Source of the DNA: a virus
Length of the DNA: 64,000 nucleotides
Reading direction: 5' to 3' (one strand)
Virus record (IMG/VR): IMGVR_UViG_3300050821_002963
Location: 62,001-126,000 of that record
Part shown: positions 1 to 64,000 of the stretch, piece after piece
Position numbering within the stretch: position 1 is the first letter of the stretch
How the letters are laid out: the number at the start of each line of letters is the position of its first letter
Position numbers and translations under genes: made by a program
Notes under the pieces: generated by a model
What the model saw: only the letters and a program-made list of their open reading frames with translations
Databases searched by the model: none
Told to the model about the DNA's origin: nothing

Positions 1-1
1 G

Positions 2-649
2 GGAGATTGGGATAGACAGGAGCCGGTAGACCCAGCACCGGCATACGGTCACGATAATTATCTGGCGGGGCAGATGCTGATGCTATCAGCAAAGACGTTT
101 CCAATAGACAGAGACGTGACGATGTATCTATTGGACAGGGAGACAACGGATAGAACAAACGGATGTACTCACATCGGCAACAAGTATTATTCTGGTCTGC
201 CTAAGGACAAGAACGATGAGTATCCGTGGGATGCAACGATAGTTCTATATGGCAAGAGAATTCCACCACACCCAGCAATGACAAGATATCTGGTGGCACA
301 CGAATACGGTCATGTGGTCAAGAAGTACATCAGTTGGATGCGGGGAGAGAAGGAAGCAGACGATAAGTTGTACAAGGAGTATGGAGAAGTCAGGGAGATG
401 GAGCAGGTCAAGAGCTATGGACCTGGCACGTGGCACAAAGCAGTATCGGAGTTGTTTGCGAATGATTTCCGGATGTTGGTTACAGGGGTAGAGAAAGAGT
501 ATTGGCCTCATCCTGGATTCAAGAGGCCGGAAGAACTGGACAAGGTGCAGTTGTGGTGGACACACGCGAAAGAGCTGGCACACAAGGAGAATGAGAATGA
601 GAAGGATGTTGTTGGCAGTGTTCCTGCTGCTGAGTTGCGTAACAGCTAG
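2..649 (+). CDS. Putative zinc metallopeptidase, 5' end outside the window
   Basis: The frame is open to the first bases of the window, so the gene very likely starts upstream; the first in-window ATG is at 74. HEYGH (codons 299-313), in a context YLVAHEYGHVVKK, fits the HExxH zinc-binding signature of metallopeptidases. A downstream Glu/His-rich helix could supply the third ligand but I cannot fix it. Charged and without membrane segments, apart from the missing N-terminus. It overlaps the next gene, a predicted lipoprotein, by 59 bases. The exact family is not recognised; peptidase assignment rests on the motif alone. Confidence 0.65.
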   Translation, partial: GDWDRQEPVDPAPAYGHDNYLAGQMLMLSAKTFPIDRDVTMYLLDRETTDRTNGCTHIGNKYYSGLPKDKNDEYPWDATIVLYGKRIPPHPAMTRYLVAHEYGHVVKKYISWMRGEKEADDKLYKEYGEVREMEQVKSYGPGTWHKAVSELFANDFRMLVTGVEKEYWPHPGFKRPEELDKVQLWWTHAKELAHKENENEKDVVGSVPAAELRNS

Positions 650-971
650 ACCTCAGGCTCAGACCCAATCGAGACAGTTTTCCATCCAAGTGGTAGCGGC
701 TGGCTCGAAGCGTTTGGTAAATCTCTCTTGGACGCCTGGTCCACCGGTAGCTTGCGGAACGGTAGTCGGCTACAAGATTTACAAAAGCACAGCCGCGACA
801 ATAGATACTATGGAGTATCTGGCTTCCACGGCGACAACTATTTATGTAGATCAGGCGGTTACCTCTGGACACACTTATTTTTATCTGGTAACAGCTTACG
901 TGGATAGTACGAGCAGTTGCTTTCCACCAGAGAGTAATCCATCTAATACGGTCTCGGCGGTTATTCCTTAA
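591..971 (+). CDS. Predicted exported or lipoprotein with a fibronectin type III-like domain
   Basis: 126 residues. The N-terminus is basic and then strongly hydrophobic and ends in LLLSC, which fits a signal peptide with a lipobox-like cysteine. The rest (about residues 28-126) has the layout of an FN3 domain: LSWTPG near the start, VGYKIYKS in the middle, and YFYLVTAYV near the end. Such domains are common in surface-binding phage and bacterial proteins. It sits with two more exported proteins, so a role at the cell surface or virion surface is plausible but not shown. Confidence 0.7.
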   Translation: MRMRRMLLAVFLLLSCVTARPQAQTQSRQFSIQVVAAGSKRLVNLSWTPGPPVACGTVVGYKIYKSTAATIDTMEYLASTATTIYVDQAVTSGHTYFYLVTAYVDSTSSCFPPESNPSNTVSAVIP

Positions 972-983
972 GAGGGAGTGGAC

Positions 984-1877
984 ATGAAAGCATTATTGGC
1001 TATTTTGACGTTGATGGTTTTGTGGGGAGATCCGGTTCCACCGGCAGCTCCGATTCTATCCAGCGTGACACCGAGTAGGATTGCGGTTGCTTCACCGGAT
1101 ACGGGAGTAGCACTAGCTGGTAGCAACTTTCGTTCCAATGCCAGAGCGGTGTTAAACCAGACACAGCCATTGACAACGAATTTCATAAGCTCGACAGCAC
1201 TGAGGGCTATCATACCGGCGGTAAGCTTGAAGACGCCTGGAACGGCTTCCATTTTGGTTTCACAATCGACGGGTTCGAATCAGTCGGCTTCGAAGAGTCT
1301 GTCAATTACGATTGCGGCAGCCCCAACGCCAACGATTACCACAATCAGTCCGGCTCATGTGGTGTTGGGTAGTCCAGCATTTACGCTGACGGTTAACGGT
1401 ACGAACTTTTCCAGTTCGTCGGTGGTCATGTGGGACTCGACGGCACTGGTGACCACATTCGTAAGTGCTGCACAGCTGACAGCAGCAGTTCCGAATACGT
1501 TGTACAATCTGGTCGGCACTTCCAGTATCACGGTCAAAGATACTTCGGGAGTATCGGCACCAGCTACTATGACCAAGGTTGGGGTGCTGACGATTACGGC
1601 GGTAGCACTTCCTGGTGGACAAGTCAATACGGTATACCAGACGACAACGTTGACAGCCACGGGTGGCACGGCGCCATACACTTGGACTCTGGCTACGGGG
1701 AGCAGTTTACCTGCAGGCCTGACACTAAGCTCAGCAGGAGTTATCAGTGGCACACCAACGGGTGTTGGCATAACGACATTTCCTTCGACGGTTACGTTTA
1801 CGGTGGTGGTAACAGACGCTACTGGAACACTGGCAAGACGGAAGTTTACATTTGGTAAAGCGGTTTCGGGGAAGTAA
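984..1877 (+). CDS. Exported protein with two IPT/TIG-like and one putative-Ig domain
   Basis: 297 residues from the ATG at 984, preferred over the in-frame GTG at 978 because AGAGGGAG lies just upstream. After a hydrophobic signal (MKALLAILTLMVLW) come two IPT/TIG-like domains, marked by SV.PS..A......ALAGSNF and TISPAHVVLGSPAFTLTVNG, then a He_PIG-like domain (GGTAPYTW, LPAGLTLSSAGVISGTPTG). These are beta-sandwich adhesion domains, abundant in acidobacterial secreted proteins. The gene is probably of host origin or used for host-surface attachment. Confidence 0.75.
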   Translation: MKALLAILTLMVLWGDPVPPAAPILSSVTPSRIAVASPDTGVALAGSNFRSNARAVLNQTQPLTTNFISSTALRAIIPAVSLKTPGTASILVSQSTGSNQSASKSLSITIAAAPTPTITTISPAHVVLGSPAFTLTVNGTNFSSSSVVMWDSTALVTTFVSAAQLTAAVPNTLYNLVGTSSITVKDTSGVSAPATMTKVGVLTITAVALPGGQVNTVYQTTTLTATGGTAPYTWTLATGSSLPAGLTLSSAGVISGTPTGVGITTFPSTVTFTVVVTDATGTLARRKFTFGKAVSGK

Positions 1878-1879
1878 AG

Positions 1880-2101
1880 ATGCGAAAAAGAAAAAGCAAT
1901 CCGGTGACTTTGGAGAGGTTGCTGAAGACAGCTCCTGAAAGTCACCGGTTGACGTTGATGGAAGTAAGAGCACTGAATTCAATTCAGAAGCAGTATAAGG
2001 TACAGATTAAGTTCATGATGGACTGTGTACAGTGGAAGAACAAGAATAAGATTACCCAGGCAATGCTTGAGCAGTTGGTGAACGGGCCTTGCTGGGGCTG
2101 A
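1880..2101 (+). CDS. Small hypothetical protein
   Basis: 73 residues, very basic at the N-terminus (MRKRKSN), with a single helical stretch in the middle. ATG start with GGGGAAGTAAAG upstream. No family recognised. It lies tightly between exported-protein genes and is retained because of spacing, ribosome-binding site and coding-like composition. Confidence 0.55.
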   Translation: MRKRKSNPVTLERLLKTAPESHRLTLMEVRALNSIQKQYKVQIKFMMDCVQWKNKNKITQAMLEQLVNGPCWG

Positions 2102-2114
2102 GAGGAGAATAAGA

Positions 2115-2339
2115 ATGGTTATCCCAGCGGCAATGAATGTGGAGTCAGCGGTAGACATGCTGAAGGTAATAGACAAGGCAGTCATAGATGACCAGCTGAA
2201 AGAATTGCGGGAGGGACTGCCGGGTGTCAACAACGATATCGAGAAAGGTTATCTACTGGGACTGCAGACAGCGAGAAGTGTGATCAGAGGGAATGTGGCT
2301 ATCGGCTTGGCTGGCATAGATGCGGAGAACATACTGTGA
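2115..2339 (+). CDS. Small hypothetical helical protein
   Basis: 74 residues, mostly alpha-helical by composition, rich in Glu, Asp and Leu. GAGGAGAATAAGA gives a good ribosome-binding site before the ATG. Its stop overlaps the GTG start of the next gene. No family recognised. Confidence 0.55.
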   Translation: MVIPAAMNVESAVDMLKVIDKAVIDDQLKELREGLPGVNNDIEKGYLLGLQTARSVIRGNVAIGLAGIDAENIL

Positions 2340-2797
2340 GTAAGATAGGACTAGCGGCTTTGCTGTTGCTATTGACTGCTTGGCCGACAATGGCTGGGCC
2401 AAAGAAAGTGTTGACTTTCTTTACTAGACCATTTCGCGACCCTCTCTGGGACGTAGGAGAGTTTTTGAACGCGGCAGCAATCGGTACAGATGCTTACTCA
2501 ACAGTCTTGCGGACGAATAGGCAGGTGGAGACAAATCGTTTCCTGGGTAGGAATCCATCACGGGCTAGTGTGGTTGGTTTGGCAACACTTAGTTTCAGCC
2601 TACAGACTACTTATCACGCGGCGTGTTGGCATTTGACTACGGGTGAGAACGATACGAAGCCTTGGCGTATTGTTGGCTATACGGCTATACCGACTGAGGT
2701 TGTGATTATCTATGGATATTTTGGAGCAGTCCATAATTTTCAGCTGGAGTTTCCGAAGCTCAAAGCTCAGGACTCTATGATCCAGGTGAAACGATAA
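2336..2797 (+). CDS. Hypothetical exported or membrane protein
   Basis: 153 residues starting at GTG, overlapping the previous stop by four bases (GTGA). It begins with a signal-peptide-like segment (LAALLLLLTAWPTMAG, plausible cleavage after TMA). A second hydrophobic segment lies near residues 115-130 (IVGYTAIPTEVVIIYGYFG). Product unknown; likely in the envelope. Confidence 0.6.
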   Translation: MSKIGLAALLLLLTAWPTMAGPKKVLTFFTRPFRDPLWDVGEFLNAAAIGTDAYSTVLRTNRQVETNRFLGRNPSRASVVGLATLSFSLQTTYHAACWHLTTGENDTKPWRIVGYTAIPTEVVIIYGYFGAVHNFQLEFPKLKAQDSMIQVKR

Positions 2798-2808
2798 GGA
2801 GAATAAAA

Positions 2809-3153
2809 ATGAACAGACGTGAGTGGATGAGACAGATAGGACTGGGAGCACTGGTAGGCTATGCAGCTACAAAGATAGGCTTGCCAGAAGATGCAGTAGC
2901 AGAAAGCAATGTGGATGTGCGAGTAAATACTAGGCCGGATGAAGTAATAGAACGATGTGGTTGGCGTGATGGGAAATGGATGCATGCGAAGGATGTAAGA
3001 TGCTTCGGGGCTATGGTTGATGGAGTTCATGACGATACGGAGGCGGTTCAGAAAGCATTGGATTGGGCAGCGTCAAAGCCCGCAGATGAAATTAGACGGG
3101 TCTGGCTTCCAGTTGGTAAGAAAGTAAGAATAGATGGGATAGTGAGAATATGA
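2809..3153 (+). CDS. Short protein resembling the start of a pectate-lyase-type beta-helix, possibly truncated
   Basis: 114 residues. The N-terminus has an RR pair followed by a weakly hydrophobic stretch (MNRREWMRQIGLGALVG), similar to a Tat signal. Residues 61-114 match the opening of Pectate_lyase_3 domains: DVRCFGAMVDGVHDDTEAV, then VWLPVGKKVRIDGIVRI. Full-length members continue for hundreds of residues of beta-helix, which is absent here. It is either a decayed tail-spike or exported glycosidase, or a minimal adaptor. No frameshift partner is visible downstream. Confidence 0.6.
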   Translation: MNRREWMRQIGLGALVGYAATKIGLPEDAVAESNVDVRVNTRPDEVIERCGWRDGKWMHAKDVRCFGAMVDGVHDDTEAVQKALDWAASKPADEIRRVWLPVGKKVRIDGIVRI

Positions 3154-3227
3154 TTACCGCAGCGTTTTTTATGGGGTTTGTAATTGGCCTCGTACTAGGA
3201 GCCAAGGTTGGCAGGGACTATCTATGA
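3150..3227 (+). CDS. 25-residue single-membrane-span peptide
   Basis: A short frame from ATG 3150 to TGA 3227, overlapping the stop of the previous gene and the start of the next one by ATGA on each side. The peptide MITAAFFMGFVIGLVLGAKV is almost entirely hydrophobic followed by GRDYL. Double translational coupling argues that it is translated. Function unknown; a similar mini-gene lies at 22395. Confidence 0.5.
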   Translation: MITAAFFMGFVIGLVLGAKVGRDYL

Positions 3228-4111
3228 AAGTTCTCTGCACATTCTCGGGAAAGTATGGGGATATACTTTGGTCTCTGCCAACAGCTAGGCAGATTGCAAA
3301 AGACATTGCCTGCGATCCGGTGGATTTTGCCATGATGCCTTACTACGAAAGTTTGTGTCCACTGATAGAAGCACAGGAGTACATTCGTAGATGCTTTGTG
3401 ATTCCGGATTGGATACGGACGCATAGCAATCATGGAGACGGGCCGTGGGAAGCTCCAACGTTCAAAGAACAGTACGAAGGCAGGGAATGGACGGCTACGG
3501 TCGGTCGGCATGAAGACTTTACAGCTGGTTATCTATACGACAAGGTGTATCAGCTAACGTACAAAGCCCATCCTGGCATATCAGCACCAAGTATGGCACT
3601 GGTAGACTTCGTAGCCTACCAGCAAGGAATACAGCTGCAGCAGCCGGTGGTTCCTTTTATAAGTACAGGAAAGAAAAGGATGTGGCATGAGAACGGACTC
3701 ATGGTCGCGGTGGCTTTCAACGAACAATACGATGAGCTGAAGAAACAGTTCATTAGGGAGTTGGCGGCTAGAGTTGGTGAGATGACGAGAGAGAATCATT
3801 ACACAGTGGACTTGCACGATGTGGCTAATCTGCCTTGGCTGGAAGCGGCTCAGGTAATAGAAGATGCGGATCTGTTTATCGGATGCAGATCAGCAAACTG
3901 GGTCATAGCGATGGGGCTGGGGAAGCAGACGATAACGTATGAGCCTCATCCTTCCAGACATGCCAGCTGCCACTTGGGAAAAGTCTTCGGTTGCCCTTAT
4001 GGGCAGGAGTATCCGTTGCCGTACATGATGCCACCAGCAGTGGCAGCAGAAGCGGCGGCAGGGATGATTAGAAAAAGAATAGAAGAAGTAAAGGAGAAAG
4101 TAACAGCATGA
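3224..4111 (+). CDS. Glycosyltransferase, GT9/GT-B-like
   Basis: 295 residues. The N-terminus (FSGKYGDILWSLPTARQI) resembles the nucleotide-sugar transferase fold of heptosyltransferase-like GT9 enzymes, where a G-D-x-L/I segment follows the first strand. Near the C-terminus, IEDADLFIGCRSANWVIAMGLGKQTI matches the acceptor-proximal 'status of sugar donor' segment of GT-B enzymes. First of about ten glycosyltransferases in the window. Substrate unknown. Confidence 0.65.
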   Translation: MKVLCTFSGKYGDILWSLPTARQIAKDIACDPVDFAMMPYYESLCPLIEAQEYIRRCFVIPDWIRTHSNHGDGPWEAPTFKEQYEGREWTATVGRHEDFTAGYLYDKVYQLTYKAHPGISAPSMALVDFVAYQQGIQLQQPVVPFISTGKKRMWHENGLMVAVAFNEQYDELKKQFIRELAARVGEMTRENHYTVDLHDVANLPWLEAAQVIEDADLFIGCRSANWVIAMGLGKQTITYEPHPSRHASCHLGKVFGCPYGQEYPLPYMMPPAVAAEAAAGMIRKRIEEVKEKVTA

Positions 4112-4320
4112 AGAACTTTTCAGATTCGGAGTTGGTTGAGTTCGCGGACTGGGCAGAAGTAACAGAGAAGGACAACACAGCAACGGTAGAAGCAAGAAGA
4201 GCTGCATCAGCCATCAGGCAGGGTTGCGATTGGATGCTGAGACACAGGGCGAGAGAAAGACAGCAGCAGATAGAACAGGCAGGTAATGTTTCGGTGACTC
4301 AGCCACAAAGAAAGCAATAG
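4108..4320 (+). CDS. Small hypothetical helical protein
   Basis: 70 residues, start overlapping the previous stop (ATGA). Charged, Ala/Arg/Gln-rich and probably helical, with a Gln-rich tail. No family recognised. Confidence 0.5.
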   Translation: MKNFSDSELVEFADWAEVTEKDNTATVEARRAASAIRQGCDWMLRHRARERQQQIEQAGNVSVTQPQRKQ

Positions 4321-4332
4321 AGGAGAACAAGC

Positions 4333-4635
4333 ATGATACTGAATAAGGCCGGACAGACGTGGAGTTTCAAATCGTGGCAAGAGCAGGAGTATCCGGAAGT
4401 CGTGGATGCGGTAGCTGCAATCAAGGTGCAGCCGAGAGAACAGTTCGTGAAGCAGATGCTGGAAGAACATGATTCGGTCAGGAAGTACGGCTATCCAGAT
4501 TTGCACTACCATAACAATATGGTAACGACAGCAGCGGTTTATCCCAGCGTAGAATACAGAAGTGGTTTTAGAGGTAAAGTAAGGTCGTCGTACAATACCA
4601 AAACAGGAATGATGGACCATACAGAGGAAAAGTAA
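4333..4635 (+). CDS. Hypothetical protein
   Basis: 100 residues; GAGGAGAACAAGC precedes the ATG. Contains an aromatic, His-rich middle (YGYPDLHYHNN). Directly abuts the glycosyltransferase-methyltransferase fusion gene. No family recognised. Confidence 0.5.
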   Translation: MILNKAGQTWSFKSWQEQEYPEVVDAVAAIKVQPREQFVKQMLEEHDSVRKYGYPDLHYHNNMVTTAAVYPSVEYRSGFRGKVRSSYNTKTGMMDHTEEK

Positions 4636-5982
4636 ATGACGGTTTACAAAAATAGAACGGGATTAATGATTGGCGTTCCGCTGAGCGGTAATCCGCTGGT
4701 GCCGGAATGGGCATTTGCTTTCCATCAGTTGCATCCACCGATGGACTATAACGTTGAGTATGCCATGATTAAGTTCAGGCCGGTAGATGAAGCAAGGCAA
4801 ATCATGGCTGAGAATGCGGTATCGAAAGGGTGTAAGTATCTTTTCTTCATAGATGAGGACACTACGCCTCCAGCTCACACGTTGAGACAGCTTATCTACC
4901 ATCTGGAGCACTGGGACAATGCAGCGGTAGCGGCTGGCATCTATTGCCACAAGTCTCAGCCTTGCATGCCGATGGTGTTTAGAGGTAACGGAGCTGGACC
5001 TTACTGGGATTGGAAAGTGGGAGAAGTATTCGATTGCTCGGGAGTTGGAATGGGTTGTGCTCTTATCAGAGTGGACGCACTGAAGACCATTCCGAAGCCA
5101 TGGTTCAAGACGGTGGACTCGGTAGAAGCTTTCATGGAGAACATTCCACAGGGTGAGATGTGGACGGAAGACTTGTATTTCTGCGACAAGATTCTCAAAG
5201 CTACAGGAGAGGGTGTACCGGAAGGCGGTTGGAATATCCTGGCAGATGGGGGAATACTTCCGAATCACTGGGATGCAAAGACTGGGCAGAGTTACAATCT
5301 TCCACCAACAGCCAAGCCACTGAGACCGGTCAACTGGCAGGAAGGGACGAAGAAGATTGTGGACTTGGGTTGCGGTGAGCCGGAGAACAGCTACAACACG
5401 GAAGAAGGAAAGGTGTTGCGGGTGGACATCCGGGAAGAAGTCAAGCCGGATTATAGATGCGACCTGAGGAAGCTGCCCTTCGCAACAAAAGAATTCGACA
5501 TAGTCTTTTCCAGTCATGTATTGGAACACTTTGCTAGGAACGAGACAAAGGCTGTACTGGACGAGTGGATTCGGATTCTCAAAGAAGATGGTGAGCTGAG
5601 ACTGGTGCTACCGAATCTGGAGTGGGCGGCTCAGCATGTGATGAACAAGGAGATAGACACGGATGTAATGAATGTGTTCTATGGAGCGCAGAGCTACAAT
5701 GAGAATTTTCACAAGACTGGGTTTACGCCACAGATCATCGAGCAGCTACTGGCAGAGCGGGGGTTTAAGAAGTTCGTATGGGACTTCCACAATTACCACA
5801 TGTTTGTCAGAGCGTGGAAGATTGAGCCGGCGGAATCCATAGCAGCTATGCAAGTGAATCCAATAGTCAGACAGAAGACGGAGTTCGAGAAGTTGGGCGA
5901 ACCGATGTTGGAGAAAGTTCAGGAAATAAAAACAGAGAACACCAATCAGCCTTTGGAAATAGAGGTTCCAGCAGGAGACTAA
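4636..5982 (+). CDS. Glycosyltransferase (GT-A) fused to a SAM-dependent methyltransferase
   Basis: 448 residues with two domains. Residues about 1-215 are a GT-A fold: KGCKYLFFIDEDTTPP carries a D-E-D metal/nucleotide-sugar motif (residues 73-75), and GEMWTEDLYFCDKI fits the catalytic-acid region. Residues about 235-400 are a class I methyltransferase of the Methyltransf_11 type: KIVDLGCGEPE (motif I, 241-251), LRVDIREE (motif II), then FDIVFSSHVLEHF. The C-terminal 50 residues are a charged tail. The fusion suggests that one glycan receives a sugar and a methyl group in sequence. Acceptor unknown. Confidence 0.8.
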   Translation: MTVYKNRTGLMIGVPLSGNPLVPEWAFAFHQLHPPMDYNVEYAMIKFRPVDEARQIMAENAVSKGCKYLFFIDEDTTPPAHTLRQLIYHLEHWDNAAVAAGIYCHKSQPCMPMVFRGNGAGPYWDWKVGEVFDCSGVGMGCALIRVDALKTIPKPWFKTVDSVEAFMENIPQGEMWTEDLYFCDKILKATGEGVPEGGWNILADGGILPNHWDAKTGQSYNLPPTAKPLRPVNWQEGTKKIVDLGCGEPENSYNTEEGKVLRVDIREEVKPDYRCDLRKLPFATKEFDIVFSSHVLEHFARNETKAVLDEWIRILKEDGELRLVLPNLEWAAQHVMNKEIDTDVMNVFYGAQSYNENFHKTGFTPQIIEQLLAERGFKKFVWDFHNYHMFVRAWKIEPAESIAAMQVNPIVRQKTEFEKLGEPMLEKVQEIKTENTNQPLEIEVPAGD

Positions 5983-7062
5983 ATGCTTTTATTTTGCGAT
6001 AGCTTTAGCCACTACACGACACTTTTACAGAAGTGGGACAATATTAACAGCGCTTCGCCAGTAATTTCTGCTACTGCGGCTCGAACACAAGCGGCCGGGC
6101 TACTGTTTAATGCTATTAGTGGACAGTGTGCCGTGCTAAAGAATTTTTCGGTTTCAAGAACGGTGATTTTGGGTTTTGCTTACCAAGTAAAAGTTTCTCC
6201 GTCCGCTGGAAATAATTGGGTGTTGTGTGCGTTCAATGATATAACAGGCGTTTCTCATGTATTTGTAAGGCTGAGTCCTTCCGGCACATTTCAATTTGTG
6301 CGGTCAACGGCAGCAAACAATACAACTGGTGTTGGGGCAAACATAGGGCCAGTATCATCTCTTGCGATAGGTGGTGGTTGGCACTATATAGAAATAACTA
6401 TAACAATAGACCCGGTTGTTGGAGCGGTGGAGATGCGGTTGGATGGGAACGTAATCATTACAGCACAGAATGTAAACACAAAGAATGCAGCCAATAATCC
6501 CAACAGCACCACTCAGCAGCTTGCTATAGGAAATTTATTATCAAATGATGCTGCTGTCGGGACACATTACTATGCAGATTTGTACTTGAACGATACGAAC
6601 GGTAACCAGTGCAACAGCTATCTGGGAGATGTGACAGTAGAAGCTCAGTTGCCTTCTGGTAATGGTACGGAGAATGACTTTACTCGTGGTGGCTCAGTTA
6701 TCAATGCACAGAATTGGATGCAGGTGGACGAAGTTCCACCAGATGACGATACGACATATAACTTTGATTCAGTTGTCGGGCATATGGAGCGCTATACTTA
6801 TCCAGCCTTGGTAGCAGCGTCGACGACAATCTATGCATTAGCAACTTGGCCCAGAGCGGAGAAGACTTCGGCTGGGGCAAGAAACTTTCGGCACATAGTA
6901 GCTTCGCAGGGAGTGGTGGTAGACAATGGAGTAGATATCGGATTGGCGGTTGGGTATACCTATCCTGGTATGGCGGCTTTTTATACAGACCCAGCTACAG
7001 GGCAGCTTTGGACACAAGCCGGGATCAATGCAGCGGAAACGGGATTTGAAATTACTCTATGA
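5983..7062 (+). CDS. Phage structural protein with a lectin/LamG-like domain
   Basis: 359 residues. The opening MLLFCDSFSHYTT followed by a beta-rich domain with GWHYIEI and VEMRLDGNVI is typical of the concanavalin/LamG-like proteins found in many tailed phages. The later segment YLGDVTVEAQLPSGNGTEN and VDEVPPDDDTTYNFDSVVG matches the conserved second half of that phage family. Likely a tail or capsid decoration protein. It overlaps the next structural gene by four bases (ATGA). Confidence 0.75.
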   Translation: MLLFCDSFSHYTTLLQKWDNINSASPVISATAARTQAAGLLFNAISGQCAVLKNFSVSRTVILGFAYQVKVSPSAGNNWVLCAFNDITGVSHVFVRLSPSGTFQFVRSTAANNTTGVGANIGPVSSLAIGGGWHYIEITITIDPVVGAVEMRLDGNVIITAQNVNTKNAANNPNSTTQQLAIGNLLSNDAAVGTHYYADLYLNDTNGNQCNSYLGDVTVEAQLPSGNGTENDFTRGGSVINAQNWMQVDEVPPDDDTTYNFDSVVGHMERYTYPALVAASTTIYALATWPRAEKTSAGARNFRHIVASQGVVVDNGVDIGLAVGYTYPGMAAFYTDPATGQLWTQAGINAAETGFEITL

Positions 7063-9134
7063 GTCAGGCTTTACTACTACAGTTTGCTGAAACGCTAAGC
7101 ACAAACCAGCAAGACGGTTTCGCTCTAGTCAATCGGCCTGTTCAAGCAGAACTCTTTGACAGACTAATTCAGAATGATAAGTTCAGTTCGTTTCCTGGTC
7201 TATTTATAGTCGAGCAGTTGGTTCAGTCTGATGCCGTGAACTTTGTTAAAACGGCCGCTGGAGCTGGAACAGTAATTCAGATTTTGATTTCCCAGACAAT
7301 GGTCCAGAGTGATGCGATTGTGGTAGCGATGCCAATAGCTCGCCTTACTCAGATGACCAGAGAGGTGGTAAACAGGCCAATCAATTCAGTCACAAGACTG
7401 ACACAGTTGGCAAGAGAAACTATTTATCAGCCTCAGACGGTGGTGGTAAGACTGACACAGTTAGCAAGAGAAGTAATCTTTCTTACTCCAGAAGCGTTTC
7501 TGGCCCAGGAAGATTATCTAATGAGCATTACAGATCAGTTGTTCCAGCAGGATACTTTGATTGGGCAGAACTCTGGTTTGTTCTTCTTGACTATCGGAGA
7601 AAGTAATCAGCCCGGTATGTTTGATCAATCGGGACAGGACAATATAAAGGTCAAGAAGAATCAGGTAATCAAGGCTAATAATCTACAGACAGCAGACACT
7701 TCTCTGAATCACTGGCTGGATAGATTTAGTTTCAATTTTACCCCAGGCTCTTTTTTCCAGAGTTTCTCGGATACGCTAACGCTTTCAGATGCTTTTACAG
7801 ATAAGCTTCCAGTAGCGCTGACAGAGCAACTAAGTGATCAGACGCCCGGGCTTTCAGATGCTTATACGGCGTTGGCTCCTTTGATGCTATCTTTCATTCA
7901 GACATTAAACTTATGGCAGGAGTTTTTCGCCCAGCCCTATCTGGGAGTTTTTGCCGAGAGTAACGCAGACCAGTGGCAAGACAGTCTGGCTGGGCTTATG
8001 GCTTATTTCATGCCGCTGTCGGATGTGATGGCTTTGACGGATTCGTTCACGTTACCGTTGTGGCAAGTATCTTCGGATACGTTGACGATGGCGGATGGTT
8101 TAGGGGTTGGTTACGGACAGGGAGTTGTGGAGGCTTTGAATCTTTCGGATTCCAATTTTCTCGGTTACGGAGATCAGATATCGGAGCAGTTGGTATTATC
8201 GGAGCAGTTGATATTGGGTTATGGCCAAGGCAACGTAGATTCCTTGACTTTGTTGGATGCTATGGGAGTCAGCTACGGAGATATAGTCTCCGACCAGTTG
8301 GTTGCTTCTGACAGTATAGCTTTGCTGGAAGGCTTAATAGAACTTCTATCGGATGATGAGGGACCGAACTGGGCGGATGCTTTTGCTTTTTCCGGTGGCG
8401 TAAACCCTTATTCAGATCAGTTGGTGCTGTCGGACAGCTTCACATTGGGTTATGGGAACTTCCTACCAGACCAGTTGATAATGTCGGACTCGGAGAAGTT
8501 GCTTTTCGGTATTGGTCTAAATGTTTTCGAGCAAGTGGTACTGAGCGACCAGCTTGGACAGTTTCCTGGACTGTTCATAGTAGAGCAGTTGCAGCAACAG
8601 GATGCAGTTCAGTTTCCAGTGTGGTTGGTTCTGGCAGACCAGTTGGCACAAGCGGATTCGGTAGGAGCGGGATATGGAAGCAAAGTAACGGATAGCACCA
8701 ATCTGGCAGACTCTATGAATCTGGTGGAGTCGTTTGAGACCATGTTGGCGGATGCAACACCAACGATGTTGGAGAACTTGCAGCAGCTGTTCAATTATCT
8801 GCTGGCTATAGAAGACGGCCAGACGATGGTTGAGCAGCTGAATCTGATGTATGGTTTGCTCATAGACGGGCAGTTCCTGGAATTCGACGATGAGATAAAT
8901 GTAGTCGGAGTTGTTCTGCCCTTCTTGTCGGACGATATGAGTCAGAATTGGTTGGATGCAATCCTGACGGAGTTGGTATTTGCTCCTAGCGAGATAGTGG
9001 TAAGAGACTTTAAAGTACTGGCTCAGATACTGGCTAGTGTATTGGACACGGTGCAGGAACAGCAAGCGGATAGTTTCAAGTCGCAGGGAGAGCAACAAGC
9101 AACGTTCGATGTATTGCTGGATGGGGAAGTATAA
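7059..9134 (+). CDS. Large repetitive structural protein 1 (18-residue repeats)
   Basis: 691 residues, nearly devoid of Cys, rich in Ser, Asp, Leu and Gln. The middle is built of repeats of about 18 residues of the form YGxxxx-(D/E)-x-L-x-(L/F)-S-D-S-xxxG, interspersed with SDDEGPNWADAF-type segments. The C-terminal 110 residues (ATPTMLENL..., LDAILTELVFAPSEI) are paralogous to the end of the gene at 9537. The regularity suggests a beta-solenoid or fibrous virion protein. No enzymatic motif seen. Start overlaps the previous stop. Confidence 0.7.
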   Translation: MSQALLLQFAETLSTNQQDGFALVNRPVQAELFDRLIQNDKFSSFPGLFIVEQLVQSDAVNFVKTAAGAGTVIQILISQTMVQSDAIVVAMPIARLTQMTREVVNRPINSVTRLTQLARETIYQPQTVVVRLTQLAREVIFLTPEAFLAQEDYLMSITDQLFQQDTLIGQNSGLFFLTIGESNQPGMFDQSGQDNIKVKKNQVIKANNLQTADTSLNHWLDRFSFNFTPGSFFQSFSDTLTLSDAFTDKLPVALTEQLSDQTPGLSDAYTALAPLMLSFIQTLNLWQEFFAQPYLGVFAESNADQWQDSLAGLMAYFMPLSDVMALTDSFTLPLWQVSSDTLTMADGLGVGYGQGVVEALNLSDSNFLGYGDQISEQLVLSEQLILGYGQGNVDSLTLLDAMGVSYGDIVSDQLVASDSIALLEGLIELLSDDEGPNWADAFAFSGGVNPYSDQLVLSDSFTLGYGNFLPDQLIMSDSEKLLFGIGLNVFEQVVLSDQLGQFPGLFIVEQLQQQDAVQFPVWLVLADQLAQADSVGAGYGSKVTDSTNLADSMNLVESFETMLADATPTMLENLQQLFNYLLAIEDGQTMVEQLNLMYGLLIDGQFLEFDDEINVVGVVLPFLSDDMSQNWLDAILTELVFAPSEIVVRDFKVLAQILASVLDTVQEQQADSFKSQGEQQATFDVLLDGEV
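8112..8327 (+). repeat. Four tandem 54-bp (18-codon) repeats within structural protein 1
   Basis: Units start at 8112, 8166, 8220 and 8274, each opening with Tyr-Gly and containing a Leu-Ser-Asp/Glu-Ser type centre. They are diverged in DNA but exactly in phase. Less regular copies flank them, and more lie in the gene at 9537 (for example YGNATVDQLTFLDSSSMG). Confidence 0.75.
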
Positions 9135-9586
9135 TGACTGGACTGGAATTAAAAGGTTTGGTAACGGTGAAAGATGGGATTGCGTATATAGACCAGAATC
9201 CACTGGTACAAGCTTTGGAACAGTTCAACGGAAGATATGTAGAGCTGAAGTTCCAGTTTCCGGAAGATGTGAAGTGGGAGATGGATGAAGGCATCAAGCC
9301 ATTGGTTACTGCTTTGCAGGGTATTGGGCTTACGACTTTAAGCAGTTGCGAAGGGTCGGAAGAATATCCTTACTCCTACGTGTCGTTAATCCGGGATAAC
9401 GCTGGTAAGTATATGACTGAGTACTGGCAGCAGACATTACTCGAGTTTGGAAAGAAAAGAGGTTGGAGTCTGGCGCATTATTCGGGAAAAGTTTGGCAGC
9501 TGCGGGCAAACGTAAAGAAGACGAGAGAAGAGATACTTGAGTTCGCAAATAAAATTCGAAAAACTTTCTCAGTTACAGCCAGGTAG
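9134..9586 (+). CDS. Hypothetical phage protein with a conserved SCEG segment
   Basis: 150 residues; ATG shares one base with the previous stop (TAATG). The segment LVTALQGIGLTTLSSCEGS is like a short motif in several phage-encoded small alpha/beta proteins, where an age-old 'T-x-x-S-C-x-G' loop follows a helix. Function unknown. It sits between two paralogous repeat-protein genes and overlaps the second by 50 bases. Confidence 0.5.
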   Translation: MTGLELKGLVTVKDGIAYIDQNPLVQALEQFNGRYVELKFQFPEDVKWEMDEGIKPLVTALQGIGLTTLSSCEGSEEYPYSYVSLIRDNAGKYMTEYWQQTLLEFGKKRGWSLAHYSGKVWQLRANVKKTREEILEFANKIRKTFSVTAR

Positions 9587-12011
9587 GCCGGGTGGGTTAA
9601 CTCCTAAGGAGTTTCTACAGCTCTGTCTGAAAGAGCTTGGACAGTTGGAGTTTGCTTCGACTGTGGCTTTGACTAAAGCTTTATCGGACAGTGAGACGGC
9701 AAATTGGAATACGGCCGCTACTGTAGTTCTCGGCATAGTAGAAAAGTTATCAGATACTTTGACATTATCAGATGCTGTGGCGTTCACTCTGGTAATTCCA
9801 AAAACTCTTTCAGACAACGAAGGAGCAAACTGGGCGGATATAACTGCTAGTTTGCTAAGCATAGCTCTAGTTCTTTCAGACAACGAAGGTGCAAATTGGT
9901 TAGATGCTCTGGTCATTGGCTATGGCCAAGGTCAGGTAGATGCTCTGAGTTTTTCAGATAGTAGCTCATTGGGATTCGGCGACCAGATTACAGATTCGTT
10001 GAGTCAGAGTGATAGTGAAGCAGCAGTTTTGGGATTGCTAGAAACATTCTCAGACCAGTTGGTGTTGAGCGATGCGGAAGTCAATTTGTTTGGAATGACT
10101 GAAGCATTGTCGGATACGATTGTTTTTTCTGACAGTCTGGCTACCGGCTATGGCAACGCCACAGTAGACCAGTTAACATTCTTAGACAGTAGCAGTATGG
10201 GCTACGGAGACATCATCTCCGAGACTTTAGTCTTTTCGGATTCACTGGGTGTGGGCTATGGCAACGTAGAAGCAGATAGTTTGGTTCTTTCGGATAGCGC
10301 AACTGATATCCTTGGAATGTTGCTGGGCCTTTCGGATTCTCTGAACAACTGGCAGGATGCAGTACAGTCTCCGGTTGTTCCAAGTATCCCTTTGCTTTTG
10401 CTTGACCTAATCCAGCTGGTAGATGGAATTCCTGTCAACTACGTCGGGGACAATATCTACAACACCAGCTTAAGTCAGCCTGGCCACATATTTCCTTTGC
10501 TGGTGGTTCCGGGTGCTGGCTATAGCCCTTACTTTGGTCAGCAGAAGGCTTCTTCCATTTACTGGCAAGACTTTCTCTTGTTAGCTTTAGACGGAAATAT
10601 CTTTCTGCCACTAAAAGATGCAATGCCGGTGCTGGCTCTGCAAGCTGTGCAGACAACAGCTAATTTTCCAGCACTTAACTTTGGATTTGGTTCGCCGGTA
10701 TTCATGCAGGAGGCGGAGAGTAGTCAGCTCCTAGTTCCGCAAGTAGAAAGTCTGAGTGACCAGCTGGTGTTCTCGGATAGCGAGACGCTTGGATATGGAA
10801 ACGCTACCGTAGATAGCCTGGCCTTCCTCGATGCGAACGCGGTTGGTTACGGAGACTTGATAGCTGATACGTTGAGCATGAGTGATTCTCTGGCCAGCTT
10901 GTTCTCTATAGCGGAAGCTTTCTCAGATACTTTAGTATTGACGGACACGGATGCGGTTGGTTACGGCAACGTGGTAAAAGACCAGTTGGTGTTAAGCGAT
11001 TCAGAAGTAATCGGCTATGGTCAGGGAACAGTTGATTCGTTGACTTTCTCGGATACGAACGCAGTCGGGTACGGAGACCTGATATCGGATTCGTTTACGC
11101 TGACAGATAGTTTTGCTTTCAACAGCGGAGCGGCTTTAATCTCTGAACAGTTTTCAGACACGTTGAGTCTGACAGATTCCGACACCATCGGCTACGGACA
11201 AGGGCAAGTAGATAGCCTGACGTTCAGTGATAGTGCTGCGACCGGATACGGGAACGTTATCACAGATACGGTAACGTTCTCGGATTCGGAAGCCAATGCA
11301 CTGGGAATGTTGTCAACATTCTCAGACCAGTTGGCAATGCCGGACAGCTACGTAGACTTGCTGGCTGGTGCTGTGGCTTTATCGGATACGCTGACGATAG
11401 CGGATTCTTTGGCCATTGGGTACGGTCAAAGCTTAGTGGACCATTGCATTCTATCTAGTTTAGAAACACTTTCTCTGGCTATTTTCATTACGGACCCGGA
11501 AGAAGATTCTCTGAACAGTTGGCTAGATCAATTCCAGTTTTCGACAGGGCAGCCTTCGATATCGTTGCAGTTCTCGGACCAGATAGCTTTGTCGGAAGCT
11601 TTGGGTGCTGGCTATGGCAATCAGACGAGCGAACAGAATGTGATGAGCGATGTAATGAGTCTGATGGAATCGTTTGAGGTGCTACTGGCAGAAGCCACGC
11701 CAGCAATGGTGGATGCTTTGGCGGCCTTTATGACGCAGGCAATGGCTGCGGAAGACACGATAGCCTTCCTCAACGATACGTATTCGGCTATCGGTTCTTA
11801 CCTGGCTGGGTTGTCAGATGTGAATGCACTGACGGACCAGTTCAGGGATACGTTTGCTGCTCAGTTGAGTTTGCTATTACAGGATGCGGAAGGGGCGGAA
11901 TGGTTGGATGCGGTGCTGGCTGAGTTCGTGTTTGCTCCGGGTGTAATAAGAATGCAGGCTTTGGTTATACTGCAAGAGCTGGTGGGAGAGATTAAGGTCG
12001 GAGGTCAGTAG
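9537..12011 (+). CDS. Large repetitive structural protein 2 (18-residue repeats)
   Basis: 824 residues from a TTG at 9537, preceded by GAGAGAAGAGATAC. Same repeat type as the gene at 7059 (LSDSxxxGYGN units) and the same C-terminal domain (ATPAMVDALAAF, LDAVLAEFVFAPGVI). A non-repetitive island near residues 280-400 (FPLLVVPGAGYSPYFG) interrupts the repeats. The two proteins probably arose by duplication and may form a homologous pair in a fibre or tail. The start is less certain because it overlaps the previous gene by 50 bases. Confidence 0.7.
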   Translation: MSSQIKFEKLSQLQPGRPGGLTPKEFLQLCLKELGQLEFASTVALTKALSDSETANWNTAATVVLGIVEKLSDTLTLSDAVAFTLVIPKTLSDNEGANWADITASLLSIALVLSDNEGANWLDALVIGYGQGQVDALSFSDSSSLGFGDQITDSLSQSDSEAAVLGLLETFSDQLVLSDAEVNLFGMTEALSDTIVFSDSLATGYGNATVDQLTFLDSSSMGYGDIISETLVFSDSLGVGYGNVEADSLVLSDSATDILGMLLGLSDSLNNWQDAVQSPVVPSIPLLLLDLIQLVDGIPVNYVGDNIYNTSLSQPGHIFPLLVVPGAGYSPYFGQQKASSIYWQDFLLLALDGNIFLPLKDAMPVLALQAVQTTANFPALNFGFGSPVFMQEAESSQLLVPQVESLSDQLVFSDSETLGYGNATVDSLAFLDANAVGYGDLIADTLSMSDSLASLFSIAEAFSDTLVLTDTDAVGYGNVVKDQLVLSDSEVIGYGQGTVDSLTFSDTNAVGYGDLISDSFTLTDSFAFNSGAALISEQFSDTLSLTDSDTIGYGQGQVDSLTFSDSAATGYGNVITDTVTFSDSEANALGMLSTFSDQLAMPDSYVDLLAGAVALSDTLTIADSLAIGYGQSLVDHCILSSLETLSLAIFITDPEEDSLNSWLDQFQFSTGQPSISLQFSDQIALSEALGAGYGNQTSEQNVMSDVMSLMESFEVLLAEATPAMVDALAAFMTQAMAAEDTIAFLNDTYSAIGSYLAGLSDVNALTDQFRDTFAAQLSLLLQDAEGAEWLDAVLAEFVFAPGVIRMQALVILQELVGEIKVGGQ

Positions 12012-12013
12012 AG

Positions 12014-12340
12014 ATGGCGGTACAGAAGACTTACTATCTCAATCCACTGAACACGCAGGTGATTCAAGCCTTCGGTTTGCAGGACGTGGTCACGGGAAGT
12101 TTCCTCAATTCAGCTACGGTCACGGCTACGTTGCTAAATGACAGGGGTGTAGCAGACGGAGTGTTACAGGGTATAGTGCTTGGGTATATGGCGGCGACGG
12201 ATGGGAATTATCAGGGAACGGTGCCTGCAACTTTCAACGCTCCACTGGGCGGAGGATACATTCTCCAGATACTGGTGGAGCAGGGTGGCGTGCAGTCTCT
12301 CTTTTCTCTACAGACTATCGTGGAGTTGAGAAGAACATAA
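12014..12340 (+). CDS. Small beta-rich virion-type protein
   Basis: 108 residues. The pattern SATVTATLLNDRGVADGVLQG followed by TDGNYQGTVPA and GGGYILQILVE is that of small Ig-like phage structural proteins, with a 'change over a reference then apply' strand order. Follows the repeat proteins, so baseplate or fibre-associated structural protein is the best guess. Confidence 0.55.
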   Translation: MAVQKTYYLNPLNTQVIQAFGLQDVVTGSFLNSATVTATLLNDRGVADGVLQGIVLGYMAATDGNYQGTVPATFNAPLGGGYILQILVEQGGVQSLFSLQTIVELRRT

Positions 12341-12354
12341 AAGGAGAAATAGGG

Positions 12355-12693
12355 ATGGGAATGGAAAACAGAAGTGCGGTTGGTATTAGCAAGGCTAGAA
12401 TTGGGGTTAGCACACTTAGTAATGTAGCGACTCAGTCGGAGAAACCAGCCTCCCAGATTGAGCAAGAGTTGAGCAATATGGAAGCAGTGTTGGGAGACAT
12501 CTATCATTTGGCGGTGTCTTTGGAAAAAGCTCTTAGTCCTGTGTTGACAAGCTGTGCTCCAGATGGGGAAAGCCAAGCGGGTGAGTTGGCGCCAGGGCGG
12601 GCACCACTGGCAGACAAGTTGTGGGAACAATACCGGAAAGCGGCACAGACGAGAGACAGATTGCAGGATATGCTGCAAAGGGTTGCTCTCTAG
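12355..12693 (+). CDS. Hypothetical protein with a helical/coiled-coil segment
   Basis: 112 residues; AAAGGAGAAATAGGG before the ATG. Residues about 30-60 (IEQELSNMEAVLGDIYHLAVSLEKAL) and the last 30 are predicted helical. No family recognised. Confidence 0.5.
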   Translation: MGMENRSAVGISKARIGVSTLSNVATQSEKPASQIEQELSNMEAVLGDIYHLAVSLEKALSPVLTSCAPDGESQAGELAPGRAPLADKLWEQYRKAAQTRDRLQDMLQRVAL

Positions 12694-12704
12694 AAGGAAG
12701 GGCA

Positions 12705-13325
12705 ATGATTACGCTGGCGGAGCTAGGGGAGTTGTACTTTGGCGGGCCGGGGTCTGGTTGCAACGGACCTCACTGCGGTCGCCCTCGTACTGCTCAGGGA
12801 AAGGTCCGCCAGCGAGTCAAACGGGGATTAAAAAGATACGCCAAGAAGTTTGATGTGCATCCGGTTCGGAAGGGTAAGCTACAGCCAGGCATACTGAGAA
12901 GAGGCGGCAAGGATATTATTCCAGTTAAGGCTCCGTGGGCTGGCAAAGTAAAAGTCAAGATGAAAGGCGCGAACGGAGAAGACATAGTTGTACTGAAGCA
13001 AGCCAAGACGTATGAGAAGCGTGGCAACGACTGGTTGAGGAAGCCGGACAAGTTCAAAGGTCAGTATCTGGTAGACCTTCCGGCACAGAAGACGTACGAC
13101 GACCCAAAGGAGATAAATCACTTCTTCATTCACCAGGCGTCACCGACGGAAGCAAGGTCGGTAGAGGTTCATAGAAATCTGGGCAAGCTGGGAGTCAACG
13201 TAATCGAAAGAGACTTGGGACAGTACCACGCGATAGAAAGACACAGAGAAATTTCATTCAACAACGTTGGCAGAGCTTCAGGTTTTTTGAATAAGCGGTA
13301 TGGGATAACTTTTCGACTCAAATGA
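12705..13325 (+). CDS. Leader-tagged protein with GGPGSGC motif, function unknown
   Basis: 206 residues from ATG 12705, after GAAGGAAGGG. The N-terminus MITLAELGELYFGGPGSGC followed by NGPHCGRPRT belongs to the shared leader plus GPGSGC motif seen in at least three other proteins here. The body is basic (RQRVKRGLKRYAKKF) then contains an alpha/beta domain ending in REISFNNVGRASGFLNKRYG. I cannot assign a fold. A longer reading from 12621 would overlap the previous gene heavily and is not preferred. Confidence 0.6.
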   Translation: MITLAELGELYFGGPGSGCNGPHCGRPRTAQGKVRQRVKRGLKRYAKKFDVHPVRKGKLQPGILRRGGKDIIPVKAPWAGKVKVKMKGANGEDIVVLKQAKTYEKRGNDWLRKPDKFKGQYLVDLPAQKTYDDPKEINHFFIHQASPTEARSVEVHRNLGKLGVNVIERDLGQYHAIERHREISFNNVGRASGFLNKRYGITFRLK

Positions 13326-14032
13326 GACTAGCCGCGACATTGGAACTATATGCTGGTGGGGTAGGGTCTGGATGCCGCGGCCCACATTGCGGTCGTCCGC
13401 AGACTATGTATCACGGTACGGTTTTGGATTCAGCTAGAGATATTGTTGCTAAAGGTCTGAAGCCGAATCAAGATAGGCAGTTTGCTGTGGATGCCATTCC
13501 GATGGAGAAAGGATACGTATATGCTACGACGTCTCTCGAGACAGCGATAATGTTTGCGAATTTCCGGGCTGCGTATGAGAAGGCGGCACCAGGAAGCACC
13601 TTCCGTTTTGAGGATAGGTATGGGAATGCGAACATAGCGCATAAAGCTTTTACAGGTCCGGAAGATATGAATTACATGCTGCGGGATAACCCTGAGTTAG
13701 CGAAGGGGGCTTTTACTCCAGCTATCGTGACTTTGAATTTACCGGCAGAGGAAGTAAACAAGATGGAGGGGGATCCGGATTTTGGTACTGATAAAGAACC
13801 GGACGATCCGGACCAAGTAGCTTTTAGAAAGCAGGGAATCTTTCCAGCCAAGTACATAGCTAACGTATTGGTAAGAGGGAAGGATGGAGATTGGCACGGG
13901 TATAGTCCGAAAGAGATTAAGAACTTAAAAGCTAAGGCTTTCAGACAGGTGCACTTTGTGTACTTCGGTCCGGTGGATGAATTGAGAGAACACCTAAGGA
14001 TGGGAGGGCAAGTTGACGATAACGGAAGTTAG
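13322..14032 (+). CDS. Leader-tagged ADP-ribosyltransferase-like protein
   Basis: 236 residues; start overlaps the previous stop. The N-terminus (MRLAATLELYAGGVGSGC, then RGPHCGRP) carries the shared leader and motif. The next residues MYHGTVLDSARDIVAKGL and GYVYATTSLETAIMFA have the arrangement of the ADP-ribosyltransferase fold as in KptA/Tpt1 and phage toxins: Y-H-G-T, then I-x-x-x-G-L, then a strand with S/T followed by an A-x-x-F/Y helix. A catalytic Glu cannot be pinned. Likely an effector acting on a host protein or nucleic acid. Confidence 0.55.
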   Translation: MRLAATLELYAGGVGSGCRGPHCGRPQTMYHGTVLDSARDIVAKGLKPNQDRQFAVDAIPMEKGYVYATTSLETAIMFANFRAAYEKAAPGSTFRFEDRYGNANIAHKAFTGPEDMNYMLRDNPELAKGAFTPAIVTLNLPAEEVNKMEGDPDFGTDKEPDDPDQVAFRKQGIFPAKYIANVLVRGKDGDWHGYSPKEIKNLKAKAFRQVHFVYFGPVDELREHLRMGGQVDDNGS

Positions 14033-14186
14033 AAAGTTGTTGACCAAGAAGGAACTGGATACAGTCACGGAGAAGGCCTTCGAACATGGCTCATTCACGG
14101 TCGAGAACGTCAGGAAAGAAAACGGCAAAAAAGAAGTCAGCATCAGATATCCGGATACAGGAGAAAGAGAAGATGTATCTGTGTAG
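14013..14186 (+). CDS. Small hypothetical protein
   Basis: 57 residues from TTG 14013, with GGGAGGGCAAG just upstream, overlapping the end of the previous gene by 20 bases. Composition (MTITEVRKLLTKKELDTV, then VENVRKENGKKEVSIRYPD) is protein-like: a helix and then a two-strand hairpin. No family recognised. Confidence 0.45.
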   Translation: MTITEVRKLLTKKELDTVTEKAFEHGSFTVENVRKENGKKEVSIRYPDTGEREDVSV

Positions 14187-14358
14187 CGGTGGTTGCGGTT
14201 ACGAGTTTGCGTTGCTAAAGGCTTTGGGCTACAAACCAAAAGGTCAGATGTTCTGCCTAACGTGTACGAAACAGAAAGAACGGGACGAGAAAATCAAGAG
14301 TAGAATCAAGCCACTTGGCAACAGTTGGGTGGAATATCAGATGGGGAGGACAATGTAA
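14173..14358 (+). CDS. Small zinc-ribbon-like protein
   Basis: 61 residues from ATG 14173 (AGGAGAAAGAGAAG upstream). Two cysteine pairs, CSGGC and CLTC, about 25 residues apart, suggest a zinc ribbon. Basic C-terminal half. The reading frame extends upstream to 14086 but that part overlaps another gene. Nucleic-acid binding is possible. Confidence 0.5.
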   Translation: MYLCSGGCGYEFALLKALGYKPKGQMFCLTCTKQKERDEKIKSRIKPLGNSWVEYQMGRTM

Positions 14359-15119
14359 TGCCAGATTTTTCTGGACACAAGTTAGGGAAGTTGGCACCAA
14401 AAACGGATGAGAAACGGCTGAAGCTTGGAAAATATCTCAAGCCAGAATTGGCTGCTCCCCCAGTCGAGCTGAATTGGGGTGACGGTGTTACGGATTGGGG
14501 AATGCTTGGTAATGACACGCTGGGCGATTGTACGATTGCAGGGGTGGGGCATGCGGTACAGTCAGCTATGCATGCGGTTGGGATTGCTTGGGACTCATCT
14601 GTGGAAACAGATGAAGTCATCAAGTACTATGAGTTCTGGTGCGGATACAATCCAGCGGACCCAACGACGGACCAAGGCGGAGTGGAAGTAGATGTCTTGA
14701 ACAACTGGAGGAAGCTTCGTTACGCGGGTCACCAGTTGGTTGCTTATGCAGACCCTGAAATCGCAGATACGTTACATATCAAGCAGTCGATAGCTTTGTT
14801 CGGGGGAGTGTATATTGGTCTGGCTTTACCACTATCGGCTCAGAACCAGGATGTGTGGCAAGTAGTGGGTGATGGTCAGACGGGAGCATCGGCACCGGGA
14901 AGCTGGGGTGGTCATGCGGTGTACGTGGTTGGCTATAGTCCAGAGTTTCTGACTTGCATTACTTGGGGTCAGGAATTGCAAATGTCTTGGGACTTCTTCC
15001 GGGCTTACGCGGATGAAGCACATACTTTGTTTCTGGGGATGTGGGTGGAGAACAAGACGGCTCCTTCGGGGTTCGACTGGGCTCAGTTGGAAACAGACTT
15101 AACAGCGATTGTGGGGTAA
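14358..15119 (+). CDS. Papain-like cysteine peptidase
   Basis: 253 residues; ATG 14358 overlaps the previous stop (TAATG). LGDCTIAGVGHA (active-site Cys in GDC) near residue 55, GGHAVYVVGYS (active-site His) near residue 195, and ITWGQELQMSWDFF (aromatic segment after the third catalytic position) give the C1-type layout. A family of such proteins occurs in phages and prophages. Possible roles are virion protein processing or attack on host proteins. No signal peptide. Confidence 0.7.
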   Translation: MPDFSGHKLGKLAPKTDEKRLKLGKYLKPELAAPPVELNWGDGVTDWGMLGNDTLGDCTIAGVGHAVQSAMHAVGIAWDSSVETDEVIKYYEFWCGYNPADPTTDQGGVEVDVLNNWRKLRYAGHQLVAYADPEIADTLHIKQSIALFGGVYIGLALPLSAQNQDVWQVVGDGQTGASAPGSWGGHAVYVVGYSPEFLTCITWGQELQMSWDFFRAYADEAHTLFLGMWVENKTAPSGFDWAQLETDLTAIVG

Positions 15120-15126
15120 AGGAAGA

Positions 15127-15558
15127 ATGGCGACACGAGCAACGGAAACAGTAGAAGTAAATATAGAGACGACGGACAGGGCAAAAGCATTTGCTCAGGC
15201 CATAGCTCATCAAGAGGGATTCTACGTGTTTGGTTCTATCCCTCACAGGGCGAACAATCCGGGCGACTTGGTTATACCGGGTTGGACTGGACTCTCTTTA
15301 GGTAGAGAAAGAATCAGTGTGTTGAAGTCGGACTCCATTGAAGAACCCTTTCCACCAGATGGTGGATGGTTCAGACTCTTGCACGAGTTGTGGCTGATAG
15401 AGTCGGGCCGGTCACACGTTTATACTTTGGACATGACGATTCTAGAGATGGCGCATAAATGGACGGATACTCAGCAAGACGATTGGGCTAGGAACGTAGC
15501 GGGGCAGTTGGGCGTTCCGCCAGAGACAACATTAAGACAAGTTTTAGTGGGAGACTAA
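15127..15558 (+). CDS. Lysozyme/transglycosylase-like phage protein
   Basis: 143 residues from ATG 15127. AFAQAIAHQEGFYVFGSIPH then RANNPGDLVIPGW and GWFRLLHEL resemble the lysozyme-like domains in which a Glu after I-x-x-x-E-G is catalytic and 'NNPGxL' follows. The end (MTILEMAHKWTDTQQDDWAR, then LGVPPETTL) is typical of the same phage family. No signal peptide or holin next to it; may be virion-associated. Confidence 0.6.
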   Translation: MATRATETVEVNIETTDRAKAFAQAIAHQEGFYVFGSIPHRANNPGDLVIPGWTGLSLGRERISVLKSDSIEEPFPPDGGWFRLLHELWLIESGRSHVYTLDMTILEMAHKWTDTQQDDWARNVAGQLGVPPETTLRQVLVGD

Positions 15559-15560
15559 CG

Positions 15561-16157
15561 ATGAGAGTACTGGAAGCAGCGGCGCTGGTTTCTCTCCGGG
15601 AAAGCTATCAGCCAAGAACCATCGACCAGAAGAAGACTGGGCGAGAGTTGGCTGTGGAACTGTTTGCGGAGGCAGAAGCCAGAGAAGAGCCGTTTATCTA
15701 CCACACGCCGGAGACGTGGAGGCGGAAATGGCTGCCGTCACGGGAATTCCGATTGATGCGGATTCCCTTGAATGCTGCTGCTCTGCCTTGTGAACCGAAG
15801 GGACGGAATCTGGTACTAAAAAAGATTCACGCCCGCGAAGATGGACCAATTCTGGTTGAGTACAACAAGAACAGAATTGGTGGAAGCATCTACGGGTTCA
15901 CGCCGGAAGTGATTGTGATAGACGGGAAGCATAGATACCAGGCAGCGGTACTCCGAGGCGATACGCATATCATGGCATTCGTCGGAGAGCTAGCAGCGGA
16001 AGTAATGGCAGTTGGTAGTGGGGGAGGGGGCCCGGCACCTGAAAGGACGACAGGGGCACCGGGCGCCTCTCTCATAGCAAGGATGAAAAAAGTAAAAGCG
16101 GCTGGTTCGAAACGGCTGAAGGAACTGGACGTAAAGAAAGGTAAGGAGGCGAAGTAG
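15561..16157 (+). CDS. ParB/sulfiredoxin-like domain protein
   Basis: 198 residues. PEVIVIDGKHRYQAAVLRGD is the G-x-H-R-x-x-A core of ParB/Srx-type nuclease or kinase domains. The N-terminus MRVLEAAALVSLRES weakly resembles the leader found in neighbours. The C-terminus is low complexity (GGGGPAPERTTG) and basic. Without the helix-turn-helix of chromosomal ParB. Function unknown; effector or packaging accessory. Confidence 0.6.
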   Translation: MRVLEAAALVSLRESYQPRTIDQKKTGRELAVELFAEAEAREEPFIYHTPETWRRKWLPSREFRLMRIPLNAAALPCEPKGRNLVLKKIHAREDGPILVEYNKNRIGGSIYGFTPEVIVIDGKHRYQAAVLRGDTHIMAFVGELAAEVMAVGSGGGGPAPERTTGAPGASLIARMKKVKAAGSKRLKELDVKKGKEAK

Positions 16158-16940
16158 ATGTCTACGACAACGATTCGAGATTTGTTCGGCGCGGCTCAGT
16201 TGAGATTGGAAGCGGGCGTTCCGCCGGTCAACCAGCAGGGTCCAGCTAGTGGTGGTGGGACGGGTGGTGGCGGTGGGATGCAAGACGACGGAACTGGTAT
16301 GGGGCCACAGATGCCACCGGAAGTGGCGAGTGCTCCCTATATCAAGCTGCTGACAAAGCTGGGCTACGAGTATCAGGGTGGAGACGAAGACATGGATGGA
16401 AACAGTTTCGGCCAGAGCTTTACCGGGTCGGACGGAGATTCCATTACGGTCAAGCCGGATGGTTCTTGGTCACGGACCGGGCCGGGTGCTACGAGGGCGC
16501 AGGGTAAATCGGTGCAAGACTTGGGTCAGGCACTGGTAAAGGATACTCTGCAACAGGGAGACGACCAGAATCACCATTACGCTCTGAGACAGGCCGGCTA
16601 CAACAAAGTCCACACGGATGCGAAAGGCACGAGCTACTACAAACATCCTCAGACGGGCAAGACGGTACACGTTACGAAGGACGGCAATTGGGGTTCCAGT
16701 ATCGGAACTGGGCGTGGTGCTTCGAAGTTGCGTGACTTCCTCGGCAACGAGCAATTGGAAGACACGGACCCGGTCATGCAGCAGAATAAGCTGAAGCAGG
16801 GCCAGATGAAGCAGCAGGCCCAGCAACAGAAGCAGCAGCAGCGATTCGGGAAGTTGACTCCCGGCACAAGGGGTACGACAGGGACACGTGGACCAGCTGG
16901 CGGTGGTGCCGGCGGTGGTATGAGTCGCGGAGGTTTCTAA
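16158..16940 (+). CDS. Gly/Gln-rich protein with two internal repeats
   Basis: 260 residues. Gly-rich linkers at both ends and a Gln/Lys-rich segment (QQQKQQQRFGK) near residue 225. Two repeats of about 45 residues (around 54-100 and 137-180) share the pattern G-Y-x-x-x ... G-x-S-x-x-x ... V-x-x-D-G-x-W. Abuts both neighbours with no gap. No recognised family; likely virion-associated linker protein. Confidence 0.55.
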   Translation: MSTTTIRDLFGAAQLRLEAGVPPVNQQGPASGGGTGGGGGMQDDGTGMGPQMPPEVASAPYIKLLTKLGYEYQGGDEDMDGNSFGQSFTGSDGDSITVKPDGSWSRTGPGATRAQGKSVQDLGQALVKDTLQQGDDQNHHYALRQAGYNKVHTDAKGTSYYKHPQTGKTVHVTKDGNWGSSIGTGRGASKLRDFLGNEQLEDTDPVMQQNKLKQGQMKQQAQQQKQQQRFGKLTPGTRGTTGTRGPAGGGAGGGMSRGGF

Positions 16941-17528
16941 ATGGACTTGGCAGCTTCTATGGGGTTGCTGGCTAGTCGTGCTAAGGTAAGCGACGGCGAG
17001 CGCCCAATTCTTAAAGGTCATGTCGGTAAGGATGGTTACTTTGAATGTCCTACTGAATTCACGACCAAAGATGAAGTTCGTTGGGCTAAGAATAGAATGC
17101 GCTCAGCGCGCATTGCACAGTATGCCGACGAATCCTGTGGACTGCCAAATACTTATGACAAAGATGGAGCGTATTTATGCGGGGGTAGGGCGGATGGAGG
17201 CAGCGAGCCATGTAACATGTTGGTTGGCTCGGAGTGCCTCATCCGAATAGAGCTATTGCCTACTCCCCATGCCACTAGTTGTATGTGGTGGGAGAAACCA
17301 AACGCAGGAGACCCAGAAGGTCGTCTGTGTCCAAAGGGAAAACTTAGCGATGATAGGTTGGACTATGGGCCGACGAAGAACCCCAAAGGCTTTGGTTGCA
17401 TACGTTGCGAATATGGGCAGGGATTGCTACCGCGACCGGACAGCGAAGGTCGAAAAAGATGGTGTAAGGTAAAGGACCATTCTGTTTCGAACAATTCGTG
17501 TTGCGCTGACAATGACCCGGAAAAATAA
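16941..17528 (+). CDS. Cysteine-rich leader-tagged protein
   Basis: 195 residues with about 14 cysteines and a leader-like start (MDLAASMGLLASR). Cys pairs occur as C-x-x-C-E and CC near the end, suggesting metal or Fe-S binding, or disulfides. GKDGYFECPTEFTTKDEVRW is distinctive but not assignable. Neighbours at 17763 and 18112 are also Cys-rich. Confidence 0.55.
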   Translation: MDLAASMGLLASRAKVSDGERPILKGHVGKDGYFECPTEFTTKDEVRWAKNRMRSARIAQYADESCGLPNTYDKDGAYLCGGRADGGSEPCNMLVGSECLIRIELLPTPHATSCMWWEKPNAGDPEGRLCPKGKLSDDRLDYGPTKNPKGFGCIRCEYGQGLLPRPDSEGRKRWCKVKDHSVSNNSCCADNDPEK

Positions 17529-17543
17529 ACGTGGAGGTTTCTA

Positions 17544-17753
17544 ATGGCAATGTTCTTTGACGCGGGTTCGAATCAATGGGTGAGTGCGGCGACTGGCAAT
17601 TACGTGTACAAGCCAGCACCGCATCCACCCACGACGTTTCCGGTCTTCGATCCGAGCATCAACGGTTGGACGAGTTCGGGAGACTACGGAACACAGCCTG
17701 CTCCAACGAAGCCGTACTTCTCTTTTCTATCAAACAGTTGGGTCACGAGCTAA
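17544..17753 (+). CDS. Small aromatic/Pro-rich hypothetical protein
   Basis: 69 residues; GTGGAGGTTTCTA upstream. Two similar segments (FDAGSNQWVSAATGNYVY and FDPSINGWTSSGDYG) form a short tandem repeat; a third partial copy FSFLSNSWVTS ends the protein. This looks like a small beta-structured virion component. Confidence 0.5.
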   Translation: MAMFFDAGSNQWVSAATGNYVYKPAPHPPTTFPVFDPSINGWTSSGDYGTQPAPTKPYFSFLSNSWVTS

Positions 17754-17762
17754 GGAGGGCAG

Positions 17763-18050
17763 ATGAGTTTGAGTATCAGGAGTATGATGGCGGCTGGTGA
17801 GTTGGCGATACAGGCTACTTACCAGCCACCAAAGAAGAAATGTAATTGCGGTTGCGGTCATTGCAAAGGAGAAAACAAGATGTCCAAGGAAATCAAGGCA
17901 GAGAGACAGAGTCCGAATTCGGTTTCTACTCCTGCGAAGAAGCAGGAACCGACGGCGGAAATCTGGAAGAAGGGTGGAGCGAAGTCCCCGGATGAGGCCC
18001 TCAGTACGGACAAGAACTCCGTCCGGCAACCTGTTAAGTGTGGTAAGTAG
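17763..18050 (+). CDS. Small protein with CNCGCGHC cluster
   Basis: 95 residues. A leader-like start (RSMMAAGELAIQATY), then KKKCNCGCGHCKG, a dense cysteine cluster typical of metal binding, then a long hydrophilic disordered tail. AAGGAGGGCAG precedes the ATG. Function unknown. Confidence 0.5.
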   Translation: MSLSIRSMMAAGELAIQATYQPPKKKCNCGCGHCKGENKMSKEIKAERQSPNSVSTPAKKQEPTAEIWKKGGAKSPDEALSTDKNSVRQPVKCGK

Positions 18051-18111
18051 GGCTATTAAAGTGGGAAATAATCGCTCAGTAAAGCGTTCTGGAGGACGTT
18101 CGTAGGGGCCT

Positions 18112-18561
18112 ATGTCATACACTAAGACCGTCCTCAAAGAAACGCCAAGCGGACCAATCGAGATATCCTTCGATGGGGTCATGACGCGGGTGGAATTCAA
18201 CTGCAAATGTATAGACGCGGTAGAGATGTGTCGTGGTATGTGCTGCAGAATGCGGACTGGTTTCTCGGTCGAATTGGAACAGGATGAGCTGGAGAAGTTC
18301 AAGCATAGACCTCATCCTTCCAAGCCCGGCGTTACTCTACTGGCAGCTACGGAAGATGGGATGCAGTGTACGTACTTGAAAGAGCCGGGGCTTTGTTCGG
18401 TACATTTGGATAAACCAAAGATGTGTCGGCAGTGGGGTTGCTCACCGGGAACGGAATGGGAAGACTACACGATACCGGTCAGAGACGCGGGTTGGATGCT
18501 ATTCCCAGTACGAAGGGAGGAAGCAGCGTTTATTCAAATCCAGATGGCAAAGAAAGAATAA
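18112..18561 (+). CDS. YkgJ-type zinc/iron-chelating domain protein
   Basis: 149 residues. Cysteines arranged as FNCKCIDAVEMCRGMCCRM near residue 30 and CSVHLDKPKMCRQWGC near residue 95-110 match the CxxCxxCC-containing domain of the YkgJ family (putative zinc or iron chelation). Such proteins are found in bacteria and occasionally phages, of unknown biochemical role. Cytoplasmic. Confidence 0.65.
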   Translation: MSYTKTVLKETPSGPIEISFDGVMTRVEFNCKCIDAVEMCRGMCCRMRTGFSVELEQDELEKFKHRPHPSKPGVTLLAATEDGMQCTYLKEPGLCSVHLDKPKMCRQWGCSPGTEWEDYTIPVRDAGWMLFPVRREEAAFIQIQMAKKE

Positions 18562-18756
18562 ATGACTCAGCTTTGGAGCTTCATTCAGGCTCATCCGTTT
18601 GGCACTTTCTTCGTGGCGGCGATTTTGGTGGAGCAGTTGCCGCCACCGACAGAAGAGTCGTCGGAGTTTTACAAGTACATCTATTCAGTCTTGCAGGCAT
18701 TGGTGGCGAACTGGAGAAGAACAAAGGATGCGTATAAATTAATCGGGAGCAAATAA
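18562..18756 (+). CDS. Small membrane-associated protein
   Basis: 64 residues, abutting the previous gene. Begins with an amphipathic/hydrophobic segment (FIQAHPFGTFFVAAILVEQL) and ends basic. Many phages carry a similar short protein near lysis or structural genes. Function unknown. Confidence 0.5.
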   Translation: MTQLWSFIQAHPFGTFFVAAILVEQLPPPTEESSEFYKYIYSVLQALVANWRRTKDAYKLIGSK

Positions 18757-18758
18757 GA

Positions 18759-18938
18759 ATGAACTGTGGACTTTGCGAGAAGGAAGCGAAGTGGAGAATC
18801 AACGACCAGGAAGGCGGCATCATCAGATACTGTTGCGACGAACATTTGGTAACGCTGGTGGCAAAGTTGAGGGTGTTCGTAGGGAGCAGAGTAGTCAAGG
18901 AACAACAGCATGAGCATATTGAAACCAACGCCAGGTGA
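18759..18938 (+). CDS. 59-residue zinc-finger-like protein
   Basis: ATG 18759 follows AATAAGA two bases after the previous stop. MNCGLCEKEAKW, then YCCDEHLVTLVAKL: C-x-x-C and C-C-x-x-H suggest a compact zinc-binding finger. It overlaps the next gene by 29 bases. Confidence 0.5.
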   Translation: MNCGLCEKEAKWRINDQEGGIIRYCCDEHLVTLVAKLRVFVGSRVVKEQQHEHIETNAR

Positions 18939-19374
18939 GCTGATAGACAGGGCAACGATCCTTTCCCTGAAGATAGTGTTCGGACATGTCAAGGGGATGG
19001 ACGTAAGCCATTTTAAGAAAGAAGAAGATGAAGTATGGGAAAGACTCAAAGAAGAAGGGTATGCGGTTATAGAGCAGTTGGACCCACATACGGATTACGC
19101 AGTGTGGGAAGATGAGACCAAGAAGATAATCGCAGAGCTACAGACGGTGAACGGCATCCTCTGGGGACTGGAAGATATGGTCAGGAAGACGGCTAAGCAC
19201 GAGTTCATGGAGTTGGGGAAACTCTGTGTAGGGATTGCGGCTTCCAATGATACGAGGAGTGAACTGATTCAGAAAGCCAACAAGCACTATTTTCTGGAGA
19301 CGAAGCCAGAGAAAGTCTACGACAAACCAAAGAAGAATTTCGTTTCAGATATTGACTTGGGAGATGCTGGGTGA
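18910..19374 (+). CDS. DUF6165-like protein
   Basis: 154 residues. PTPGELIDRATILSLKIVF at the start and SNDTRSELIQKANKHYF near the end are the two conserved segments of a helical family (DUF6165-like) found beside glycosyltransferase genes in bacteria. The context here, a glycan island starting 1 kb downstream, agrees. Biochemical role not known. Confidence 0.6.
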   Translation: MSILKPTPGELIDRATILSLKIVFGHVKGMDVSHFKKEEDEVWERLKEEGYAVIEQLDPHTDYAVWEDETKKIIAELQTVNGILWGLEDMVRKTAKHEFMELGKLCVGIAASNDTRSELIQKANKHYFLETKPEKVYDKPKKNFVSDIDLGDAG

Positions 19375-19793
19375 TACTGGCTGCGGCAATAGAGTTGTGG
19401 TGTGGTGGGCCGGGTTCTGGATGTCACGGTGAGAACTGTGGCCGCCATAAGGTTGTGGAAGACTTGTTGAAGCATCATGATTCTATTGTCGAGGACCCTA
19501 GACGGATGAACGTTGAGTCGGTCTTTACCGGGAAGCAGAGAGCGGCTTTAGAGTGGCAAGGCAAAGCACTAAAAGGTTTGATGGATGACATTACAGACCG
19601 TGTCGGCCATCCGGATGCAAGGGAATACGTAAGGAAGGCGGCTAGTCGTTTGGATACAGCGGACGAAAAGATGGCTGCGGAACAGTACTCGGCAGCAATG
19701 CTACATCAAGAGGAAGCTTTAATGGATTTGCATGAGGCAATCAGAATCACGGATAGGTATCCATCTTCGATAAGGCAGGTGGCACACGCGTAA
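19371..19793 (+). CDS. Leader-tagged protein with GGPGSGC motif
   Basis: 140 residues from GTG 19371 (overlaps previous stop). MILAAAIELWCGGPGSGC then HGENCGRHK is one of the best matches to the shared leader and motif. The body is helical, with AEQYSAAMLHQEEALMDLHE resembling a TPR-like or helical bundle. Function unknown. Confidence 0.6.
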   Translation: MILAAAIELWCGGPGSGCHGENCGRHKVVEDLLKHHDSIVEDPRRMNVESVFTGKQRAALEWQGKALKGLMDDITDRVGHPDAREYVRKAASRLDTADEKMAAEQYSAAMLHQEEALMDLHEAIRITDRYPSSIRQVAHA

Positions 19794-20104
19794 TGGATAA
19801 GGGATTGGGAGATACGATTAGACGGGTTACGACCAGACTTGGGGTAAGGACTTGTGGTAGCTGTCAGAAAAGGGCGGCGGTACTGAACAGATACTTTCCT
19901 TACTACCACGGTGAGCCGACGAGGACGGTGGAACGGGAAAGTGAGGACGGCAAAGTAAAGCTGGTTCATCTATCCAGTGGGTACCTGGTGGTGGAATACC
20001 CGGAATCATTAACTGGTAACGTTATTCAAGTTCCTTTCCACGAAAGGCATAGAGAGCACGTAGAGAAGTTCTTCGACGCGGTAATCAAAGGAAGAAAAGA
20101 ATGA
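19793..20104 (+). CDS. Small phage protein with GLGDTxxRxT and CGSC segment
   Basis: 103 residues. The N-terminal GLGDTIRRVTTRLGVRTCGS with CQKRAAVLNRYFPY forms a short conserved segment I have seen associated with phage and bacterial glycosyltransferase neighbourhoods; two cysteines (CGSC) may bind metal. The rest is a beta-rich domain. Function unknown. Confidence 0.5.
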   Translation: MDKGLGDTIRRVTTRLGVRTCGSCQKRAAVLNRYFPYYHGEPTRTVERESEDGKVKLVHLSSGYLVVEYPESLTGNVIQVPFHERHREHVEKFFDAVIKGRKE

Positions 20105-21396
20105 AAATCACGGAAAGAAAAACCTGCCGGGCTTGCCAGATGGATTTACCGGAAGAGAATGTGTTGAGTCTAGGCAGCCACGAAGTGGTGGACTTCGTTC
20201 AGTTGCTGGATGAGGGACGGGGACAGGCTCCATTGGACCTGGTCGTTTGTCGGAACAGCCATTGCAACCTTCTTCAGCTCAGGCATACGGTTGACGCCGA
20301 CACGTTGTTCAGGAAATTTTGGTACAGGTCGGGCATCAACGAGCAAATGAAAGTTGCGTTAAAAGATGTTGTGGATTCTGTACAACATTATGTGACGCTA
20401 CAGGGCCACGATGTGGTGGGCGACATCGGGTCGAACGACGGGACTACGTTGGGCTTCTTTGGCAAGGAACTGAGAAGGGTCGGTTTTGAACCAGCGACGG
20501 AGTTGGCGCGAGAGTCACAGAAGCCTGGAACAAAAATAGTCAACGATTATTTTTCGGCCTTCGAAGCGCTGAAAGCTTCTCATGGTAGGAAGTACAAGTG
20601 CCTTTTGGCTTTGGCTATGTTCTATGACTTGGACCATCCGGAACAATTTTTACGGGACGTGGCCCAGGTGTTGCATCCGGAAGGTGTCTTCGTAGTGCAG
20701 ATGAATTACTTGGGGCTGATGCTGAGGAACTTAACGTTCGACAACATCGGGCACGAACATCTTTGCTACTACAGCTTGAGTTCATTGCAACCGCTGTTCT
20801 CCAGAGTCGGGCTTAGAATAGTGGATGTGGAAATCAACGACGTGAACGGAGGCAGCTTCCGGGTCTACGCTAAGCCGGGTCATCATCCAGTCGAGCCTAC
20901 GGTGGCTACGTTGCTGGCAGAAGAAGCAGAAGCGGTAAACCTGGACGCGATACTCAGATTCGGTAAACGGGTGGAACAGACTATAGGAGAGTTGCGGATA
21001 TTCATAGAGAAGTTGAACAAGCAGGGCAAGAAAGTTTACGCGTATGGGGCTTCGACTAGAGGGTCAACGTTGCTACAAGCAATGTTTCCGGATGGTAAGG
21101 CACATGACTATATCGCGGGAGTTGCTGAGAGAGACGAAAGAAAAGTTGGCAGAAGAACGGCTGGCACTTATCTGCCTATTGTTTCGGAACAAGCTGCAAG
21201 GGAAGATGCGGATTTTTTCCTAATTTTGGTTTACCACTTCTGGCACTCCATCAGTCAGAGGGAAAGGTCGTGGATGCTAACGGGTGGTCGGTGCATCATT
21301 CCTTTGCCGAGACCGAAGGTGGTGGCATTGGAGGAAGTAGGGCTTGGTGGGAAGTTCTTTCCAGTGGCAATGGATTTGCCACAGGTAGTAGCGTAG
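20101..21396 (+). CDS. Sugar C-methyltransferase (NovU/TylC3-type three-domain)
   Basis: 431 residues with the three-part layout of sugar C-methyltransferases: a zinc-binding N-terminus (CRACQMDL, then CRNSHCNLLQL), a SAM-binding domain (VGDIGSNDGTTLGFF), and a C-terminal Rossmann-like domain (GKKVYAYGASTRGSTLL). Members methylate a carbon of an NDP-keto-sugar, so a deoxysugar-nucleotide is the likely substrate. It heads the sugar island and overlaps its neighbour by four bases upstream. Confidence 0.85.
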   Translation: MKITERKTCRACQMDLPEENVLSLGSHEVVDFVQLLDEGRGQAPLDLVVCRNSHCNLLQLRHTVDADTLFRKFWYRSGINEQMKVALKDVVDSVQHYVTLQGHDVVGDIGSNDGTTLGFFGKELRRVGFEPATELARESQKPGTKIVNDYFSAFEALKASHGRKYKCLLALAMFYDLDHPEQFLRDVAQVLHPEGVFVVQMNYLGLMLRNLTFDNIGHEHLCYYSLSSLQPLFSRVGLRIVDVEINDVNGGSFRVYAKPGHHPVEPTVATLLAEEAEAVNLDAILRFGKRVEQTIGELRIFIEKLNKQGKKVYAYGASTRGSTLLQAMFPDGKAHDYIAGVAERDERKVGRRTAGTYLPIVSEQAAREDADFFLILVYHFWHSISQRERSWMLTGGRCIIPLPRPKVVALEEVGLGGKFFPVAMDLPQVVA

Positions 21397-21405
21397 GAGC
21401 AAAGA

Positions 21406-22398
21406 ATGACGAAAGCAATGGTTATTGGAGCAAACGGTCAGATTGGCAGCTACCTGTGTGAGCTGCTAAAAGAAAAAGGCTATGAGGTGGCTAGGGAGAC
21501 TTCTTTCTCTCTGCCTTTGAGCACGAAGTATCTCAAGCAGGAATTCAGGGCAGAGTTGGCTCGTCATATGCCGGACGAGATTTACAACATGGCGGCAATG
21601 AACTACGCACCAGATTCGTGGAACCTTCCGCTAACGTATGTGCAGGTAAACGGAATGGCACCATTGGTCATGTTGAGTGTCCTGGATGAACCTGGACACA
21701 GGCACATCAAATTTTTTCAGGCTGGTTCGGCGGAAGTGTTCGAGAAGGCTTCGGTTATGCAATCAGAGGATACGAACAGGTTGCCGGAGAATCCATATGG
21801 GTTATCGAAGATGCTGGCTATGGAGGCAGTTAGAATTTATAGAGAACGCGGTCTATTTGCGTGCACTGGAATATTTTTTAACGCGGAATCTCCGAGACGG
21901 AAAGATACTTTCTTTGCTCGGAAGGTAGCGAAGGAAGCGGTGAGGCTGAAGAGAGAGATGGAAGCTACCAGTGAAGAGAGAATGAGACATCCAGTTATGC
22001 CTATCGTTCTTGGCAAGCTGGAAGCGAGAAGAGATTGGGGTTGGGCACCTGAGTATGCGGAAGTGGCATGGAAAATGCTACAACATTCAATACCAATTGA
22101 TTTGGTCATTGGCACGGGTGAGTCGAGGACTTGTAGAGAGTTCGTTTTGGAATGTCTAAAGGCAGCTAAGCTTCCAGATCCAGAAGTGCACTTCGATTAC
22201 TACGTCAAGTATGAGAAAGTAAAAGAGTATACGGCAAGAGATACGATGAGAGCGTGTCCAGAACTAGCGAGGAAGGTGTTGGGATGGCAAGCACAGTACA
22301 AGTTCAGCGACGTAGCGAGGATGTTGGTGGAAGAGGAATCAAGGAAGTCCCAGCCAAGGGAAGAGTCTATAGCTGGATTGACCAGAACTATAGAATGA
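21406..22398 (+). CDS. NAD-dependent sugar-nucleotide dehydratase/epimerase, GMD-like
   Basis: 330 residues, extended short-chain dehydrogenase. GANGQIGSYLCELLKEKGY is the dinucleotide loop; ENPYGLSKMLAMEAV has the catalytic Tyr-x-x-x-Lys; ESPRRKDTFFARKVAKEAV and LEARRDWGWAPEYAEV match GDP-mannose 4,6-dehydratase-specific segments. It is more diverged than the copy at 29437 and may act on another sugar or as a reductase/epimerase partner. Confidence 0.8.
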   Translation: MTKAMVIGANGQIGSYLCELLKEKGYEVARETSFSLPLSTKYLKQEFRAELARHMPDEIYNMAAMNYAPDSWNLPLTYVQVNGMAPLVMLSVLDEPGHRHIKFFQAGSAEVFEKASVMQSEDTNRLPENPYGLSKMLAMEAVRIYRERGLFACTGIFFNAESPRRKDTFFARKVAKEAVRLKREMEATSEERMRHPVMPIVLGKLEARRDWGWAPEYAEVAWKMLQHSIPIDLVIGTGESRTCREFVLECLKAAKLPDPEVHFDYYVKYEKVKEYTARDTMRACPELARKVLGWQAQYKFSDVARMLVEEESRKSQPREESIAGLTRTIE

Positions 22399-22457
22399 TA
22401 ATGCTGGGTTGTATGCTGGTGGAACTTCTGATGATTGGATGGCTCTGCATAAAATGA
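22395..22457 (+). CDS. 20-residue hydrophobic peptide
   Basis: ATG 22395 to TGA 22457, coupled by ATGA overlaps to the gene before and the gene after. MIMLGCMLVELLMIGWLCIK is a single short membrane span. The same arrangement occurs at 3150. It may serve to carry ribosomes between genes or be a true membrane micro-protein. Confidence 0.4.
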   Translation: MIMLGCMLVELLMIGWLCIK

Positions 22458-23443
22458 GAATAGCACTGGTAACAAATTGGGATGAACATTGTGCGGTGGC
22501 TGAGTACGCCAGGAACTTGACGGACTATTGTACAAGGGTGGATGAAGAAGTCTCATTCAAGGTGGTGACTAGACCTTTAACGTACGAAGCAATCTGGGAA
22601 CGGGTAAAGGATGTGGACGTAATCCACTTTAACTATTGTGCCCATGCTTTCTCTCAGATGGACCCATCGGCGTGGAAGAACTTTCAGACCATCAAGCCGG
22701 TGGTGATGACGGTGCACGAGTCTACGGATTGGATGGTTAGGAGACTGGCTAAGACGGAGATTGCGGATAAGTTCGTGATGCACGACAAGTTTAGGGATGG
22801 GATGCCTGCACCTGAGAACGTGGTTACGATTCCTTATGGCGTGCCGGAAGTGGATATATCGGATGTAAAAGTGGAAAGAAAGGTTGGTACATTCGGATGC
22901 GCGTTCCCTTGGAAGGGCTTACTGCCACTAGCATACGCGTGTGGACAGTTAGAGATACCACTGGATATGTATTTGTCGGAGCCGGATTCGGACAAAGGTC
23001 AGATGGATTGGCGGAGATTAATTACCGAGCTGGAGGAAGTCGGGGGACAGATAGGGATTTGGAAAGACTGGCAGATGCAAAAAGAAATCATCAGGAAGCT
23101 TGCATCCTGCGCCGTAATAGCTTTACCATTCGATCCTTGTTCACCGATTACCGGTATCAGTGCTTCGGTGAGATTGGCATTAGCCGCGAAGAGACCTTTG
23201 GTACTGACTAAGTTCTTTCACTTTGCGGACTTGTTTGACTTTGATGAAGACACTAATGACATTTGGTGGGTAGAAGGCAACTTAGAAAAGCAGTTGCAAT
23301 CTGTTATGAGACTTTTCGATCATGGTTGTGGCCTAAGTATTAGTGATCATCTTTATAACGATATGAAGTGGTCGGTGGCGGCACAGAAGTATGTAGAGCT
23401 TTACAAAACAGTACGAACAAAGGAGGCAGTACATGCCGGATAA
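22454..23443 (+). CDS. Glycosyltransferase, GT-B type
   Basis: 329 residues from ATG 22454. The start MRIALVTNWDEHCAVAEYAR is shared with the gene at 26520, so the two are paralogues. VIHFNYC and VMTVHESTDW follow the usual order of the acceptor domain; PFDPCSPITGISASVRLALA fits the donor-binding E-x7-E-like segment of GT4-type enzymes. Acts in the glycan island; sugar unknown. Confidence 0.7.
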   Translation: MRIALVTNWDEHCAVAEYARNLTDYCTRVDEEVSFKVVTRPLTYEAIWERVKDVDVIHFNYCAHAFSQMDPSAWKNFQTIKPVVMTVHESTDWMVRRLAKTEIADKFVMHDKFRDGMPAPENVVTIPYGVPEVDISDVKVERKVGTFGCAFPWKGLLPLAYACGQLEIPLDMYLSEPDSDKGQMDWRRLITELEEVGGQIGIWKDWQMQKEIIRKLASCAVIALPFDPCSPITGISASVRLALAAKRPLVLTKFFHFADLFDFDEDTNDIWWVEGNLEKQLQSVMRLFDHGCGLSISDHLYNDMKWSVAAQKYVELYKTVRTKEAVHAG

Positions 23444-23642
23444 GTTGACAGAGTTGTTCAATACTTGGTCGGTTGATAATCCAGCGGGAGACTTGTTTCA
23501 AGCTTTTCAAGGTGGGCTTTCAGCCGGGTCGTTCAGTACTAGAATGAGAGCTGTGGCGATTGTGCAGAAGGCTCAGATAAGCAACGATGAGAAGAACGAG
23601 TTGCTGACTGCAATCGGCACGCTGTCGGATATTCCAGAATAA
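23433..23642 (+). CDS. Small hypothetical protein
   Basis: 69 residues; AAGGAGGCAGTAC before ATG, overlapping the previous gene by 11 bases and the next by one. Helical and acidic at the end. No family recognised. Confidence 0.5.
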   Translation: MPDKLTELFNTWSVDNPAGDLFQAFQGGLSAGSFSTRMRAVAIVQKAQISNDEKNELLTAIGTLSDIPE

Positions 23643-25084
23643 TGGCTAAAGTCCTACTACTCGATAGCCCAAGCTGGCGGTTGTTTAACCCAAAATTGCA
23701 TTGCCATCTTGGTATCCTTTATCTGGCTGGAAGCTTGAGAGAAGCGGGACACGATGTGCGAGTTCTGGATTGTCACAGAGTCACAGGATGGGATGGCGAG
23801 AACCTGATTTTGCATAAGGAGCTGATGGAGCCTTGTGACATTCTTGGTATCTCAGCGACTACTGCCAACGTGAATTGGGGAATTGAAATGGCCAGAGATT
23901 GGCCAGCAAAAGTAAAAGTACTTGGCGGAACGCACGTTACGCATATCATGGAAGGGTCGCACGAGAAGTTCAAGAAGGCAAAGTATTTTCCAGTTTTTGA
24001 CTACTTGTTTGGTGGCGAGTGTGAAGAAATTTTTCCAATTTTTTGCACGCATTGGGAAAAAGGTTGGTTGGATAGCTGGAAGCAAAGATATATCCACGGT
24101 GTTGTGCACAAGTTGGGCGATTCTTTATTTTGGCACGGACCATTCCGAGAACCTGACGTTACTAAATTACCTGGACCGGCGTTCGACTTGTGGGAGGCAG
24201 GTTTTGAAAAAGGAGCCTTGAGCTCGACATCGGCTAAAGGTAAGGAACTAGATGCGAACAGCATGATGACGGCAAGTCTTTACACAGCAAGAGGATGTCC
24301 ATACGGTTGCACGTTCTGTGCGGATGCGAGGACGAAACTTCGTGAAGAGACCTTTGAGCAAATCGAGAAAGAAGCAAAGCAGTTGGCAGAACTTGGGGTA
24401 CAGGCCGTACGGTTACAAGATGATACATTCACCATCAAAGAAGATAGATGCAGAAGAATCTCTGACATCCTGTACAACTACGGATTCAAATGGCGTGCTT
24501 GCACCAGAGTTAACCTTAAGAATGAAAAACTATTTGAGTACATGGCAGAACACGGATGCACAGAACTTGGATTCGGAGTCGAACACGGCTCAGCAAGAAT
24601 GCTAAAGGCGATGAACAAGGGTACAACACCACAAGCTAACGAGTTGGGAATAAAGATGTGTCAGGATGCGGGCATGTTTGCGAGAGCGTTTCTGATGTTG
24701 GGTTTCCCAGGGGAGACTGAGGAATCCATTGAGGAGATGGAAAAATGGATTTTGAAAGTCCGCCCGTCGGCTGTGACACTATCCCTTTTTCAGCCATTTC
24801 CTGGCTCGGATGTTTGGAACCATCCGGAGAAATATGGTGTAGAGATTCCGGACGGGGCTTTCGACAAGTTCTGGCAATTGGGTGGAGACTCAGACCCGGA
24901 CATGATGGTCTTAAGTCTATCGACGATATCGAAGCAGTCTTTATATGCACACAGGCAGCGTCTGATTAAGGTGTTCGAGGCTGAGATTGGAAAGCTGGAC
25001 CGGACGCAGGTGCATGGCAACGTGGGGACATTTGGACCTATGGTAAAAGACGCTGGGTTCAATTCGGATTGTGTGACGGCATGA
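23642..25084 (+). CDS. B12-binding radical SAM enzyme
   Basis: 480 residues. Residues about 1-130 form a cobalamin-binding-like domain (ILYLAGSLREAGHDVRVLD, then VKVLGGTHVT). CPYGCTFC (Cys 219, 223, 226) is the radical SAM cluster motif, followed by AVRLQDDTFTIKEDRCRRI and a GFGVEHGSARMLKAMNKG segment typical of this family. Such enzymes methylate unreactive carbons or rearrange sugars, lipids or natural products. In a phage sugar island it could C-methylate a glycan. Substrate unknown. Confidence 0.85.
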   Translation: MAKVLLLDSPSWRLFNPKLHCHLGILYLAGSLREAGHDVRVLDCHRVTGWDGENLILHKELMEPCDILGISATTANVNWGIEMARDWPAKVKVLGGTHVTHIMEGSHEKFKKAKYFPVFDYLFGGECEEIFPIFCTHWEKGWLDSWKQRYIHGVVHKLGDSLFWHGPFREPDVTKLPGPAFDLWEAGFEKGALSSTSAKGKELDANSMMTASLYTARGCPYGCTFCADARTKLREETFEQIEKEAKQLAELGVQAVRLQDDTFTIKEDRCRRISDILYNYGFKWRACTRVNLKNEKLFEYMAEHGCTELGFGVEHGSARMLKAMNKGTTPQANELGIKMCQDAGMFARAFLMLGFPGETEESIEEMEKWILKVRPSAVTLSLFQPFPGSDVWNHPEKYGVEIPDGAFDKFWQLGGDSDPDMMVLSLSTISKQSLYAHRQRLIKVFEAEIGKLDRTQVHGNVGTFGPMVKDAGFNSDCVTA

Positions 25085-25554
25085 GACTACATCCGGCGCC
25101 AGAGTTGAAAGACGTGGACTACCGTTGGTATGCATCTAGATTGGAAGCAATGATAAGGGCTGGTGAGCCTAGTAACTTGTACACTAAGGAAGAAGGTTGG
25201 TTGGAAGAAGCTAAGATTTGCTTCAAGTTTCTGACTACAGTGCCGACGCACGAACTCGGCTTTAAGATTCTCAGATGGAAAGGTCTAAAGAATGAAACTC
25301 GGGATAGTTCTACCCAGCTACCTGTACAACGAGGAAAGGAAGAGATTAGCGGGGAACGCCTTCGTATCCCTAGCGAGAACGGACTCGTTACCGCAGACTT
25401 CCACGTTGCTGCTTCTGGTGAGGCGCGGGACTTCTCAGTCCTACACGGTGCCGATGGAGATGCTGCAAAAGAAATTCCATGTGATACTAAAGACGGACGA
25501 GGGGCTGGAAGGGACGGAACAAACCCTCGCGTTCGGAACTACTTGGTTATTTGA
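25081..25554 (+). CDS. Hypothetical protein with an unusually long out-of-frame overlap
   Basis: 157 residues from ATG 25081 (overlaps the previous stop). Residues 1-70 are well formed (WYASRLEAMIRAGEPSNLY, then EEAKICFKFLTTVPTHELGF). The remaining part lies on top of the next gene in another frame and looks like non-coding translation. A one-base shift before 25292 would end it at an ATGA junction like its neighbours, so either the sequence has an indel or the gene lost its stop. Confidence 0.45.
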   Translation: MRLHPAPELKDVDYRWYASRLEAMIRAGEPSNLYTKEEGWLEEAKICFKFLTTVPTHELGFKILRWKGLKNETRDSSTQLPVQRGKEEISGERLRIPSENGLVTADFHVAASGEARDFSVLHGADGDAAKEIPCDTKDGRGAGRDGTNPRVRNYLVI

Positions 25555-25975
25555 GAATAGAGATGTGGACTATGTGACTTGGATGGGAGACGACGCTCTG
25601 TTTAACCCTCTTTGGTTGTGGAGATTGGATGGGTTGATAAAGAGGCATCCGAAGGCGGTGAGTTGGTCGGTGTATCGTTCGGCTTTCGAGTTCGTGCACA
25701 GGACCATACAGGAGACAGAAGAAGATGTAATGGTTCGGTCTATTTGCGGTCATGGGTTGACATTCTCAAAGAAAGAATGGACGGAGTGGGGAATAGATTG
25801 GACAAAGAGAGGTTGGAATTGCCATCAAGGAGATACTTTGGATTTGGTTCACTCGGAGGAAAGGTCGGGTGAGAGATGGGTAACGAAACAGAGTTATGTG
25901 AATCACATGGGCAAAGTCGGCGTACATTGCACTCCGGATATCCCTGAGTACGCGAAAGATTTCCAGCCCGCTTAG
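25292..25975 (+). CDS. Glycosyltransferase, GT-A type
   Basis: 227 residues. MKLGIVLPSYLYNEERKRLA opens like a family 2 enzyme; VDYVTWMGDDALFNPLWLWR carries the D-D metal/nucleotide-sugar motif. The C-terminal part (WGIDWTKRGWNCHQGDTLD) fits the acceptor side. Soluble. Part of the glycan island. Confidence 0.7.
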   Translation: MKLGIVLPSYLYNEERKRLAGNAFVSLARTDSLPQTSTLLLLVRRGTSQSYTVPMEMLQKKFHVILKTDEGLEGTEQTLAFGTTWLFENRDVDYVTWMGDDALFNPLWLWRLDGLIKRHPKAVSWSVYRSAFEFVHRTIQETEEDVMVRSICGHGLTFSKKEWTEWGIDWTKRGWNCHQGDTLDLVHSEERSGERWVTKQSYVNHMGKVGVHCTPDIPEYAKDFQPA

Positions 25976-25989
25976 AAAAAGGAGACTTC

Positions 25990-26241
25990 ATGGGAATTTT
26001 TATCAGTTTTTTGCTACTGCTTTTGAACTTGGTTATCATCGGTGTTTTGTATTGGGGTATAACTGAAATTCTAGCAGTCATACCTTTTATTCCACAGCCA
26101 ATCAAAAATGTACTGCTTACGATTCTTAAAGTGATTGTGGTTATCATCGCCGTAATCTGGGTAGCTAATTGGGTGATGGTAGTGCTGGCTAACGGAGCGG
26201 GCTTCGGTGTGCCAGTATTTATTCCGTACCATAGGCATTGA
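25990..26241 (+). CDS. Small membrane protein with two spans (holin-like size)
   Basis: 83 residues; GGAGACTTC before ATG. Two long hydrophobic segments (FISFLLLLLNLVIIGVLY and LLTILKVIVVIIAVIWVANW) separated by a short Pro-containing loop. Size and topology resemble a class II holin, but the context is glycan genes and no endolysin is next to it, so membrane anchoring of the pathway is an equal option. Confidence 0.5.
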   Translation: MGIFISFLLLLLNLVIIGVLYWGITEILAVIPFIPQPIKNVLLTILKVIVVIIAVIWVANWVMVVLANGAGFGVPVFIPYHRH

Positions 26242-26258
26242 GAACCAAGGATGTGAAA

Positions 26259-26426
26259 ATGATTAGAGGAGAACGAAGAGAAACACTACGGACCACGGAT
26301 AGGAGGACAGTGGTCCGTACTCCAGGCAAGTTGAAAAAGATTTTGGATATTACGTATGCGACTATAAGGAGACAGAACGATGAGAGACGAGAAGGCGATA
26401 GTGGAAAAGAAAGAAGAGATTCTTGA
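26259..26426 (+). CDS. Small basic hypothetical protein
   Basis: 55 residues from ATG 26259, extremely Arg-rich (GERRETLRTTDRRTVVRT). A TTG at 26238 overlapping the previous stop is an alternative start. Probably disordered and nucleic-acid binding, if translated. Low certainty. Confidence 0.35.
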   Translation: MIRGERRETLRTTDRRTVVRTPGKLKKILDITYATIRRQNDERREGDSGKERRDS

Positions 26427-26523
26427 GCTGGTTAGAAAAATGGGGACGGAAGAGGATGGGCACGATTACGTACAATCAGTAGCTATGGCTGGCGCAGAAT
26501 TAGTGGAATTGGAGAAGCAATGA
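26380..26523 (+). CDS. 47-residue hypothetical protein
   Basis: ATG 26380 after AAGGAGACAGAACG; stop overlaps the next gene start by ATGA. The sequence (EKKEEILELVRKMGTEEDGH, then SVAMAGAELVELEKQ) is acidic and helical. The good ribosome-binding site and coupling support translation. Confidence 0.5.
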   Translation: MRDEKAIVEKKEEILELVRKMGTEEDGHDYVQSVAMAGAELVELEKQ

Positions 26524-27452
26524 AGGTTGGACTGATATCGAATTGGGATGTGCAGTGTGGCAATGCTGAGTATGGACGGGCTCTTTGTCATGAGCTGAGG
26601 AAAGAGTTTGAGGTAGTGGAACTGCCACCTGATACCGGTCTGGCGCGGAAAGAAATTTCCCTCGACAAGGATATACGGTTGGTTATAATTAACTGGCACG
26701 GTGGAAGGGTCCAAGTCAGAAAAGAAGATACAGGGCAGATGCAGGATAAGGGTGTGAAAGTTATCGTCATTGACCAGAATTGTACTGGAGGTGCTGGGGC
26801 AGTGGGTTTTGGTGCGGATGGTTACGTGGCACATGAGCCGGCAAAAAATATAAGGTACAGTTTCATTCCGCACGGGATTCCAGAAGTGGAGACAAGCAAG
26901 GTCTTGTCCAAAGTGGCAATGGTTGGTACGGCCGGGTTTCCTTTTCCATGGAAGCGATACGATGTGGTGGCGGAGGTAGCAAAGAAGTTCAACATAATGG
27001 CTTTGATGATTGCTCCGAAGTCGGATCAGATGAACACGGATGTGTTTATGGATGGCATCAAAGGTCACATTCCTGGTTTGGCTTTGATTCACAGGGAGTG
27101 GTTACCGACTGCGGAAGTAGTAAGAATGCTTTCGGAATGTGTCTTGAACATCTTTTGGTTCCAGTCTATGGACTCATCGGATGAGTTGGGACAGTCGGGT
27201 TCGGTACGGTTGGGCATAGCAGCGAAGAGGCCAACGATTATCTCGACCCACAGGAAGTTGAAGACACTGTGGAAGTACGACGATGAGTTGTACATCTGTC
27301 CAAAGGAAGAGGATGTGTACAAGGCGGTAGAAGAAATTCTCTTGGCACCACATCTGGCTAAGATACCAGACAAGATTTTGAAAGAGCAGGGTTGGTCGGT
27401 GACAGGGAAGCAGTACAGAGAATTGGTAAAGGAGTTGGATTGCAATTCTTAA
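26520..27452 (+). CDS. Glycosyltransferase, GT-B type, paralogue of the one at 22454
   Basis: 310 residues. MKVGLISNWDVQCGNAEYGR aligns with the start of the 22454 product. FIPHGIPEVETSK, AMVGTAGFPFPWKRYD (donor-domain first strand) and SSDELGQSGSVRLGIAAKRP (donor-binding helix with Glu) follow in GT4 order. A duplicated enzyme could add a second residue to the same glycan. Confidence 0.7.
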   Translation: MKVGLISNWDVQCGNAEYGRALCHELRKEFEVVELPPDTGLARKEISLDKDIRLVIINWHGGRVQVRKEDTGQMQDKGVKVIVIDQNCTGGAGAVGFGADGYVAHEPAKNIRYSFIPHGIPEVETSKVLSKVAMVGTAGFPFPWKRYDVVAEVAKKFNIMALMIAPKSDQMNTDVFMDGIKGHIPGLALIHREWLPTAEVVRMLSECVLNIFWFQSMDSSDELGQSGSVRLGIAAKRPTIISTHRKLKTLWKYDDELYICPKEEDVYKAVEEILLAPHLAKIPDKILKEQGWSVTGKQYRELVKELDCNS

Positions 27453-28174
27453 CAGCCAACACGCCATTCGGTATGTTCAAGTACGTCTCGACAGACGACA
27501 TTGGACAAAGAATTGCCTCGAACAAGTTCTGGGATGAGCACCTTCGTTCAGCAATGGATAGGGTGGAGCCTGGAAAAGTTATGGTGGACATCGGGGCTAA
27601 CTTGGGATTCTTTGTTGTGTACTTGGCTAGGAAGGGAGTAAAGGTGCATGCCTTCGAGCCGTGCAATGGGGTGTTTGAGATGTTGGCTGACAACGTGGCT
27701 CTGAATGGTGTAGAGGATATGGTTACTCTACACAAGACAGCTCTTTACTCTAGAGAGACGGACTTGCACAAGAATACGGAGTGTGGTTGGACGTATCCTG
27801 CGACAAGTAATGGTGAGTTGGACTTCGAGCGTATAGTTAACTCCGGCCAGCTGTGTCTAAAACCAGGATTTGGCGGAGTCTACGCTATGCAGGGGAAAAC
27901 TTTGGATAGCTACAAGTTGGAGGACGTAGCGTTAATAAAATCGGATGCACAGGGATGTGACCTACAGGCTTTGAGAGGGGCACGGGAAACAATAGATAGA
28001 TGCAAGCCGATACTGTGTTTCGAGTTTGAGAGGATTCCATCTTTGGTGCATGGAGACACAAAAGCTTCTTACGAAGGGTTTGTGGAAGAGATTGGATATA
28101 GGATTGAGATGGCTTTCAATCCGGACCCATGTAGACATGACGACTACTCGGATTACGTGGCGGTGCCTAAATGA
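27440..28174 (+). CDS. FkbM-family SAM methyltransferase
   Basis: 244 residues from TTG 27440, chosen because AAAGGAG ends five bases upstream; an earlier TTG at 27392 would overlap the previous gene more. VMVDIGANLGFFVVYLARKG is the FkbM motif I; VHAFEPCNGVFEMLADNV is motif II with the acidic residue; VALIKSDAQGCDLQALRGA matches the family's downstream D-x-E/Q-G segment. Members O-methylate sugars and natural products. Confidence 0.8.
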   Translation: MQFLTANTPFGMFKYVSTDDIGQRIASNKFWDEHLRSAMDRVEPGKVMVDIGANLGFFVVYLARKGVKVHAFEPCNGVFEMLADNVALNGVEDMVTLHKTALYSRETDLHKNTECGWTYPATSNGELDFERIVNSGQLCLKPGFGGVYAMQGKTLDSYKLEDVALIKSDAQGCDLQALRGARETIDRCKPILCFEFERIPSLVHGDTKASYEGFVEEIGYRIEMAFNPDPCRHDDYSDYVAVPK

Positions 28175-28893
28175 TTTTCTCCAGAACGATGAGGCTGGAC
28201 GACTACAACTATTTGACAGAGGAAAGCTTGTTGATGCAGCAGATAGTCAACGCTATCCAGATGTGGTATCCAGCTCAGCATCAGCATAGGAGATGGGAAT
28301 ACGCGCTGGCATTAAAAGCTTTCAAGCAAGTGTTTGGAGAACAGAAAGGTTTAACGGTTACTGACCACGGATGCGGAGCTGGATTCCTTAGTCCAATGAT
28401 GTACTGGTTGGGACAGAACGTTTGGATGTACGAGTGCTGGACGATGGGAAGTGCTGAGCAGTACATGATGGAGCAGATGAGGCGGGTGGGAGTTCACCGT
28501 GGGCAGGATGCTGGAACGTATGAGATGCGGACTAGGCCATTGGGTGAGTTGGTCGAGGCGGATGGTGGGGTCGACGCGGCCTTTTGCATATCGACACTTG
28601 AGCACATTGGAGAGTATCAAAAAGCTTTTCGGGATTTATTGAACACGGTTAAGCCCGGTGGATTGCTTGGGCTTACGACGGATTTCGCAGAGCACGAGTT
28701 GGATGACTATCAATACGCCGGCCTTAGGGCCGGCAAGATGTTTACTGAGAAAACGTATTTGGAATTGGAAGCTATAGGTGAAGAGAATGGATTTGAACTT
28801 TTAGGTGGCGCGGCCGATTGGGGTTGGTCGGAAGAGAATCGTTTGGTTAATAACTATGGCTTTGCAGCTTTATTCATGGTGAGGCATGAATGA
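28171..28893 (+). CDS. Class I SAM-dependent methyltransferase
   Basis: 240 residues; ATGA overlap with the FkbM gene. LTVTDHGCGAGFLSPMMYWL is motif I with an unusual H for the usual L/V before GCG; VDAAFCISTLEHIGEYQKAF and LNTVKPGGLLGLTTDF are motif IV-V segments of Methyltransf_11/23 enzymes. Probably a second glycan or small-molecule methylation step. Confidence 0.75.
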   Translation: MIFSRTMRLDDYNYLTEESLLMQQIVNAIQMWYPAQHQHRRWEYALALKAFKQVFGEQKGLTVTDHGCGAGFLSPMMYWLGQNVWMYECWTMGSAEQYMMEQMRRVGVHRGQDAGTYEMRTRPLGELVEADGGVDAAFCISTLEHIGEYQKAFRDLLNTVKPGGLLGLTTDFAEHELDDYQYAGLRAGKMFTEKTYLELEAIGEENGFELLGGAADWGWSEENRLVNNYGFAALFMVRHE

Positions 28894-29393
28894 AAGAACG
28901 ATGGAAGCCTGTTTTTGGGGGCATATACGCTGTATCGGATAGAGGTAGAGTTAGAAGGGAAGCTCCAGGAATTAATACTTTCCCTGGAAAGATTTTGAGA
29001 CCTTGCCCAGTTCCAGATTGGTATGTAGTTGGCGTGGCTGTGGTTAATGGAAAAAGAATTTCGTACAACGTCCACGTTTTAGTTGCAGAGGCTTTTCTAG
29101 GACCTAGACCTAGAGGAAAGCAAGTGAATCATAAGGATGGAGATAAACACAATAACGTTTGGAAGAACTTGGAGTACAAGACACCTAAGCAAAACCAACA
29201 GCATTCTTCTAAGCTAGGATTAATAGCGTATGGGGAAAGAAACGGTAACTCCAAGTTGACTGAGAAAAAAGTTGCTGAAATGCGGGAAAAGTTTGCGATA
29301 AGTAAGCCTAGTTACGTTCAGTTAGGTAGACAGTTTGGTGTTACAAAAGAAATGGCAAGTCTGATTATAAGAAGGAAGAATTGGGTTAGATAA
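28890..29393 (+). CDS. Free-standing HNH homing-type endonuclease
   Basis: 167 residues. N-terminal NUMOD4-like segment (WKPVFGGIYAVSDRGRVRR), HNH core (NVHVLVAEAFLGPRPRGKQV then NHKDGDKHNNVWKNLEY), and a C-terminal helix-turn-helix-like DNA-binding part (YVQLGRQFGVTKEMASLII). Codon use is more A/T-rich than its neighbours, and it interrupts a run of glycan genes, in keeping with mobile insertion. No flanking intron is seen. Confidence 0.8.
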   Translation: MKERWKPVFGGIYAVSDRGRVRREAPGINTFPGKILRPCPVPDWYVVGVAVVNGKRISYNVHVLVAEAFLGPRPRGKQVNHKDGDKHNNVWKNLEYKTPKQNQQHSSKLGLIAYGERNGNSKLTEKKVAEMREKFAISKPSYVQLGRQFGVTKEMASLIIRRKNWVR

Positions 29394-29436
29394 GAACGAA
29401 GGAAAGGAATTCAAATGCGGAACAGACGGAACAAGA

Positions 29437-30489
29437 ATGAAAACGGCTTTGGTTACAGGAGCATTGGGGCAGGACGGTACTTACCTAACAGAACATCTGT
29501 TGGGATTGGGTTACAGAGTAGTTGGTTTAATCAGGAGAACTCCTTGGTCCAGTAAGCAGGCAGTGAACTGGGCGTTGAAGCAAAGTTGGGCAGACAACGT
29601 GGAGTTCGTTTACGGGGATGTGAGAGACGAAGCTTCGCTCAGAAGTGCCATCAAGAAAGCATGGCCGGACGAGATTTACAATCTAGCGGGACAGGTGTAT
29701 GTGCCACTTTCTTGGGAACAAGCGGAACATACGTTCGATGTGAACGTTGGGGGCTTGGCTAGGATTCTGAGAATCGTGGAACAGGTGAAAGCGGATACGA
29801 AAGTCTACCAGGCTTCCAGTTCAGAGATGTATGGGAATCATGCGGGTGAATGTGATGACAAAACAGAGATGTGGCCAGAGTCCCCCTACGGAATCTCGAA
29901 ATTGGCGGCTCATAGATTGGTTGCCTTATACCGTAGTCGGGGTTTGTTCTGTGTTGCTGGAATTTTATTTAATCACGAAAGCCCTCGTCGTGGTCACGAA
30001 ATGGTTACAAGAAAGATTGCTAGGGCAGTAGCAGAGTGGTCTATGGGTTCGGATGAGATTCTTTCTTTGGGCAATATGGACTCGAGAAGGGATTGGGGCT
30101 TCGCTGGAGAATATGTAAAGGCAATGCACAAGATGTTGCAGCAGCCGGAAGCGGATGACTACGTGGTCGGTACGGGCGTATCACATTCGGTGCAGGAGTT
30201 TCTCAGTACGGCTTGTGAAGTGTTGGGAGTTGAGAAGCAGTTTGCAAACGAGCATACAAAGATAGATGAGAGATTTGTCAGGAAGCAAGAGATATTCGAT
30301 ATGAGGGCGGACAACAAAAAGATAAGAGAAAAGCTTGGATGGGAACCTAGAATCTCCTTTCGGCAACTTGTACAATGTATGTGTCAGGCCGAGGTGGATA
30401 AGATAAGGAACAGAGAGCAGTTTGGAGAACTAGAGGAGGCCCAGTCCAATGTCAATGAGCCAGGAGTTGTTCGCGCAGTTAGCGATTGA
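29437..30489 (+). CDS. gmd: GDP-mannose 4,6-dehydratase
   Basis: 350 residues. ALVTGALGQDGTYLTEHLL (NADP loop), YQASSSEMYGN, ESPYGISKLAAHRLV (catalytic YxxxK) and FNHESPRRGHEMVTRKIAR, with LGNMDSRRDWGFAGEYVKAM, are the diagnostic Gmd blocks. It makes GDP-4-keto-6-deoxymannose, the precursor of fucose, rhamnose and perosamine forms. With the C-methyltransferase this would give a branched or methylated deoxysugar. The 3' end overlaps the sigma-factor gene by 41 bases. Confidence 0.88.
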   Translation: MKTALVTGALGQDGTYLTEHLLGLGYRVVGLIRRTPWSSKQAVNWALKQSWADNVEFVYGDVRDEASLRSAIKKAWPDEIYNLAGQVYVPLSWEQAEHTFDVNVGGLARILRIVEQVKADTKVYQASSSEMYGNHAGECDDKTEMWPESPYGISKLAAHRLVALYRSRGLFCVAGILFNHESPRRGHEMVTRKIARAVAEWSMGSDEILSLGNMDSRRDWGFAGEYVKAMHKMLQQPEADDYVVGTGVSHSVQEFLSTACEVLGVEKQFANEHTKIDERFVRKQEIFDMRADNKKIREKLGWEPRISFRQLVQCMCQAEVDKIRNREQFGELEEAQSNVNEPGVVRAVSD

Positions 30490-30982
30490 GTACAGGCCAA
30501 AAATTCTTCGTGCGGCATTAAAGATGATGCATCATAAAGAAGATGCAGAAGATGTGGTTCAGATGGCTATGCTGCAAGCTTTCAAGCATAAGGATGACTT
30601 TAGCTATAGGTCTTCCTTTGGTACTTGGTTACATCGCATCATGTTAAATGAGTTGCGGATGTTCTACCGCGCTAGGAAGTGTGGTAGATGGAATGCTTCT
30701 CTGGAGAAGCCAATAGATTTGGTAGAGTACAACAAGTTAGTGGAGGATGAGAACCTTAGACCGGATATCTTATTCGCGAACAAAGCTATCCGGTTGGCTT
30801 TCGAAGATGCTTTGGATAGGCTCCCACCGTCTCAGAAAGATGTGGCTTTGCTAAGATTCGGTTTGGGTATGACATTGAAAGAGATGGCACAGAATCTGAA
30901 CAAGACGGAAGTGGCTGTGAAGGCTGCTTTGCACGTTGCAAGAGCCAAGCTAAAAGTACAGTTGGTGGGAGTCGAGACATGA
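30449..30982 (+). CDS. ECF-type RNA polymerase sigma factor
   Basis: 177 residues. Region 2: YRPKILRAALKMMHHKEDAEDVVQMAMLQAF, which I cite only as starting EYRPKILRAALKMM and containing EDAEDVVQMAML (the D-A-E-D-x-x-Q signature), then SSFGTWLHRIMLNELRMF. Region 4: LDRLPPSQKDVALLRFGLGM then TLKEMAQNLNKTEVAVKAAL, a helix-turn-helix. GAGGAGG lies nine bases before ATG. A phage-coded sigma factor may direct late transcription or seize host polymerase. Confidence 0.8.
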   Translation: MSMSQELFAQLAIEYRPKILRAALKMMHHKEDAEDVVQMAMLQAFKHKDDFSYRSSFGTWLHRIMLNELRMFYRARKCGRWNASLEKPIDLVEYNKLVEDENLRPDILFANKAIRLAFEDALDRLPPSQKDVALLRFGLGMTLKEMAQNLNKTEVAVKAALHVARAKLKVQLVGVET

Positions 30983-31413
30983 ATATAGAAACTTTAATCA
31001 GGAACATGAAGGCTTACGGTACACCAGAAGGGGTCAAGTTGGCGTGGGAAAGTAGACCACGAGCTCTGGGTAGGCCTAGACCACAGCTACTTGAGTCCAG
31101 GTACCTGTCTTTGGAATTAAGGAACTCACCCCTTCCGCACGTGTTTGAGAACTCGGACAAGACGAGTTGGCACTGGTCTTCGGACAAATCTAATCTAGTG
31201 GTGGAGACGGTGGAAGAGCCAAACACAGAAGACAGACCAAACGCCTTGGGTATGGAAATCAAAACGACGTACACTATTCCAGTAAGGAATATTACCTATT
31301 GGGGGCCGGAGCAGGAGTCTCCGATCTACTTAAAAAGAAAAGGCATGGAACCATCCAGCCAATACAAGACGGGATTCATGATGGGGATGAAAGGCAAGAA
31401 GAGGGTCAATTGA
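30979..31413 (+). CDS. Hypothetical protein
   Basis: 144 residues, ATGA overlap with the sigma-factor gene. Basic N-terminal third (SRPRALGRPRPQLLES), beta-rich middle, and a C-terminal KRKGMEPSSQYKTGF with MMGMKGKKRVN. No family recognised. Overlaps the next gene's TTG start by four bases. Confidence 0.5.
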   Translation: MNIETLIRNMKAYGTPEGVKLAWESRPRALGRPRPQLLESRYLSLELRNSPLPHVFENSDKTSWHWSSDKSNLVVETVEEPNTEDRPNALGMEIKTTYTIPVRNITYWGPEQESPIYLKRKGMEPSSQYKTGFMMGMKGKKRVN

Positions 31414-32396
31414 ATCTGGCTAATGCAATCAAGCTGAAGAGTCTGGACGGAGCGGCGGCCGGAACACAGGCTACGGTCCCAGACTCTCGTTCGGCGGACG
31501 ACTGGATTAAGAAGTTCCTGGACGACAAGAATAAGCGGTTGAATGCTCTGCGCAGAGAATTGAATCATCTTATCGGCCCTGAGAAGGGGGAATGGCACGC
31601 AGCGGTCAGAGAAGACAAGAAGTCAGCCTTTCCTCAGTCTCCTGGAAAAACGGCACAAGGTGGACGGTGGGCTGTAGTATCACCAGAAGATGAAATCATT
31701 TCCACTTGGCCCAGCAAAGAAGAAGCGTATCGAGCCGCGTTTCCCTATTGGCGAGGATTACTTCCCTCAGCAACGGGGCCAACTGGTGGGGCGAGAGTTA
31801 AAAGAGTTCGGGATGTGAGGGCTGGTGGGCCAGGTAGTGGGTGTCAGGGTGAGAACTGTGGAAGACCAAAAACTGTTAGTGAGGTTTTCCCACTAGAGCT
31901 CAGCAAGACTCTTATGGATGATGATTTGCGTGAGAGGTCTTTCGACGCTCAGTCAAAGTCGTCTGGAATGCGGCAGACGATTGACATTAACAAGTTAGTG
32001 GCTACGCAAGATAAGTTGTATCCTGAGGTGCTTGAGCAATACTATAGGACAGGAGCTATCAAAGATGCTCAGGGCGAGCTTCCAGTTTTGATAAAGGATG
32101 GAGAGAAGTACTACATTGAGGATGGGCATCATCGTATGGTTGCACAGAAGTTGATTGGTTTAAAAAAGGTGCGAGCTTTGGTGTACGATGCTTCACCAAA
32201 AGAAGTTCAGGCGGCAGACATCTTTGAAGACCCTGACCACGGAGACAGAACGAGGGCTAAATTTCTAAAGCACGCGAAACCTAAAGTCGTACAGGATGCG
32301 GACCAACTAAGAATGGCGGACAAAAGGCCCAGCTCACATGGGCAAGGAGCTGCTGGCACGGGTGGTGCGGCAGGACCGAGTGGGGGAGGAACGTAG
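31410..32396 (+). CDS. Leader-tagged ParB/Srx-like protein with internal GGPGSGC motif
   Basis: 328 residues from TTG 31410 (overlaps the previous stop). The start MNLANAIKLKSLDG has the shared leader. Inside (about residue 138) is AGGPGSGCQGENCGRPK, here 130 residues after the leader instead of next to it. The C-terminal half is ParB/Srx-like: TIDINKLVATQDKLYPEV, then KYYIEDGHHRMVAQKLIG. In other proteins of this clan the G-H-H-R segment binds nucleotide or phosphate. Low-complexity tail (GTGGAAGPSGGGT). Confidence 0.6.
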   Translation: MNLANAIKLKSLDGAAAGTQATVPDSRSADDWIKKFLDDKNKRLNALRRELNHLIGPEKGEWHAAVREDKKSAFPQSPGKTAQGGRWAVVSPEDEIISTWPSKEEAYRAAFPYWRGLLPSATGPTGGARVKRVRDVRAGGPGSGCQGENCGRPKTVSEVFPLELSKTLMDDDLRERSFDAQSKSSGMRQTIDINKLVATQDKLYPEVLEQYYRTGAIKDAQGELPVLIKDGEKYYIEDGHHRMVAQKLIGLKKVRALVYDASPKEVQAADIFEDPDHGDRTRAKFLKHAKPKVVQDADQLRMADKRPSSHGQGAAGTGGAAGPSGGGT

Positions 32397-32412
32397 GAGA
32401 AAGAAAGGTCCC

Positions 32413-33447
32413 ATGGCTTTGAACAAATTTACGCATCACGCGACTTGCAAGTGCACGGAATGTATAGACCATCCTAGTCAGGCGAAGATAGGGATTCACG
32501 TACTACCGAACAGGTTGTACGTAGTAACGATGTTGGAGAATCCGCTTAGATGGAGGAAGAGATACGAAAACTACTGGGCGTTTGAGCAGCATATAGAAAA
32601 GTCTGGCGGGATTCTGTACACGGCGGAAGTAGCTTTTGGTGAAAGGCACTTTGAGATAACAGACCAGGATAATCCCAGACACCTGCAGTTGTATACCGAT
32701 TCAGATAACTGGAACTATGAGATTTGGCATAAAGAAAATGTGCTGAACCTTTTGATTAACCGGTTACCAGCCGATGCAAAGTATATAGCCTGGATTGATT
32801 CGGATGTGAGATTCGCAAAGCCTGATTGGTGTCAGGAGACAATGCATCTGTTGCAGCACTATCAGGTGTTGCAGATGTTTTCGCATACTTTGGATTTGGG
32901 TCCAGAAGACGAGCCGGTTGGTAATAGCATAGGCTACGTCTATAAGAAGATAACGGACCCGGACTACCCTTCGGACGGGTACTACTATGGAGGCAAGAAA
33001 GGGTTGTGGGTTCATCCTGGATTTGCTTGGGCGGCGAGACGAGATGCGTTGAATCATTTAGGTGGTTTGGTGGATTGGTGCATCCTTGGTTCGGGTGATT
33101 GGACAATGGGCGCGGCTCTATTCGGAGAAGTTGAGAAGTCGCTGAACCCGGGCTATTCGGAGACGTACAAACGGTGGGCGAGGCAATGGCAGGAACGGGC
33201 AGAGAAGTACATACGTAGAAACGTTGGTTACATGCCTGGCTTGGTACACCACAGATGGCACGGGAAGAAGATGAACCGGAATTACGATACGCGTTGGAGA
33301 CTTCTGATTGAGACTGGCTACGACCCAGAACTGGACTTGAAGCGTGACGTTCAGGGATTGTGGCAGTTGACGGACAGGTCGATAGCACTACGGGATGGCA
33401 TCAGAAGATATGCCAAGCTTCGTAATGAAGATGGAACAGAGGTATAG
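32413..33447 (+). CDS. Glycosyltransferase, GT-A type
   Basis: 344 residues from ATG 32413, with GGAGAAAGAAAGG upstream. A zinc-like HHATCKCTECIDH lies at the N-terminus. DAKYIAWIDSDVRFAKPDW carries the D-S-D metal motif, and GDWTMGAALFG plus MPGLVHHRWHGKKMNR are later active-site segments. An ATG at 32338 would extend the protein into the end of the previous gene. Acceptor unknown. Confidence 0.75.
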   Translation: MALNKFTHHATCKCTECIDHPSQAKIGIHVLPNRLYVVTMLENPLRWRKRYENYWAFEQHIEKSGGILYTAEVAFGERHFEITDQDNPRHLQLYTDSDNWNYEIWHKENVLNLLINRLPADAKYIAWIDSDVRFAKPDWCQETMHLLQHYQVLQMFSHTLDLGPEDEPVGNSIGYVYKKITDPDYPSDGYYYGGKKGLWVHPGFAWAARRDALNHLGGLVDWCILGSGDWTMGAALFGEVEKSLNPGYSETYKRWARQWQERAEKYIRRNVGYMPGLVHHRWHGKKMNRNYDTRWRLLIETGYDPELDLKRDVQGLWQLTDRSIALRDGIRRYAKLRNEDGTEV

Positions 33448-33450
33448 GTT

Positions 33451-33732
33451 ATGATAACAATATTGGAAGCTCAGTTGGATTTTACGACTAGCAGTCTTTC
33501 GACAGTGGTTGTGCCGGTAGATTCGGAGATAGTGGCGGCAAGGTTGCTGCAGAAGGCGGAGGATGAAGTATTCATGCTATGGTTATTGGCCGACGAGACT
33601 TCGCCTTTGGTGCACGATAGGAAGTTTGCTCTACTCATTACAGGACAGCCTCTGCCGGGCAATTTGAAAAAGTACATCGGCACATTCTTAATGGGGACGC
33701 AGTACAAGCATGTGGTGGAACTGGAGATGTGA
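33451..33732 (+). CDS. DUF7352-like small phage protein
   Basis: 93 residues. LLITGQPLPGNLKKYIGTFL with GTQYKHVVELEM resembles a short phage domain in which 'yIGTf...VwHvFe' is conserved. The N-terminal MITILEAQLDF is only loosely like the leader of nearby genes. Function unknown. Confidence 0.45.
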   Translation: MITILEAQLDFTTSSLSTVVVPVDSEIVAARLLQKAEDEVFMLWLLADETSPLVHDRKFALLITGQPLPGNLKKYIGTFLMGTQYKHVVELEM

Positions 33733-33854
33733 TGGCGACAGAAAAAATAATGATAGCGATTGGCGTTACCTTCGCGATGGCATACGTCGTGTTGGTAATA
33801 GCGGTGAACAAAGAAGCACTAAAGAACGTGGGCGAGTGGTTCAGAATTAGGTAA
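33732..33854 (+). CDS. 40-residue membrane peptide
   Basis: ATG 33732 shares one base with the previous stop; TAA at 33852. MATEKIMIAIGVTFAMAYVV is a membrane span followed by a basic tail ending EWFRIR. Probably a real micro-protein by coupling and hydropathy. Confidence 0.45.
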   Translation: MATEKIMIAIGVTFAMAYVVLVIAVNKEALKNVGEWFRIR

Positions 33855-33864
33855 GAGGTGGGCA

Positions 33865-34053
33865 ATGCCTTTGCATGTAGCTCCAACAATTAGGGAAATG
33901 GAACAGTGCCGGGAAGGTCTGGGTAATATCCAGAATTTGGATTCGACAGCTTATACAGAGACAGTAGCTGCGGAAGGTGTGACGCGGCCTACGCCTCACG
34001 TTTCGTGGGGTAATTTCTGGCTGTTGAATCAGAAGACGACACCAGCGCTATGA
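33865..34053 (+). CDS. Small hypothetical protein
   Basis: 62 residues; AAGAGGTGGGCA before ATG, stop overlapping the next start (ATGA). Middle region acidic and Thr-rich, end hydrophobic (WGNFWLLNQ). No family recognised. Confidence 0.45.
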   Translation: MPLHVAPTIREMEQCREGLGNIQNLDSTAYTETVAAEGVTRPTPHVSWGNFWLLNQKTTPAL

Positions 34054-34292
34054 AACTCGCGGCAGCAGTAGAGTTGTACGAAAAGACGACAGTGCATTGT
34101 TTCATTCGTAAGGAAGGGGACAAGCACTGCGTGAAAAGCCATAGCGGTAAGAACTTGGGCTGCTATGGCACAGCTGGTGGGGCCAAGAAAAGGCTGAAGC
34201 AGGTGGAGTACTTCAAGCACGTCAAGGCCTCAGAAACCTACTATGGGCCGAATACAGATTTAGGTCCGGCAAAGGGATTAGAGCCTGAATGA
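34050..34292 (+). CDS. Leader-tagged small protein
   Basis: 80 residues. MKLAAAVELYEKTTVHCFIR is a clear leader. The body (KHCVKSHSGKNLGCYGTAGG then AKKRLKQVEYFKHVK) follows the pattern of a short domain found in several phage head-region proteins, where G-K-x-L-G-x-Y/x-T precedes an A-x-x-R-L helix. Head-associated function is a guess. Confidence 0.55.
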   Translation: MKLAAAVELYEKTTVHCFIRKEGDKHCVKSHSGKNLGCYGTAGGAKKRLKQVEYFKHVKASETYYGPNTDLGPAKGLEPE

Positions 34293-34678
34293 ACTTGATG
34301 GCTTCCATTTCGGTAGGAGTCGGACATGAATTGCACCACAATCCGGTCCATCGTTGGACGGTGTGCGTGGATTTTGATGGCGTGCTGTGTGACAGTGCCG
34401 GACCTTATCACAGAAATCATTTCGGGCCACCCATCAAGCAGGGAATGCAGTTGCTCAGATTGCTACAGGCGCGGGGTTGGACGGTGGTCATTCTTACAGC
34501 GAGGAAGGAAACAGATTCGGTAGAGAAGTATCTATCAGCTCAGGGGTTTCCCAATCTACTGGTAACGAACGAGAAGGTACCTGCTCAGGCGTACATAGAC
34601 GATAGGGCGGTACACGCGCACGAAGGGTACAAGGCTTTGGACTTGATTAGAGAGTTGGAGCGGAGACCACGTAAGTGA
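34289..34678 (+). CDS. Leader-tagged HAD-superfamily phosphatase
   Basis: 129 residues. Leader-like MNLMASISVGVGHELHH, then VCVDFDGVLCDSAGPYH (HAD motif I, catalytic Asp pair), WTVVILTARKETDSVEKYL (motif II Thr) and AQAYIDDRAVHAHEGY (motif IV Asp pair). Resembles polynucleotide-kinase phosphatase or nucleotidase domains of phages. Could remove 3' or 2',3'-cyclic phosphates from RNA, which would suit the RNA region, but substrate is not determined. Confidence 0.7.
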   Translation: MNLMASISVGVGHELHHNPVHRWTVCVDFDGVLCDSAGPYHRNHFGPPIKQGMQLLRLLQARGWTVVILTARKETDSVEKYLSAQGFPNLLVTNEKVPAQAYIDDRAVHAHEGYKALDLIRELERRPRK

Positions 34679-35406
34679 ATCTAGCAGCTAACATCGAACT
34701 CTACGCGAATAGGAGACTTCACAAGCGCCTAAAGTTTCAGGGTTTGGATATCTCTGTCGAGAACGCGGCGGGGACGACACGTAGAGGTTCGTCACCGCAT
34801 TGGGGCCCTTGGGAAACTCACATGAAGTTCGATTACGGATATGTAAAAGGTTCCAAGGGAATGGATGGTGGTGGCGTGGATTGCTTTATTGGTCCGAATG
34901 AAAAGGCCAAGATGGCCTACGTGGTTCACATCTTGAAGCTACCGGACTTTAAGAAGTACGACGAGGACAAGTGCATGCTTGGTTTCAGTTCCAAGAAGGA
35001 AGCCAAGGAAGCCTTCATGAAGCACTACGATTCAAAGAAATTTTTCGGTGGCATGGATGCTATTCCAATGGAGGCTTTCAAACAGAAGGTTCTGGCTACG
35101 GCAAAGAAAGGTCCGCACAAGATACAGGCATGGGGTGAGCCTCAGGTGTACGATGGCGGGTACCAGCACATAGCGGACACACAGATAATGTATGGACCGC
35201 CTTCACTCAAGAACAGGAAACCAATTCCAGTTGACGACCCAATGGAAAAAGACAATAGGTTCTTAGATGTTACGAAGCGGATGGAAAGGGCTACGAAGGC
35301 TTTCAGAAACAGATTGACTAGACAACACACGGACCAGAATATGAAGCCTTTGAATAGTACTTTGGTCTCAGGGTTTCCGCAGGGAACGATTGGAGGTTTC
35401 GGATGA
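34675..35406 (+). CDS. Leader-tagged inorganic-pyrophosphatase-like domain protein
   Basis: 243 residues from GTG 34675. MNLAANIELYANRRLHKRLK begins with the leader. Then LDISVENAAGTTRRGSSPHW, METHMKFDYGYVKGS-type segment (read as WETHMKFDYGYVKGS) and GGGVDCFIGPNEKAKM, matching the phage and plasmid 'InPase' domain described in polyvalent proteins. A C-terminal basic part follows. In polyvalent proteins such domains are thought to be delivered with the incoming DNA. Confidence 0.7.
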   Translation: MNLAANIELYANRRLHKRLKFQGLDISVENAAGTTRRGSSPHWGPWETHMKFDYGYVKGSKGMDGGGVDCFIGPNEKAKMAYVVHILKLPDFKKYDEDKCMLGFSSKKEAKEAFMKHYDSKKFFGGMDAIPMEAFKQKVLATAKKGPHKIQAWGEPQVYDGGYQHIADTQIMYGPPSLKNRKPIPVDDPMEKDNRFLDVTKRMERATKAFRNRLTRQHTDQNMKPLNSTLVSGFPQGTIGGFG

Positions 35407-35726
35407 GTTCTAAAGATGAGAAAGGTCAGAAGGAAAAAGCTAAGGAAGAGACCTTCACCTTTTTGGCTGGGTCACTTGATATCTCTGCGGAAGATATAGA
35501 TAGAATGTTTGCTGAGGTGGATGCAACAGTTTGCCCGTCGGGTACACCAAAGTTGGATGCGGACTTTGCTGGGTACATGGAACTGGAAGGTGCAGAGAAA
35601 GATGGAGATTGTAAGATAGTCAACGTCGAGGGTGGCATAAGTAAAGAGTTGGGATGCTGCAATCTATTTCACAAGATAGCTGGGGCAAAGAAATTCAGTT
35701 GTGGCAATTGCAAGTACGAGGATTGA
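35403..35726 (+). CDS. Acidic protein with C-terminal Cys motif
   Basis: 107 residues, ATGA overlap. Lys/Glu-rich start, then FTFLAGSLDISAEDIDRMFA and a Cys-containing end (LGCCNLFHKIAGAKKFSC with GNCKYED). Possible zinc knuckle. No family recognised. Confidence 0.5.
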   Translation: MSSKDEKGQKEKAKEETFTFLAGSLDISAEDIDRMFAEVDATVCPSGTPKLDADFAGYMELEGAEKDGDCKIVNVEGGISKELGCCNLFHKIAGAKKFSCGNCKYED

Positions 35727-35727
35727 G

Positions 35728-35979
35728 ATGAAGGTTATTATCTGGACAACAGATGAGGACGGTAACAAGGAGAAAGCTGGTACGATCTATCTGAATGATG
35801 GGAAGGTTGTCCAGAAGATAGTGCCTGGAAATGAACGTGTGATGAGGATGGTTTGGTCAGAGCCAGTACTGACATCAGCCGGAGACGAGATAGACAGGGA
35901 ACAGGATTCCGAGAAGTGGTTGAAGGCATTGCCTTTGAACTACATGGGACACAGATTGAGTGCGGAGCCGGTTGAATGA
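35728..35979 (+). CDS. Small hypothetical protein
   Basis: 83 residues from ATG 35728, one base after the previous stop. MKVIIWTTDEDGNKEKAGTI then LNDGKVVQKIVPGNERV is a beta-hairpin-rich start typical of small phage proteins; the second half contains EPVLTSAGDEIDREQDSEKW. Precedes the kinase-like gene with an ATGA overlap. Confidence 0.5.
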   Translation: MKVIIWTTDEDGNKEKAGTIYLNDGKVVQKIVPGNERVMRMVWSEPVLTSAGDEIDREQDSEKWLKALPLNYMGHRLSAEPVE

Positions 35980-37133
35980 ACTTAGCTTCTGCTATTTCCA
36001 TCTACGCCTTTGGCACGGCCGAAGGGGCTGTGAAGGGATGGGATACAAGAGGGCGTGGCCGTGCACCTAGACCACCAGCAAAGCCTCGTCCTTTCAAAAC
36101 GGCACCTGGCAAAGCTGGTGGATACTTTAAGCCTGGAAGTATTGCTGCTAGACTGTATGAGGATTTGGCAGTGAATCCGGGCAGATGGTTCTCTAGAAAA
36201 GAGTTGAGGGAAAAATACCAGGTTGGTGGCTTGCTACAAGCCTTGATGCAGTTGCAGAGGGCTGGGGTAGAAAAAGGAAAATGGGATATAGAATTCAGGC
36301 GGAACAACGGGTTCGTTAGGCTGGTTCCTAGAATAGAACATAGGCAGGGAGAAGATTCTCCGATTCAGTCTCCAAAGGATAAAAGTCAGGCAGAGTACAA
36401 TCTTTTTCACATGGCTATTGTGAAAAAGGATGAGCTGGGTGGCGGCGTAACACCTTCGTACAAAGTTAAGTTGGAAGATGGCAGCGTAGCTGTAATGAAG
36501 TATCCCTACAACGGTGTATTCGGTCCGGCGAGAGATAATATTCCTTTGAAGGGAGAACCGGAGAGGGAAGCGGGAGCCTGGCAAGTAGCGAAGGTAGTGG
36601 GCATGCAGGATTTGGTTCCGCCGACTGTAGTTAGAGAGGTAGACGGAAAAGCAGCTTCTCTACAGCTATGGACTGGTGGTAGACAGGCAGAAGCTGCGGG
36701 CAATCCGTTTGATGGGATGCAAGATAGAGCTAGAGTGGCGGCCTTCGATTACGTAATTGGCAATGAGGATAGGCACAAAGGCAACTGGTTGGTTGATAAT
36801 GAAGGAAAGATACATCTTATTGACCATGGTCTATCTTTTCCGCAAGGACAGTGGAACGCGAAATTCAACTCCAAGTTCGTAAGAAGGATGGCAGAGCAGG
36901 AAGATATATCGGAGCAGTATAAACCAAAAGTACAGGGGCAAGTATTCTCCGAGAATCAAGAAAAGATAGTCTCAGCCCTAAAAGGTGTTGGCTTGGGACA
37001 AGATGAGATACGTGGAGTAAAGGAAAGAATTGCTAATATGGCAGCCGCGAAAGAGTGGGACGACCTTCCAGAACTAAAGCGGAGAGGAATTGGGAGAGGA
37101 CAGGGTAGGCCTTGGGCTAAGGGTGGCGACTAG
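35976..37133 (+). CDS. Leader-tagged kinase-like (HipA/PI3K-fold) protein
   Basis: 385 residues. MNLASAISIYAFG is the leader, followed by a basic Pro-rich linker and a winged-helix-like part (RWFSRKELREKYQVGGLLQA). The C-terminal domain has kinase-fold hallmarks: SVAVMKYPYNGVFGPAR (nucleotide Lys), RVAAFDYVIGNEDRHKGNW (catalytic loop D-R-H-x-x-N) and KIHLIDHGLSFPQG (Mg-binding D in I-D-H-G). Similar domains occur in HipA-type toxins and phage effectors. Protein or nucleotide substrate unknown. Confidence 0.7.
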   Translation: MNLASAISIYAFGTAEGAVKGWDTRGRGRAPRPPAKPRPFKTAPGKAGGYFKPGSIAARLYEDLAVNPGRWFSRKELREKYQVGGLLQALMQLQRAGVEKGKWDIEFRRNNGFVRLVPRIEHRQGEDSPIQSPKDKSQAEYNLFHMAIVKKDELGGGVTPSYKVKLEDGSVAVMKYPYNGVFGPARDNIPLKGEPEREAGAWQVAKVVGMQDLVPPTVVREVDGKAASLQLWTGGRQAEAAGNPFDGMQDRARVAAFDYVIGNEDRHKGNWLVDNEGKIHLIDHGLSFPQGQWNAKFNSKFVRRMAEQEDISEQYKPKVQGQVFSENQEKIVSALKGVGLGQDEIRGVKERIANMAAAKEWDDLPELKRRGIGRGQGRPWAKGGD

Positions 37134-37840
37134 TGATTTCGCAAACAGACATTGTGCTTCCGGTTCACGACGCTCTGGATTACACACAAGCTTGTGTGGA
37201 TTCGGTGTTCAAGCATACGCCCGCATTGAACAGGCTGATAATCGTGGACGACCACAGCGACATAGTAACGACAGCGTATCTGCTGAGTGTGTTGGTGAAT
37301 CATCCTTCGACACTGTATATCAGGACAGGGACTCAGCGTTGGTTTACGAGAGCTAGTAACTTGGGTTTGCGGTTAGTGCGGACACAGAGATGCGTATTAC
37401 TCAATTCAGATTGTGTGGTGGACCGTGACTGGCTCGAAGAAATGTATGCCGTTTGGGATGAATACAGTACAACGAGACCTGAAAGAAAAGTTGGTCTCGT
37501 TGGGTCGCACCAATCTGGTGAAGAGCCCCGTAGGTGGGGCGAATACCAGGAACCTGGATACGTCACTGGGCATGCTTTACTTCTTGATGTTCCGGTGCTT
37601 TCAGAAATGTCAGAGCGACGCGGAATGTGCGGATGGTATCTAGATGAAGTGAACACCAATGCGATACACATTAATTCAGATAGGTTTCTTAGCTACGAAT
37701 TGAATAGGGCTGGCTACGCAACGATAGCTTCTTTCAAAGCGGCAGTCGGCCATCATGGCGGGAAGAGTTGGGGGCATAATCTGGGTAGAATAGCCTCGTT
37801 AAGAATAACGGACCAGTTGAAGGGTGAAGTTGTTGGATGA
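37133..37840 (+). CDS. Glycosyltransferase family 2
   Basis: 235 residues from GTG 37133, sharing one base with the previous stop. IVLPVHDALDYTQACVDSVF and LNRLIIVDDHSD (first acidic pair), RCVLLNSDCVVDRDWLEEM (D-x-D-like NSD motif) and GYVTGHALLLDVPVL fit the GT2 layout. Acceptor unknown. Confidence 0.8.
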   Translation: MISQTDIVLPVHDALDYTQACVDSVFKHTPALNRLIIVDDHSDIVTTAYLLSVLVNHPSTLYIRTGTQRWFTRASNLGLRLVRTQRCVLLNSDCVVDRDWLEEMYAVWDEYSTTRPERKVGLVGSHQSGEEPRRWGEYQEPGYVTGHALLLDVPVLSEMSERRGMCGWYLDEVNTNAIHINSDRFLSYELNRAGYATIASFKAAVGHHGGKSWGHNLGRIASLRITDQLKGEVVG

Positions 37841-37853
37841 TTCTTGTATAATA
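37838..37853 (+). promoter_or_regulatory. Candidate promoter with TATAAT -10 element
   Basis: GATTCTTGTATAATA at 37839-37853 in the short gap before the QueD-like gene; TATAAT at 37847-37852. No good -35 at 17 bases. The same local string (TTC-C/T-TGTATAATA) recurs at 39851-39863 upstream of the Y-RNA/tRNA region. Confidence 0.45.
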
Positions 37854-37869
37854 AGCATGGAGGGAAGAG

Positions 37870-38304
37870 ATGGCGGTATACGAAAGAACGTACGAGCTTA
37901 CCAGTTGTCATTTTAACGGCGAATCAGTCTACAAAGACTACTACGAAGCTCAAGAAGCAGCCAAGGCAGGGGACTTCACGAAAGCATATGCCCTGTTGCT
38001 AGCTGTCCTACCAGCAAGTCACGGACACAATTTCAAAGTAAAGATAACGGCAACTGGTTTGATAGACATCAAGACGGGCTACGTTATTGACGATTACGAA
38101 TTGGAGAAGATGATTCGTAAGTACGATAATGTAAATCTGTCAACGTTGGAAGAGTTTGGTGGGGCTGGTGTCAGGGCCACGACAGAAAATCTAGCTGTAA
38201 CGTTCTGGCACATGATAAAAGAATGTTTTCCAAAGTGCCGAGTGCAAGTGGATGTATGGGAGACAGAGCAAATCTGTGCCAGATATGGAGATTCAGTCGA
38301 ATGA
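37870..38304 (+). CDS. queD: QueD-like 6-carboxytetrahydropterin synthase
   Basis: 144 residues; GGAGGGAAGAG before ATG. SCHFNGESVYKDYYEAQEAA, HGHNFKVKITATGLID and DYELEKMIRKYDNVNLSTLE with ATTENLAVTFWHMI follow the PTPS/QueD order (zinc His residues in H...HGH, then DN...T-x-E-N-x-A). This is the second step of 7-deazaguanine (preQ0) synthesis from GTP. Another QueD homologue lies at 46788; this one is the more diverged. Confidence 0.75.
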   Translation: MAVYERTYELTSCHFNGESVYKDYYEAQEAAKAGDFTKAYALLLAVLPASHGHNFKVKITATGLIDIKTGYVIDDYELEKMIRKYDNVNLSTLEEFGGAGVRATTENLAVTFWHMIKECFPKCRVQVDVWETEQICARYGDSVE

Positions 38305-39149
38305 AAATAGACTTGACAGCGATGCCATCGGGGGAACGGTACGAAGACAGGTACGGAGCGTACATGGCTATCTTTAAGCAGATAACCGAGTGCAACGATG
38401 AGTTGGTGTACGTGAAGAACCCCCCGGCTTCCTGGATTCCGTTGTTGAAGTATTTGAACTGTACAGTCTATGGCGTCCAGTTCTATTTCGAGCATGACGA
38501 TATGGTTTCGCTCGTGAGGGGGTACCCCCACGACAGGACAGCAGTAGAAGTTCTTTGCGGATTCCGGCCGGAGACGGTAGACGCTCTTTGGAAAGTGGAT
38601 ACGCAATGGGAAGTGGCTCCAAACAGAAGAAAGAAATCGGAAGGGAAGAAAGAGTTCATCGTCACGAACAATGGCAGTTTCCACAGACAGGAAGTAATAG
38701 ACTTTATAGGAAACCAGCTGGCTGAATACAAGCCAAAGAAAAAGAAAGTGGTCTTGGTTCCTTGTGCTGCGGATAAGCCTTATCCTTCCAGAATGCACAA
38801 AGCAGTACTTGACAGGATGCCGGAGGACTACTATCTTGCAAACGCGACGGGAGTGCTGGGGTTGGTGCCGCAAGACCTATGGCCGGTAATGCCGCATTAT
38901 GATTCGGGGCTCCCGAACGAGTGGCGGTTACAGCAGCTAGTAAAGAAATATTTCGAGAAATATCGCCACGAGAAGGTAGTGGTCTATTTGGATTACTACT
39001 CCAAAGCTGTTAAGCTGGGTTTGGAACGGGCTGGGTACAAAGAAGAGCAGATGGTGTTTGTGAATCCGGTAATCTTCTATTTCGATTACTTGCCTTTGCA
39101 CGAAGACGAATACTTGAAGAAACTGGAAGAAGCTTTCAAGGAGAGTTAG
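38301..39149 (+). CDS. ArcS/DUF5591-like protein, candidate 7-deazaguanine modification enzyme
   Basis: 282 residues from ATG 38301 (ATGA overlap). The C-terminal half has VVLVPCAADKPYPSRMHKAV, then GVLGLVPQDLWPVMPHYDSG, which resembles the P-C-S-x-K-P-Y ... G-x-V-P-x-E/D-L-x-x-x-Y-P-x-x-x-Y-D pattern of the archaeosine synthase ArcS domain (DUF5591). Flanked by QueD and QueC. In phages, ArcS-like proteins convert preQ0 into amidine or related bases in DNA. Exact product not predictable. Confidence 0.65.
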   Translation: MKIDLTAMPSGERYEDRYGAYMAIFKQITECNDELVYVKNPPASWIPLLKYLNCTVYGVQFYFEHDDMVSLVRGYPHDRTAVEVLCGFRPETVDALWKVDTQWEVAPNRRKKSEGKKEFIVTNNGSFHRQEVIDFIGNQLAEYKPKKKKVVLVPCAADKPYPSRMHKAVLDRMPEDYYLANATGVLGLVPQDLWPVMPHYDSGLPNEWRLQQLVKKYFEKYRHEKVVVYLDYYSKAVKLGLERAGYKEEQMVFVNPVIFYFDYLPLHEDEYLKKLEEAFKES

Positions 39150-39150
39150 G

Positions 39151-39831
39151 ATGAAGCCAACAGCAGTGGTCTTGCTCAGCGGTGGAATGGATTCAGCGGT
39201 ACTTCTCTGGCATGTGAAAGCAAGCGGAAAGGTTCCTTTCGCTCTATCCTTTGACTACGGTCAGAGACACGTCTGCGAACTGGAGAGGGCGGCGGAGTTG
39301 GCGGAGATTGCGGAAGTGTCATGGGTGGCAGCAAACTTGCAGCCTATTCAGCCATTGATTTCGAAGGGCTCCCAGACGGGTGTGGATCTTCCACCGGATG
39401 GACATTACACAGAGATGTCGATGAAGACGACTATCGTTCCGAATAGAAACGCCATCATGCTCTCGATAGCGGTTGGGTTTGCCATCGCGCATGAGATGGA
39501 GCATGTGTACTACGCTGCGCATGGGGGAGACCATACGATCTATCCGGATTGTCGGCCAGAGTTCTTCGATGCTTTCAGTCGGGCAATGATATTGGGGAAT
39601 GGCTGGGACCTAATTAATCTGCACGCTCCTTTCATCCACAGGACCAAAGAAGGGTTGGTAAGGCTTGGGACGGAGCTGGGCGTTCCTTTCGAGAAGACGT
39701 GGTCTTGCTATAAGGGCAGTGGGCAGAACCACTGTGGTACTTGTGGAACATGCGTCGAGAGGCGGGAGGCATTCCAATTGGCGAAGGTTCCGGACCCGAC
39801 TCAGTACGAAGCCGAGTTCGTGAAAAAATAG
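39151..39831 (+). CDS. queC: 7-cyano-7-deazaguanine (preQ0) synthase QueC
   Basis: 226 residues. VVLLSGGMDSAVLLWHVKAS (PP-loop SGGMDS, residues 10-15), FALSFDYGQRHVCELERA and GQNHCGTCGTCVERREAFQ (zinc cysteines) are diagnostic. Converts 7-carboxy-7-deazaguanine to preQ0 with ATP and ammonia. Together with QueD and QueE (50506) it supplies the base for DNA or RNA modification. Confidence 0.92.
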   Translation: MKPTAVVLLSGGMDSAVLLWHVKASGKVPFALSFDYGQRHVCELERAAELAEIAEVSWVAANLQPIQPLISKGSQTGVDLPPDGHYTEMSMKTTIVPNRNAIMLSIAVGFAIAHEMEHVYYAAHGGDHTIYPDCRPEFFDAFSRAMILGNGWDLINLHAPFIHRTKEGLVRLGTELGVPFEKTWSCYKGSGQNHCGTCGTCVERREAFQLAKVPDPTQYEAEFVKK

Positions 39832-39832
39832 T

Positions 39833-39863
39833 TTGCGAATGTGAGACGTGTTCCTGTATAATA
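39833..39863 (+). promoter_or_regulatory. Candidate promoter for the Y-RNA/tRNA region
   Basis: TTGCGA (39833-39838), 18 bases, then TATAAT (39857-39862), in TTCCTGTATAATA. It lies 24 bases before the first Y RNA and could drive the whole RNA array and rsr. The local string matches the one at 37839. Confidence 0.5.
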
Positions 39864-39885
39864 TGGATGCGAATCACTCTCAAGA

Positions 39886-39958
39886 ACTCGGTGGGCCGGA
39901 TGGTTAGCGTTATCCTTCAAAGATAAAAATGCTGGCCAGTAGTCTTTGTCTACCGAGT
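39886..39958 (+). ncRNA. Y RNA 1 (minimal, hairpin loop CTTCAAA)
   Basis: P1 stem 39886-39892 with 39952-39958 (ACTCGGT/ACCGAGT); conserved GGGCCGGA 39893-39900 facing TTTGTCT 39945-39951; P2 39902-39908 with 39931-39937 (GGTTAGC/GCTGGCC); then TTATC-CTTCAAA-GATAA (39910-39926) and AAAT. This is the Ro60-binding stem and GUUAUC element of Y RNAs (human Y1: CCGAAG, helix, GUUAUC). No tRNA body. The 7-base loop equals the anticodon loop of the UCA tRNA at 40451. Confidence 0.85.
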
Positions 39959-39969
39959 AAGATTTTGTG

Positions 39970-40127
39970 GCGTGGGGCCGGATGTGAATCGTTATCAGAG
40001 GAACTGCTGCCCGCAAGGGCGTGGGGGTTCGAGTCCCTTCCCTCCCGACGAATTGACGGGAGGTGGCGGAAAGGTAGACGCGGCAGTAAGCCGAAAGGCA
40101 TATCGGTTCCAAAAATTAGTCTCACGC
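39970..40127 (+). ncRNA. Y RNA 2 with circularly permuted tRNA-Leu-like body
   Basis: P1 GCGTG 39970-39974 / CACGC 40123-40127; GGGCCGGA 39975-39982; P2 GAATCG 39986-39991 / CGGTTC 40104-40109; TTATC 39992-39996; TTAGTCT before P1'. Inserted tRNA parts are in the order: loop half AGAGGA, stem ACTGC (40003-40007), long variable arm, T-arm with TTCGAGT, acceptor CCTCCCG (40041-40047), 9-base loop, CGGGAGG (40057-40063), TG, D-arm (GCGGAAAGGTAGACGC), stem GCAGT (40083-40087), then GCC-GAAA-GGC. Acceptor and anticodon stems pair perfectly. The class II body and GAG triplet point to Leu. Confidence 0.85.
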
Positions 40128-40148
40128 TTTTAATTCAAGGAGGACGTC

Positions 40149-40460
40149 ATGGATTTTTGCATCTGTAAGGCAAGTAAGGTTTGGTTGCTGAAGAAAGATG
40201 GTTGAATCTTCCGGGTGTCTTTCAGTCGGGCAGTTATCGACTTACTGAGGCGGAAGGTCGGAACGAAGTATCAAATCCAGCGCGGCAAGTTGGTGGTTGG
40301 AAAGAAATTGGAAGAGAAAGAAGAATCTAGTTCTGGATTGTACGTTGTGGCCAGCACGAAGGATGGTAAGCCATTGAGGGTCGCAACGGATAGGCGGGTT
40401 GCGGAAGTGTTGGTGGATGGGCATTACAGATATTTGGCAGAGGGCTTTCTACTCCGGTAG
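40149..40460 (+). CDS. Small protein gene with an in-frame UGA (readthrough or recoding candidate)
   Basis: ATG 40149 has a strong site AAGGAGGACGTC. The frame reads MDFCICKASKVWLLKKDG, then TGA (40203-40205), then IFRVSFSRAVIDLLRRKVG and on to 40460 in the same frame. The part after the stop (GLYVVASTKDGKPLRVATDR etc.) is well-formed coding sequence, and its only alternative start, GTG 40215, lacks a good ribosome-binding site. The UCA tRNA starts at 40451. Either the 18-residue peptide is a leader and the 81-residue protein starts at GTG 40215, or UGA is read through. Product unknown. Confidence 0.5.
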
Positions 40461-40523
40461 CTCAACTGGTAGAGCAGTGGCCTTCAAAGCCGACGGGTGC
40501 GGGTTCAAGTCCCGCCCGGAGTA
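40451..40523 (+). tRNA. tRNA with anticodon UCA (UGA-decoding, Trp or suppressor)
   Basis: Cloverleaf ACTCCGG (40451-40457)/CCGGAGT (40516-40522), discriminator A, CCA encoded. D-arm GCTCAACTGGTAGAGC, loop CTTCAAA with TCA at 34-36, T-arm GCGGG-TTCAAGT-CCCGC. The anticodon stem GTGGC/GCCGA has a G-A mismatch at 27-43. Decodes UGA; charging (Trp versus other) cannot be told. Class I length excludes selenocysteine tRNA. Confidence 0.9.
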
Positions 40524-40547
40524 CCAAAAACTTTAAGGAGAACGAAC

Positions 40548-40598
40548 ATGGCAAACCTTATAGCGAACACTACTGGAAAGGCCCTTGTGCCTCAGTAG
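40548..40598 (+). CDS. 16-residue leader peptide candidate
   Basis: TTTAAGGAGAACGAAC then ATG 40548, MANLIANTTGKALVPQ, TAG. The strong ribosome-binding site on so short a frame suggests a leader peptide ahead of the gene at 40626 or a relic gene start. Translation unproven. Confidence 0.35.
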   Translation: MANLIANTTGKALVPQ

Positions 40599-40625
40599 GT
40601 ACGCTAAACAGAAAGGAGTTTTGCC

Positions 40626-41315
40626 ATGCGCCCAGATATGGGGCGGTTGATTATTGAGGATGGAAGAAGGGGAGACGGAGGGCCAAAGACCTGTTACGAT
40701 AAGATTCGGAGAGTGGGAGAAGACTACGAAAATCTCCCCAGCTTCGAATCCACGAGTCGCCACAGAAAACAGGACAGCAACTCACAAGGCGACAGGCTTA
40801 ACCCTTTGAAGAGGTATTTGGAATCACAAGTTGGTCGGCCTTGGTCGGAAGTATTTTCTGAAATCTGTGCGGTGAACGATAAGCGGACGATTCGCGGTTA
40901 TCATTTGCTAACGCACCTATTTCAGGATGTAATGGTGGATGGGGTTCAGCGCGGAGACATCGGCGGCTATCAGGATTTTAAAGTTGGACCGGACGGGGTT
41001 CTAAGGAAACACGATTGGCGGAAAACTCGTCGGTATAGCCGGCCTGAGAAGAAAAAGCAGCCGAAAGTTTTCAAGCTCGGTAATGGATGGGAGTATCAGA
41101 AGCTGGAAGGTCTCTGGTTTCGGGTTCACTATCGGACGGACGAAACGGTGATTCCAGGACACTTCACAGAACGGACTTTCAGCTACGGGAAGAAAGCGGA
41201 GTTGAAGTATCGGTATTGGATTAACACCCAGGTAAGAACAGATGTGGTCATGGATGTGAAAGTTTCTTGTGGCCAGAAGGACTTGAAAGAGATTAGAAAA
41301 CTTCTGGCTAAGTAA
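40626..41315 (+). CDS. Conserved phage-type protein, function unknown
   Basis: 229 residues; AAAGGAGTTTTGCC before ATG. The middle NPLKRYLESQVGRPWSEVFS followed by IRGYHLLTHLFQDVMVDGVQ is a recognisable conserved block of an uncharacterised family. A beta-rich part with KPKVFKLGNGWEYQKLEGLW follows. Highly basic. It lies between the UCA tRNA and Y RNA 3, so RNA binding is conceivable. Confidence 0.5.
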   Translation: MRPDMGRLIIEDGRRGDGGPKTCYDKIRRVGEDYENLPSFESTSRHRKQDSNSQGDRLNPLKRYLESQVGRPWSEVFSEICAVNDKRTIRGYHLLTHLFQDVMVDGVQRGDIGGYQDFKVGPDGVLRKHDWRKTRRYSRPEKKKQPKVFKLGNGWEYQKLEGLWFRVHYRTDETVIPGHFTERTFSYGKKAELKYRYWINTQVRTDVVMDVKVSCGQKDLKEIRKLLAK

Positions 41316-41321
41316 AGGTTA

Positions 41322-41462
41322 AGACGCGGGCCGGATGTGGTTGGTTATCGCAAACCAAAGATGTACTTGCGGGTAGCTCAGTTGGCAGAGCCCCCTACGT
41401 AGTAGGGTTGACGTGGGTTCGATTCCCACCCTAAACACCGACTGCGAGATTTGTCTGCGTCT
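41322..41462 (+). ncRNA. Y RNA 3 with tRNA-like body in normal order
   Basis: P1 AGACGC 41322-41327 / GCGTCT 41457-41462; GGGCCGGA from 41328; TTTGTCT 41450-41456; P2 GTTGGT / ACCGAC; TATC...GATG hairpin. It contains D-arm GCTCAGTTGGCAGAGC, hairpin CCCT-ACGTAGT-AGGG and T-arm GTGGG-TTCGATT-CCCAC in the usual tRNA order. The apparent acceptor strands (TTGCGGG and CCTAAAC) do not pair over seven bases, so it is not a plain tRNA; here the Y stem sits at the acceptor end. Confidence 0.65.
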
Positions 41463-41469
41463 AAGTTTT

Positions 41470-41543
41470 GCTCTCGTAACTCAGCGGATTAGAGTGTCAG
41501 CCTTCTAAGCTGAAAGTCGTGAGTTCGAATCTCACCGAGAGCA
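41470..41543 (+). tRNA. tRNA-Arg (UCU)
   Basis: GCTCTCG (41470-41476)/CGAGAGC (41536-41542), discriminator A and encoded CCA. Anticodon arm TCAGC-CTTCTAA-GCTGA, TCT at 34-36. T-arm GTGAG-TTCGAAT-CTCAC. Standard class I tRNA reading AGA/AGG, codons that are heavily used in this genome (many AGA codons in its genes). Confidence 0.95.
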
Positions 41544-41552
41544 CCAGCTGTA

Positions 41553-41604
41553 GTAAGGAGGGCCGGCGGTGTTGAAAGGACACGACAGCGACACCCTCCG
41601 TTAC
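41553..41604 (+). ncRNA. Stable hairpin, possible structured RNA or degenerate Y RNA
   Basis: GTAAGGAGGG (41553-41562) pairs with CCCTCC-G-TTAC (41594-41604), with further pairing GGTGT/ACACC inside. It contains GGGCCGGC, close to the Y-RNA core, but no TTTGTCT partner. Not followed by a T-run, so a terminator is unlikely. It lies between tRNA-Arg and the gene at 41636. Confidence 0.35.
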
Positions 41605-41635
41605 AAAGGCTGCTGGTAGTTGACGCAGAAGAACA

Positions 41636-41896
41636 ATGAAACTAACAAAAGGACCATTAGCGGGCTACAAAGTTGAGATGGCGGAGGGCGAAAAGACTCG
41701 GCAGTATCAGGAAGACGTGGATAAGCTGGTCAACCTGATGGGTTACGAGTGGGCGTTGGTCACGGACTTGAGTAGAATAGGCGACTTCTACACGGATGAG
41801 ACAGATGTGGAGATGCTGTCTCTCAAGTTGGGATTTCCGGTAACACGGAAAGACTATATGTGGGAAGTGGCCATGAGAACGAGGAAAAGTAATTAA
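41636..41896 (+). CDS. Small hypothetical protein
   Basis: 86 residues, preceded by a weak ribosome-binding site (CGCAGAAGAACA). LMGYEWALVTDLSRIGDFYT then LSLKLGFPVTRKDYMWEVA is a compact alpha/beta sequence. Lies between RNA genes. No family recognised. Confidence 0.5.
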   Translation: MKLTKGPLAGYKVEMAEGEKTRQYQEDVDKLVNLMGYEWALVTDLSRIGDFYTDETDVEMLSLKLGFPVTRKDYMWEVAMRTRKSN

Positions 41897-41903
41897 AAGT
41901 TTC

Positions 41904-42039
41904 TGCTGGGGCCGGACTGAATCGGTTATCACAGGTTCGAATCCTGTCTCTCAGCTCGAAAGAGTCTATGAGAGACAAGGCTACAGTCGGTGGCAACATC
42001 GAAGGGTAGCGTTTCCGATTCGAAGTATTTGTCTCAGCA
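41904..42039 (+). ncRNA. Y RNA 4 with T-arm and closed acceptor stem
   Basis: P1 TGCTG 41904-41908 / CAGCA 42035-42039; GGGCCGGA 41909-41916; P2 TGAATCGG 41918-41925 / CCGATTCG 42015-42022; TTATC 41926-41930; TTTGTCT 42028-42034. Directly after TTATC comes a T-arm (ACAGG-TTCGAAT-CCTGT), then CTCTCA (41948-41953) pairing TGAGAG (41969-41974) across a loop that holds CTC-GAAA-GAG. The following part that should be the D-arm is atypical. Confidence 0.8.
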
Positions 42040-42046
42040 TAAGAGA

Positions 42047-42257
42047 TTGCATAGGCCGGAGTTGTGCGTTACCTCAATACATAGAAGGTAGCCGGCTCTT
42101 AAGTTGGCTACACACTGGGTTCTGCCGGCAGTTATTCCGGTGGGCAGGGATAGCCTCCTGTAATTGGCTAGCAAGAGCCAACATCAAAAGTGGAAACCCT
42201 TGCGGTCGGCCTCTTATCGGAGACTGGCTTTTCGCACAGCAATATTTGTCTATGCAA
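42047..42257 (+). ncRNA. Y RNA 5, long form (211 nt) with unassigned insert
   Basis: P1 TTGCAT 42047-42052 / ATGCAA 42252-42257; AGGCCGGA 42053-42060; P2 TTGTGCG 42062-42068 / CGCACAG 42233-42239; TTACC...GGTAG hairpin in the place of TTATC...GATAA; TTTGTCT 42245-42251. About 140 nt of structured insert follows, including GTTGGCT/AGCCAAC long-range pairing and two D-arm-like hairpins (GTAGCC...GGCTAC and TAGCC...GGCTA). No T-loop recognised. Confidence 0.65.
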
Positions 42258-42267
42258 ATGAGTTGGG

Positions 42268-42348
42268 TGCCCATTAGGGTTAGCGTAGCCTGGTTTACGC
42301 GCTGGGACGCCAGAGACGTTGGTTCAAATCCAACACCCTGATGGGCAT
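42268..42348 (+). tRNA. tRNA-like element without an anticodon loop
   Basis: D-arm GCGTAGCCTGGTTTACGC and T-arm GTTGG-TTCAAAT-CCAAC (42318-42334) are canonical and the acceptor TTAGGGT (42274-42280)/ACCCTGA (42335-42341) pairs. TGCCCAT (42268-42274) with ATGGGCA (42341-42347) prolongs it to about 14 pairs. The anticodon arm is only CTGG-GACG-CCAG (12 bases instead of 17), so it cannot decode. No CCA. Pseudo-tRNA, decoy or processing element. Confidence 0.6.
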
Positions 42349-42359
42349 CCTTTAGTTTC

Positions 42360-42485
42360 AGAACGGGCCGGATGAGTTGGGTTATCTACCGAATAGATAC
42401 GTGGGTTCGAATCCCACCGCCGTGGTTCCAAGACGGCGTGGCAGAGTGGCTAATGCGCCCCAGCTTGGTTTCTTTTGTCCGTTCT
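42360..42485 (+). ncRNA. Y RNA 6 with circularly permuted tRNA-Ser-like body
   Basis: P1 AGAAC 42360-42364 / GTTCT 42481-42485; GGGCCGGA 42365-42372; P2 GAGTTGGG 42374-42381 / CCCAGCTT 42459-42466; TATC...GATA hairpin (42383-42399) as the variable arm; T-arm GTGGG-TTCGAAT-CCCAC (42401-42417); CGCCGT (42418-42423), loop GGTTCCAAG, ACGGCG (42433-42438); D-arm GCAGAGTGGCTAATGC. P2 occupies the place of the anticodon stem, so the RNA is a closed-acceptor cloverleaf, as in bacterial YrlA RNAs. Confidence 0.85.
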
Positions 42486-42494
42486 AAAAAGTTT

Positions 42495-42639
42495 GAGTGG
42501 GCCGGATGTGAATCGTTATCTTGTAATCTGCGGGTCGGTGGTTCGAATCCATCTAACGTGAATAAAGTAACGTTATAGCTCAGTTGGCAGAGCAGCAGAA
42601 CCCCGAAAGGGGATTTCGGTTCCAAATATATGTCCACTC
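42495..42639 (+). ncRNA. Y RNA 7 with circularly permuted tRNA-Thr-like body
   Basis: P1 GAGT 42495-42498 / ACTC 42636-42639; GGGCCGGA 42499-42506; P2 GAATCG 42510-42515 / CGGTTC 42617-42622; TTATC 42516-42520. Then TTGTAA, stem TCTGC (42527-42531), GGGTC, T-arm GGTGG-TTCGAAT-CCATC, TAACGT (42554-42559), 10-base loop, ACGTTA (42570-42575), TA, D-arm GCTCAGTTGGCAGAGC, A, stem GCAGA (42595-42599), CCCC-GAAA-GGGG. Re-ordered, it is a near-perfect tRNA-Thr with loop CTTGTAA (UGU). Confidence 0.87.
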
Positions 42640-42653
42640 TTAAGGAAAGGAAT

Positions 42654-42723
42654 CTGGCGGGCCGGTTAGCTACCGTTATCCTCAGGCGATAAAAATGGTG
42701 GCGATGTAGTTTATGTCTGCCAG
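42654..42723 (+). ncRNA. Y RNA 8 (minimal, hairpin loop CTCAGGC)
   Basis: P1 CTGGC 42654-42658 / GCCAG 42719-42723; GGGCCGG 42659-42665; P2 GCTACC 42669-42674 / GGTGGC 42697-42702; TTATC-CTCAGGC-GATAA (42676-42692), AAAT; TTATGTCT 42711-42718. The P2 bases differ from those of Y RNA 1 at several pairs while pairing is kept. The loop resembles that of tRNA-Leu(CAG). Confidence 0.85.
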
Positions 42724-42730
42724 GTAAATT

Positions 42731-42799
42731 TGGTTGGGGCCGGAGTGGGTTGATTATCCTGAAAAGATAAAAGTCGACCTACGTTATATGTCTAAGCCA
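42731..42799 (+). ncRNA. Y RNA 9 (minimal, hairpin loop CTGAAAA)
   Basis: P1 TGGTT 42731-42735 / AAGCCA 42794-42799; GGGCCGGA 42737-42744; P2 GTGGGTTGA 42745-42753 / TCGACCTAC 42774-42782 (nine pairs); TTATC-CTGAAAA-GATAA (42754-42770); TATGTCT 42787-42793. The loop is identical to the anticodon loop of tRNA-Phe(GAA). Confidence 0.85.
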
Positions 42800-42806
42800 T
42801 GAAGTT

Positions 42807-42896
42807 TCAGTGGGGCCGGAGCTGGTTGGTTATCCCATCAAATGAGAAGCGGACTACAATCCGCTTATTATCGACTAGCATTATTTGTCTCACTGA
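42807..42896 (+). ncRNA. Y RNA 10 with an extra anticodon-arm-like hairpin
   Basis: P1 TCAGTG 42807-42812 / CACTGA 42891-42896; GGGCCGGA 42813-42820; P2 GCTGGTTG 42821-42828 / CGACTAGC 42872-42879; TTATC 42830-42834; TTTGTCT 42884-42890. The TTATC hairpin is imperfect (partner GAGAA) and is followed by GCGGA-CTACAA-TCCGC (42849-42864), shaped like an anticodon arm with a 6-base loop. Its end is 28 bases before the rsr start codon. Confidence 0.82.
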
Positions 42897-42923
42897 TTAA
42901 AAAGAAAGAATGGAGAAAAGAAA

Positions 42924-44531
42924 ATGACGTCTTACTTGAACACAGCAGCAAAGAGAGCTGGAGTAGGGCCGGCGCAGTCGGAACCTTTGAATGAAAGACA
43001 AGTTCAGAACTCGGCTGGAGGTTATTCCTTCCCAGTCGATATGTGGGTGCAGTTGGACAGGTTCTTGATTCTCGGTACGGAAGGCGGGTCGTACTACGCC
43101 AGCGAGAAAAAGCTCACGGACAAGAACGTTAAGTCCATAAGGGACTGCATCAAGACAGACGGGTTGCGAACAGTAGCCCGCGTAGTTGAGATTTCGGATG
43201 CCGGTAGGGCACCAAAGAACGACCCGGCACTCTTCGTCTTGGCACTTTGCTCCAAGGCGGATGACCAGAAGACAAGAGCTGCGGCTCTGGATGCGCTACC
43301 AAAGGTGGCAAGAATTGGTACGCACCTTTTCCACTTCGCAGAGTTCAGAACTCAGCTCGGCGGTGGCTGGGGTAAGGGCATGAAGCGGGCCATCTCGAAC
43401 TGGTATCTGGATAGAAGTCCGATGTCCCTCCAGAACCAGTTGGTCAAGTACCAGTCGAGAGATGGCTGGAGCCATAAGGACCTGCTCAAGTTGGGGCATG
43501 TGAATCCTTCGGAAGTGGCACCGGAGAAGCGGGTGGCCTTGGCGTGGGCTGCGGATAAGGCCCCACTGGAATTGTCTCAAGTACCTTTGATTGAGGCGTT
43601 CGAACGGGCCAAGACTCTGAAAGAAAAGTCTCAGGAGAAAGAGCTCATTCAGTTGATTACCCAGTATGAATTGACGAGAGAGATGGTTCCGACAGAAGCT
43701 TTGAACTCTGCTGCTGTGTGGGAAGCTCTTTTGGTCAAGATGCCGATTACGGCTTTGATTCGTAACTTGGGGAACATGACCAAGAACGAATTGCTCAAGC
43801 CAATGTCGGATGCGTGCAAGACGGTGGTCAATAACCTTACCAGCAAGGAAGTTCTGAAAGCTGGTAGAGTGCATCCAATCCAGTTGCTTGTGGCACTGAG
43901 AACTTATGCGTCCGGGCACGGGATGAAGAGTCGTGGAGAAGGTTGGAAGCCTGTCTCAAAGGTGGTGGATGCTTTGGATGAGTCTTACTATCTGGCTTTC
44001 GCCAACGTCGAACCTACGGGCAAGAGATGGTACTTGGGCCTGGACGTTTCCGGTTCCATGTCTGGCGGAAGCATTGCTGGAAGTCCACTGACTCCCTGCG
44101 AAGGGGCAGCCGCGATGAGCATGGTTACGGCCAAGCTGGAAGAAGACTATGAAATCATGGCCTTCGACCAAGGCATCAGGAAGCTTCCTATCACGCCGAA
44201 GATGCGTTTGGACGATATCATGAAGCACACCAAAGACATCAACGGTGGCGGAACAGACTGTGCTTTGCCAATGATAGAAGCGGCGAAGAGAAAAATTCCG
44301 GTGGACATGTTTGTGGTCTACACGGATAGCGAGACGTGGGCTGGGCACATTCATCCGCCCAAGGCGTTGGAGCAGTATAGACAGAAGATGGGCATTCCAG
44401 CCAAGTTGGTAGTTTGTGGAATGCTCGGCAATAACTTTTCCATTGCAGACCCCAATGATGCGGGCATGTTGGACGTGGTAGGTTTTGATACCAACGTGCC
44501 CTTGTTGTTGGCGGACTTTGCAAAGAATTGA
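42924..44531 (+). CDS. rsr: Ro60/Rsr protein (TROVE plus vWA domains)
   Basis: 535 residues; AATGGAGAAAAGAAA before ATG. The N-terminus is a TROVE domain: QVQNSAGGYSFPVDMWVQLD, RFLILGTEGGSYYASEKKLT and DPALFVLALCSKADDQKTRA are its diagnostic blocks (HEAT-repeat ring). The C-terminal vWA domain has the MIDAS motif (WYLGLDVSGSMSGGS), then GGGTDCALPM and FVVYTDSETWAG. Ro60 proteins bind Y RNAs and misfolded RNAs, and in bacteria work with PNPase in RNA decay. Located directly after ten Y RNA genes. Length matches bacterial Rsr. Confidence 0.95.
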   Translation: MTSYLNTAAKRAGVGPAQSEPLNERQVQNSAGGYSFPVDMWVQLDRFLILGTEGGSYYASEKKLTDKNVKSIRDCIKTDGLRTVARVVEISDAGRAPKNDPALFVLALCSKADDQKTRAAALDALPKVARIGTHLFHFAEFRTQLGGGWGKGMKRAISNWYLDRSPMSLQNQLVKYQSRDGWSHKDLLKLGHVNPSEVAPEKRVALAWAADKAPLELSQVPLIEAFERAKTLKEKSQEKELIQLITQYELTREMVPTEALNSAAVWEALLVKMPITALIRNLGNMTKNELLKPMSDACKTVVNNLTSKEVLKAGRVHPIQLLVALRTYASGHGMKSRGEGWKPVSKVVDALDESYYLAFANVEPTGKRWYLGLDVSGSMSGGSIAGSPLTPCEGAAAMSMVTAKLEEDYEIMAFDQGIRKLPITPKMRLDDIMKHTKDINGGGTDCALPMIEAAKRKIPVDMFVVYTDSETWAGHIHPPKALEQYRQKMGIPAKLVVCGMLGNNFSIADPNDAGMLDVVGFDTNVPLLLADFAKN

Positions 44532-44538
44532 ATTCGGC

Positions 44539-44610
44539 ACCTGAGTAGCTCAGTGGTAGAGCAGCGGGCTCATAATCCGTTGGTCGATGGTTCGAATCCA
44601 TCCTCAGGTA
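44539..44610 (+). tRNA. tRNA-Met (CAU)
   Basis: ACCTGAG (44539-44545)/CTCAGGT (44603-44609), discriminator A, CCA encoded. Anticodon loop CTCATAA in GCGGG/TCCGT, T-arm GATGG-TTCGAAT-CCATC. It could be elongator Met or, if C34 is modified to lysidine, Ile; its body has no initiator mark (three G-C pairs in the anticodon stem are lacking). Confidence 0.92.
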
Positions 44611-44626
44611 CCAAAAAATTTCTGTT

Positions 44627-44698
44627 GTGACGGAAGCCAAACGGTGCGGCGGTTGCCTGTGGAGCAATCTCTAGTGGGTTCAACTCCCATCCGTCACC
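44627..44698 (+). tRNA. tRNA-His (GUG)
   Basis: GTGACGG (44627-44633)/CCGTCAC (44691-44697), discriminator C as in His tRNAs, then CCA. Anticodon arm GTTGC-CTGTGGA-GCAAT with GTG. T-arm GTGGG-TTCAACT-CCCAT. Confidence 0.92.
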
Positions 44699-44702
44699 CC
44701 AG

Positions 44703-44773
44703 CGGAGCGTAAGTGGACGGTCGACGGCGTGCTTTGGGAGCACGAGCATGGGGTTCAATTCCCTACGCTCCGA
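44703..44773 (+). tRNA. tRNA-Pro (UGG)
   Basis: CGGAGCG (44703-44709)/CGCTCCG (44766-44772), discriminator A, CCA. Anticodon arm CGTGC-TTTGGGA-GCACG with TGG, T-loop TTCAATT. One base separates it from the CCA of tRNA-His. Confidence 0.92.
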
Positions 44774-44780
44774 CCAAGTC

Positions 44781-45107
44781 GTGCACGGTGCTTAGGTATG
44801 CGCACTGAGACATACCCCTAGCGGGTGAAAGGCCCGCCCAAGCTTGGTTGAGAAAAGCTGACGTTCAGGTTGTGGCAGTTAGCCTGAGTACCTGCGACGA
44901 CTTCGTGGAGGACGTTACAGGGAAAAAACGTGCCATAGGAATGCGGAATGGAAACGTTCCGAAGTCGGTGATGCTAAAACGTGCGAGCGCCCATGTCAGA
45001 CTCAGAGATGAGTGAGGCTGAAGGTCTGGATAAAAGAACTTGACCTCGCTAATGGCCCAGACGCGGATAGCAAAGTCGACGGGGGTTGCGGCTGAACCTT
45101 CGACCAT
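44781..45107 (+). ncRNA. Candidate structured RNA, about 330 nt, family unknown
   Basis: No open frame, but many hairpins: GGTATG/CATACC (44795-44816) with a possible pseudoknot through GCAC, GCGGG/CCCGC (44821-44837), GGAATG-GAAA-CGTTCC (44945-44960), CAGAC.../GTCTG (44997-45028) holding CTCA-GAGA-TGAG, GTCGA/TCGAC (45075-45104) holding GGTT/AACC. It lies between tRNA-Pro and tRNA-Gln, like other large phage RNAs (GOLLD, ROOL), but I see none of their signatures, nor those of RNase P or tmRNA. Confidence 0.5.
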
Positions 45108-45117
45108 AATTTTCTAC

Positions 45118-45188
45118 TCGGTAGTGGGGTAATGGTAGCCCGACTGACTTTGGCTCAGTAGATATTGGTTCGAGTCCAGTCTACCGAG
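45118..45188 (+). tRNA. tRNA-Gln (UUG)
   Basis: TCGGTAG (45118-45124)/CTACCGA (45181-45187) with the U1-A72 pair typical of Gln, discriminator G, CCA. Anticodon arm ACTGA-CTTTGGC-TCAGT with TTG. Confidence 0.92.
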
Positions 45189-45195
45189 CCAATGT

Positions 45196-45268
45196 TCCCC
45201 GATGGTGCAACTGGTAGCATAGCGGGCTCTGAACTCGCAGATACTTGGTTCGAATCCAGTTCGGGGAA
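45196..45268 (+). tRNA. tRNA-Gln (CUG)
   Basis: TCCCCGA (45196-45202)/TCGGGGA (45261-45267), U1-A72, discriminator A, CCA. Anticodon arm GCGGG-CTCTGAA-CTCGC with CTG. A second Gln acceptor, complementing the UUG one. Confidence 0.9.
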
Positions 45269-45277
45269 CCAAAAGTT

Positions 45278-45370
45278 GAGTCGACGGTTTCACCGGCCGC
45301 TGGTAGTCTAGTAGAGAAGAGTACGAACAGCGGGTTATAACCGCCGAGAAGAGCGTGGAATATTCGGCTC
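45278..45370 (+). ncRNA. Candidate small structured RNA (tRNA-sized, no T-loop)
   Basis: GAGTCGA (45278-45284) can pair with TCGGCTC (45364-45370) over seven pairs. Inside are CGGT-TTC-ACCG, CCGCTG.../CAGCGG and GCGG-GTTATAA-CCGC, the last resembling an Ile(UAU) anticodon arm. D- and T-loop signatures are missing, so it is not called a tRNA. Confidence 0.35.
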
Positions 45371-45417
45371 TAATTTTAAGAACGAAGGGAGGTGTTTAGA
45401 AAGTCACTGGAGAGTTT

Positions 45418-46053
45418 ATGGAACTTGTCACAAGACGTAGTTTCCTCAAGCAGTCTTTTGTATTGGTGGCTCTTGCATCAGCTGGCAGATTCATGGCAGC
45501 TTGTGTTGGGGCGGCAGCACTTCCTTTCATCACGATGGGATTGAACCTGATTGGAACAATCCTTCCCACGATTCCAAGTATCATCGCAGCAATATCTTCT
45601 CTGACAGGTCATACCATTTCAGCAGCTTCTGTAGCTAAGCTAACGCAGGTGCTGTCTGGTGTGCAGGACTTGTTCTCTCAGGCTCAGTCTGCTCTGATTG
45701 CCTATCAGCAAAACGCCGACCCTACGCTCATAGCGAAGATTCAGGATTTGCTTGGTCAGGTTAAGACCAGAATGCAGGCAATCCTGACAGACGTGCAGAT
45801 TACGGATCAGGCCACAGTGGCGAAGATTCTTTCGATTGCTAATTCCTTTATCGACTTGGCAAACAACATTCTGGTGATTCTACCATCGGTAGCGAATGGG
45901 AAAGTACAAGCAAAGAGAGTATCAAAGGCGCAGTTGGCTCAGGTTTCTTCGAATGCGTGGGCGGCGAAATTCAATGCTGCGGTTAAGGTCAAGACAAGTA
46001 ATCCAGAAGTTGAGAAGGCGTTTGCAAACGTGGTGGCCGTACCGAAGAACTAA
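45418..46053 (+). CDS. Tat-exported protein with lipobox-like cysteine
   Basis: 211 residues; GGAGAGTTT before ATG. TRRSFLKQSFVLVALASAGR is a twin-arginine signal, followed by FMAAC, a possible lipidation site. A hydrophobic stretch (FITMGLNLIGTILPTIPSII) and helical repeats (VQDLFSQAQSALIAYQQNAD) follow. No enzymatic motif. Likely placed in the host envelope. Confidence 0.65.
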   Translation: MELVTRRSFLKQSFVLVALASAGRFMAACVGAAALPFITMGLNLIGTILPTIPSIIAAISSLTGHTISAASVAKLTQVLSGVQDLFSQAQSALIAYQQNADPTLIAKIQDLLGQVKTRMQAILTDVQITDQATVAKILSIANSFIDLANNILVILPSVANGKVQAKRVSKAQLAQVSSNAWAAKFNAAVKVKTSNPEVEKAFANVVAVPKN

Positions 46054-46054
46054 G

Positions 46055-46414
46055 ATGGCGGAACAAGATAACAGCTACCATGGTCTGAGACATCGGACCA
46101 TTATAGAGATGGCGAAAGAAGTAGGGACTGGGAAGCTGTCTGCGGAAGCAGCAGCACAAGGACACGATGCTTACTTTCCAGTCCCTGTAGCTGTGCAGAA
46201 CGAACAGGGTAAAACAGTTATACGTGGCCAGGCAAGAAAACCAGTGGTGAGTCAACGTGGTAAAATCTTTGTCTTTCTACCGACCAGAGAAAAGGTAACG
46301 ATACTGAGAACGAAGGTTGGTGAGGCTTACGACGGAACGGCTATCCACGAAGTCGCTACGAGGGAAGGAAAGAAATTCCTATCGTCTCAGAAACAGCTGA
46401 AGGAATCTGTATAA
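46055..46414 (+). CDS. Hypothetical protein
   Basis: 119 residues from ATG 46055, right after the previous stop. HGLRHRTIIEMAKEVGTGKL at the start, then a beta-rich core with GKIFVFLPTREKVTILRTKV. Stop overlaps the next ATG (TAATG). No family recognised. Confidence 0.5.
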   Translation: MAEQDNSYHGLRHRTIIEMAKEVGTGKLSAEAAAQGHDAYFPVPVAVQNEQGKTVIRGQARKPVVSQRGKIFVFLPTREKVTILRTKVGEAYDGTAIHEVATREGKKFLSSQKQLKESV

Positions 46415-46608
46415 TGCTTTGGTGCGAAAAGTGTGACGAAGAAATTATCTCGGATGAGTTCCTTCCAGAAGAAGTAACTTGTCAGAGTTGCAAGACGGTC
46501 TACGTAACGGATTGGGATTGCGACTGGGATAATTACTACGTTTGGATAACGGGGGAAAAGCGAGATGGGCAAGTACAGTGCGAAAGCGAACAAGGGAAAG
46601 AGGTATAG
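46414..46608 (+). CDS. Small acidic zinc-ribbon-like protein
   Basis: 64 residues. CEKCDEEIISDEFLPEEVTC then QSCKTVYVTDWDCDWDN: two C-x-x-C knuckles about 16 residues apart. Trp- and Asp-rich. Its 3' end overlaps the next gene by 44 bases. Confidence 0.5.
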   Translation: MLWCEKCDEEIISDEFLPEEVTCQSCKTVYVTDWDCDWDNYYVWITGEKRDGQVQCESEQGKEV

Positions 46609-46786
46609 TGTCTGGCGGTCTAGTGCTGTAGCGGTATCGAAGATGACAAGACAAAGGAAAAGGAAGTTGGTACGGGATGCGACTTGGGAGAAGATGAGTG
46701 GACCAAACGCTTTGAGAAATGACAATGGAATAATCCCTCGTAGAGTTCGTAGAGATATGGCTAGGATGAAAGCAAAGCGAGGATAG
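46565..46786 (+). CDS. Small basic protein
   Basis: 73 residues, about one third Lys and Arg (KANKGKRYSVWRSSAVAVSK, then KMTRQRKRKLVRDATWEK). Probably nucleic-acid binding. Overlap with the previous gene is longer than usual here. Confidence 0.45.
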   Translation: MGKYSAKANKGKRYSVWRSSAVAVSKMTRQRKRKLVRDATWEKMSGPNALRNDNGIIPRRVRRDMARMKAKRG

Positions 46787-46787
46787 C

Positions 46788-47288
46788 ATGGAGCTAAGGA
46801 AGACGTTTCGGTTTGAGGCTTCTCACATTCTCCCAAAGCATAAAGGGAAGTGTTCGCGGTTGCATGGGCACTCTTGGGTGTTGCATGTGTTTGTAAAAGG
46901 TCAGGTCAGTAGAGAGACGGGCTTCGTTATGGATTATGCAGACATCTCTGGGGTAGTCAAGCCGTTGGTAGATAGCTTGGACCATCGGCACTTGGGGGCT
47001 TGGACGGATTTGTTTTATAGGCCAATGTCGGATTGGCACAGAAACAACATGGTTGAGAACATGCCTGAGGACTTTTATCCCAGCTCAGAGAATCTATTGG
47101 TTTGGATTGCTGGTCAGCTGTCAGGAAGAGACTATCCGTTGCTATGGAGTAAGTTATCTTTGGAAGAGACTTGTACAAGTTACGCCGAGATTACCTACAG
47201 CGAGTGGCTCAGTCTTCGTGGGGCGTCGAAAGCAACAGGAGCGATGGATGGGTGTAAATTCCATGCGGCATTAGGAGAAACATTATGA
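46788..47288 (+). CDS. queD: QueD, 6-carboxy-5,6,7,8-tetrahydropterin synthase
   Basis: 166 residues. LRKTFRFEASHILPKHKGKC, then SRLHGHSWVLHVFVKGQV (zinc His residues), GFVMDYADISGVVKPLVDSL with DHRHLG, and SSENLLVWIAGQL plus SLEETCTSYAEITYS are the full QueD/PTPS signature. This copy is the more canonical of the two in the window. Confidence 0.88.
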   Translation: MELRKTFRFEASHILPKHKGKCSRLHGHSWVLHVFVKGQVSRETGFVMDYADISGVVKPLVDSLDHRHLGAWTDLFYRPMSDWHRNNMVENMPEDFYPSSENLLVWIAGQLSGRDYPLLWSKLSLEETCTSYAEITYSEWLSLRGASKATGAMDGCKFHAALGETL

Positions 47289-47602
47289 AAACGGCGAGAT
47301 GGTTGGCGGCAAAGGTCGGCAATGGAATTGATCCAAAGTTCTTTAATCAGGTAGCACAGTTTGCCCACTTCGGAATGATGTTTACGGTTACAACTGTTGT
47401 GGCCAACGTATTGACAAGATTAGGCCATGATAGGATTGGGCTGGTGGTAGGATTTGTGATGTGCTTGGTCTATGCTTCGTGGCACGAATTCCTTTGGGAC
47501 CCAACGCATGAGAATGCGGCTACCAGAGGTTCTGATTTGGAAGACTTTGTATTTCTGGTAGCTGGTTCATTTAGTGGGTTGTTGGCCTTCTGGATTAGAT
47601 AA
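47285..47602 (+). CDS. Membrane protein with two to three spans
   Basis: 105 residues, ATGA overlap with queD. Hydrophobic segments FAHFGMMFTVTTVVANVL, IGLVVGFVMCLVYASWHEFL and FVFLVAGSFSGLLAFWI. Function unknown; a holin-like role is possible but not supported by neighbours. Confidence 0.55.
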   Translation: MKTARWLAAKVGNGIDPKFFNQVAQFAHFGMMFTVTTVVANVLTRLGHDRIGLVVGFVMCLVYASWHEFLWDPTHENAATRGSDLEDFVFLVAGSFSGLLAFWIR

Positions 47603-48144
47603 TGAGAAAAGGTGGCGGCCATTCGAAAGGTTCAGAATTCGAGAGGAAGATTGCGAAAGACATTGTAAAGGCTTTTAAGTCTTTCGGAGTGAAGCAAAGG
47701 GAGTGTTGGCGGTCGGTGCTCTCTGGTGGTCATGCAATAGCGTGTGGGGACTTGGAGATGTCGGAGCGGTTACTCCAATTGTTCCCATACGCTATTGAGT
47801 GCAAGTTCTATAAGAAGATTCGGTGGGAGAATTTTCTGTTGAACAACTGGACTTCTAAAGAAATGAAGTGGCTGTTGCAGGCTAAGGCTGGCGCAGACAA
47901 GGCATCTAAAGAAGGGTACTCGTTACAGGCGCTACTGGTCATGAAAGCAAACCATACACCCATCTATGTGATGAATCCTTCGAGTAGAAATATTTTGGTT
48001 CCGTGGACGAAGTTTTTGAAGAATGCCGTAGAGGATGCTAATTCAATGAACGGCAAACCACGTGAATCCAAAAGTCGCGTTTCTTCCAGCAGGTTTGGAC
48101 GCCTGCGCCCTATTCCGCATGTTCCTGACCCATCTACACTATGA
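47602..48144 (+). CDS. PD-(D/E)xK-type nuclease, Holliday-resolvase-like
   Basis: 180 residues. GSEFERKIAKDIVKAFKSFG, then WRSVLSGGHAIACGDLEMSE (acidic D in G-D-L) and FPYAIECKFYKKIRWENFL (E-x-K) give the active-site order of small phage-type nucleases and resolvases. The C-terminal end is basic and overlaps the next gene by 83 bases. Role in recombination or DNA processing near the terminase is plausible. Confidence 0.65.
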   Translation: MRKGGGHSKGSEFERKIAKDIVKAFKSFGVKQRECWRSVLSGGHAIACGDLEMSERLLQLFPYAIECKFYKKIRWENFLLNNWTSKEMKWLLQAKAGADKASKEGYSLQALLVMKANHTPIYVMNPSSRNILVPWTKFLKNAVEDANSMNGKPRESKSRVSSSRFGRLRPIPHVPDPSTL

Positions 48145-49084
48145 GGAGTCTGTGTTTATTTTCAATCCGAACGGGTTGCCAGCAGAGCTTTTCAAGGATT
48201 GCCATGTGGCGATGGTGCAGAGACTGTCCTCGCAAGAGAACTACAAAGCCATCCAGCTGTTCAAGCAGCTGAAAATGAAAATCATTTATGACCTGGATGA
48301 CGATTTGTGGTCGGTGCCAATCTACAATCCAGCGTACAAGCTGATGAAGACCTGGCTTCCAGGTTTCGAGATTTGTGCGAATCTCTCAGATGCGATTACG
48401 GTTTCGACTGCCCACCTGAAAGTAATGGTCGCTAGAACTCTTGGTAAGAAGGCTCCGCCTATCTACGTGGTTGAGAATGCGATAGACACAAGGCTGTATA
48501 GACCACTGGCACAATCCCTACGGAAGAATAAAAAAGGGAAAGTAATTGTCGGATGGGCCGGGACGAACACCCATTCCGGTGATGTGAAGAAAGTGTTCGC
48601 TATCATTCCGCAGTTGCTGGATGAGTTGCCAGAAATGGAATTCGAGCTGGTTGGGGAAAAGATGCCGGAGGACTGGCAAAGATTTGGGAACCGGGTCAGG
48701 CAGCGGGACTTTGTGCCGGTGTCGGAGTTCCCGGTTAGCTGGGCATCTTGGCAGTGGGATTTGTCTTTGGCCCCTTTGGAATCCAATGCTTTCAATCTAT
48801 CCAAGTCCAATCTAAAAGCTCTGGAGGCTGCGGCGGTAAAGATTCCCTGTGTCATGTCAGACATAGGCGAGTACGGGAAGTTCTGTTCAGAATCTCCATT
48901 GCTAAGAAAGAATGTGCTGGCTGATAAGCCAAACAGTTGGAAGCAGAAGATAACTAGCTTGGTAAAGGATGCGGAATTGAGGAGGCAAGTTGGGGAAGAG
49001 ATGTATAGAGTGGCCGTAGAGAAGTATGAAATTAAGGGCAGGATGAAACAATGGACTGAGATTTTTCGAGAGGTGGCGGCATGA
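48062..49084 (+). CDS. Glycosyltransferase family 4-like
   Basis: 340 residues from GTG 48062. MKIIYDLDDDLWSVPIYNPA and IYVVENAIDTRLYRPL are typical of a GT4 subfamily; VIVGWAGTNTHSGDVKKVFA is the donor-domain first strand; LSKSNLKALEAAAVKIPCVM is the donor-binding helix. A phage-encoded GT4 in a queuosine/terminase region, away from the glycan island. Confidence 0.8.
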   Translation: MNPKVAFLPAGLDACALFRMFLTHLHYEESVFIFNPNGLPAELFKDCHVAMVQRLSSQENYKAIQLFKQLKMKIIYDLDDDLWSVPIYNPAYKLMKTWLPGFEICANLSDAITVSTAHLKVMVARTLGKKAPPIYVVENAIDTRLYRPLAQSLRKNKKGKVIVGWAGTNTHSGDVKKVFAIIPQLLDELPEMEFELVGEKMPEDWQRFGNRVRQRDFVPVSEFPVSWASWQWDLSLAPLESNAFNLSKSNLKALEAAAVKIPCVMSDIGEYGKFCSESPLLRKNVLADKPNSWKQKITSLVKDAELRRQVGEEMYRVAVEKYEIKGRMKQWTEIFREVAA

Positions 49085-49335
49085 GTCCGGCAGAGATTTC
49101 GAATGTAGTTAGGTGGGCAGCGGGTGGGTTGCTCGTATCTGCTATCGGGTACGGAGTGGCGATTACGTTTAAGGCGTGGGCGGAAGTGAAGTCGGCACCT
49201 AGAGAGCCTATGCTCTTTTGTGCAAAGCATGGGCCTATTAGGGAACAGTATACGATAGACTTTATGGGGACAAAGAATTGCTCTATCTGTTTCCATGAGA
49301 GGATGAAATCGGCGGAGGCTGGTAAACTTGTCTGA
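49081..49335 (+). CDS. Small membrane protein with Cys/His motif
   Basis: 84 residues. One span (WAAGGLLVSAIGYGVAITF) then CAKHGPIREQYT and NCSICFHERM, a C-x-x-H ... C-x-x-C pattern that may bind zinc. ATGA overlap upstream. Confidence 0.5.
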   Translation: MSPAEISNVVRWAAGGLLVSAIGYGVAITFKAWAEVKSAPREPMLFCAKHGPIREQYTIDFMGTKNCSICFHERMKSAEAGKLV

Positions 49336-50107
49336 GAAACTTCTTTTCGTTCTGCCAGAATACTGGGAAGAAACATTGCACGCTATCTCCGTGATAATGC
49401 AATATTTGGAGACGAGGGTAGTCGTCGGTCGTACGATGGAGAAGGTAACGATTAAGTGCCCAGACCAGTTGCAGAGTTTCGTAAAAGCCTGCTGGTGGCC
49501 AGCAGAAGTGGTAACGGAGCTGACGGAAGAACATAAGGATGCGGACTTGGTGGTGGACTTCGATACGGATGTGGCCTACGAACTGGCAGTAGCTCAAAAG
49601 AAATATTTGTCGGATGTGTATGCTATCCAGCTGGGTGTGGGATTGCTGAGGATACTGCCACCAATTGCAGTTGAGAACTATAAAGAGGAATCTGGCTACG
49701 TATTAGTGGTGGAGCGAAACAAACACGATAGGCCTTTAATCGGGGCTGAGTGGATGGCACAAAGAGAAAAGTTCATAGAGATTGGCCAAGAGAATGATAT
49801 TCAGATGGGCTATCTGGATGGCGGAGCTTACTGGAAAGAAACCCTATCAGCGGTTGGACGGGCTTCGGTTGTGGTGGGGATTCGTGGAACGGCTACGATG
49901 GTAGCAGCATCGGCAGGGAAGATTGTATTGGAGCTTGCTTCATCAAGTTGGGAACATCAGAATTGGATGGGGAAGTGGCACAACAGAAACTTTAGCATGG
50001 CGTACGGTAAGATAGAAGACATGTCGCCAGAGATGCTTTGGGAAAAACTTAGAACGATGGTAGAGAAGGGAACAAGGTTCAATCGTCCTGAGGTGGTAAA
50101 TGTATGA
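49328..50107 (+). CDS. GT-B-like protein, distant GT9 relative
   Basis: 259 residues from TTG 49328. LLFVLPEYWEETLHAISVIM at the start and VGRASVVVGIRGTATMVAAS near residue 185-205 follow the two-Rossmann layout of heptosyltransferase-like enzymes. The middle is shorter than usual. Assigned by general pattern only. Confidence 0.5.
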   Translation: MSEKLLFVLPEYWEETLHAISVIMQYLETRVVVGRTMEKVTIKCPDQLQSFVKACWWPAEVVTELTEEHKDADLVVDFDTDVAYELAVAQKKYLSDVYAIQLGVGLLRILPPIAVENYKEESGYVLVVERNKHDRPLIGAEWMAQREKFIEIGQENDIQMGYLDGGAYWKETLSAVGRASVVVGIRGTATMVAASAGKIVLELASSSWEHQNWMGKWHNRNFSMAYGKIEDMSPEMLWEKLRTMVEKGTRFNRPEVVNV

Positions 50108-50516
50108 TCCGCGGCTTGGCTATGACCCTGTAACATTTGGATATGGAACAAGCAGAAGGGTTAGATCAGACGGCACGGTGCAGATCACCTGTAGCGTATG
50201 CACGAAGCCTATCATTTCTCAGCAGTACAGGGGATTCTCTACTGCTATCTGTGCTGTGTGTCAGGGAGAGATTGAGGCTGGCAGAAGACCAGAGGACTTA
50301 ATCGGGCAACAGCTAAAAGTTGAGAATGAACAGAAGATAGACTTGTATAATGATTTGAAACACGGTTTCAAGGTCAGTGGAATCGTGAAGAGGGCCAAAG
50401 AAGTTGTGGAGGAGGTTAGAAAAGCAGCGAGCAAGAGAAGACGGGCACCATTGTTTGCGCGTAAGGACGAGGAAGCGGTTAAGACGGTGAAGGAGAAAAA
50501 ACAGGATGACGACTAA
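50100..50516 (+). CDS. Protein with zinc-ribbon and charged helical tail
   Basis: 138 residues. CSVCTKPIISQQYRGFSTAI then CAVCQGEIEAGR: two C-x-x-C knuckles. The C-terminal half is a charged helix with a Lys/Arg-rich end. Overlaps both neighbours slightly. Function unknown. Confidence 0.5.
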   Translation: MYDPRLGYDPVTFGYGTSRRVRSDGTVQITCSVCTKPIISQQYRGFSTAICAVCQGEIEAGRRPEDLIGQQLKVENEQKIDLYNDLKHGFKVSGIVKRAKEVVEEVRKAASKRRRAPLFARKDEEAVKTVKEKKQDDD

Positions 50517-51228
50517 GAAATTTCCCATCGCAGAAATGTTTGACTCGGTACAAGGAGAAGGGTTGTATCAGGGAACGCGGATGTTCTTTGTTCGGTTCGC
50601 TGGGTGCTCGGTCGGGAAAAGAATGACGGCAGAAGAGAGGGAAAAGTTCGGTGGTTCGGATTTTCCGGTTTACAGGGAGACGTGTACTCTATACTCCGGG
50701 AAAAAGTTCGCCTGCGATACGAACTTCCAGACAGCACAGGCTCTAACGATGGAAGAGATTATGGAACAGGTGCCGAAGGGAGTCGAAAGGATTTGTTTCA
50801 CTGGTGGGGAGCCATTGAATCAGCCTCTGGATGCTTTCATAAGCTACATCGGCGGCACGAACTACAAGTTGCATTTAGAAACATCGGGAACAATTAACTT
50901 CGACGATGTGTACACGGATTATAATTGGCAGGATAATTCGGGTGAAGAAGAGAATGGCAGCTGGATCTGGATTTCGGTCAGCCCAAAGTGGGGAGCTTTG
51001 CCGGAGATGATGGGGATAGCAAACGAGATTAAGTTGTTGGTGGACGAGGAGTTCGATATCAAACGAGTTCCAGTAGACGTTATGGACCATCGCTTGGTAT
51101 GGCTGCAACCAGTTAACGATGAGTTTGCAATCAGGAAAGAGAACGTAGAACGTTGCTTAGCTTTGATGAAGGAGTACCCGAACTTTCGTTTGAGTACGCA
51201 GTTACATAAAATATGGGGAGTACGATAG
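50506..51228 (+). CDS. queE: QueE, 7-carboxy-7-deazaguanine synthase
   Basis: 240 residues; GGAGAAAAAACAGG upstream of ATG 50506. FDSVQGEGLYQGTRMFFVRF with AGCSVGKRM, a cluster motif with an inserted loop (C...YRETC...FACDT), ICFTGGEPLNQPLDAFI (GGE motif) and LHLETSGTINFDD are diagnostic. The long Cys insertion resembles the C-x14-C type of some bacteria. Provides the third step of preQ0 synthesis. Confidence 0.88.
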   Translation: MTTKKFPIAEMFDSVQGEGLYQGTRMFFVRFAGCSVGKRMTAEEREKFGGSDFPVYRETCTLYSGKKFACDTNFQTAQALTMEEIMEQVPKGVERICFTGGEPLNQPLDAFISYIGGTNYKLHLETSGTINFDDVYTDYNWQDNSGEEENGSWIWISVSPKWGALPEMMGIANEIKLLVDEEFDIKRVPVDVMDHRLVWLQPVNDEFAIRKENVERCLALMKEYPNFRLSTQLHKIWGVR

Positions 51229-51831
51229 ATGGACACAAAAGAACAGTTGAAAGATTTAATTCTGAAGTTGCATAACGAACTGGGAGTGGTGGTGGAGCCA
51301 ACGTACCCGAGAATTCTGGTACGAGAACTTCCGAAAGAGCAGATAGTCGGCGGTATCTACTTACCAGATTGGCAGAAGCACCAGCAGAACAAGCCGGCAT
51401 CGGAAGGCGTGGTCATAAAAACCTACAAGCCTCTATTCGTTCCTGTTTCCAAAGTCGGTCGGATGGAAATAGATGAGATGGGAAATATGGCTGCGGTCAA
51501 GAGACAGTTTATTGACGATGACGGGAAAACTCTTGGCTATTGGTTGGAGTCCAAGTTGCAGGCGGGAGACCACATCTTGTACCCGCATATGGAATTTGGC
51601 ATAGTTCCGGTGGAGCCTTTGGACGAAGGCAAGGGAGATTACAAGATGGTGCCAGAGGGAATCATCGTTAGCAGGTTGCATTACGAACAAGAGAAGACCA
51701 AGGATTGGTTGGAGCAATGGTTTAGAAAAAATACTTATGAAGATTGGCCACAAGAAGTGGCAGATGATTTATTGCAGAACGCGGACGTGATTCGGAAGGA
51801 TGTTGTAGCAAAGACACTTTCGGGAAGGTAA
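51229..51831 (+). CDS. GroES-like co-chaperonin domain protein
   Basis: 200 residues. YPRILVRELPKEQIVGGIYL then EGVVIKTYK, LQAGDHILYPHMEFGIVPVE and VPEGIIVSRL reproduce the Cpn10 order: mobile loop region (KEQIVGGIYLP) included. The extra C-terminal 45 residues are helical. As with T4 gp31, it may tune the host GroEL for capsid folding. Located just before terL. Confidence 0.75.
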   Translation: MDTKEQLKDLILKLHNELGVVVEPTYPRILVRELPKEQIVGGIYLPDWQKHQQNKPASEGVVIKTYKPLFVPVSKVGRMEIDEMGNMAAVKRQFIDDDGKTLGYWLESKLQAGDHILYPHMEFGIVPVEPLDEGKGDYKMVPEGIIVSRLHYEQEKTKDWLEQWFRKNTYEDWPQEVADDLLQNADVIRKDVVAKTLSGR

Positions 51832-51834
51832 CAG

Positions 51835-53613
51835 TTGCCGGTAACAGCGTTCGCCCCAAAGAACAAGTTCATCTCCGCGTTCGACCCGGCAATCGCCAGA
51901 GCCCAGTTGCAAGCTTTACAAACTTTGGAGAAAGCATGGGGACGGTCAAAGATTTGTGAACAGTATATGATGATTCTCTCCAAAAAAGAGTATCGTCTGA
52001 AAACTGGTTCGACACGGCTGATACCTTTCCGGCTTTCCTCAATTCAAGAAGATTTACAGAACACAGCAGCGCCAAGAAATATCACGGTCAAGCCCAGACA
52101 GATTGGGTCCACGACTTGGCACATCATATGTCGGTTGTTCCTGGCTTCGATTCTGGAGCCGGGGACATCCGGCCTATTAATTTCCCAGACGAAAGGATAT
52201 GGCGCTCAGCACTTTAGAATTTTCCTTCGCGCACTAAAGAACTTCGGAAGAACTCCCGCCTTTATCGGGCAAGTTGGTTCTAAGCTGATGAATCAATTCG
52301 CAGACGACCTCCAGCATCATTTATTGCACACACAGTATTCGGCTCGGCATGAGATTCTGTTTGATTTCCTGGATTCAAAAGTTTTGGTGGACACGGCTGA
52401 GAATCCGGATGCGGGCACTGGTCTGACCATCAATCATCTTGTTGCGACGGAGGTTGCATATTGGAAACGAGATCCGGAAACTCTTTTAGCGCAGGCCAAG
52501 GAAGCCATCCCATCGACCGGAACCATGGATTTGGAATCAACACCGAACGGGATGGGCGGATACTTTTTTGAGGAATGGCAGAGGGCACAGGAACCATTGG
52601 CTGAGTTCAGGTCGCACTTCTATCCGTGGTGGCAGCAGAAGGAATATCAAGCGGAACATCTCAGGGAAGAAAAATATCAAGCCGGAAACATCGTTGTAGA
52701 TTTTGAGGACAAGCCGGTAACGGACGCAGAGCTAAAAATGGCGAAGGAATTTGCTTGGACCATGAAGCAGATTGCCTGGAAGCGCGGCAAGGTTATTTCC
52801 CTGAGAAAGCGGTTCGAGGAAAAGTATCCTGAAAATTCCAGCACTTGTTTCCTCACGACGGGCGACCTGTACTTCGATAAGGATACGCTCAGAGATATCA
52901 AGATGCGGATAATGAAAGAGAAGCCCATAGAAACTTTCCACGAAGGGACGCTGAAGATTTACAAGCGCAGAATTCCTGGTAGGAGATACATCATCGGCGC
53001 GGACTGTGCAGAGGGGAGACTTATTTCCACGGATAATCCGGACCGGAACGCGGCGGTGGTTTTGGAGATGGAAACGGGAGAGGAATGTGCTGCGTACAGC
53101 TCGGTGCTTCCGCCAGAAGATTTTGCTCAGGATTTGGTGGACCTTGCGGAAATGTACAATCGGGCCCAGATTGCTCCTGAGAGAAACGGCCCGGGGCAGA
53201 CTGTGATTCTGGCAATCACGCGCCAGCTTTTATATGGCAACATTTATATGCACAAGGAATGGCACAAGGAAAAGAAAACCGTTATTCCAATTGCCGGCTT
53301 TCCAACGACACCACGCACCAGGCCAATTGCCTGTAACAGGCTGGGGGCCATGCTGAGGGAAGCCCCTGAATTTTGGCACGATGAGGAAGCGATAAATGAG
53401 TGCCTAACTTTTGTGTGGATGGCCACAAATAAAACCCAATTCGGCGGCAAGAGAACTCCGCAGGGAGCTCAGGGTTGCAAAGACGACCGCGTGGCAGCGA
53501 GATGGGTTGCTGCATATTGTCGGCTCGTTGGGCTTGGGTATTTGGACCCCATCGAAGTCCCATCCGAGCGGTATGGGGATTACGAAGGCTGGGAAGAGGA
53601 AGATGCGGCATAG
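51835..53613 (+). CDS. terL: Terminase large subunit
   Basis: 592 residues from TTG 51835. ITVKPRQIGSTTWHIICRLF has a Walker A-like P-R-Q-x-G-S-T, followed by HLVATEVAYWKRDPETLLAQ (Walker B E) and LESTPNGMGGYFFEEW (coupling motif). The nuclease domain has RYIIGADCAEGRLISTDNPD, ERNGPGQTVILAITRQLL and GCKDDRVAARWVAAYCRL (last acidic pair). Packages DNA into proheads. No small subunit recognised nearby. Confidence 0.92.
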   Translation: MPVTAFAPKNKFISAFDPAIARAQLQALQTLEKAWGRSKICEQYMMILSKKEYRLKTGSTRLIPFRLSSIQEDLQNTAAPRNITVKPRQIGSTTWHIICRLFLASILEPGTSGLLISQTKGYGAQHFRIFLRALKNFGRTPAFIGQVGSKLMNQFADDLQHHLLHTQYSARHEILFDFLDSKVLVDTAENPDAGTGLTINHLVATEVAYWKRDPETLLAQAKEAIPSTGTMDLESTPNGMGGYFFEEWQRAQEPLAEFRSHFYPWWQQKEYQAEHLREEKYQAGNIVVDFEDKPVTDAELKMAKEFAWTMKQIAWKRGKVISLRKRFEEKYPENSSTCFLTTGDLYFDKDTLRDIKMRIMKEKPIETFHEGTLKIYKRRIPGRRYIIGADCAEGRLISTDNPDRNAAVVLEMETGEECAAYSSVLPPEDFAQDLVDLAEMYNRAQIAPERNGPGQTVILAITRQLLYGNIYMHKEWHKEKKTVIPIAGFPTTPRTRPIACNRLGAMLREAPEFWHDEEAINECLTFVWMATNKTQFGGKRTPQGAQGCKDDRVAARWVAAYCRLVGLGYLDPIEVPSERYGDYEGWEEEDAA

Positions 53614-53640
53614 TCCCTATAGTCGCTGCGTATATGGGTA

Positions 53641-53669
53641 TTGACATTAGATACGAAATAACCTATACT
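53641..53669 (+). promoter_or_regulatory. Sigma70-type promoter, copy 1 of 3
   Basis: TTGACA (53641-53646), 17 bases, TATACT (53664-53669). Shares the extended string GACATTAGATA and CTATACTTTT with copies at 57084 and 63893. Lies in the 150-base gap after terL. Hairpins TGTGGG/CCCACA (53675-53702) and GGCTCCC/GGGAGCC (53725-53743) follow in the leader. Confidence 0.85.
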
Positions 53670-53724
53670 TTTGTTGTGGGGGATCTCGGAAAATAGCCCA
53701 CACTTTACGGTACAAAGTTGAGAT

Positions 53725-53743
53725 GGCTCCCTCGTTGGGAGCC
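53725..53743 (+). other. Leader hairpin, possible attenuator
   Basis: GGCTCCC-TCGTT-GGGAGCC, then GTTTCC. Seven pairs, no proper T-run, so weak as a terminator. It sits between promoter 1 and the first gene, and a similar hairpin (63931-63955) follows promoter 3. Confidence 0.4.
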
Positions 53744-53765
53744 GTTTCCATTTCTGGAGGCGATT

Positions 53766-53924
53766 ATGGCAAAACTGGATTCACAGAGCATTGGCTACTA
53801 CGTTTACACCCTGAGCGCAGTGCGGGCTCGGCTACGTCGCGGGGCAAAAGCGGTTCAGCTTTTTGAACCGAACACGGGCAGACTTATTAATGTCACGAAA
53901 AAGAGTTCTCAGGAGGCGTTATGA
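53766..53924 (+). CDS. Small hypothetical protein
   Basis: 52 residues; TCTGGAGGCGATT before ATG. Helical, Ala/Arg-rich (LSAVRARLRRGAKAVQLF), with a hairpin NTGRLINVTKK. First gene behind promoter 1. Confidence 0.5.
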   Translation: MAKLDSQSIGYYVYTLSAVRARLRRGAKAVQLFEPNTGRLINVTKKSSQEAL

Positions 53925-54223
53925 AAATGGCAAAGCAACATCTTGTGAGGAAAACGAAGCGGGAAAAAGCACAGCTGCAAGAAGTGAAGCCAAAATTCAA
54001 GCCGGTAAAAGTTGTGCTGAAGCACGAAGGGGAAACGGTGAACGGCCCAATCGGCCCACTTTTCTTCGAGGGCCCTAAGGGCTTTCGCCAGACGTCACCT
54101 GTGTTCCTGGATTTGAGTCAGCCGTCCGAGATGCACAAGGCCGGATATTTCCCAGCTTGGTTTAATTACCGCCAAGCGACTCGTATAGCCAAGAAACTTC
54201 GTCTTCCGATTGAGATTTTTTGA
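53921..54223 (+). CDS. Basic hypothetical protein
   Basis: 100 residues, ATGA overlap. Lys-rich N-terminus (RKTKREKAQLQEVKPKFKPV), then GPIGPLFFEGPKGFRQ and an end with WFNYRQATRIAKKLRLPIE. No family recognised. Confidence 0.5.
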   Translation: MKMAKQHLVRKTKREKAQLQEVKPKFKPVKVVLKHEGETVNGPIGPLFFEGPKGFRQTSPVFLDLSQPSEMHKAGYFPAWFNYRQATRIAKKLRLPIEIF

Positions 54224-54235
54224 TTAGCAGTAAAA

Positions 54236-54260
54236 TTTGTCTCGCTTCGGCGGGGCCGGA
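54236..54260 (+). other. Y-RNA-core-like hairpin in swapped strand order
   Basis: TTTGTCT (54236-54242), CGC-TTCG-GCG, GGGCCGGA (54253-54260). The two conserved strands of the Ro-binding loop are present but in the opposite order, joined by a UUCG-capped stem. No clear second stem. It lies in the 50-base leader of the gene at 54274. Confidence 0.45.
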
Positions 54261-54273
54261 AAAGAGAAAAAGC

Positions 54274-54459
54274 ATGACGAACGTAACAGTGAACGGAAAG
54301 CCGGTGGAGCAGTATCTGAAAAAAGAACGCGACAATGAGGTTGAACAATTTGTACAATTTGAGTTTAGGGCTGCGTCTCGGTTCGGCCGTGGGCTCAATT
54401 CTCAGCCAGTGAATATCCTCAGCCGACCAAAAGCTGTTGGGCAGAAGGAGGTGAAGTGA
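54274..54459 (+). CDS. Small hypothetical protein
   Basis: 61 residues from ATG 54274 (AAGAGAAAAAGC upstream). MTNVTVNGKPVEQYLKKERD, then a short basic stretch. A TTG at 54220 would extend it upstream through the hairpin and is less likely. Confidence 0.5.
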   Translation: MTNVTVNGKPVEQYLKKERDNEVEQFVQFEFRAASRFGRGLNSQPVNILSRPKAVGQKEVK

Positions 54460-54647
54460 TGGAAACGTCTCTAAGGAAAGATGACCTGCTGGTCATCCGG
54501 GAACACGGTGGCCAGCAAACGATCGTATCTGTACATCCTTGGGATCATGGGAAGGGTACGATGCTGGCGGTAGAGGAAGCCGCGGAACTCTTTGCCCATT
54601 CCGGCATCAAGCACGTGGTGGCGGAAGTTAAATTGGTGTACCGATGA
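54459..54647 (+). CDS. Small hypothetical protein
   Basis: 62 residues; AAGGAGGTGAAGTG before ATG 54459. LLVIREHGGQQTIVSVHPWD and GTMLAVEEAAELFAHSGIKH suggest a small alpha/beta fold. No family recognised. Confidence 0.5.
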   Translation: METSLRKDDLLVIREHGGQQTIVSVHPWDHGKGTMLAVEEAAELFAHSGIKHVVAEVKLVYR

Positions 54648-54832
54648 TGAAACCAAAAGTCAAGCTCGTCGGAACGAACGGCAACATCTTTAATACGCTT
54701 GCGATTTGCTCCAAGGCCCTGAAGGCCTCCGGGCAGCCGGAGAAGGCTCAGGAACTCCAAGAGAAAGTGTTCTCGGCACACAGCTACGATGAGGCTTTGG
54801 CAGCTTGCCTCACCTACGTGGAGGCGTCATGA
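54644..54832 (+). CDS. Small hypothetical helical protein
   Basis: 62 residues, ATGA overlap. VGTNGNIFNTLAICSKALKA then EKAQELQEKVFSAHSYDEAL is a compact helical domain often seen in phage early regions. Function unknown. Confidence 0.5.
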   Translation: MMKPKVKLVGTNGNIFNTLAICSKALKASGQPEKAQELQEKVFSAHSYDEALAACLTYVEAS

Positions 54833-55077
54833 CAGTCGATGAAAAGTTTCCTTGGGTGAAACACACGGGAGCGCGGGGCGGGTACACGGCTGAGGCTTCG
54901 TTGTTGGAATACAATCATCAGTCGTCCTGCCCGGTTTGCGGCTTAGAAGTTTTCAGGCAGCGGGCCTTGCCTACGAAACCACGTGAGCTTGGGGCAATCT
55001 TCGACACGGATGGAGACATCCAATGCTGGGAAGGGAAGTGCAGTTGCGGGACGGACCTTATCATCTTTAACGATTGA
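54829..55077 (+). CDS. Small zinc-binding-like protein
   Basis: 82 residues from ATG 54829. SCPVCGLEVFRQRALPTKPR and CWEGKCSCGTDLIIFND form two Cys pairs. ATGA overlap with the gene before. Confidence 0.5.
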   Translation: MTVDEKFPWVKHTGARGGYTAEASLLEYNHQSSCPVCGLEVFRQRALPTKPRELGAIFDTDGDIQCWEGKCSCGTDLIIFND

Positions 55078-55095
55078 GCCTTGGAGGAGGCGAAC

Positions 55096-55266
55096 ATGAG
55101 AGAACTTATATTGGTGTATCTGGAAGAGCAGAGAGCGTTGCAGAAGAGAATTCTGGAGCCGGTGGACAAACACGACACATACGCCCGTGGTTACCAGGAC
55201 GGGGCTCTGGAAACTCTCCAGCAGTTGAAGTTGTGGGCCGAGCAGTTGGATGAAGTGGCAGCGTAA
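55096..55266 (+). CDS. Small helical protein
   Basis: 56 residues; TTGGAGGAGGCGAAC before ATG 55096. LVYLEEQRALQKRILEPVDK and YQDGALETLQQLKLWAEQLD are amphipathic helices. Function unknown. Confidence 0.5.
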   Translation: MRELILVYLEEQRALQKRILEPVDKHDTYARGYQDGALETLQQLKLWAEQLDEVAA

Positions 55267-55290
55267 TTCAAATCTAGCACGAAGGGAGAA

Positions 55291-55392
55291 ATGGAAATGG
55301 CATCTTATATATTACGGACCTTGCCGGGCTGGTTGTTTCGGGTTTACCTGAGACTCCGGTACCCGGCTCGGCCAGAAATGTGGATACTCTAA
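55291..55392 (+). CDS. 33-residue peptide
   Basis: ACGAAGGGAGAA then ATG 55291; stop shared with the next ATG (TAATG). MEMASYILRTLPGWLFRVYL is amphipathic and basic, possibly membrane-associated. Confidence 0.4.
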   Translation: MEMASYILRTLPGWLFRVYLRLRYPARPEMWIL

Positions 55393-55721
55393 TGGCCAGG
55401 CAATCTCAGAGGGTGCTTGAGGCCCAACGTAGAGAGGCTGAGTTCCAGCGGAAGAAGGCCTTGGTTCGGTTCGAGTGCGACGAGGACCGGCTGAGGAATT
55501 TCTTCGAGCCTGATGAAGAGGGTCGCGACGTGGACGACTTTATTCGCGACTACCTATTAACCGAGCAGCAGCGATACGAGCTGTTCAAACGGAAGTGCAC
55601 GGTCAACGAAATCATGAACGGCCGTGTTGAGCAAAGAGACGGAGACGGCTACGATGAGTTCGAGGCCGGGCTCTTTGCAGATTGGAACGAGAAGCTGGGT
55701 CAGAAGTGCTTTGGATTTTGA
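55392..55721 (+). CDS. Charged hypothetical protein
   Basis: 109 residues from ATG 55392. Long charged helix (SQRVLEAQRREAEFQRKKAL), then acidic DEDRLRNFFEPDEEGRDVDD. No family recognised. Confidence 0.5.
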   Translation: MARQSQRVLEAQRREAEFQRKKALVRFECDEDRLRNFFEPDEEGRDVDDFIRDYLLTEQQRYELFKRKCTVNEIMNGRVEQRDGDGYDEFEAGLFADWNEKLGQKCFGF

Positions 55722-55738
55722 ACGAAGGGAGAAAAAGA

Positions 55739-56410
55739 ATGAGCATGGCAGCAGCGCAAGCGTACTTCGAAGTGGACCACGCGTTAATCAAGAAGTGCCG
55801 GGGCTGTAGTGAGGAAATCTTTCTTCACCAGTCGCGGAGAAATGGGCAGTGGTATTCGACCAGCGTTTTAACCCGACAGGACGGAGCCGGGAATACCATA
55901 AAGGTCACGAGCCGTACGAACTTCCATCATTGCGACCCTGTCGCGAAAGCGAGGTACCAAACACAGCAGCAAGCCAAGCAACAGAACCTGTTCCAGCCAA
56001 AATTAAACGTGGCCGGGATTCAGGCTCTCTTCGACAAGGCCATGCTGCATCTGAAGAATCCTAAAATCTGGTTGCAGACCAAAAGCGGGAAGCCGGTACG
56101 GCTGCATCGGGCTGGGGCCATGTCGAGGTACAAGGGCCAGCTGATGGTGACGGACGGAGAAGATTTCGGGCAGAACATATTCTATGGTCGCATTGACCAG
56201 GCCGGAGTCTTCGATGAGCGGGATGAGTCGACGCAGGAAGTGCGGGAGGTGCTCCAGGAACTCAGCAACGATCCAGCGGGCACAGCATCGAAATACGGGA
56301 AGCTCACCGGCAACTGCTGCTTCTGCCACAGGAAGTTGGAAGACGAGCGGTCCACGGCCGTTGGTTACGGCCCAATCTGTGCAGACCATTACCAGCTCCC
56401 GTGGGGGTGA
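55739..56410 (+). CDS. DUF6011-containing protein
   Basis: 223 residues from ATG 55739. N-terminal zinc-like motif (KKCRGCSEEIFLHQSRRNGQ, later NFHHCDP). The C-terminus KYGKLTGNCCFCHRKLEDER with STAVGYGPICADHYQLPWG is the DUF6011 block: two Cys pairs and G-Y-G-P-x-C. A common phage accessory domain of unknown role, likely nucleic-acid related. Confidence 0.7.
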   Translation: MSMAAAQAYFEVDHALIKKCRGCSEEIFLHQSRRNGQWYSTSVLTRQDGAGNTIKVTSRTNFHHCDPVAKARYQTQQQAKQQNLFQPKLNVAGIQALFDKAMLHLKNPKIWLQTKSGKPVRLHRAGAMSRYKGQLMVTDGEDFGQNIFYGRIDQAGVFDERDESTQEVREVLQELSNDPAGTASKYGKLTGNCCFCHRKLEDERSTAVGYGPICADHYQLPWG

Positions 56411-56417
56411 GCTAACG

Positions 56418-56600
56418 ATGAGTGATAATTGGGAGCATTTAACTCGGAAGGAACGGGCAGCAATCGTGGAGAAGCGTTCTCCAAAAAAGCCTGGCTCGGT
56501 TTGTGCCAGGTGTGGTCGAACGGTAACAGAAGAGGAGTACTCCAGCGGTGAACCTGTTTGCTGCGGAGATTTCGTCATAGCAGAGGAGGATTATAAATAG
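56418..56600 (+). CDS. Small zinc-ribbon-like protein
   Basis: 60 residues from ATG 56418. HLTRKERAAIVEKRSPKKPG then CARCGRTVTEEEYSSGEPVC and CG: two Cys pairs. Function unknown. Confidence 0.5.
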   Translation: MSDNWEHLTRKERAAIVEKRSPKKPGSVCARCGRTVTEEEYSSGEPVCCGDFVIAEEDYK

Positions 56601-56810
56601 ATGAGACTAATCCTATGGCCCTTAGTCTTTGCGTTGTACGTCCTGGAGGCTCTGGACGAGTTACGGTGGCGTATGTGGCTGGCGATGTGGGTTACCGCGA
56701 ACTACGTACTTGGCACAAAGCCTCACCTGGAACTGGCCTGCATTATGCTGAGACGGAAAGCGGCTCAGCAACGTCTCAGGGTTTCACGAACTATATGGAG
56801 GAGAAAATGA
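56601..56810 (+). CDS. Small membrane-associated protein
   Basis: 69 residues, abuts the previous stop. Hydrophobic start (LILWPLVFALYVLEALDELR), a second Trp-rich stretch (WRMWLAMWVTANYVLG) and a basic end. Probably membrane-bound. Confidence 0.5.
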   Translation: MRLILWPLVFALYVLEALDELRWRMWLAMWVTANYVLGTKPHLELACIMLRRKAAQQRLRVSRTIWRRK

Positions 56811-57079
56811 AACTCGACTTCGAACAACGACAGAGAGCCAATGCCCTTGTGGCTGAGGTTCAAGACGACGTGGATTTGGCAGCGGAGGAGATAATCGGCC
56901 TTCGAGATTTGTTGGAGAAGTTATACAGGGCTTCCTCTGGCTTTGCTATTATGCGGGAAGACCAAGCGTCCCCGGACGAGCTGGTAGTTGGGCACATTCG
57001 GGGAACAATAATTCATGCTGGTGAGCTCAGACAGTTGAATGAGGCTTTGAGGGCAGTGGAAGAAGCGAAGGAGGATTAA
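56807..57079 (+). CDS. Hypothetical helical protein
   Basis: 90 residues from ATG 56807 (GGAGGAGAAA upstream, ATGA overlap). LVAEVQDDVDLAAEEIIGLR and LVVGHIRGTIIHAGELRQLN suggest a helical bundle. Last gene before promoter 2. Confidence 0.5.
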   Translation: MKLDFEQRQRANALVAEVQDDVDLAAEEIIGLRDLLEKLYRASSGFAIMREDQASPDELVVGHIRGTIIHAGELRQLNEALRAVEEAKED

Positions 57080-57083
57080 CTTC

Positions 57084-57112
57084 TGGACATTAGATAAAGA
57101 AAATTCTATACT
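57084..57112 (+). promoter_or_regulatory. Sigma70-type promoter, copy 2 of 3
   Basis: TGGACA (57084-57089), 17 bases, TATACT (57107-57112), with the shared GACATTAGATA and CTATACTTTT. Drives the vWA gene, whose ATG is 42 bases downstream of the -10. Confidence 0.82.
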
Positions 57113-57153
57113 TTTCCGATGGAGAATCTCAGCTTAAAGAACAGGAGAATAGC

Positions 57154-58188
57154 ATGGCGAACGAAAAGAAGTTCGAAGTTGCGGGAAATGTTTCCATCGC
57201 CCACTCTGGCAAGACGACGGTGATGGAGAAGGAGGAATTTGAAAAAGCGGTCGATACCGTTTCGGCAGGAGCTGGACAATCCCTGACGGAAATGTACGAC
57301 CGCTACTCACGATTGCTCTACGTCATCGACGCGTCTGGTTCGATGGGCGACGGGCTGCTCTCGGAAGATACCATCAGGCAGTTCAAGTGGACGCCCGAGA
57401 TTCTGGAAGCCTTCCGGAAGCAGATGGACAAGGACGGGTACTTCACAAAGATGGCAGCCAAGAAAAGCGTGGCGGACATAGACGAAGAGGATGAATTCGA
57501 CGAGGACGACGAGGAAGATTTTGAGGAAGAAGAGCCGGAGTTTACATCGGCATACGACCTCAGCGACGACCAGCTGAAGTGGGAAATTGTTTCTAACAAT
57601 CTCCAATATGAGTATGATGTGAACCTTCCGACGGATTATCAATTCCGGAGGAAAGGACGTTCCAAGATGATGGCTGTGAAAGACGCGGCCAAGGGATTCG
57701 TCGGGGAGCGTTTCAAAAAGTTCTCGGATGCAAAAGTCGGCGTCTTCAAGTTCGAGGACAATCCGGAGCTGATGGTTTCTCCGGGTGCTTCCGAACAGGA
57801 AGTCATAAACGCAATCAATCGGCTGCCGGATGGCGGCGGTGGCGGAACAAATATATACAGGGCTGTGGACCGGGCTGTGAACGAGTTGCAAAAGCGCGGC
57901 TCGGAACTGAAGCTGAACCATATCGTCCTCGTCTCGGACGGGGCAGACCACGGGGCTATCAATATCAAAAACCTCGTTCCCAACATGAAGGCGAACGGCA
58001 TCGTTTTCGACTTCATCTATATCAAAGGGCCGGGGCAGGACCCCACAGCGGAGGCGGTCGGGGAAGTTCTCAAAGGCGTCTGTGAAGCCACGGGCGGAGA
58101 ATATACGGTCGTCACTACGGAGAAGGACTTCGAGGTGAAATTCCTTGCGGTCTCGAACCGGCCTTTGCTTCCGCCGGCAAGAAGTTGA
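57154..58188 (+). CDS. von Willebrand factor A domain protein
   Basis: 344 residues. LLYVIDASGSMGDGLL (MIDAS D-x-S-x-S, about residue 59), GGGGGTNIYRAVDRAVNELQ (Thr) and HIVLVSDGADHGAINIKNL (D-G) are present. Between them lies a strongly acidic insert (DEEDEFDEDDEEDFEEEEPE). Cytoplasmic. vWA proteins often pair with MoxR ATPases; none is seen here. Could work with the Ro60 protein or in early takeover. Confidence 0.8.
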   Translation: MANEKKFEVAGNVSIAHSGKTTVMEKEEFEKAVDTVSAGAGQSLTEMYDRYSRLLYVIDASGSMGDGLLSEDTIRQFKWTPEILEAFRKQMDKDGYFTKMAAKKSVADIDEEDEFDEDDEEDFEEEEPEFTSAYDLSDDQLKWEIVSNNLQYEYDVNLPTDYQFRRKGRSKMMAVKDAAKGFVGERFKKFSDAKVGVFKFEDNPELMVSPGASEQEVINAINRLPDGGGGGTNIYRAVDRAVNELQKRGSELKLNHIVLVSDGADHGAINIKNLVPNMKANGIVFDFIYIKGPGQDPTAEAVGEVLKGVCEATGGEYTVVTTEKDFEVKFLAVSNRPLLPPARS

Positions 58189-58232
58189 GAATTCGGCCAA
58201 GCGGAACTGTACAATATAGATTGGAGGACGGT

Positions 58233-58496
58233 ATGCCGGGAATTGTGATAAATGTCCGGAAGTCGGACATCAGACATATCCGTATCAGCTGCCGCTGTGG
58301 GAGACAGACGATTGCAGAAATCCCACAGCAGGTGGCTGCGGCTATGAACCTTCACGTTTGCGGATGCGGTGCTGGATACGGAATACAGCAGCAGGCATCC
58401 GGGCAGTGGGAAATCAAACGCATGGTGGATTCGGTTTCGGATATGGCTGTGATGGATGCGGAGCAAGCGGCAGAGAAAAAAGATTGGAAGATGTAA
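58233..58496 (+). CDS. Small protein with Cys cluster
   Basis: 87 residues from ATG 58233, after GGAGGACGGT. A TTG at 58185 overlapping the previous stop is an alternative. IRISCRCGRQTIAEIPQQVA and LHVCGCGAGYGIQQQ: two C-x-C pairs, probably zinc-binding. Confidence 0.5.
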   Translation: MPGIVINVRKSDIRHIRISCRCGRQTIAEIPQQVAAAMNLHVCGCGAGYGIQQQASGQWEIKRMVDSVSDMAVMDAEQAAEKKDWKM

Positions 58497-59669
58497 ATGG
58501 CTCGGATTTGGTTCAGCTATGGTGGGCAGTGGCTTAATTTAGGCACAGCCCACTCGTTTACGTTTACTGTCAAAACACAGAAAGGAAAAGGCATGCCAAG
58601 AGGGAGACACAGAGTACCAAGAACGCCGAAAGTAAAAGTCCCAAAGCCGGCGAAGATACCACGGCCAAAGACCAAGGACCTGCGTATGGTTCTGAAGGGG
58701 CTGGTAACAGTTTCCATTCAGAATCGTATCGCGTCATTGTCCTACGCTTTGCAGTGGTACGATGGGGCCCTTCACTATCTCATTACGAAGGGGCTTATCA
58801 CTCCGGCCTTGACCAAGACGTTGGAGATAGCGGTGAAGTGCCGGAAGCAGGGCATCGGCACGAACATAGACCATGAGAAGGAAGCGGCTTTCCTCATGGC
58901 TATCAGACAGTATGAGAAAGCAGCGGCTTCACTGAAGCCCCCTTCGGTGGATTCGTTCGTAAAACTGTTTCAGGCCAAAAAAGCGGAGATGGAACTGAAG
59001 CAGCAGAAACTTCTAGCGAAGTTCGGGAACATCATCGAGATGCTCCAGAAGTCCATCGGCAACAGAGTCAAGTTGGAAGTGGCCGATGCTCCGAAGGAGG
59101 TGCAGTACAATCCGGCTATGACTTCGCTCAGCTATAATCGCGACGCAGCTAAGAATCTGGCCCTCAAGTTTCGAGCAGAGGGCCTCTTGGCCGTGTTCGT
59201 GGACCAGCTGGATGTGTTAGCCAAGCACGCGGCTCTACAATCGGATGGGAAAGGCGGTTGGGAATACAGCGTGGACCGGCACCTGGAAGTGGAACGGGCC
59301 ATGCTCCTATCCTTTATCGAGTTCGCGAAAACGGGGGATGCTCCGGGCAAATTGGTACGCTCTGGTAACTTTGCACCCAAGACCCCAAGACAGCCCGGCT
59401 CAGGGGCTCCTAGAGTCTTCCATAAGGGTCCTAAAGTCGCTGGGCTCTACGTTCAGGGCTCTGCCGGGGCCACGGTCTACGAGCGACTCATAGATGGGAA
59501 GCCGTGGAAGTTCGTGGATCTCTTTAACGGCATCAGCTTCGCGAACCCAGTTTGGCTCGTGCGGAGAATGGTCCGGCACGGGAAGACGACCGGAGTGTGG
59601 GAAGTTGTGGCCGATGAGAAAAAGGGCACGGCCCACATGACCAAGCTCCCAGCGGGGGTGCAGCCGTGA
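58497..59669 (+). CDS. Hypothetical protein, 390 residues
   Basis: Abuts the previous stop. A basic Pro-rich segment (RVPRTPKVKVPKPAKIPRPK) near residue 40-60 is followed by a helical domain (FGNIIEMLQKSIGNRVKLEV, LALKFRAEGLLAVFVDQLDV) and a Trp-containing beta end (WEVVADEKKGTAHMTKLPAG). No family recognised. Large for this early region. Confidence 0.5.
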   Translation: MARIWFSYGGQWLNLGTAHSFTFTVKTQKGKGMPRGRHRVPRTPKVKVPKPAKIPRPKTKDLRMVLKGLVTVSIQNRIASLSYALQWYDGALHYLITKGLITPALTKTLEIAVKCRKQGIGTNIDHEKEAAFLMAIRQYEKAAASLKPPSVDSFVKLFQAKKAEMELKQQKLLAKFGNIIEMLQKSIGNRVKLEVADAPKEVQYNPAMTSLSYNRDAAKNLALKFRAEGLLAVFVDQLDVLAKHAALQSDGKGGWEYSVDRHLEVERAMLLSFIEFAKTGDAPGKLVRSGNFAPKTPRQPGSGAPRVFHKGPKVAGLYVQGSAGATVYERLIDGKPWKFVDLFNGISFANPVWLVRRMVRHGKTTGVWEVVADEKKGTAHMTKLPAGVQP

Positions 59670-59806
59670 AATTCTTAGTCACCGTTACACGAATCTATGG
59701 CAAAGAAATTGAGGCCAAGGATGAGACAGAAGCCTGCAAGTTGGCCGGCGAATGGAAACCAACAGATGAAGACATGGACGAGGAGACGATAGAGGTGGAG
59801 CAATGA
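59666..59806 (+). CDS. 46-residue hypothetical protein
   Basis: GTG 59666 overlaps the previous stop (GTGA). MKFLVTVTRIYGKEIEAKDE then an acidic helix-like end (DEDMDEETIEVEQ). Resembles short phage proteins with a beta-alpha core. Stop overlaps the next start. Confidence 0.5.
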   Translation: MKFLVTVTRIYGKEIEAKDETEACKLAGEWKPTDEDMDEETIEVEQ

Positions 59807-59919
59807 TGAACCTACTGAACTGGGTGTCGGCCAATCCTTGGATGACTGGCATCATTCTCGTGCTCTTCTTTGGTGGCATTGAGGAGTGTATTCGGGCTGC
59901 CAGAGGGAAGCGGTCATGA
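59803..59919 (+). CDS. 38-residue membrane peptide
   Basis: ATG 59803 (or 59806) to TGA 59919; ATGA overlap on both sides. MMNLLNWVSANPWMTGIILV then LFFGGIEECIRAARGKRS: one span and a basic tail. Confidence 0.45.
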   Translation: MMNLLNWVSANPWMTGIILVLFFGGIEECIRAARGKRS

Positions 59920-60263
59920 GGCTCTTTCGCGTATTCAACAGAGCACGTGCTGGTCGTTGGTTCTTTGCGGAGTCTGAGGCTAGGGCCAGAGTCTTGGCTC
60001 TAGCTGATGGCTTCGTCCGGAAGCCGGAGAATATCACAGCCGTGAAGGACCAGACGGATTTCTTTCGGACTGAGAACCCAACCGACGTGGATGCTGTGAA
60101 GGTGGAAGGTACAGCCTGCGTCTTGGTTCAAGGGCCAACAAACGGGGCTGAAGTCATAAAACTTATTCTAGCTGGGAAGAAGCCTGAATACTCCCGGTCG
60201 TGGTGCGTGTACGACCCAATCCAGAAGAAAACGGTGCGGGACTTGTCAAAAGGAATTTCGTAG
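59916..60263 (+). CDS. Hypothetical protein
   Basis: 115 residues from ATG 59916. MRLFRVFNRARAGRWFFAES and ARARVLALADGFVRKPENIT resemble small phage proteins in which aromatic and Ala-rich segments alternate. No family recognised. Confidence 0.5.
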   Translation: MRLFRVFNRARAGRWFFAESEARARVLALADGFVRKPENITAVKDQTDFFRTENPTDVDAVKVEGTACVLVQGPTNGAEVIKLILAGKKPEYSRSWCVYDPIQKKTVRDLSKGIS

Positions 60264-60278
60264 AAAGGAATTGAGCTC

Positions 60279-60764
60279 ATGGACCCAAGCTCGATTGCGG
60301 CACTGGAACGGAACCTGAAGACGATGGGAGGGAAACCTGTTGGGGAAGATGCCGAGAATATCATCTGGCAGCTCCCTAATGGGATGCGCTGGCCGGTAGA
60401 GAAAATGGACAAGGGTTTGGTCTTGTCCAAGGAACAAGCGACGGGCAAGAAACCATTGCCACCAAAGCAGCTCCTGGCCCTGCCGGAGCCCACCCATAGT
60501 GTTGCCTTGGTTAAGGCTCCAGTGCCGGAGCGAGAAGAGCCTATGGTTCAGAAAGAAGTTACGGCATCCAGCCTTCTGAACCAGATGGTTCCTATCAATC
60601 GGCGGAGAGGAGATTGCAAGAGAAGGGCGGATTGCAAGACGCAGAAAGGCCACAGTCTTTCTCCCGAGTTCGTGAGGGAAGCGGACCGGATTTTCAAAGA
60701 GAAGGGTAGGGCTGCGGCCCAGGAGTTCATCAGAAGTAAACGGGACCTCTGGAGTGCGAGATAA
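60279..60764 (+). CDS. Hypothetical basic protein
   Basis: 161 residues; AAAGGAATTGAGCTC before ATG. Pro/Glu-rich middle and a Cys-containing basic stretch (RRRGDCKRRADCKTQKGHSL). C-terminal helix. Function unknown. Confidence 0.5.
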   Translation: MDPSSIAALERNLKTMGGKPVGEDAENIIWQLPNGMRWPVEKMDKGLVLSKEQATGKKPLPPKQLLALPEPTHSVALVKAPVPEREEPMVQKEVTASSLLNQMVPINRRRGDCKRRADCKTQKGHSLSPEFVREADRIFKEKGRAAAQEFIRSKRDLWSAR

Positions 60765-60781
60765 GGATAGAAGGAGATGAA

Positions 60782-61636
60782 ATGGCAAAACCTGTGTTGA
60801 AGGAAGGTACCAAGACAACGATTCCACTGGACAGCATCAGAGAGGAACTGTTCGTGAGGAAAGGGGGGTTGGACCAGGACCATGTGATTCAGTTGATGCT
60901 TATTTATGACGCTGGCGGCAAGCTGCCACCAATTCAAGTTACGCCGGATTGGGTTTTGGTGGATGGCCGGCACAGATTGGAAGCGATGCGAGCAGCAGAC
61001 ATGAAAGAAGCCGAAGTGGAAGTGATGTCCACCAAAGGCTTGGATAAAAACGGTCTGCTTCTGAAAGCCTTCGAAGCCAATCTTGGCGGCTCTCTGCCAC
61101 CGAAAACGGAAGATATCAAATACACCATCAAGCAGCTTCTTCTGCACGGCTGGTCGGAGCGGAAGATTGAGGGAGAGCTTCCCTACCCAAAGAGCGTGGC
61201 ACACAGATACGTCAGGGACGCGGCTCTGGAGCGGAACAGGGATCAGAGAATCGTGGCCATCCAGTTGCTGGCGAAGGGCCATACTCTGGCCATGGCTGCG
61301 AAGGAGTCCGGCGTAACGGAAGGGGAGCTGAAGGCGGCTCTGGATGGGGCCAGGAAAAAGCAAGTGAACATGGCTTCCAGAAAAGGGGCTATAGCTACCC
61401 AGTTCAGAAACCTGAACATGGGCTTGGGAAAAATGTTCACGCAGATGATGGAGGATTTCGGGACTGGCAATCTGCGGGAAGAAACAGTTTGGGAACACTT
61501 GAACCACGCGTTGCGTCTGGCCGAAGGAACGGTGAGGCAAATCGTGGACAAGAAAAAGAGATTCGAGACGGAGATAGAGCAAAGAAATTCTCTGTCCACC
61601 GGCTCGAAAGCTGTACACGAACTGGCACAGCAGTAG
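60782..61636 (+). CDS. ParB-like DNA-binding/nuclease-domain protein
   Basis: 284 residues. TIPLDSIREELFVRKGGLDQ and PDWVLVDGRHRLEAMRAADM are the ParB N-terminal signature (G-R-H-R). KQLLLHGWSERKIEGELPYP and AVHRYVRD-type segments (read SVAHRYVRDAALERN) are a helix-turn-helix, and a helical C-terminus follows. Could act as a transcription regulator or partition protein. Unlike the ParB-like proteins at 15561 and 31410, it has the DNA-binding part and no leader. Confidence 0.75.
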   Translation: MAKPVLKEGTKTTIPLDSIREELFVRKGGLDQDHVIQLMLIYDAGGKLPPIQVTPDWVLVDGRHRLEAMRAADMKEAEVEVMSTKGLDKNGLLLKAFEANLGGSLPPKTEDIKYTIKQLLLHGWSERKIEGELPYPKSVAHRYVRDAALERNRDQRIVAIQLLAKGHTLAMAAKESGVTEGELKAALDGARKKQVNMASRKGAIATQFRNLNMGLGKMFTQMMEDFGTGNLREETVWEHLNHALRLAEGTVRQIVDKKKRFETEIEQRNSLSTGSKAVHELAQQ

Positions 61637-61676
61637 AAATAAAATAGTAAATTAAAAAGGACGAAGGGAGAAACAA

Positions 61677-62081
61677 ATGAAGAGTATTACTCAAGCAATC
61701 CGAGACGTACGAGAGCAGTACGAAGAAGCTATGGAAGAGTCACTCCGAGCTCAGCAAAAAGCAGCTTCTTTGGCTGAGGCTCTGGAAATGCTGAATGGTT
61801 TGCCAGCACTGGTCAATGGCACAGGCAAAGTAGGTCGTAAGGTGTCTGTGGCAAAGCAGGTGGCGACTCCAATATCTCTCAATAAGCCGGGAACGAAGTT
61901 TTGGCCGGCTGTGTACCAGCAGCTGCTCTCCGGTTCCAAAGAGTACACGGTAAAGGAACTCGTAACGGCTGCGTCACAGCGACGCTCAGGAGATCGTAAG
62001 GCGGCGTATGGCGGGTTTTCCTACTTGCTGAGGATAGGGGTCATCAAGCGGGAAGGAGATAAGGTTATCTGGAACAAATGA
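61677..62081 (+). CDS. Coiled-coil plus winged-helix-like protein
   Basis: 134 residues; ACGAAGGGAGAAACAA before ATG. N-terminal coiled coil (VREQYEEAMEESLRAQQKAA), a linker, then KEYTVKELVTAASQRRSGDR and GGFSYLLRIGVIKREGDKVI, a winged-helix with a terminal hairpin. Likely a small DNA-binding regulator. Confidence 0.6.
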   Translation: MKSITQAIRDVREQYEEAMEESLRAQQKAASLAEALEMLNGLPALVNGTGKVGRKVSVAKQVATPISLNKPGTKFWPAVYQQLLSGSKEYTVKELVTAASQRRSGDRKAAYGGFSYLLRIGVIKREGDKVIWNK

Positions 62082-62914
62082 AAAGAGCGCTCTTCACTTC
62101 GAAGAACCTAATCGGTGACGCGCTGTACATCCAGCCGGCACTGAAGGCGTGGTCGCAGCAGCATCCGGGGTGGGCAATAGACTTGCTCACCCTGGACGAC
62201 CACATAGCCTGTCTCTACGAGGGCATGGGGATTCCTAATCTGCGAGTCGTCTACAACGACCCAAAAAATCTGGAGCAAGGCCACATTCGTTTGGACTATC
62301 AAGACGAATACGATTTCCAGCACACGTTCAATGTGAATGCGGCCTTCACTCTGGGCCACGAAAAGAAACTTCATATCTCCCAAGCGTACATGTCCCTATT
62401 GGGTCTGGAAGTCCCTGAGGGGCTACCCAAAGTCGCCTACACACCGCCGCAGGGCGACGCGGAATCGGACCTTATACTTGTTTCCATGTTCTCAAAGTCG
62501 TGCGCCTCTAGGAGCGGCAAAGCCCCTAACAAAATGCTGGGGTGGGGGCATTGGCTTTCCATCATTTCCATATTGCGGCAACTGGGCCCAGTTCGGTTCC
62601 TAGGAGGGCCGGGCGATGAGGCTCCATTACCTATCCTCAAAGAGGAGTACGTAACGGGTCGGCCACTGCCGTGGGTGGCTCGGACCATGAAGCGGGCAAA
62701 ACTACTCGTCAGTATAGATAATGGCATGGGCCATCTGGCAGCAACGCAGGGATTGCCGACGATACTTTTCTATCCCAAGTGCCTGAACATTAACTGGATC
62801 GTTCCAGCGAACAACAAGATGATGCTTCTACATATGGATCCAACACAGATGACGATTCCGGATGCGGTCACATTCGTTCGGAAAGGGTTGCAGAGACTTT
62901 GGAGGGAGGAATGA
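62078..62914 (+). CDS. Glycosyltransferase family 9-like
   Basis: 278 residues, ATGA overlap. LFTSKNLIGDALYIQPALKA (N-x-x-G-D-x-L/x-x-x-P-A, the heptosyltransferase start) and LLVSIDNGMGHLAATQGLPT with ILFYPK (D-x-x-x-x-H-x-A, donor-binding) are clear GT9 blocks. Tenth glycosyltransferase of the window and the only one in the putative early region. Confidence 0.75.
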   Translation: MKRALFTSKNLIGDALYIQPALKAWSQQHPGWAIDLLTLDDHIACLYEGMGIPNLRVVYNDPKNLEQGHIRLDYQDEYDFQHTFNVNAAFTLGHEKKLHISQAYMSLLGLEVPEGLPKVAYTPPQGDAESDLILVSMFSKSCASRSGKAPNKMLGWGHWLSIISILRQLGPVRFLGGPGDEAPLPILKEEYVTGRPLPWVARTMKRAKLLVSIDNGMGHLAATQGLPTILFYPKCLNINWIVPANNKMMLLHMDPTQMTIPDAVTFVRKGLQRLWREE

Positions 62915-63102
62915 GAAACGGGAATCACCACACAAAAGCATACAGATTAGATAAGCAGGTTCCAATACGAGTGCTTGGTGGTGGAGAGGTGAGACTTCCG
63001 CTGAGTTCTGGTTTCAAAAAACAGTTGAAGAAATGCCATCATAAAAAGCAGCGGGCTTGGGACAAGAAGGTGGCGAATGGAGAACAGCATGGCGAAAAGT
63101 AA
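62911..63102 (+). CDS. Small basic protein
   Basis: 63 residues from ATG 62911 (GGAGGA upstream, ATGA overlap). VPIRVLGGGEVRLPLSSGFK then a Lys/His-rich helix (KKCHHKKQRAWDKKVANGEQ). Possibly nucleic-acid binding. Confidence 0.45.
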   Translation: MRNGNHHTKAYRLDKQVPIRVLGGGEVRLPLSSGFKKQLKKCHHKKQRAWDKKVANGEQHGEK

Positions 63103-63418
63103 AAAGACAGTTGCAAAGAAAGGCAAGCCAAAGAAAAAAGAAAAGGTAGTTCTGGCGGTGATGGCTGAGGAAAGACCATTCCGATTGGATATGGAGGTAG
63201 CAACTCATAACCAGACGGACGGGACCACCAGCTACTCTTTGGTTCCGAGAATGTGGGGTGGAGAAGATAAACTGAAAGAGGCAGCGGAGGGGTTCAAGAA
63301 AATCGGAGTCGGTGGAAGGTTGGTTCACCAGGACGGAACTCCGGATGGGACTATCATCGAGGAGTGGTTTGGTGTGGACCGGCTGGCGGAAGCAAAGGCC
63401 AAGGAAGCAGTGAACTAA
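63089..63418 (+). CDS. Hypothetical protein with Lys-rich N-terminus
   Basis: 109 residues from ATG 63089 (GGAGAACAGC upstream). SKKTVAKKGKPKKKEKVVLA, then a beta-rich domain with SLVPRMWGGEDKLKEAAEGF. Overlaps the previous gene by 14 bases. Confidence 0.5.
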   Translation: MAKSKKTVAKKGKPKKKEKVVLAVMAEERPFRLDMEVATHNQTDGTTSYSLVPRMWGGEDKLKEAAEGFKKIGVGGRLVHQDGTPDGTIIEEWFGVDRLAEAKAKEAVN

Positions 63419-63446
63419 AAAGCACGTAGATAAAATCGAGAGGAGA

Positions 63447-63902
63447 ATGAAGATGAGCACAAAGAAAAGCTGTGCGTTACCGAAGTCGGTATTCCCACTG
63501 AAGTTCGAAGTGAAATCTCCAAGCTATGCTTTGGAATTAGCTCAGCAGTTGATTCGGCCTTTTTCTCATTGGGTGCAAGATGATTTTGCTGTTGACAAAG
63601 ATGGTGCGGGGGTTCCTGAAAAATCTGCGAGGGCAGAAGCCTTCTGTGCTCTTGGGGCCCTTCGAAGGGTCAATACAAAGCATGCTAAAAAAGCAACAAA
63701 GTTTTTGGCGCAAGCTGCTTTGATTGCAGAATATGGGAACCCGGATCAAGGGCAGTTAAAAAGTGCAGATGATCTCGATATCACCGGTTTCAACGACGAC
63801 ACTCTGCTTCCCCCAAAACAGAAACACAAATTGGTTTTGAAAATGTTCACGACAGCTATCAGATTGGCGCGGAAATGGGAGGCCAGCAGAGCTGGACATT
63901 AG
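63447..63902 (+). CDS. DUF6197-like phage protein
   Basis: 151 residues; GAGAGGAGA before ATG. AFCALGALRRVNTKHAKKAT, DLDITGFNDDTLLPPKQKHK and VLKMFTTAIRLARKW match the C-A-L-G-A-L ... N-D ... V-x-x-x-F-x-x-A-I-x-x-A spacing of DUF6197. Function unknown. Its last codons overlap promoter 3. Confidence 0.55.
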   Translation: MKMSTKKSCALPKSVFPLKFEVKSPSYALELAQQLIRPFSHWVQDDFAVDKDGAGVPEKSARAEAFCALGALRRVNTKHAKKATKFLAQAALIAEYGNPDQGQLKSADDLDITGFNDDTLLPPKQKHKLVLKMFTTAIRLARKWEASRAGH

Positions 63903-63921
63903 ATACAAAAAACACTATACT
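63893..63921 (+). promoter_or_regulatory. Sigma70-type promoter, copy 3 of 3
   Basis: TGGACA (63893-63898), 17 bases, TATACT (63916-63921) with the shared GACATTAGATA and CTATACTTTT. A 10-pair hairpin, GGGGATTCCG/CGGAGTCCCC (63931-63955), follows in the leader. Confidence 0.82.
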
Positions 63922-63967
63922 TTTCTGGTGGGGGATTCCGGCTAACGGAGTCCCCATTGGGGCGTAT

Positions 63968-64000
63968 ATGAGAACACTCAACAAAGAAGGCAAAGAAATT
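63968..64000 (+). CDS. Start of a gene cut by the window end
   Basis: ATG 63968 then MRTLNKEGKEI, open to the last base. It is the first possible start behind promoter 3. Too short to identify. Confidence 0.35.
   Translation, partial: MRTLNKEGKEI

What the first reader, a model, noticed from the sequence alone, without database searches (positions are those of the whole stretch)
39886..44531. Phage-encoded Ro60 (Rsr) with an array of ten Y RNA genes
Ten RNA elements share P1, GGGCCGGA / TTTGTCT internal loop, a second stem and TTATC. The P1 and P2 sequences differ from copy to copy, yet all pair (for example P2 GGTTAGC/GCTGGCC, GCTACC/GGTGGC, GTGGGTTGA/TCGACCTAC), which is strong covariation. 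The pattern matches the Ro60-binding stem of Y RNAs, and the adjacent gene encodes a TROVE plus vWA Ro60 protein. Seven copies stand in near-tandem between 41904 and 42896. Bacteria usually have one or a few Y RNAs; ten in 3 kb beside rsr in a phage-like genome is, to my knowledge, not a described arrangement. It suggests an RNA-binding or RNA-decay machine with interchangeable RNA subunits.
Basis: partly seen in the sequence, partly recalled or inferred. Interest (0 to 1): 0.95.

Follow-up and report, generated by a model that had tools for sequence, protein, structure and literature searches.

The report
Phage Ro60 with ten Y RNAs
This tailed phage carries a Ro60 protein gene preceded by ten different Y RNA genes, several shaped like rearranged tRNAs; similar arrays recur in other phages and bacteria, so this is one of the largest examples of a little-described wider phenomenon rather than a unique machine.

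Summary
Exactly ten elements lie at 39886-42896, all on the + strand, upstream of an unmistakable Ro60/Rsr gene (42924-44531). A covariance model built only from other genomes' Y RNAs ranks these ten as the ten best hits in the 64 kb window (E 4e-5 to 0.6; next hit E 1.8). Each P1 and P2 strand pairs with its own partner, not with other copies' (0 of 100,000 permutations). The rest of the 131.5 kb phage record has no further copy.

The claim that the arrangement is special is only partly right. Phage Rsr with Y RNAs is already in the literature. Among 323 rsr loci surveyed, arrays of 5-8 recur in viruses and bacteria, and two other loci reach about ten (viral L375; Chloroflexi MAG L246).

What looks new is module diversity on one Ro-binding stem: short loops, tRNAs opened at the anticodon loop (classical YrlA), a tRNA inserted in normal order (E3; also in three other viral loci) and one 164-nt domain of unknown type. 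Best reading: one Rsr ring served by interchangeable RNA adaptors. Expression, binding and function are inferred, not shown.

The parts
39886..39958 (+). Y RNA E1, short form (16-nt apical loop)
   Evidence: R3 30.8 bits, E 8e-4 in 64 kb; fold z -5.1; own P1/P2 partners rank first
39969..40128 (+). Y RNA E2 with tRNA-like module opened at the anticodon loop, long variable arm (class II, Leu-like)
   Evidence: R3 15.6 bits, E 0.6, the weakest of the ten; halves rejoined in tRNA order are called a tRNA by ARAGORN, native order is not
41322..41462 (+). Y RNA E3 with a tRNA-like module in normal (collinear) order and reduced anticodon loop
   Evidence: R3 30.5 bits, E 9e-4; Rfam tRNA 31.8 bits above its cut-off at 41372-41431, model positions 6-65
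41904..42039 (+). Y RNA E4: T-arm and acceptor hairpin, atypical D-like hairpin
   Evidence: R3 28.4 bits, E 0.002; fold z -5.2; the rejoined construct is not called a tRNA
42047..42257 (+). Y RNA E5 with a 164-nt apical domain of unknown type
   Evidence: R3 24.0 bits, E 0.015; fold z -3.2; no convincing similarity of the domain elsewhere
42265..42352 (+). Stand-alone tRNA-like element with 17-bp extended acceptor stem and 4-nt anticodon loop, no Ro-binding motif
   Evidence: Rfam tRNA 43 bits at 42274-42342; fold z -6.1; not called by ARAGORN
42360..42485 (+). Y RNA E6 with T-arm, acceptor hairpin and D-arm in permuted order
   Evidence: R3 37.4 bits, E 4e-5, the best of the ten; the rejoined construct is not called a tRNA
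42495..42639 (+). Y RNA E7, permuted tRNA-like module of class I, YrlA-like from end to end
   Evidence: R3 26.0 bits, E 0.006; RF02553 YrlA 31 bits, E 2.5e-5 in a 171-base scan, cut-off 69; the rejoined construct is called a tRNA
42652..42725 (+). Y RNA E8, short form
   Evidence: R3 23.4 bits, E 0.019
42731..42799 (+). Y RNA E9, short form
   Evidence: R3 23.3 bits, E 0.021
42807..42896 (+). Y RNA E10, short form with a hairpin in a 39-nt apical loop
   Evidence: R3 33.2 bits, E 3e-4; fold z -4.3
42924..44531 (+). rsr: Ro60 ortholog, 535 aa, TROVE plus vWA
   Evidence: Pfam; Xenopus Ro60 451.5 bits, human RO60 445.3, Deinococcus Rsr 404.4

Best explanation
A phage-encoded Ro60 ribonucleoprotein system with a set of ten RNA subunits. 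Shown by sequence: an rsr gene; ten co-directional Y RNA genes sharing one Ro-binding stem (P1, CGGA opposite an A/U-rich strand, P2, TTATC) but with different apical modules; all of it in the only tRNA-bearing region of the phage record. Inferred: the array is made as one or a few long transcripts together with tRNAs and is cut into single Y RNAs, since spacers of 6-13 nt leave little room for promoters; each Y RNA occupies the same site on the Rsr ring, so infected cells hold a mixed population of particles; short Y RNAs act as gates, and tRNA-like ones (anticodon removed, T- and D-arms kept) dock host proteins that grip tRNA elbows, such as PNPase or tRNA-maturation enzymes, steering Rsr towards structured or damaged RNA (probably tRNA or rRNA) during infection. 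Identity as Rsr plus Y RNAs: about 0.95. The adaptor mechanism: about 0.45.
For: Top ten hits of an independently built model; 0 of 100,000 swap permutations; 238 of 238 hits on the rsr strand in loci not used for training; covariation 0.584 against 0.233 for shuffles; Ro60 orthology, with the metal-site motif and the K/R of the Y RNA-binding stretch invariant among 15 relatives. Apical modules of several kinds on a constant stem, a pattern seen across 386 distinct elements of 323 loci. [quoted passage not shown]).
Against: No expression, binding or phenotype data. No RNase_PH-type (PNPase), RtcB or RNA_ligase domain was found in the phage, so any partner must come from the host. Module differences could be drift on a constant stem. 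E2 alone is marginal by the model (E 0.6).
Confidence: 0.6

Rival explanations
1. The tRNA-like Y RNAs are decoys or competitive inhibitors of host tRNA-targeting defences (anticodon nucleases and similar), and Rsr mainly stabilises them.
For: The array lies in the phage's tRNA region; a competitive-inhibitor role for YrlA has been suggested (PMC7790460); phage tRNAs evade tRNA-targeting defences (PMC10264068 and PMC11555353, abstracts).
Against: The modules lack a normal anticodon loop, the usual target; YrlA was not cut by the anticodon nuclease in Salmonella (PMC7790460); four of the ten are short and not tRNA-like.
Confidence: 0.2
2. Dosage only: all ten copies do the same job, tethering Rsr to host PNPase for decay of structured RNA, and the number simply raises Y RNA supply.
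For: One constant stem; the Deinococcus precedent; three near-equivalent short copies E1, E8, E9.
Against: Apical modules differ in kind (short, permuted class I and II, collinear, 164-nt), which dosage does not need.
Confidence: 0.2
3. Debris: decayed tRNA genes and recombination products in a tRNA cluster that happen to share stems, without function.
For: Some modules are degenerate tRNAs; tRNA clusters of phages recombine; E2 and E7 share an identical 5' part.
Against: P1 and P2 have changed on both sides yet still pair in every copy; the same stem is found by an outside model, always on the rsr strand.
Confidence: 0.02
4. A cis-acting leader (repeated regulatory or attenuation hairpins) that controls rsr.
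For: The array directly precedes rsr here and in many relatives.
Against: In Gordonia phages Sixama and Mareelih four copies lie downstream of rsr among tRNA genes; in Chloroflexi loci most lie downstream of rsr; promoter-like and terminator-like sites are at chance level.
Confidence: 0.03

Closest known systems
Bacterial YrlA/YrlB Y RNAs with Rsr (Chen et al. 2014, known here only through papers that cite it; Rfam RF02553)
   Same: Located beside rsr, Ro-binding stem, tRNA-like module with T-arm, acceptor hairpin and D-arm (E7 aligns to RF02553 over positions 1-114)
   Different: 31 bits against a cut-off of 69; ten copies instead of one or a few; also a collinear tRNA module and a 164-nt domain
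Deinococcus Rsr - Y RNA - PNPase complex (RYPER)
   Same: Rsr ortholog (2nvo 404 bits) and Y RNAs with tRNA-like arms
   Different: Many Y RNAs; no PNPase-type domain found in the phage; the complex itself is untested
Salmonella rsr-yrlBA-rtcBA RNA repair operon (PMC7790460)
   Same: rsr with several Y RNAs, at least one of them tRNA-like
   Different: No RtcB in the phage record; tRNA genes and ten Y RNAs instead
Listeria phage CKA15 Rsr-like gene with three highly transcribed non-coding regions (PMC12282133)
   Same: Phage Rsr with proposed Y RNAs nearby; the only expression evidence read here
   Different: Three regions, Y RNA identity only proposed by its authors; distant phage
Multi-Y arrays found here: viral contig L375 and Chloroflexi MAG L246
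   Same: About ten Y RNAs at one rsr locus
   Different: Other mixes of modules; in L246 nine of ten lie downstream of rsr

Membership tests
Ro60/Rsr protein | TROVE ring domain | tested here: met
   PF05731, E 3e-42
Ro60/Rsr protein | C-terminal vWA domain with metal-site residues | tested here: met
   PF25045 214.6 bits; D374, S376, S378, T444, D468 invariant among 15 relatives
Ro60/Rsr protein | Basic residues of the Y RNA-binding surface | tested here: met
   VKYQSRDGWSHKDLLKLGH aligns with TKYKQRNGWSHKDLLRLSH of Xenopus Ro60; that these residues bind Y RNA is from memory
Ro60/Rsr protein | Binds Y RNA | not testable with these tools
   Needs a pull-down or in vitro binding
Bacterial Y RNA (Yrl) | Conserved Ro-binding stem beside rsr | tested here: met
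   All ten copies are the top hits of R3; swap test
Bacterial Y RNA (Yrl) | At least one tRNA-like Y RNA per species | tested here: met
   E2 and E7 rejoin to tRNAs; E7 matches YrlA
Rfam YrlA RF02553 | Score above the curated cut-off (69 bits) | tested here: not met
   Best copy 31 bits; filed as Y RNA-like, not as an RF02553 member
[quoted passage not shown]
   No PNPase-type domain in the phage; the host is unknown
rsr-yrlBA-rtcBA operon | RtcB ligase nearby | tested here: not met
   No PF01139 match in the 131.5 kb record; the record may be incomplete

The most novel reading that the evidence does not exclude
Y RNA arrays are a modular adaptor system: a constant Ro60-binding stem carries interchangeable mimics of cellular RNAs (tRNA opened at the anticodon loop, at the acceptor end or in the D loop; 23S rRNA H69-H71 in some bacteria; unknown domains such as that of E5), so that one ring protein is aimed at several partners or substrates at once, and phages such as this one carry a set of their own.
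Probability: 0.35. Interest if true: 0.85.

Novelty: new variant of a known kind. Interest (0 to 1): 0.62.

Why it matters
The role of Ro60-Y RNA particles in bacteria and phages is open. A locus with ten Y RNAs of different apical design on one stem lets the 'tether, gate or decoy' question be tested by comparing modules on a single protein. The survey also indicates that Y RNAs are far more numerous than annotated: cultured phages such as Gordonia phage Sixama carry unannotated copies between their tRNA genes, so experiments need not wait for this uncultured phage.

Tried and rejected
Descriptor scans missed two copies because of strict motifs. The idea that ten copies is unique was dropped after the survey. 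E5's domain as an rRNA or a known phage RNA: no convincing match. RtcB, RNA_ligase and RNase_PH domains in the phage: none found. A stretch of Listeria phage P100 was scanned for Y RNAs: no convincing hit, but the genes tested there were not rsr, so the wrong region was probably read. Sigma-70 promoters and terminators: at chance level. A first BLAST of the 23S-like segment failed on its E-value limit and was repeated. Chen 2014, Sim and Wolin 2018, Wang 2018 and Sim 2020 are not held, so the largest published number of Y RNAs per locus, and any published collinear tRNA module, could not be checked.

Full report
Where it lies. The window is bases 62001-126000 of a 131,524-base virus record. 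The record encodes a portal protein, a DnaB-like helicase, a primase-like protein, a family A DNA polymerase and RecA, so it is a tailed phage. All seven ARAGORN tRNA genes found in the record lie at 40451-45271 of the window, in the same stretch as the array.

The protein. The ORF 42924-44531 (535 aa) is a full-length Ro60: TROVE 145.7 bits and vWA_Ro60 214.6 bits. Among solved structures it matches Xenopus Ro60 (451.5 bits), human RO60 (445.3) and Deinococcus Rsr (404.4) over nearly its whole length. The metal-site residues are invariant in a 15-sequence alignment, as are the K and R of the stretch that aligns with Xenopus TKYKQRNGWSHKDLLRLSH; the H is nearly invariant. In 50,697 phage records, 340 hold a relative, all below 60% identity, mostly actinobacteriophages annotated 'Ro-like RNA binding protein'.

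The RNA elements. Exactly ten + strand elements carry GGCCGG...TTA[TC]C with flanking complementary strands; reversed window sequence gave none. To test pairing without circularity the strands were taken by motif alone and the 3' partners swapped among copies: own partners win for both helices, 0 of 100,000 permutations each. A model was then built without any window sequence: 48 short Y RNAs found beside rsr in other genomes gave R1; R1's 136 matches, all on the rsr strand, with P2 re-registered, gave R3. Across the 136, P1 is 95% paired with two-sided changes at all eight pairs; the covariation score is 0.584 against 0.233 for shuffles and at most 0.24 for slid controls. The alignment was fitted to P1 and to an earlier P2 register, so the P1 count leans towards the structure. 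R3 scanned unfiltered over the window returns the ten copies as hits 1 to 10. The rest of the genome has no hit at E<=1, and a 45 kb Listeria phage stretch reaches only 17.2 bits. R3 on 100 viral rsr loci not used for training gives 238 hits at E<=0.1, every one on the rsr strand. The identification as Y RNAs is secure for the array; E2 taken alone would be marginal.

Anatomy. Above P2 and TTATC the copies diverge. E1, E8 and E9 have 16-nt loops and E10 a 39-nt loop with a hairpin. E2, E6 and E7 carry T-arm, then an acceptor hairpin, then a D-arm: a tRNA opened at its anticodon loop, as in YrlA. E7 aligns to RF02553 from end to end with 31 bits, below the cut-off of 69. Joining the halves of E2 and E7 in tRNA order with a generic loop makes ARAGORN call them tRNAs (E2 with a class II variable arm), while the native order is not called; E6 and E4 fail this test, so for them the tRNA reading rests on arm motifs. 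E3 instead carries D-arm, a reduced anticodon arm and T-arm in normal order; Rfam's tRNA model scores it 31.8 bits, above its cut-off, over positions 6-65. The same design, with tRNA matches above cut-off inside a Y RNA, occurs in L001 (twice, 45.5 and 38.1 bits), L140 (46.9) and L444 (41.2); three of these four also lack the outer acceptor positions. No report of this collinear form is known to me, but the key papers could not be read. E5 has a 164-nt domain; the element folds better than shuffles (z -3.2) and the domain resembles nothing found.

How unusual is it? In 323 rsr loci the descriptor finds 431 elements (score >=36) on the rsr strand and 17 on the other. Of 386 distinct ones, 151 have short loops, 70 are permuted, 87 show only a T-arm and 11 were scored collinear by motif order (some of these are D-loop-opened or misjoined when read by eye). 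R3 counts for selected loci (E<=0.6; all 267 hits on the rsr strand): L246 10, L243 9, L244, L228, L252, L224 and L375 8 each, L301, L280, L282 and L215 7 each. The descriptor gives ten tandem copies at 4641-5978 in viral L375. So ten is at the top of a continuous range, not alone. Gordonia phages Sixama and Mareelih hold at least six, four of them among annotated tRNA genes. Most loci were the best 80 per search and flanks were at most 6-7 kb, so maxima are lower bounds.

Function. [quoted passage not shown]); YrlA has been suggested as a competitive inhibitor of an anticodon nuclease (PMC7790460); TROVE proteins in jumbo phages are discussed with RNA repair (PMC7824862); a Listeria phage has three highly transcribed regions near an Rsr-like gene, proposed to be Y RNAs (PMC12282133). 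In this phage no RtcB, RNA_ligase or RNase_PH domain was found. Short spacers argue for a common precursor that is processed (inference). An adaptor set is favoured over dosage or decoy because the modules differ in kind while the Ro-binding stem is constant, but nothing here measures binding or function.

Verdict. Real, well supported and a striking example. Phage Rsr with Y RNAs as such is known; array size is not unique; module diversity with a collinear tRNA insert is the part that appears new.

Noticed in passing
L222 4396-4581, L224 8322-8525, L230 2909-3078, L233 6824-6994, L237 8031-8193, L247 7723-7969, L257 8120-8297, L263 7763-7973, L265 2212-2380, L266 4951-5193: Bacterial Y RNA-like elements near rsr (mostly Myxococcales and deltaproteobacterial MAGs, also Armatimonadota and Anaerolineae) whose apical module begins with a 23S rRNA H69-H71 sequence (TAACTATAACGGTCCTAAGGTAGCGA or close). 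The L222 segment matches annotated 23S rRNA in nearly all E. coli genomes; R3 finds eight of the ten as Y RNAs, 33.3 to 17.5 bits, E 5e-4 to 0.5. Y RNAs may mimic rRNA as well as tRNA.
   Followed up: partly
L172 5677-5821, L224 8167-8316, L253 5354-5488: A third tRNA topology: apical modules that start with the 3' half of a D-arm and end with its 5' half, as if a tRNA were opened in the D loop.
   Followed up: partly
window 42265-42352: Stand-alone tRNA-like element between E5 and E6: 17-bp extended acceptor stem, 4-nt anticodon loop, fold z -6.1, Rfam tRNA 43 bits, not called by ARAGORN.
   Followed up: partly
L123 4703-8178 (Gordonia phage Sixama, MN484601) and L132 4629-8026 (Gordonia phage Mareelih, OP820470): At least six unannotated Y RNAs each, two upstream of rsr and four among annotated tRNA genes downstream.
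   Followed up: partly
L001 1795-1918: A tRNA-Cys(gca) called by ARAGORN at 1830-1902 lies entirely inside the apical domain of a Y RNA.
   Followed up: partly
window 44777-45117, 41540-41640, 45272-45390: Further non-coding stretches among the tRNA genes that fold somewhat better than shuffles (z -1.7, -2.4, -1.7), with no Rfam match.
   Followed up: partly
window 40451-40526: tRNA with anticodon UCA (reads UGA), named SeC by ARAGORN; possibly a UGA suppressor.
   Followed up: no
window 37870-38304 and 39151-39831; L137 13607-14845; L137 78-1397 and 1963-2868; window 35976-37133: PTPS (QueD-like) and QueC genes close to the array, an adenylosuccinate synthetase-like gene, DNA polymerase A split into two ORFs, and a PI3/PI4-kinase-like protein; the first two may point to modified phage DNA.
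   Followed up: no

What the first reader, a model, noticed from the sequence alone, without database searches (positions are those of the whole stretch)
40149..40523. In-frame UGA in a short gene directly before a UCA tRNA gene
The frame from ATG 40149 (strong AAGGAGG site) continues past TGA at 40203 into an 81-codon coding stretch that lacks its own good start. The tRNA at 40451-40523 has anticodon UCA and would read UGA. Most genes here stop at TGA, often as ATGA overlaps, so full recoding is excluded, but regulated readthrough is possible: a gene that senses its own suppressor tRNA.
Basis: partly seen in the sequence, partly recalled or inferred. Interest (0 to 1): 0.75.

Follow-up and report, generated by a model that had tools for sequence, protein, structure and literature searches.

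The report
Phage gene gated by suppressor tRNA
A small phage gene carries a stop signal near its start that only the phage's own unusual tRNA can read through, and relatives in other phages use the same trick with other stop signals and matching tRNAs, which suggests a translation switch and a reason why ordinary-code phages carry such tRNAs.

Summary
The ATG 40149 frame crosses UGA 40203 and ends inside a UCA-tRNA gene, the only suppressor tRNA found in this 131,524-bp unclassified phage contig. Homology to Myxococcus phage Mx1 spans the UGA (35.7% identity over residues 6-103, E 3e-6). I examined 29 loci of this gene family (28 genomes, about 12 lineages): 27 have an early in-frame stop (25 UAG, 1 UGA, 1 UAA). 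A tRNA matching that stop was found for 24 of 27. In Acinetobacter phages the codons between UAG and the first internal ATG evolve as protein (pN 0.13, pS 0.74). The window's readthrough product folds confidently, with a whole strand encoded before the UGA. The two exceptions are informative: in one, an early UAG sits in an overlapping upstream gene; in Mx1, two adjacent genes need a +1 shift at CAUU and a tRNA with AAUG in its loop lies next to them. Best reading: a gene translated only when the phage's own suppressor tRNA is present. Readthrough is well supported; sensing or timing is inferred; the protein's function is unknown.

The parts
40137..40143 (+). ribosome-binding site AAGGAGG, 5 nt before ATG
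   Evidence: sequence
40149..40202 (+). first 18 codons (MDFCICKASKVWLLKKDG), before the stop
   Evidence: aligned to Mx1; predicted strand at residues 8-16
40203..40205 (+). in-frame UGA, codon 19; next base A
40206..40457 (+). 84 codons after the stop; phrog_29342 family (whose model lacks the N-terminus)
40458..40460 (+). terminal UAG of the frame, inside the tRNA gene (tRNA bases 8-10)
40451..40526 (+). tRNA with anticodon UCA and encoded CCA; the only suppressor tRNA that ARAGORN finds in the 131,524-bp contig
39971..40126 (+). Y-RNA-like element with a permuted tRNA-like insert, directly upstream of the gene (context, not part of the switch)
42924..44531 (+). Ro60 gene (TROVE + vWA_Ro60), downstream of the array (context)

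Best explanation
40149-40457 is one gene. Its translation starts at ATG 40149, halts at UGA codon 19 unless the phage's own UCA tRNA (encoded directly downstream and overlapping the gene's 3' end) inserts an amino acid, and then yields a 103-residue protein. The family as a whole is gated like this: an early codon that ordinary host tRNAs cannot pass (UAG, UGA, in one case UAA, and in Mx1 probably a CAUU +1 shift) is paired with a phage tRNA that can. The protein therefore appears only after the phage tRNA has been transcribed, processed and charged. Shown by sequence: the layout, the homology across the stop, the protein-like evolution of the blocked codons, and the match of stop to anticodon. 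Inferred: actual readthrough, the inserted residue, delayed or tRNA-dependent expression, and the purpose (timing, or a check that phage tRNAs are intact). In the window and in the Klebsiella phages the gene's end overlaps the tRNA's 5' end, so cutting out the tRNA must cut the gene's message; a competition between the two products is possible but untested.
For: (1) Mx1 homology covers residues 6-103, across the UGA. (2) 27 of 29 family loci examined have an early in-frame stop after an ATG: 25 UAG, 1 UGA (window), 1 UAA (L031). (3) Matching suppressor tRNA found for 24 of 27: 23 of 25 UAG loci with CUA, 1 of 1 UGA with UCA, 0 of 1 UAA. (4) In 8 Acinetobacter-type genomes the 24 codons between UAG and the internal start have pN 0.132, pS 0.741, like the rest of the gene (0.127, 0.718); one of the 8, L041, has no ATG there (one search shows VIRFTF, the others MRFTF; rates). 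(5) Genome-wide census: in each of 4 UAG-type genomes the family gene is the only uncontested UAG case of 'SD-ATG, stop within 25 codons, long open frame without a near start'. (6) Base after the early stop is A in 19 of 22 loci and G in 3, never U or C. (7) Model of the readthrough product: mean pLDDT 88.3, strand 8-16 before the UGA and strand 19-24 from the UGA residue on. (8) Three T4-like phages without the gene have no CUA, UCA or UUA tRNA at the equivalent tRNA cluster (3 of 3). (9) L034: no stop in the family gene, but an overlapping upstream Pth2-like frame has UAG at codon 3, and its contig has a CUA tRNA. (10) Mx1: family gene and the adjacent peptidyl-tRNA hydrolase gene both read through when one CATT is taken as a four-base word; a tRNA whose anticodon loop holds AATG lies just downstream.
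Against: No expression data. The window gene has no close relative (none in viral contigs), so its UGA is seen in one assembled sequence only. GTG 40215 lies 4 codons after the UGA and could start an 81-residue product. Three early-stop loci have no matching tRNA found: Slickus01 (whole genome scanned), L033 (none in about 139 of 181 kb by ARAGORN and none by Rfam in the whole contig) and L031 (34-kb fragment). L033 has an ATG directly after its UAG. L034 has a CUA tRNA but no stop in the family gene itself. In two loci the CUA tRNA is far away (L032 about 24 kb, L034 about 39 kb). The Mx1 loop is not unique: 7 of 166 tRNAs scanned have an unpaired pair closing the loop, and sequencing error could fake a shift. 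The window tRNA has a mismatch at 27:43.
Confidence: 0.85

Rival explanations
1. Internal initiation: the real protein starts after the stop (GTG 40215 here; the internal ATG used by annotators in Acinetobacter phages), and the ATG-stop is a chance or leader peptide.
For: Where public records annotate the gene at all, they start it after the stop (KP13-26 and KP2025 do not annotate it). L033 has ATG right after UAG.
Against: Codons between UAG and the internal ATG are as constrained as the rest; conserved Cys and Y/W-G-I positions lie there; the internal GTG form here would lose the first strand; few internal starts have a ribosome site.
Confidence: 0.07
2. Upstream-peptide control: ATG-stop is a regulatory leader, ribosomes reinitiate downstream, and the tRNA match is incidental.
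For: The blocked frame is very short in most relatives (2-6 codons).
Against: Does not explain protein constraint between stop and internal start, nor the stop-anticodon match in 24 of 27 loci, nor the 18-codon pre-stop part here with a counterpart in Mx1.
Confidence: 0.05
3. Pseudogene or sequencing error in the window only.
For: Single metagenomic sequence; no close relative.
Against: The same gene family carries early stops with matching tRNAs in other lineages; strong ribosome site, intact frame on both sides, confident fold.
Confidence: 0.06
4. Selfish retention: the early stop makes a useful gene dependent on the tRNA so that the tRNA gene is not lost; readthrough is real but there is no sensing or timing.
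For: Dependence is expected from the layout; gene and tRNA are usually close together.
Against: Not distinguishable from regulation with sequence alone.
Confidence: 0.3
5. The UCA tRNA mainly serves UGG (Trp) codons by wobble, and UGA reading is a by-product.
For: Anticodon UCA can read UGG as well as UGA (established wobble rules, recalled).
Against: Relatives use CUA tRNAs, which read UAG; the tRNA sits on the gene's end.
Confidence: 0.1

Closest known systems
Stop-codon recoding in phages with suppressor tRNAs (genetic codes 15 and 4; e.g. crAss-like phages, PMC9523058 start of abstract in a listing, PMC10879173 passages)
   Same: A phage-encoded suppressor tRNA lets a frame with in-frame stops be translated in a host with the standard code.
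   Different: There many genes are recoded. Here the census finds one such UAG gene per genome in 4 of 4 genomes, at one early codon, in phages that otherwise use the standard code; UGA is a normal stop in the window genome.
'Non-functioning' suppressor tRNAs in standard-code Zeta crAss-like phages (PMC12386605, passages)
   Same: Suppressor tRNA kept in phages without recoding; that paper asks why.
   Different: The present layout offers one testable answer, a dedicated gene; whether it applies to those phages was not tested.
Autoregulatory recoding such as the prfB (RF2) frameshift (recalled)
   Same: An early stop or shift gates the full-length product on the state of decoding.
   Different: The gate here would be a phage tRNA, not a release factor.
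T4 Cef, 'modifier of suppressor tRNAs' (PF24050, phrog_1354)
   Same: Weak profile similarity of the window protein only (E 0.2-0.4).
   Different: 7 of 7 relatives scanned do not hit it.

Membership tests
phrog_29342 | profile match | tested here: met
   Window E 0.01; 7 of 7 relatives scanned hit it, E 0.0045 to 1.7e-53. The model starts after the early stop.
T4 Cef (PF24050 / phrog_1354) | profile score above curated cut-off | tested here: not met
   11.8 bits against 27; none of 7 relatives match.
Phage with a reassigned stop codon (code 4, UGA to Trp) | reassigned stop absent as a terminator | tested here: not met
   TGA ends 21 of 63 open frames of 250 codons or more.
Phage suppressor-tRNA recoding | matching suppressor tRNA in the same genome | tested here: met
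   Window UCA; 24 of 27 early-stop loci overall.
Phage suppressor-tRNA recoding | readthrough product made in infected cells | not testable with these tools
   Needs proteomics.
Selenocysteine insertion | tRNA-Sec shape (long variable arm) | tested here: not met
   The ordinary tRNA model fits full length with a short variable loop.
Selenocysteine insertion | SelA, SelB, SelD in the genome or host | not tested
   Not searched for.

The most novel reading that the evidence does not exclude
Probability: 0.45. Interest if true: 0.93.

Novelty: new variant of a known kind. Interest (0 to 1): 0.85.

Why it matters
Some standard-code phages carry suppressor tRNAs without obvious targets, a puzzle stated in print (PMC12386605). 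A single dedicated, early-stop gene per genome, found in cultured phages of Acinetobacter, Klebsiella and Pseudomonas, makes that question testable at once. If right, it adds a way to control a gene by a phage tRNA, explains why annotators truncate or miss this gene, and, in Mx1, points to natural use of a four-base codon.

Tried and rejected
Selenocysteine: rejected on tRNA shape. Whole-genome UGA reassignment: rejected on stop usage. Cef membership: a lead from weak window hits that the relatives do not support. Direct search for close relatives of the window gene in viral contigs: none; plasmids: only an insignificant hit; bacterial genomes with alignment A3: none. A family-wide alignment was too divergent for a scan, so sub-alignments were used (later scans gave no new contigs). 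Structure comparison gave no PDB match (best Foldseek E 1.0; best Z 2.7); the best BFVD match is an 80-residue protein (E 5.9e-4). Slickus01: whole genome scanned for CUA, UCA and UUA tRNAs, none convincing; a tRNA-like remnant directly upstream of the gene was seen by eye. The first coding-score census was too strict for some genomes and was replaced; that second filter leaves out the window gene itself because of GTG 40215. In one search the window contig has other candidates (1 UAG, 1 UGA), Acj9 and G005 each have one UAA candidate, and Mx1 has 1 UAG and 3 UGA candidates, none of them the family gene; I did not follow these.

At first I read the repeated GGGCCGGATG elements as permuted intron-exon units; the neighbouring Ro60 gene and the (recalled) Y RNA motif made Y RNA-like elements the better reading. 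The Rfam YrlA score there (31.0 bits) is not specific: two ordinary tRNAs in L019 score 30.7.

Full report
What is there. The window is part of a 131,524-bp unclassified virus record with phage-type genes such as a terminase-like protein. The frame from ATG 40149, behind AAGGAGG, runs 18 codons to UGA 40203, then 84 codons to UAG 40458. The UCA tRNA at 40451-40526 overlaps the end of the frame. It is the only suppressor tRNA that ARAGORN finds in the contig.

Homology crosses the stop. A tblastn search of 50,697 phage records with UGA read as a residue found one hit, Myxococcus phage Mx1, 35.7% identity over residues 6-103, E 3e-6. Before the stop the two share C, K, W, L, K and D. The UGA lies opposite Lys in Mx1. 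Using Mx1 as query gave 52 records; KARL-1 and KP13-26 as queries gave 71 and 51. These lists overlap; I fetched 13 of the records.

Relatives carry early stops. In 12 of the 13 fetched phage records an ATG is followed within 2 to 6 codons by in-frame UAG: Klebsiella phages, Synechococcus phage BUCT-ZZ01, Acinetobacter phages, Pseudomonas phages, Alishewanella phage Slickus01. Mx1 is the exception. Three viral-contig scans added 15 loci: 13 with UAG, 1 with UAA (L031), 1 with none (L034). L036 has the same record length as Acj9 and a near-identical match, and is counted as the same genome. Total with the window: 29 loci, 28 genomes, by my grouping about 12 lineages; 25 UAG, 1 UGA, 1 UAA, 2 without an early stop in the conserved frame (L034, Mx1).

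The tRNA matches the stop. CUA tRNAs were found for 23 of the 25 UAG loci, most within 2 kb, one 24 kb away (L032). In L035 the CUA anticodon was read by eye in a tRNA with an insertion of about 90 nt. The window has UGA and UCA. Not found: Slickus01 (whole genome), L033 and L031. L033 has an ATG directly after its UAG; L031 is a 34-kb fragment with the gene near its edge. In the five joined genomes that have a suppressor tRNA (window, KP13-26, Acj9, Astolliot, G005) there is exactly one, and it matches; the other two joined genomes, Mx1 and Slickus01, have none. As a control, Acj61, T4 and Aeromonas phage 31 lack the gene at the equivalent locus and lack CUA, UCA and UUA tRNAs there (3 of 3; only 10-14 kb of each was scanned).

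The blocked codons are protein-coding. In eight Acinetobacter-type genomes the 24 codons between UAG and the internal start chosen by annotators have pN 0.132 and pS 0.741; the rest of the gene has 0.127 and 0.718. The AlphaFold2 model of the window product from a 16-sequence alignment has mean pLDDT 88.3; strand 8-16 is encoded before the UGA and the next strand begins at the UGA residue. In a genome-wide census the family gene is the only uncontested UAG case in each of four genomes (KP13-26, Acj9, Astolliot, G005). The base after the early stop is A in 19 of 22 and G in 3 of 22. From recalled literature, a following purine helps nonsense suppression.

The exceptions. In L034 the family gene starts cleanly but overlaps an upstream Pth2-like frame that reads ATG-CTG-UAG; its contig has a CUA tRNA about 39 kb away. 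In Mx1 the ATG frame of the family gene ends at UAG, and the conserved frame lies +1; reading CATT as one step gives a full product. The adjacent peptidyl-tRNA hydrolase gene has the same need and also opens when CATT is read as one step (one search was one base off). A tRNA called Ile(AAT) directly downstream has a 9-nt loop AGTAATGAC, or 7 nt if an A.C pair closes it. AAUG would pair with CAUU. This is suggestive, not proven: 7 of 166 tRNAs scanned have an unpaired pair closing the loop.

Mechanism. The most economical reading is conditional translation: the protein is made only when the phage's suppressor tRNA is available and charged. That stop type and position differ between lineages (UAG at codon 3-7, UGA at 19, UAA at 4, frame in Mx1) while the gating remains argues that the gating itself is selected. 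What the protein does is unknown: no PDB fold match. Neighbours in several genomes deal with RNA: Ro60 here and a TROVE protein in Mx1, peptidyl-tRNA hydrolase, release-factor-like proteins in Acinetobacter phages. Timing, tRNA-integrity sensing and tRNA retention cannot be told apart by sequence.

Literature. Searches in the held library found recoded phages and the statement that some standard-code phages carry 'non-functioning' suppressor tRNAs (PMC12386605, passages), but no description of a single tRNA-gated gene in what I saw. PMC13037316 and PMC10879173 were read as passages only; the other papers only as search listings. Absence is limited to those searches and that open-access library.

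Surroundings. The gene lies inside an array of ten Y-RNA-like cores at 39.9-42.9 kb, upstream of a Ro60 gene. Several inserts look like permuted tRNAs. This is reported in passing; it was not shown to be linked to the switch.

Noticed in passing
window 39890-42900: Ten copies of a GGCCG(N8-14)TTAYC core, 8 of 10 closed by a complementary stem with a TGTC/AGTC-type motif in the script, upstream of a Ro60 gene: a likely array of Y RNAs. Relative L004 (Ro60 52% identical) has seven such cores upstream of its Ro60 (shuffled window mean 0.58, most 4).
   Followed up: partly
window 39967-40130, 41905-42040, 42355-42490, 42493-42640: Inserts of these elements look like tRNAs in permuted order (3' half before 5' half), as in bacterial YrlA (recalled); Rfam YrlA scores 31 bits at 42509-42626, below cut-off and not specific.
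   Followed up: partly
window 39890-39955 and 42650-42800: Elements without a large insert carry anticodon-like loops (TCA, GAA, CAG) on TTATC/GATAA-type stems; read by eye.
   Followed up: no
L034:5616-5692: tRNA called with a four-base anticodon (TTGT) about 2.3 kb downstream of the family gene; possible frameshift suppressor, target unknown.
   Followed up: no
L035, directly upstream of the gene (G008:C1:911-1072): CUA tRNA with an insertion of about 90 nt after the anticodon arm.
   Followed up: no
G005:C1:51842-52183 (-): Pth2 match with one in-frame TGA inside the matched stretch.
   Followed up: no
window 39151-39831: QueC (queuosine biosynthesis) gene directly upstream of the RNA array.
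   Followed up: no
L006:2461-2851: Permuted tmRNA (Rfam tmRNA_permuted 92.8 bits) next to a Ro60 relative.
   Followed up: no
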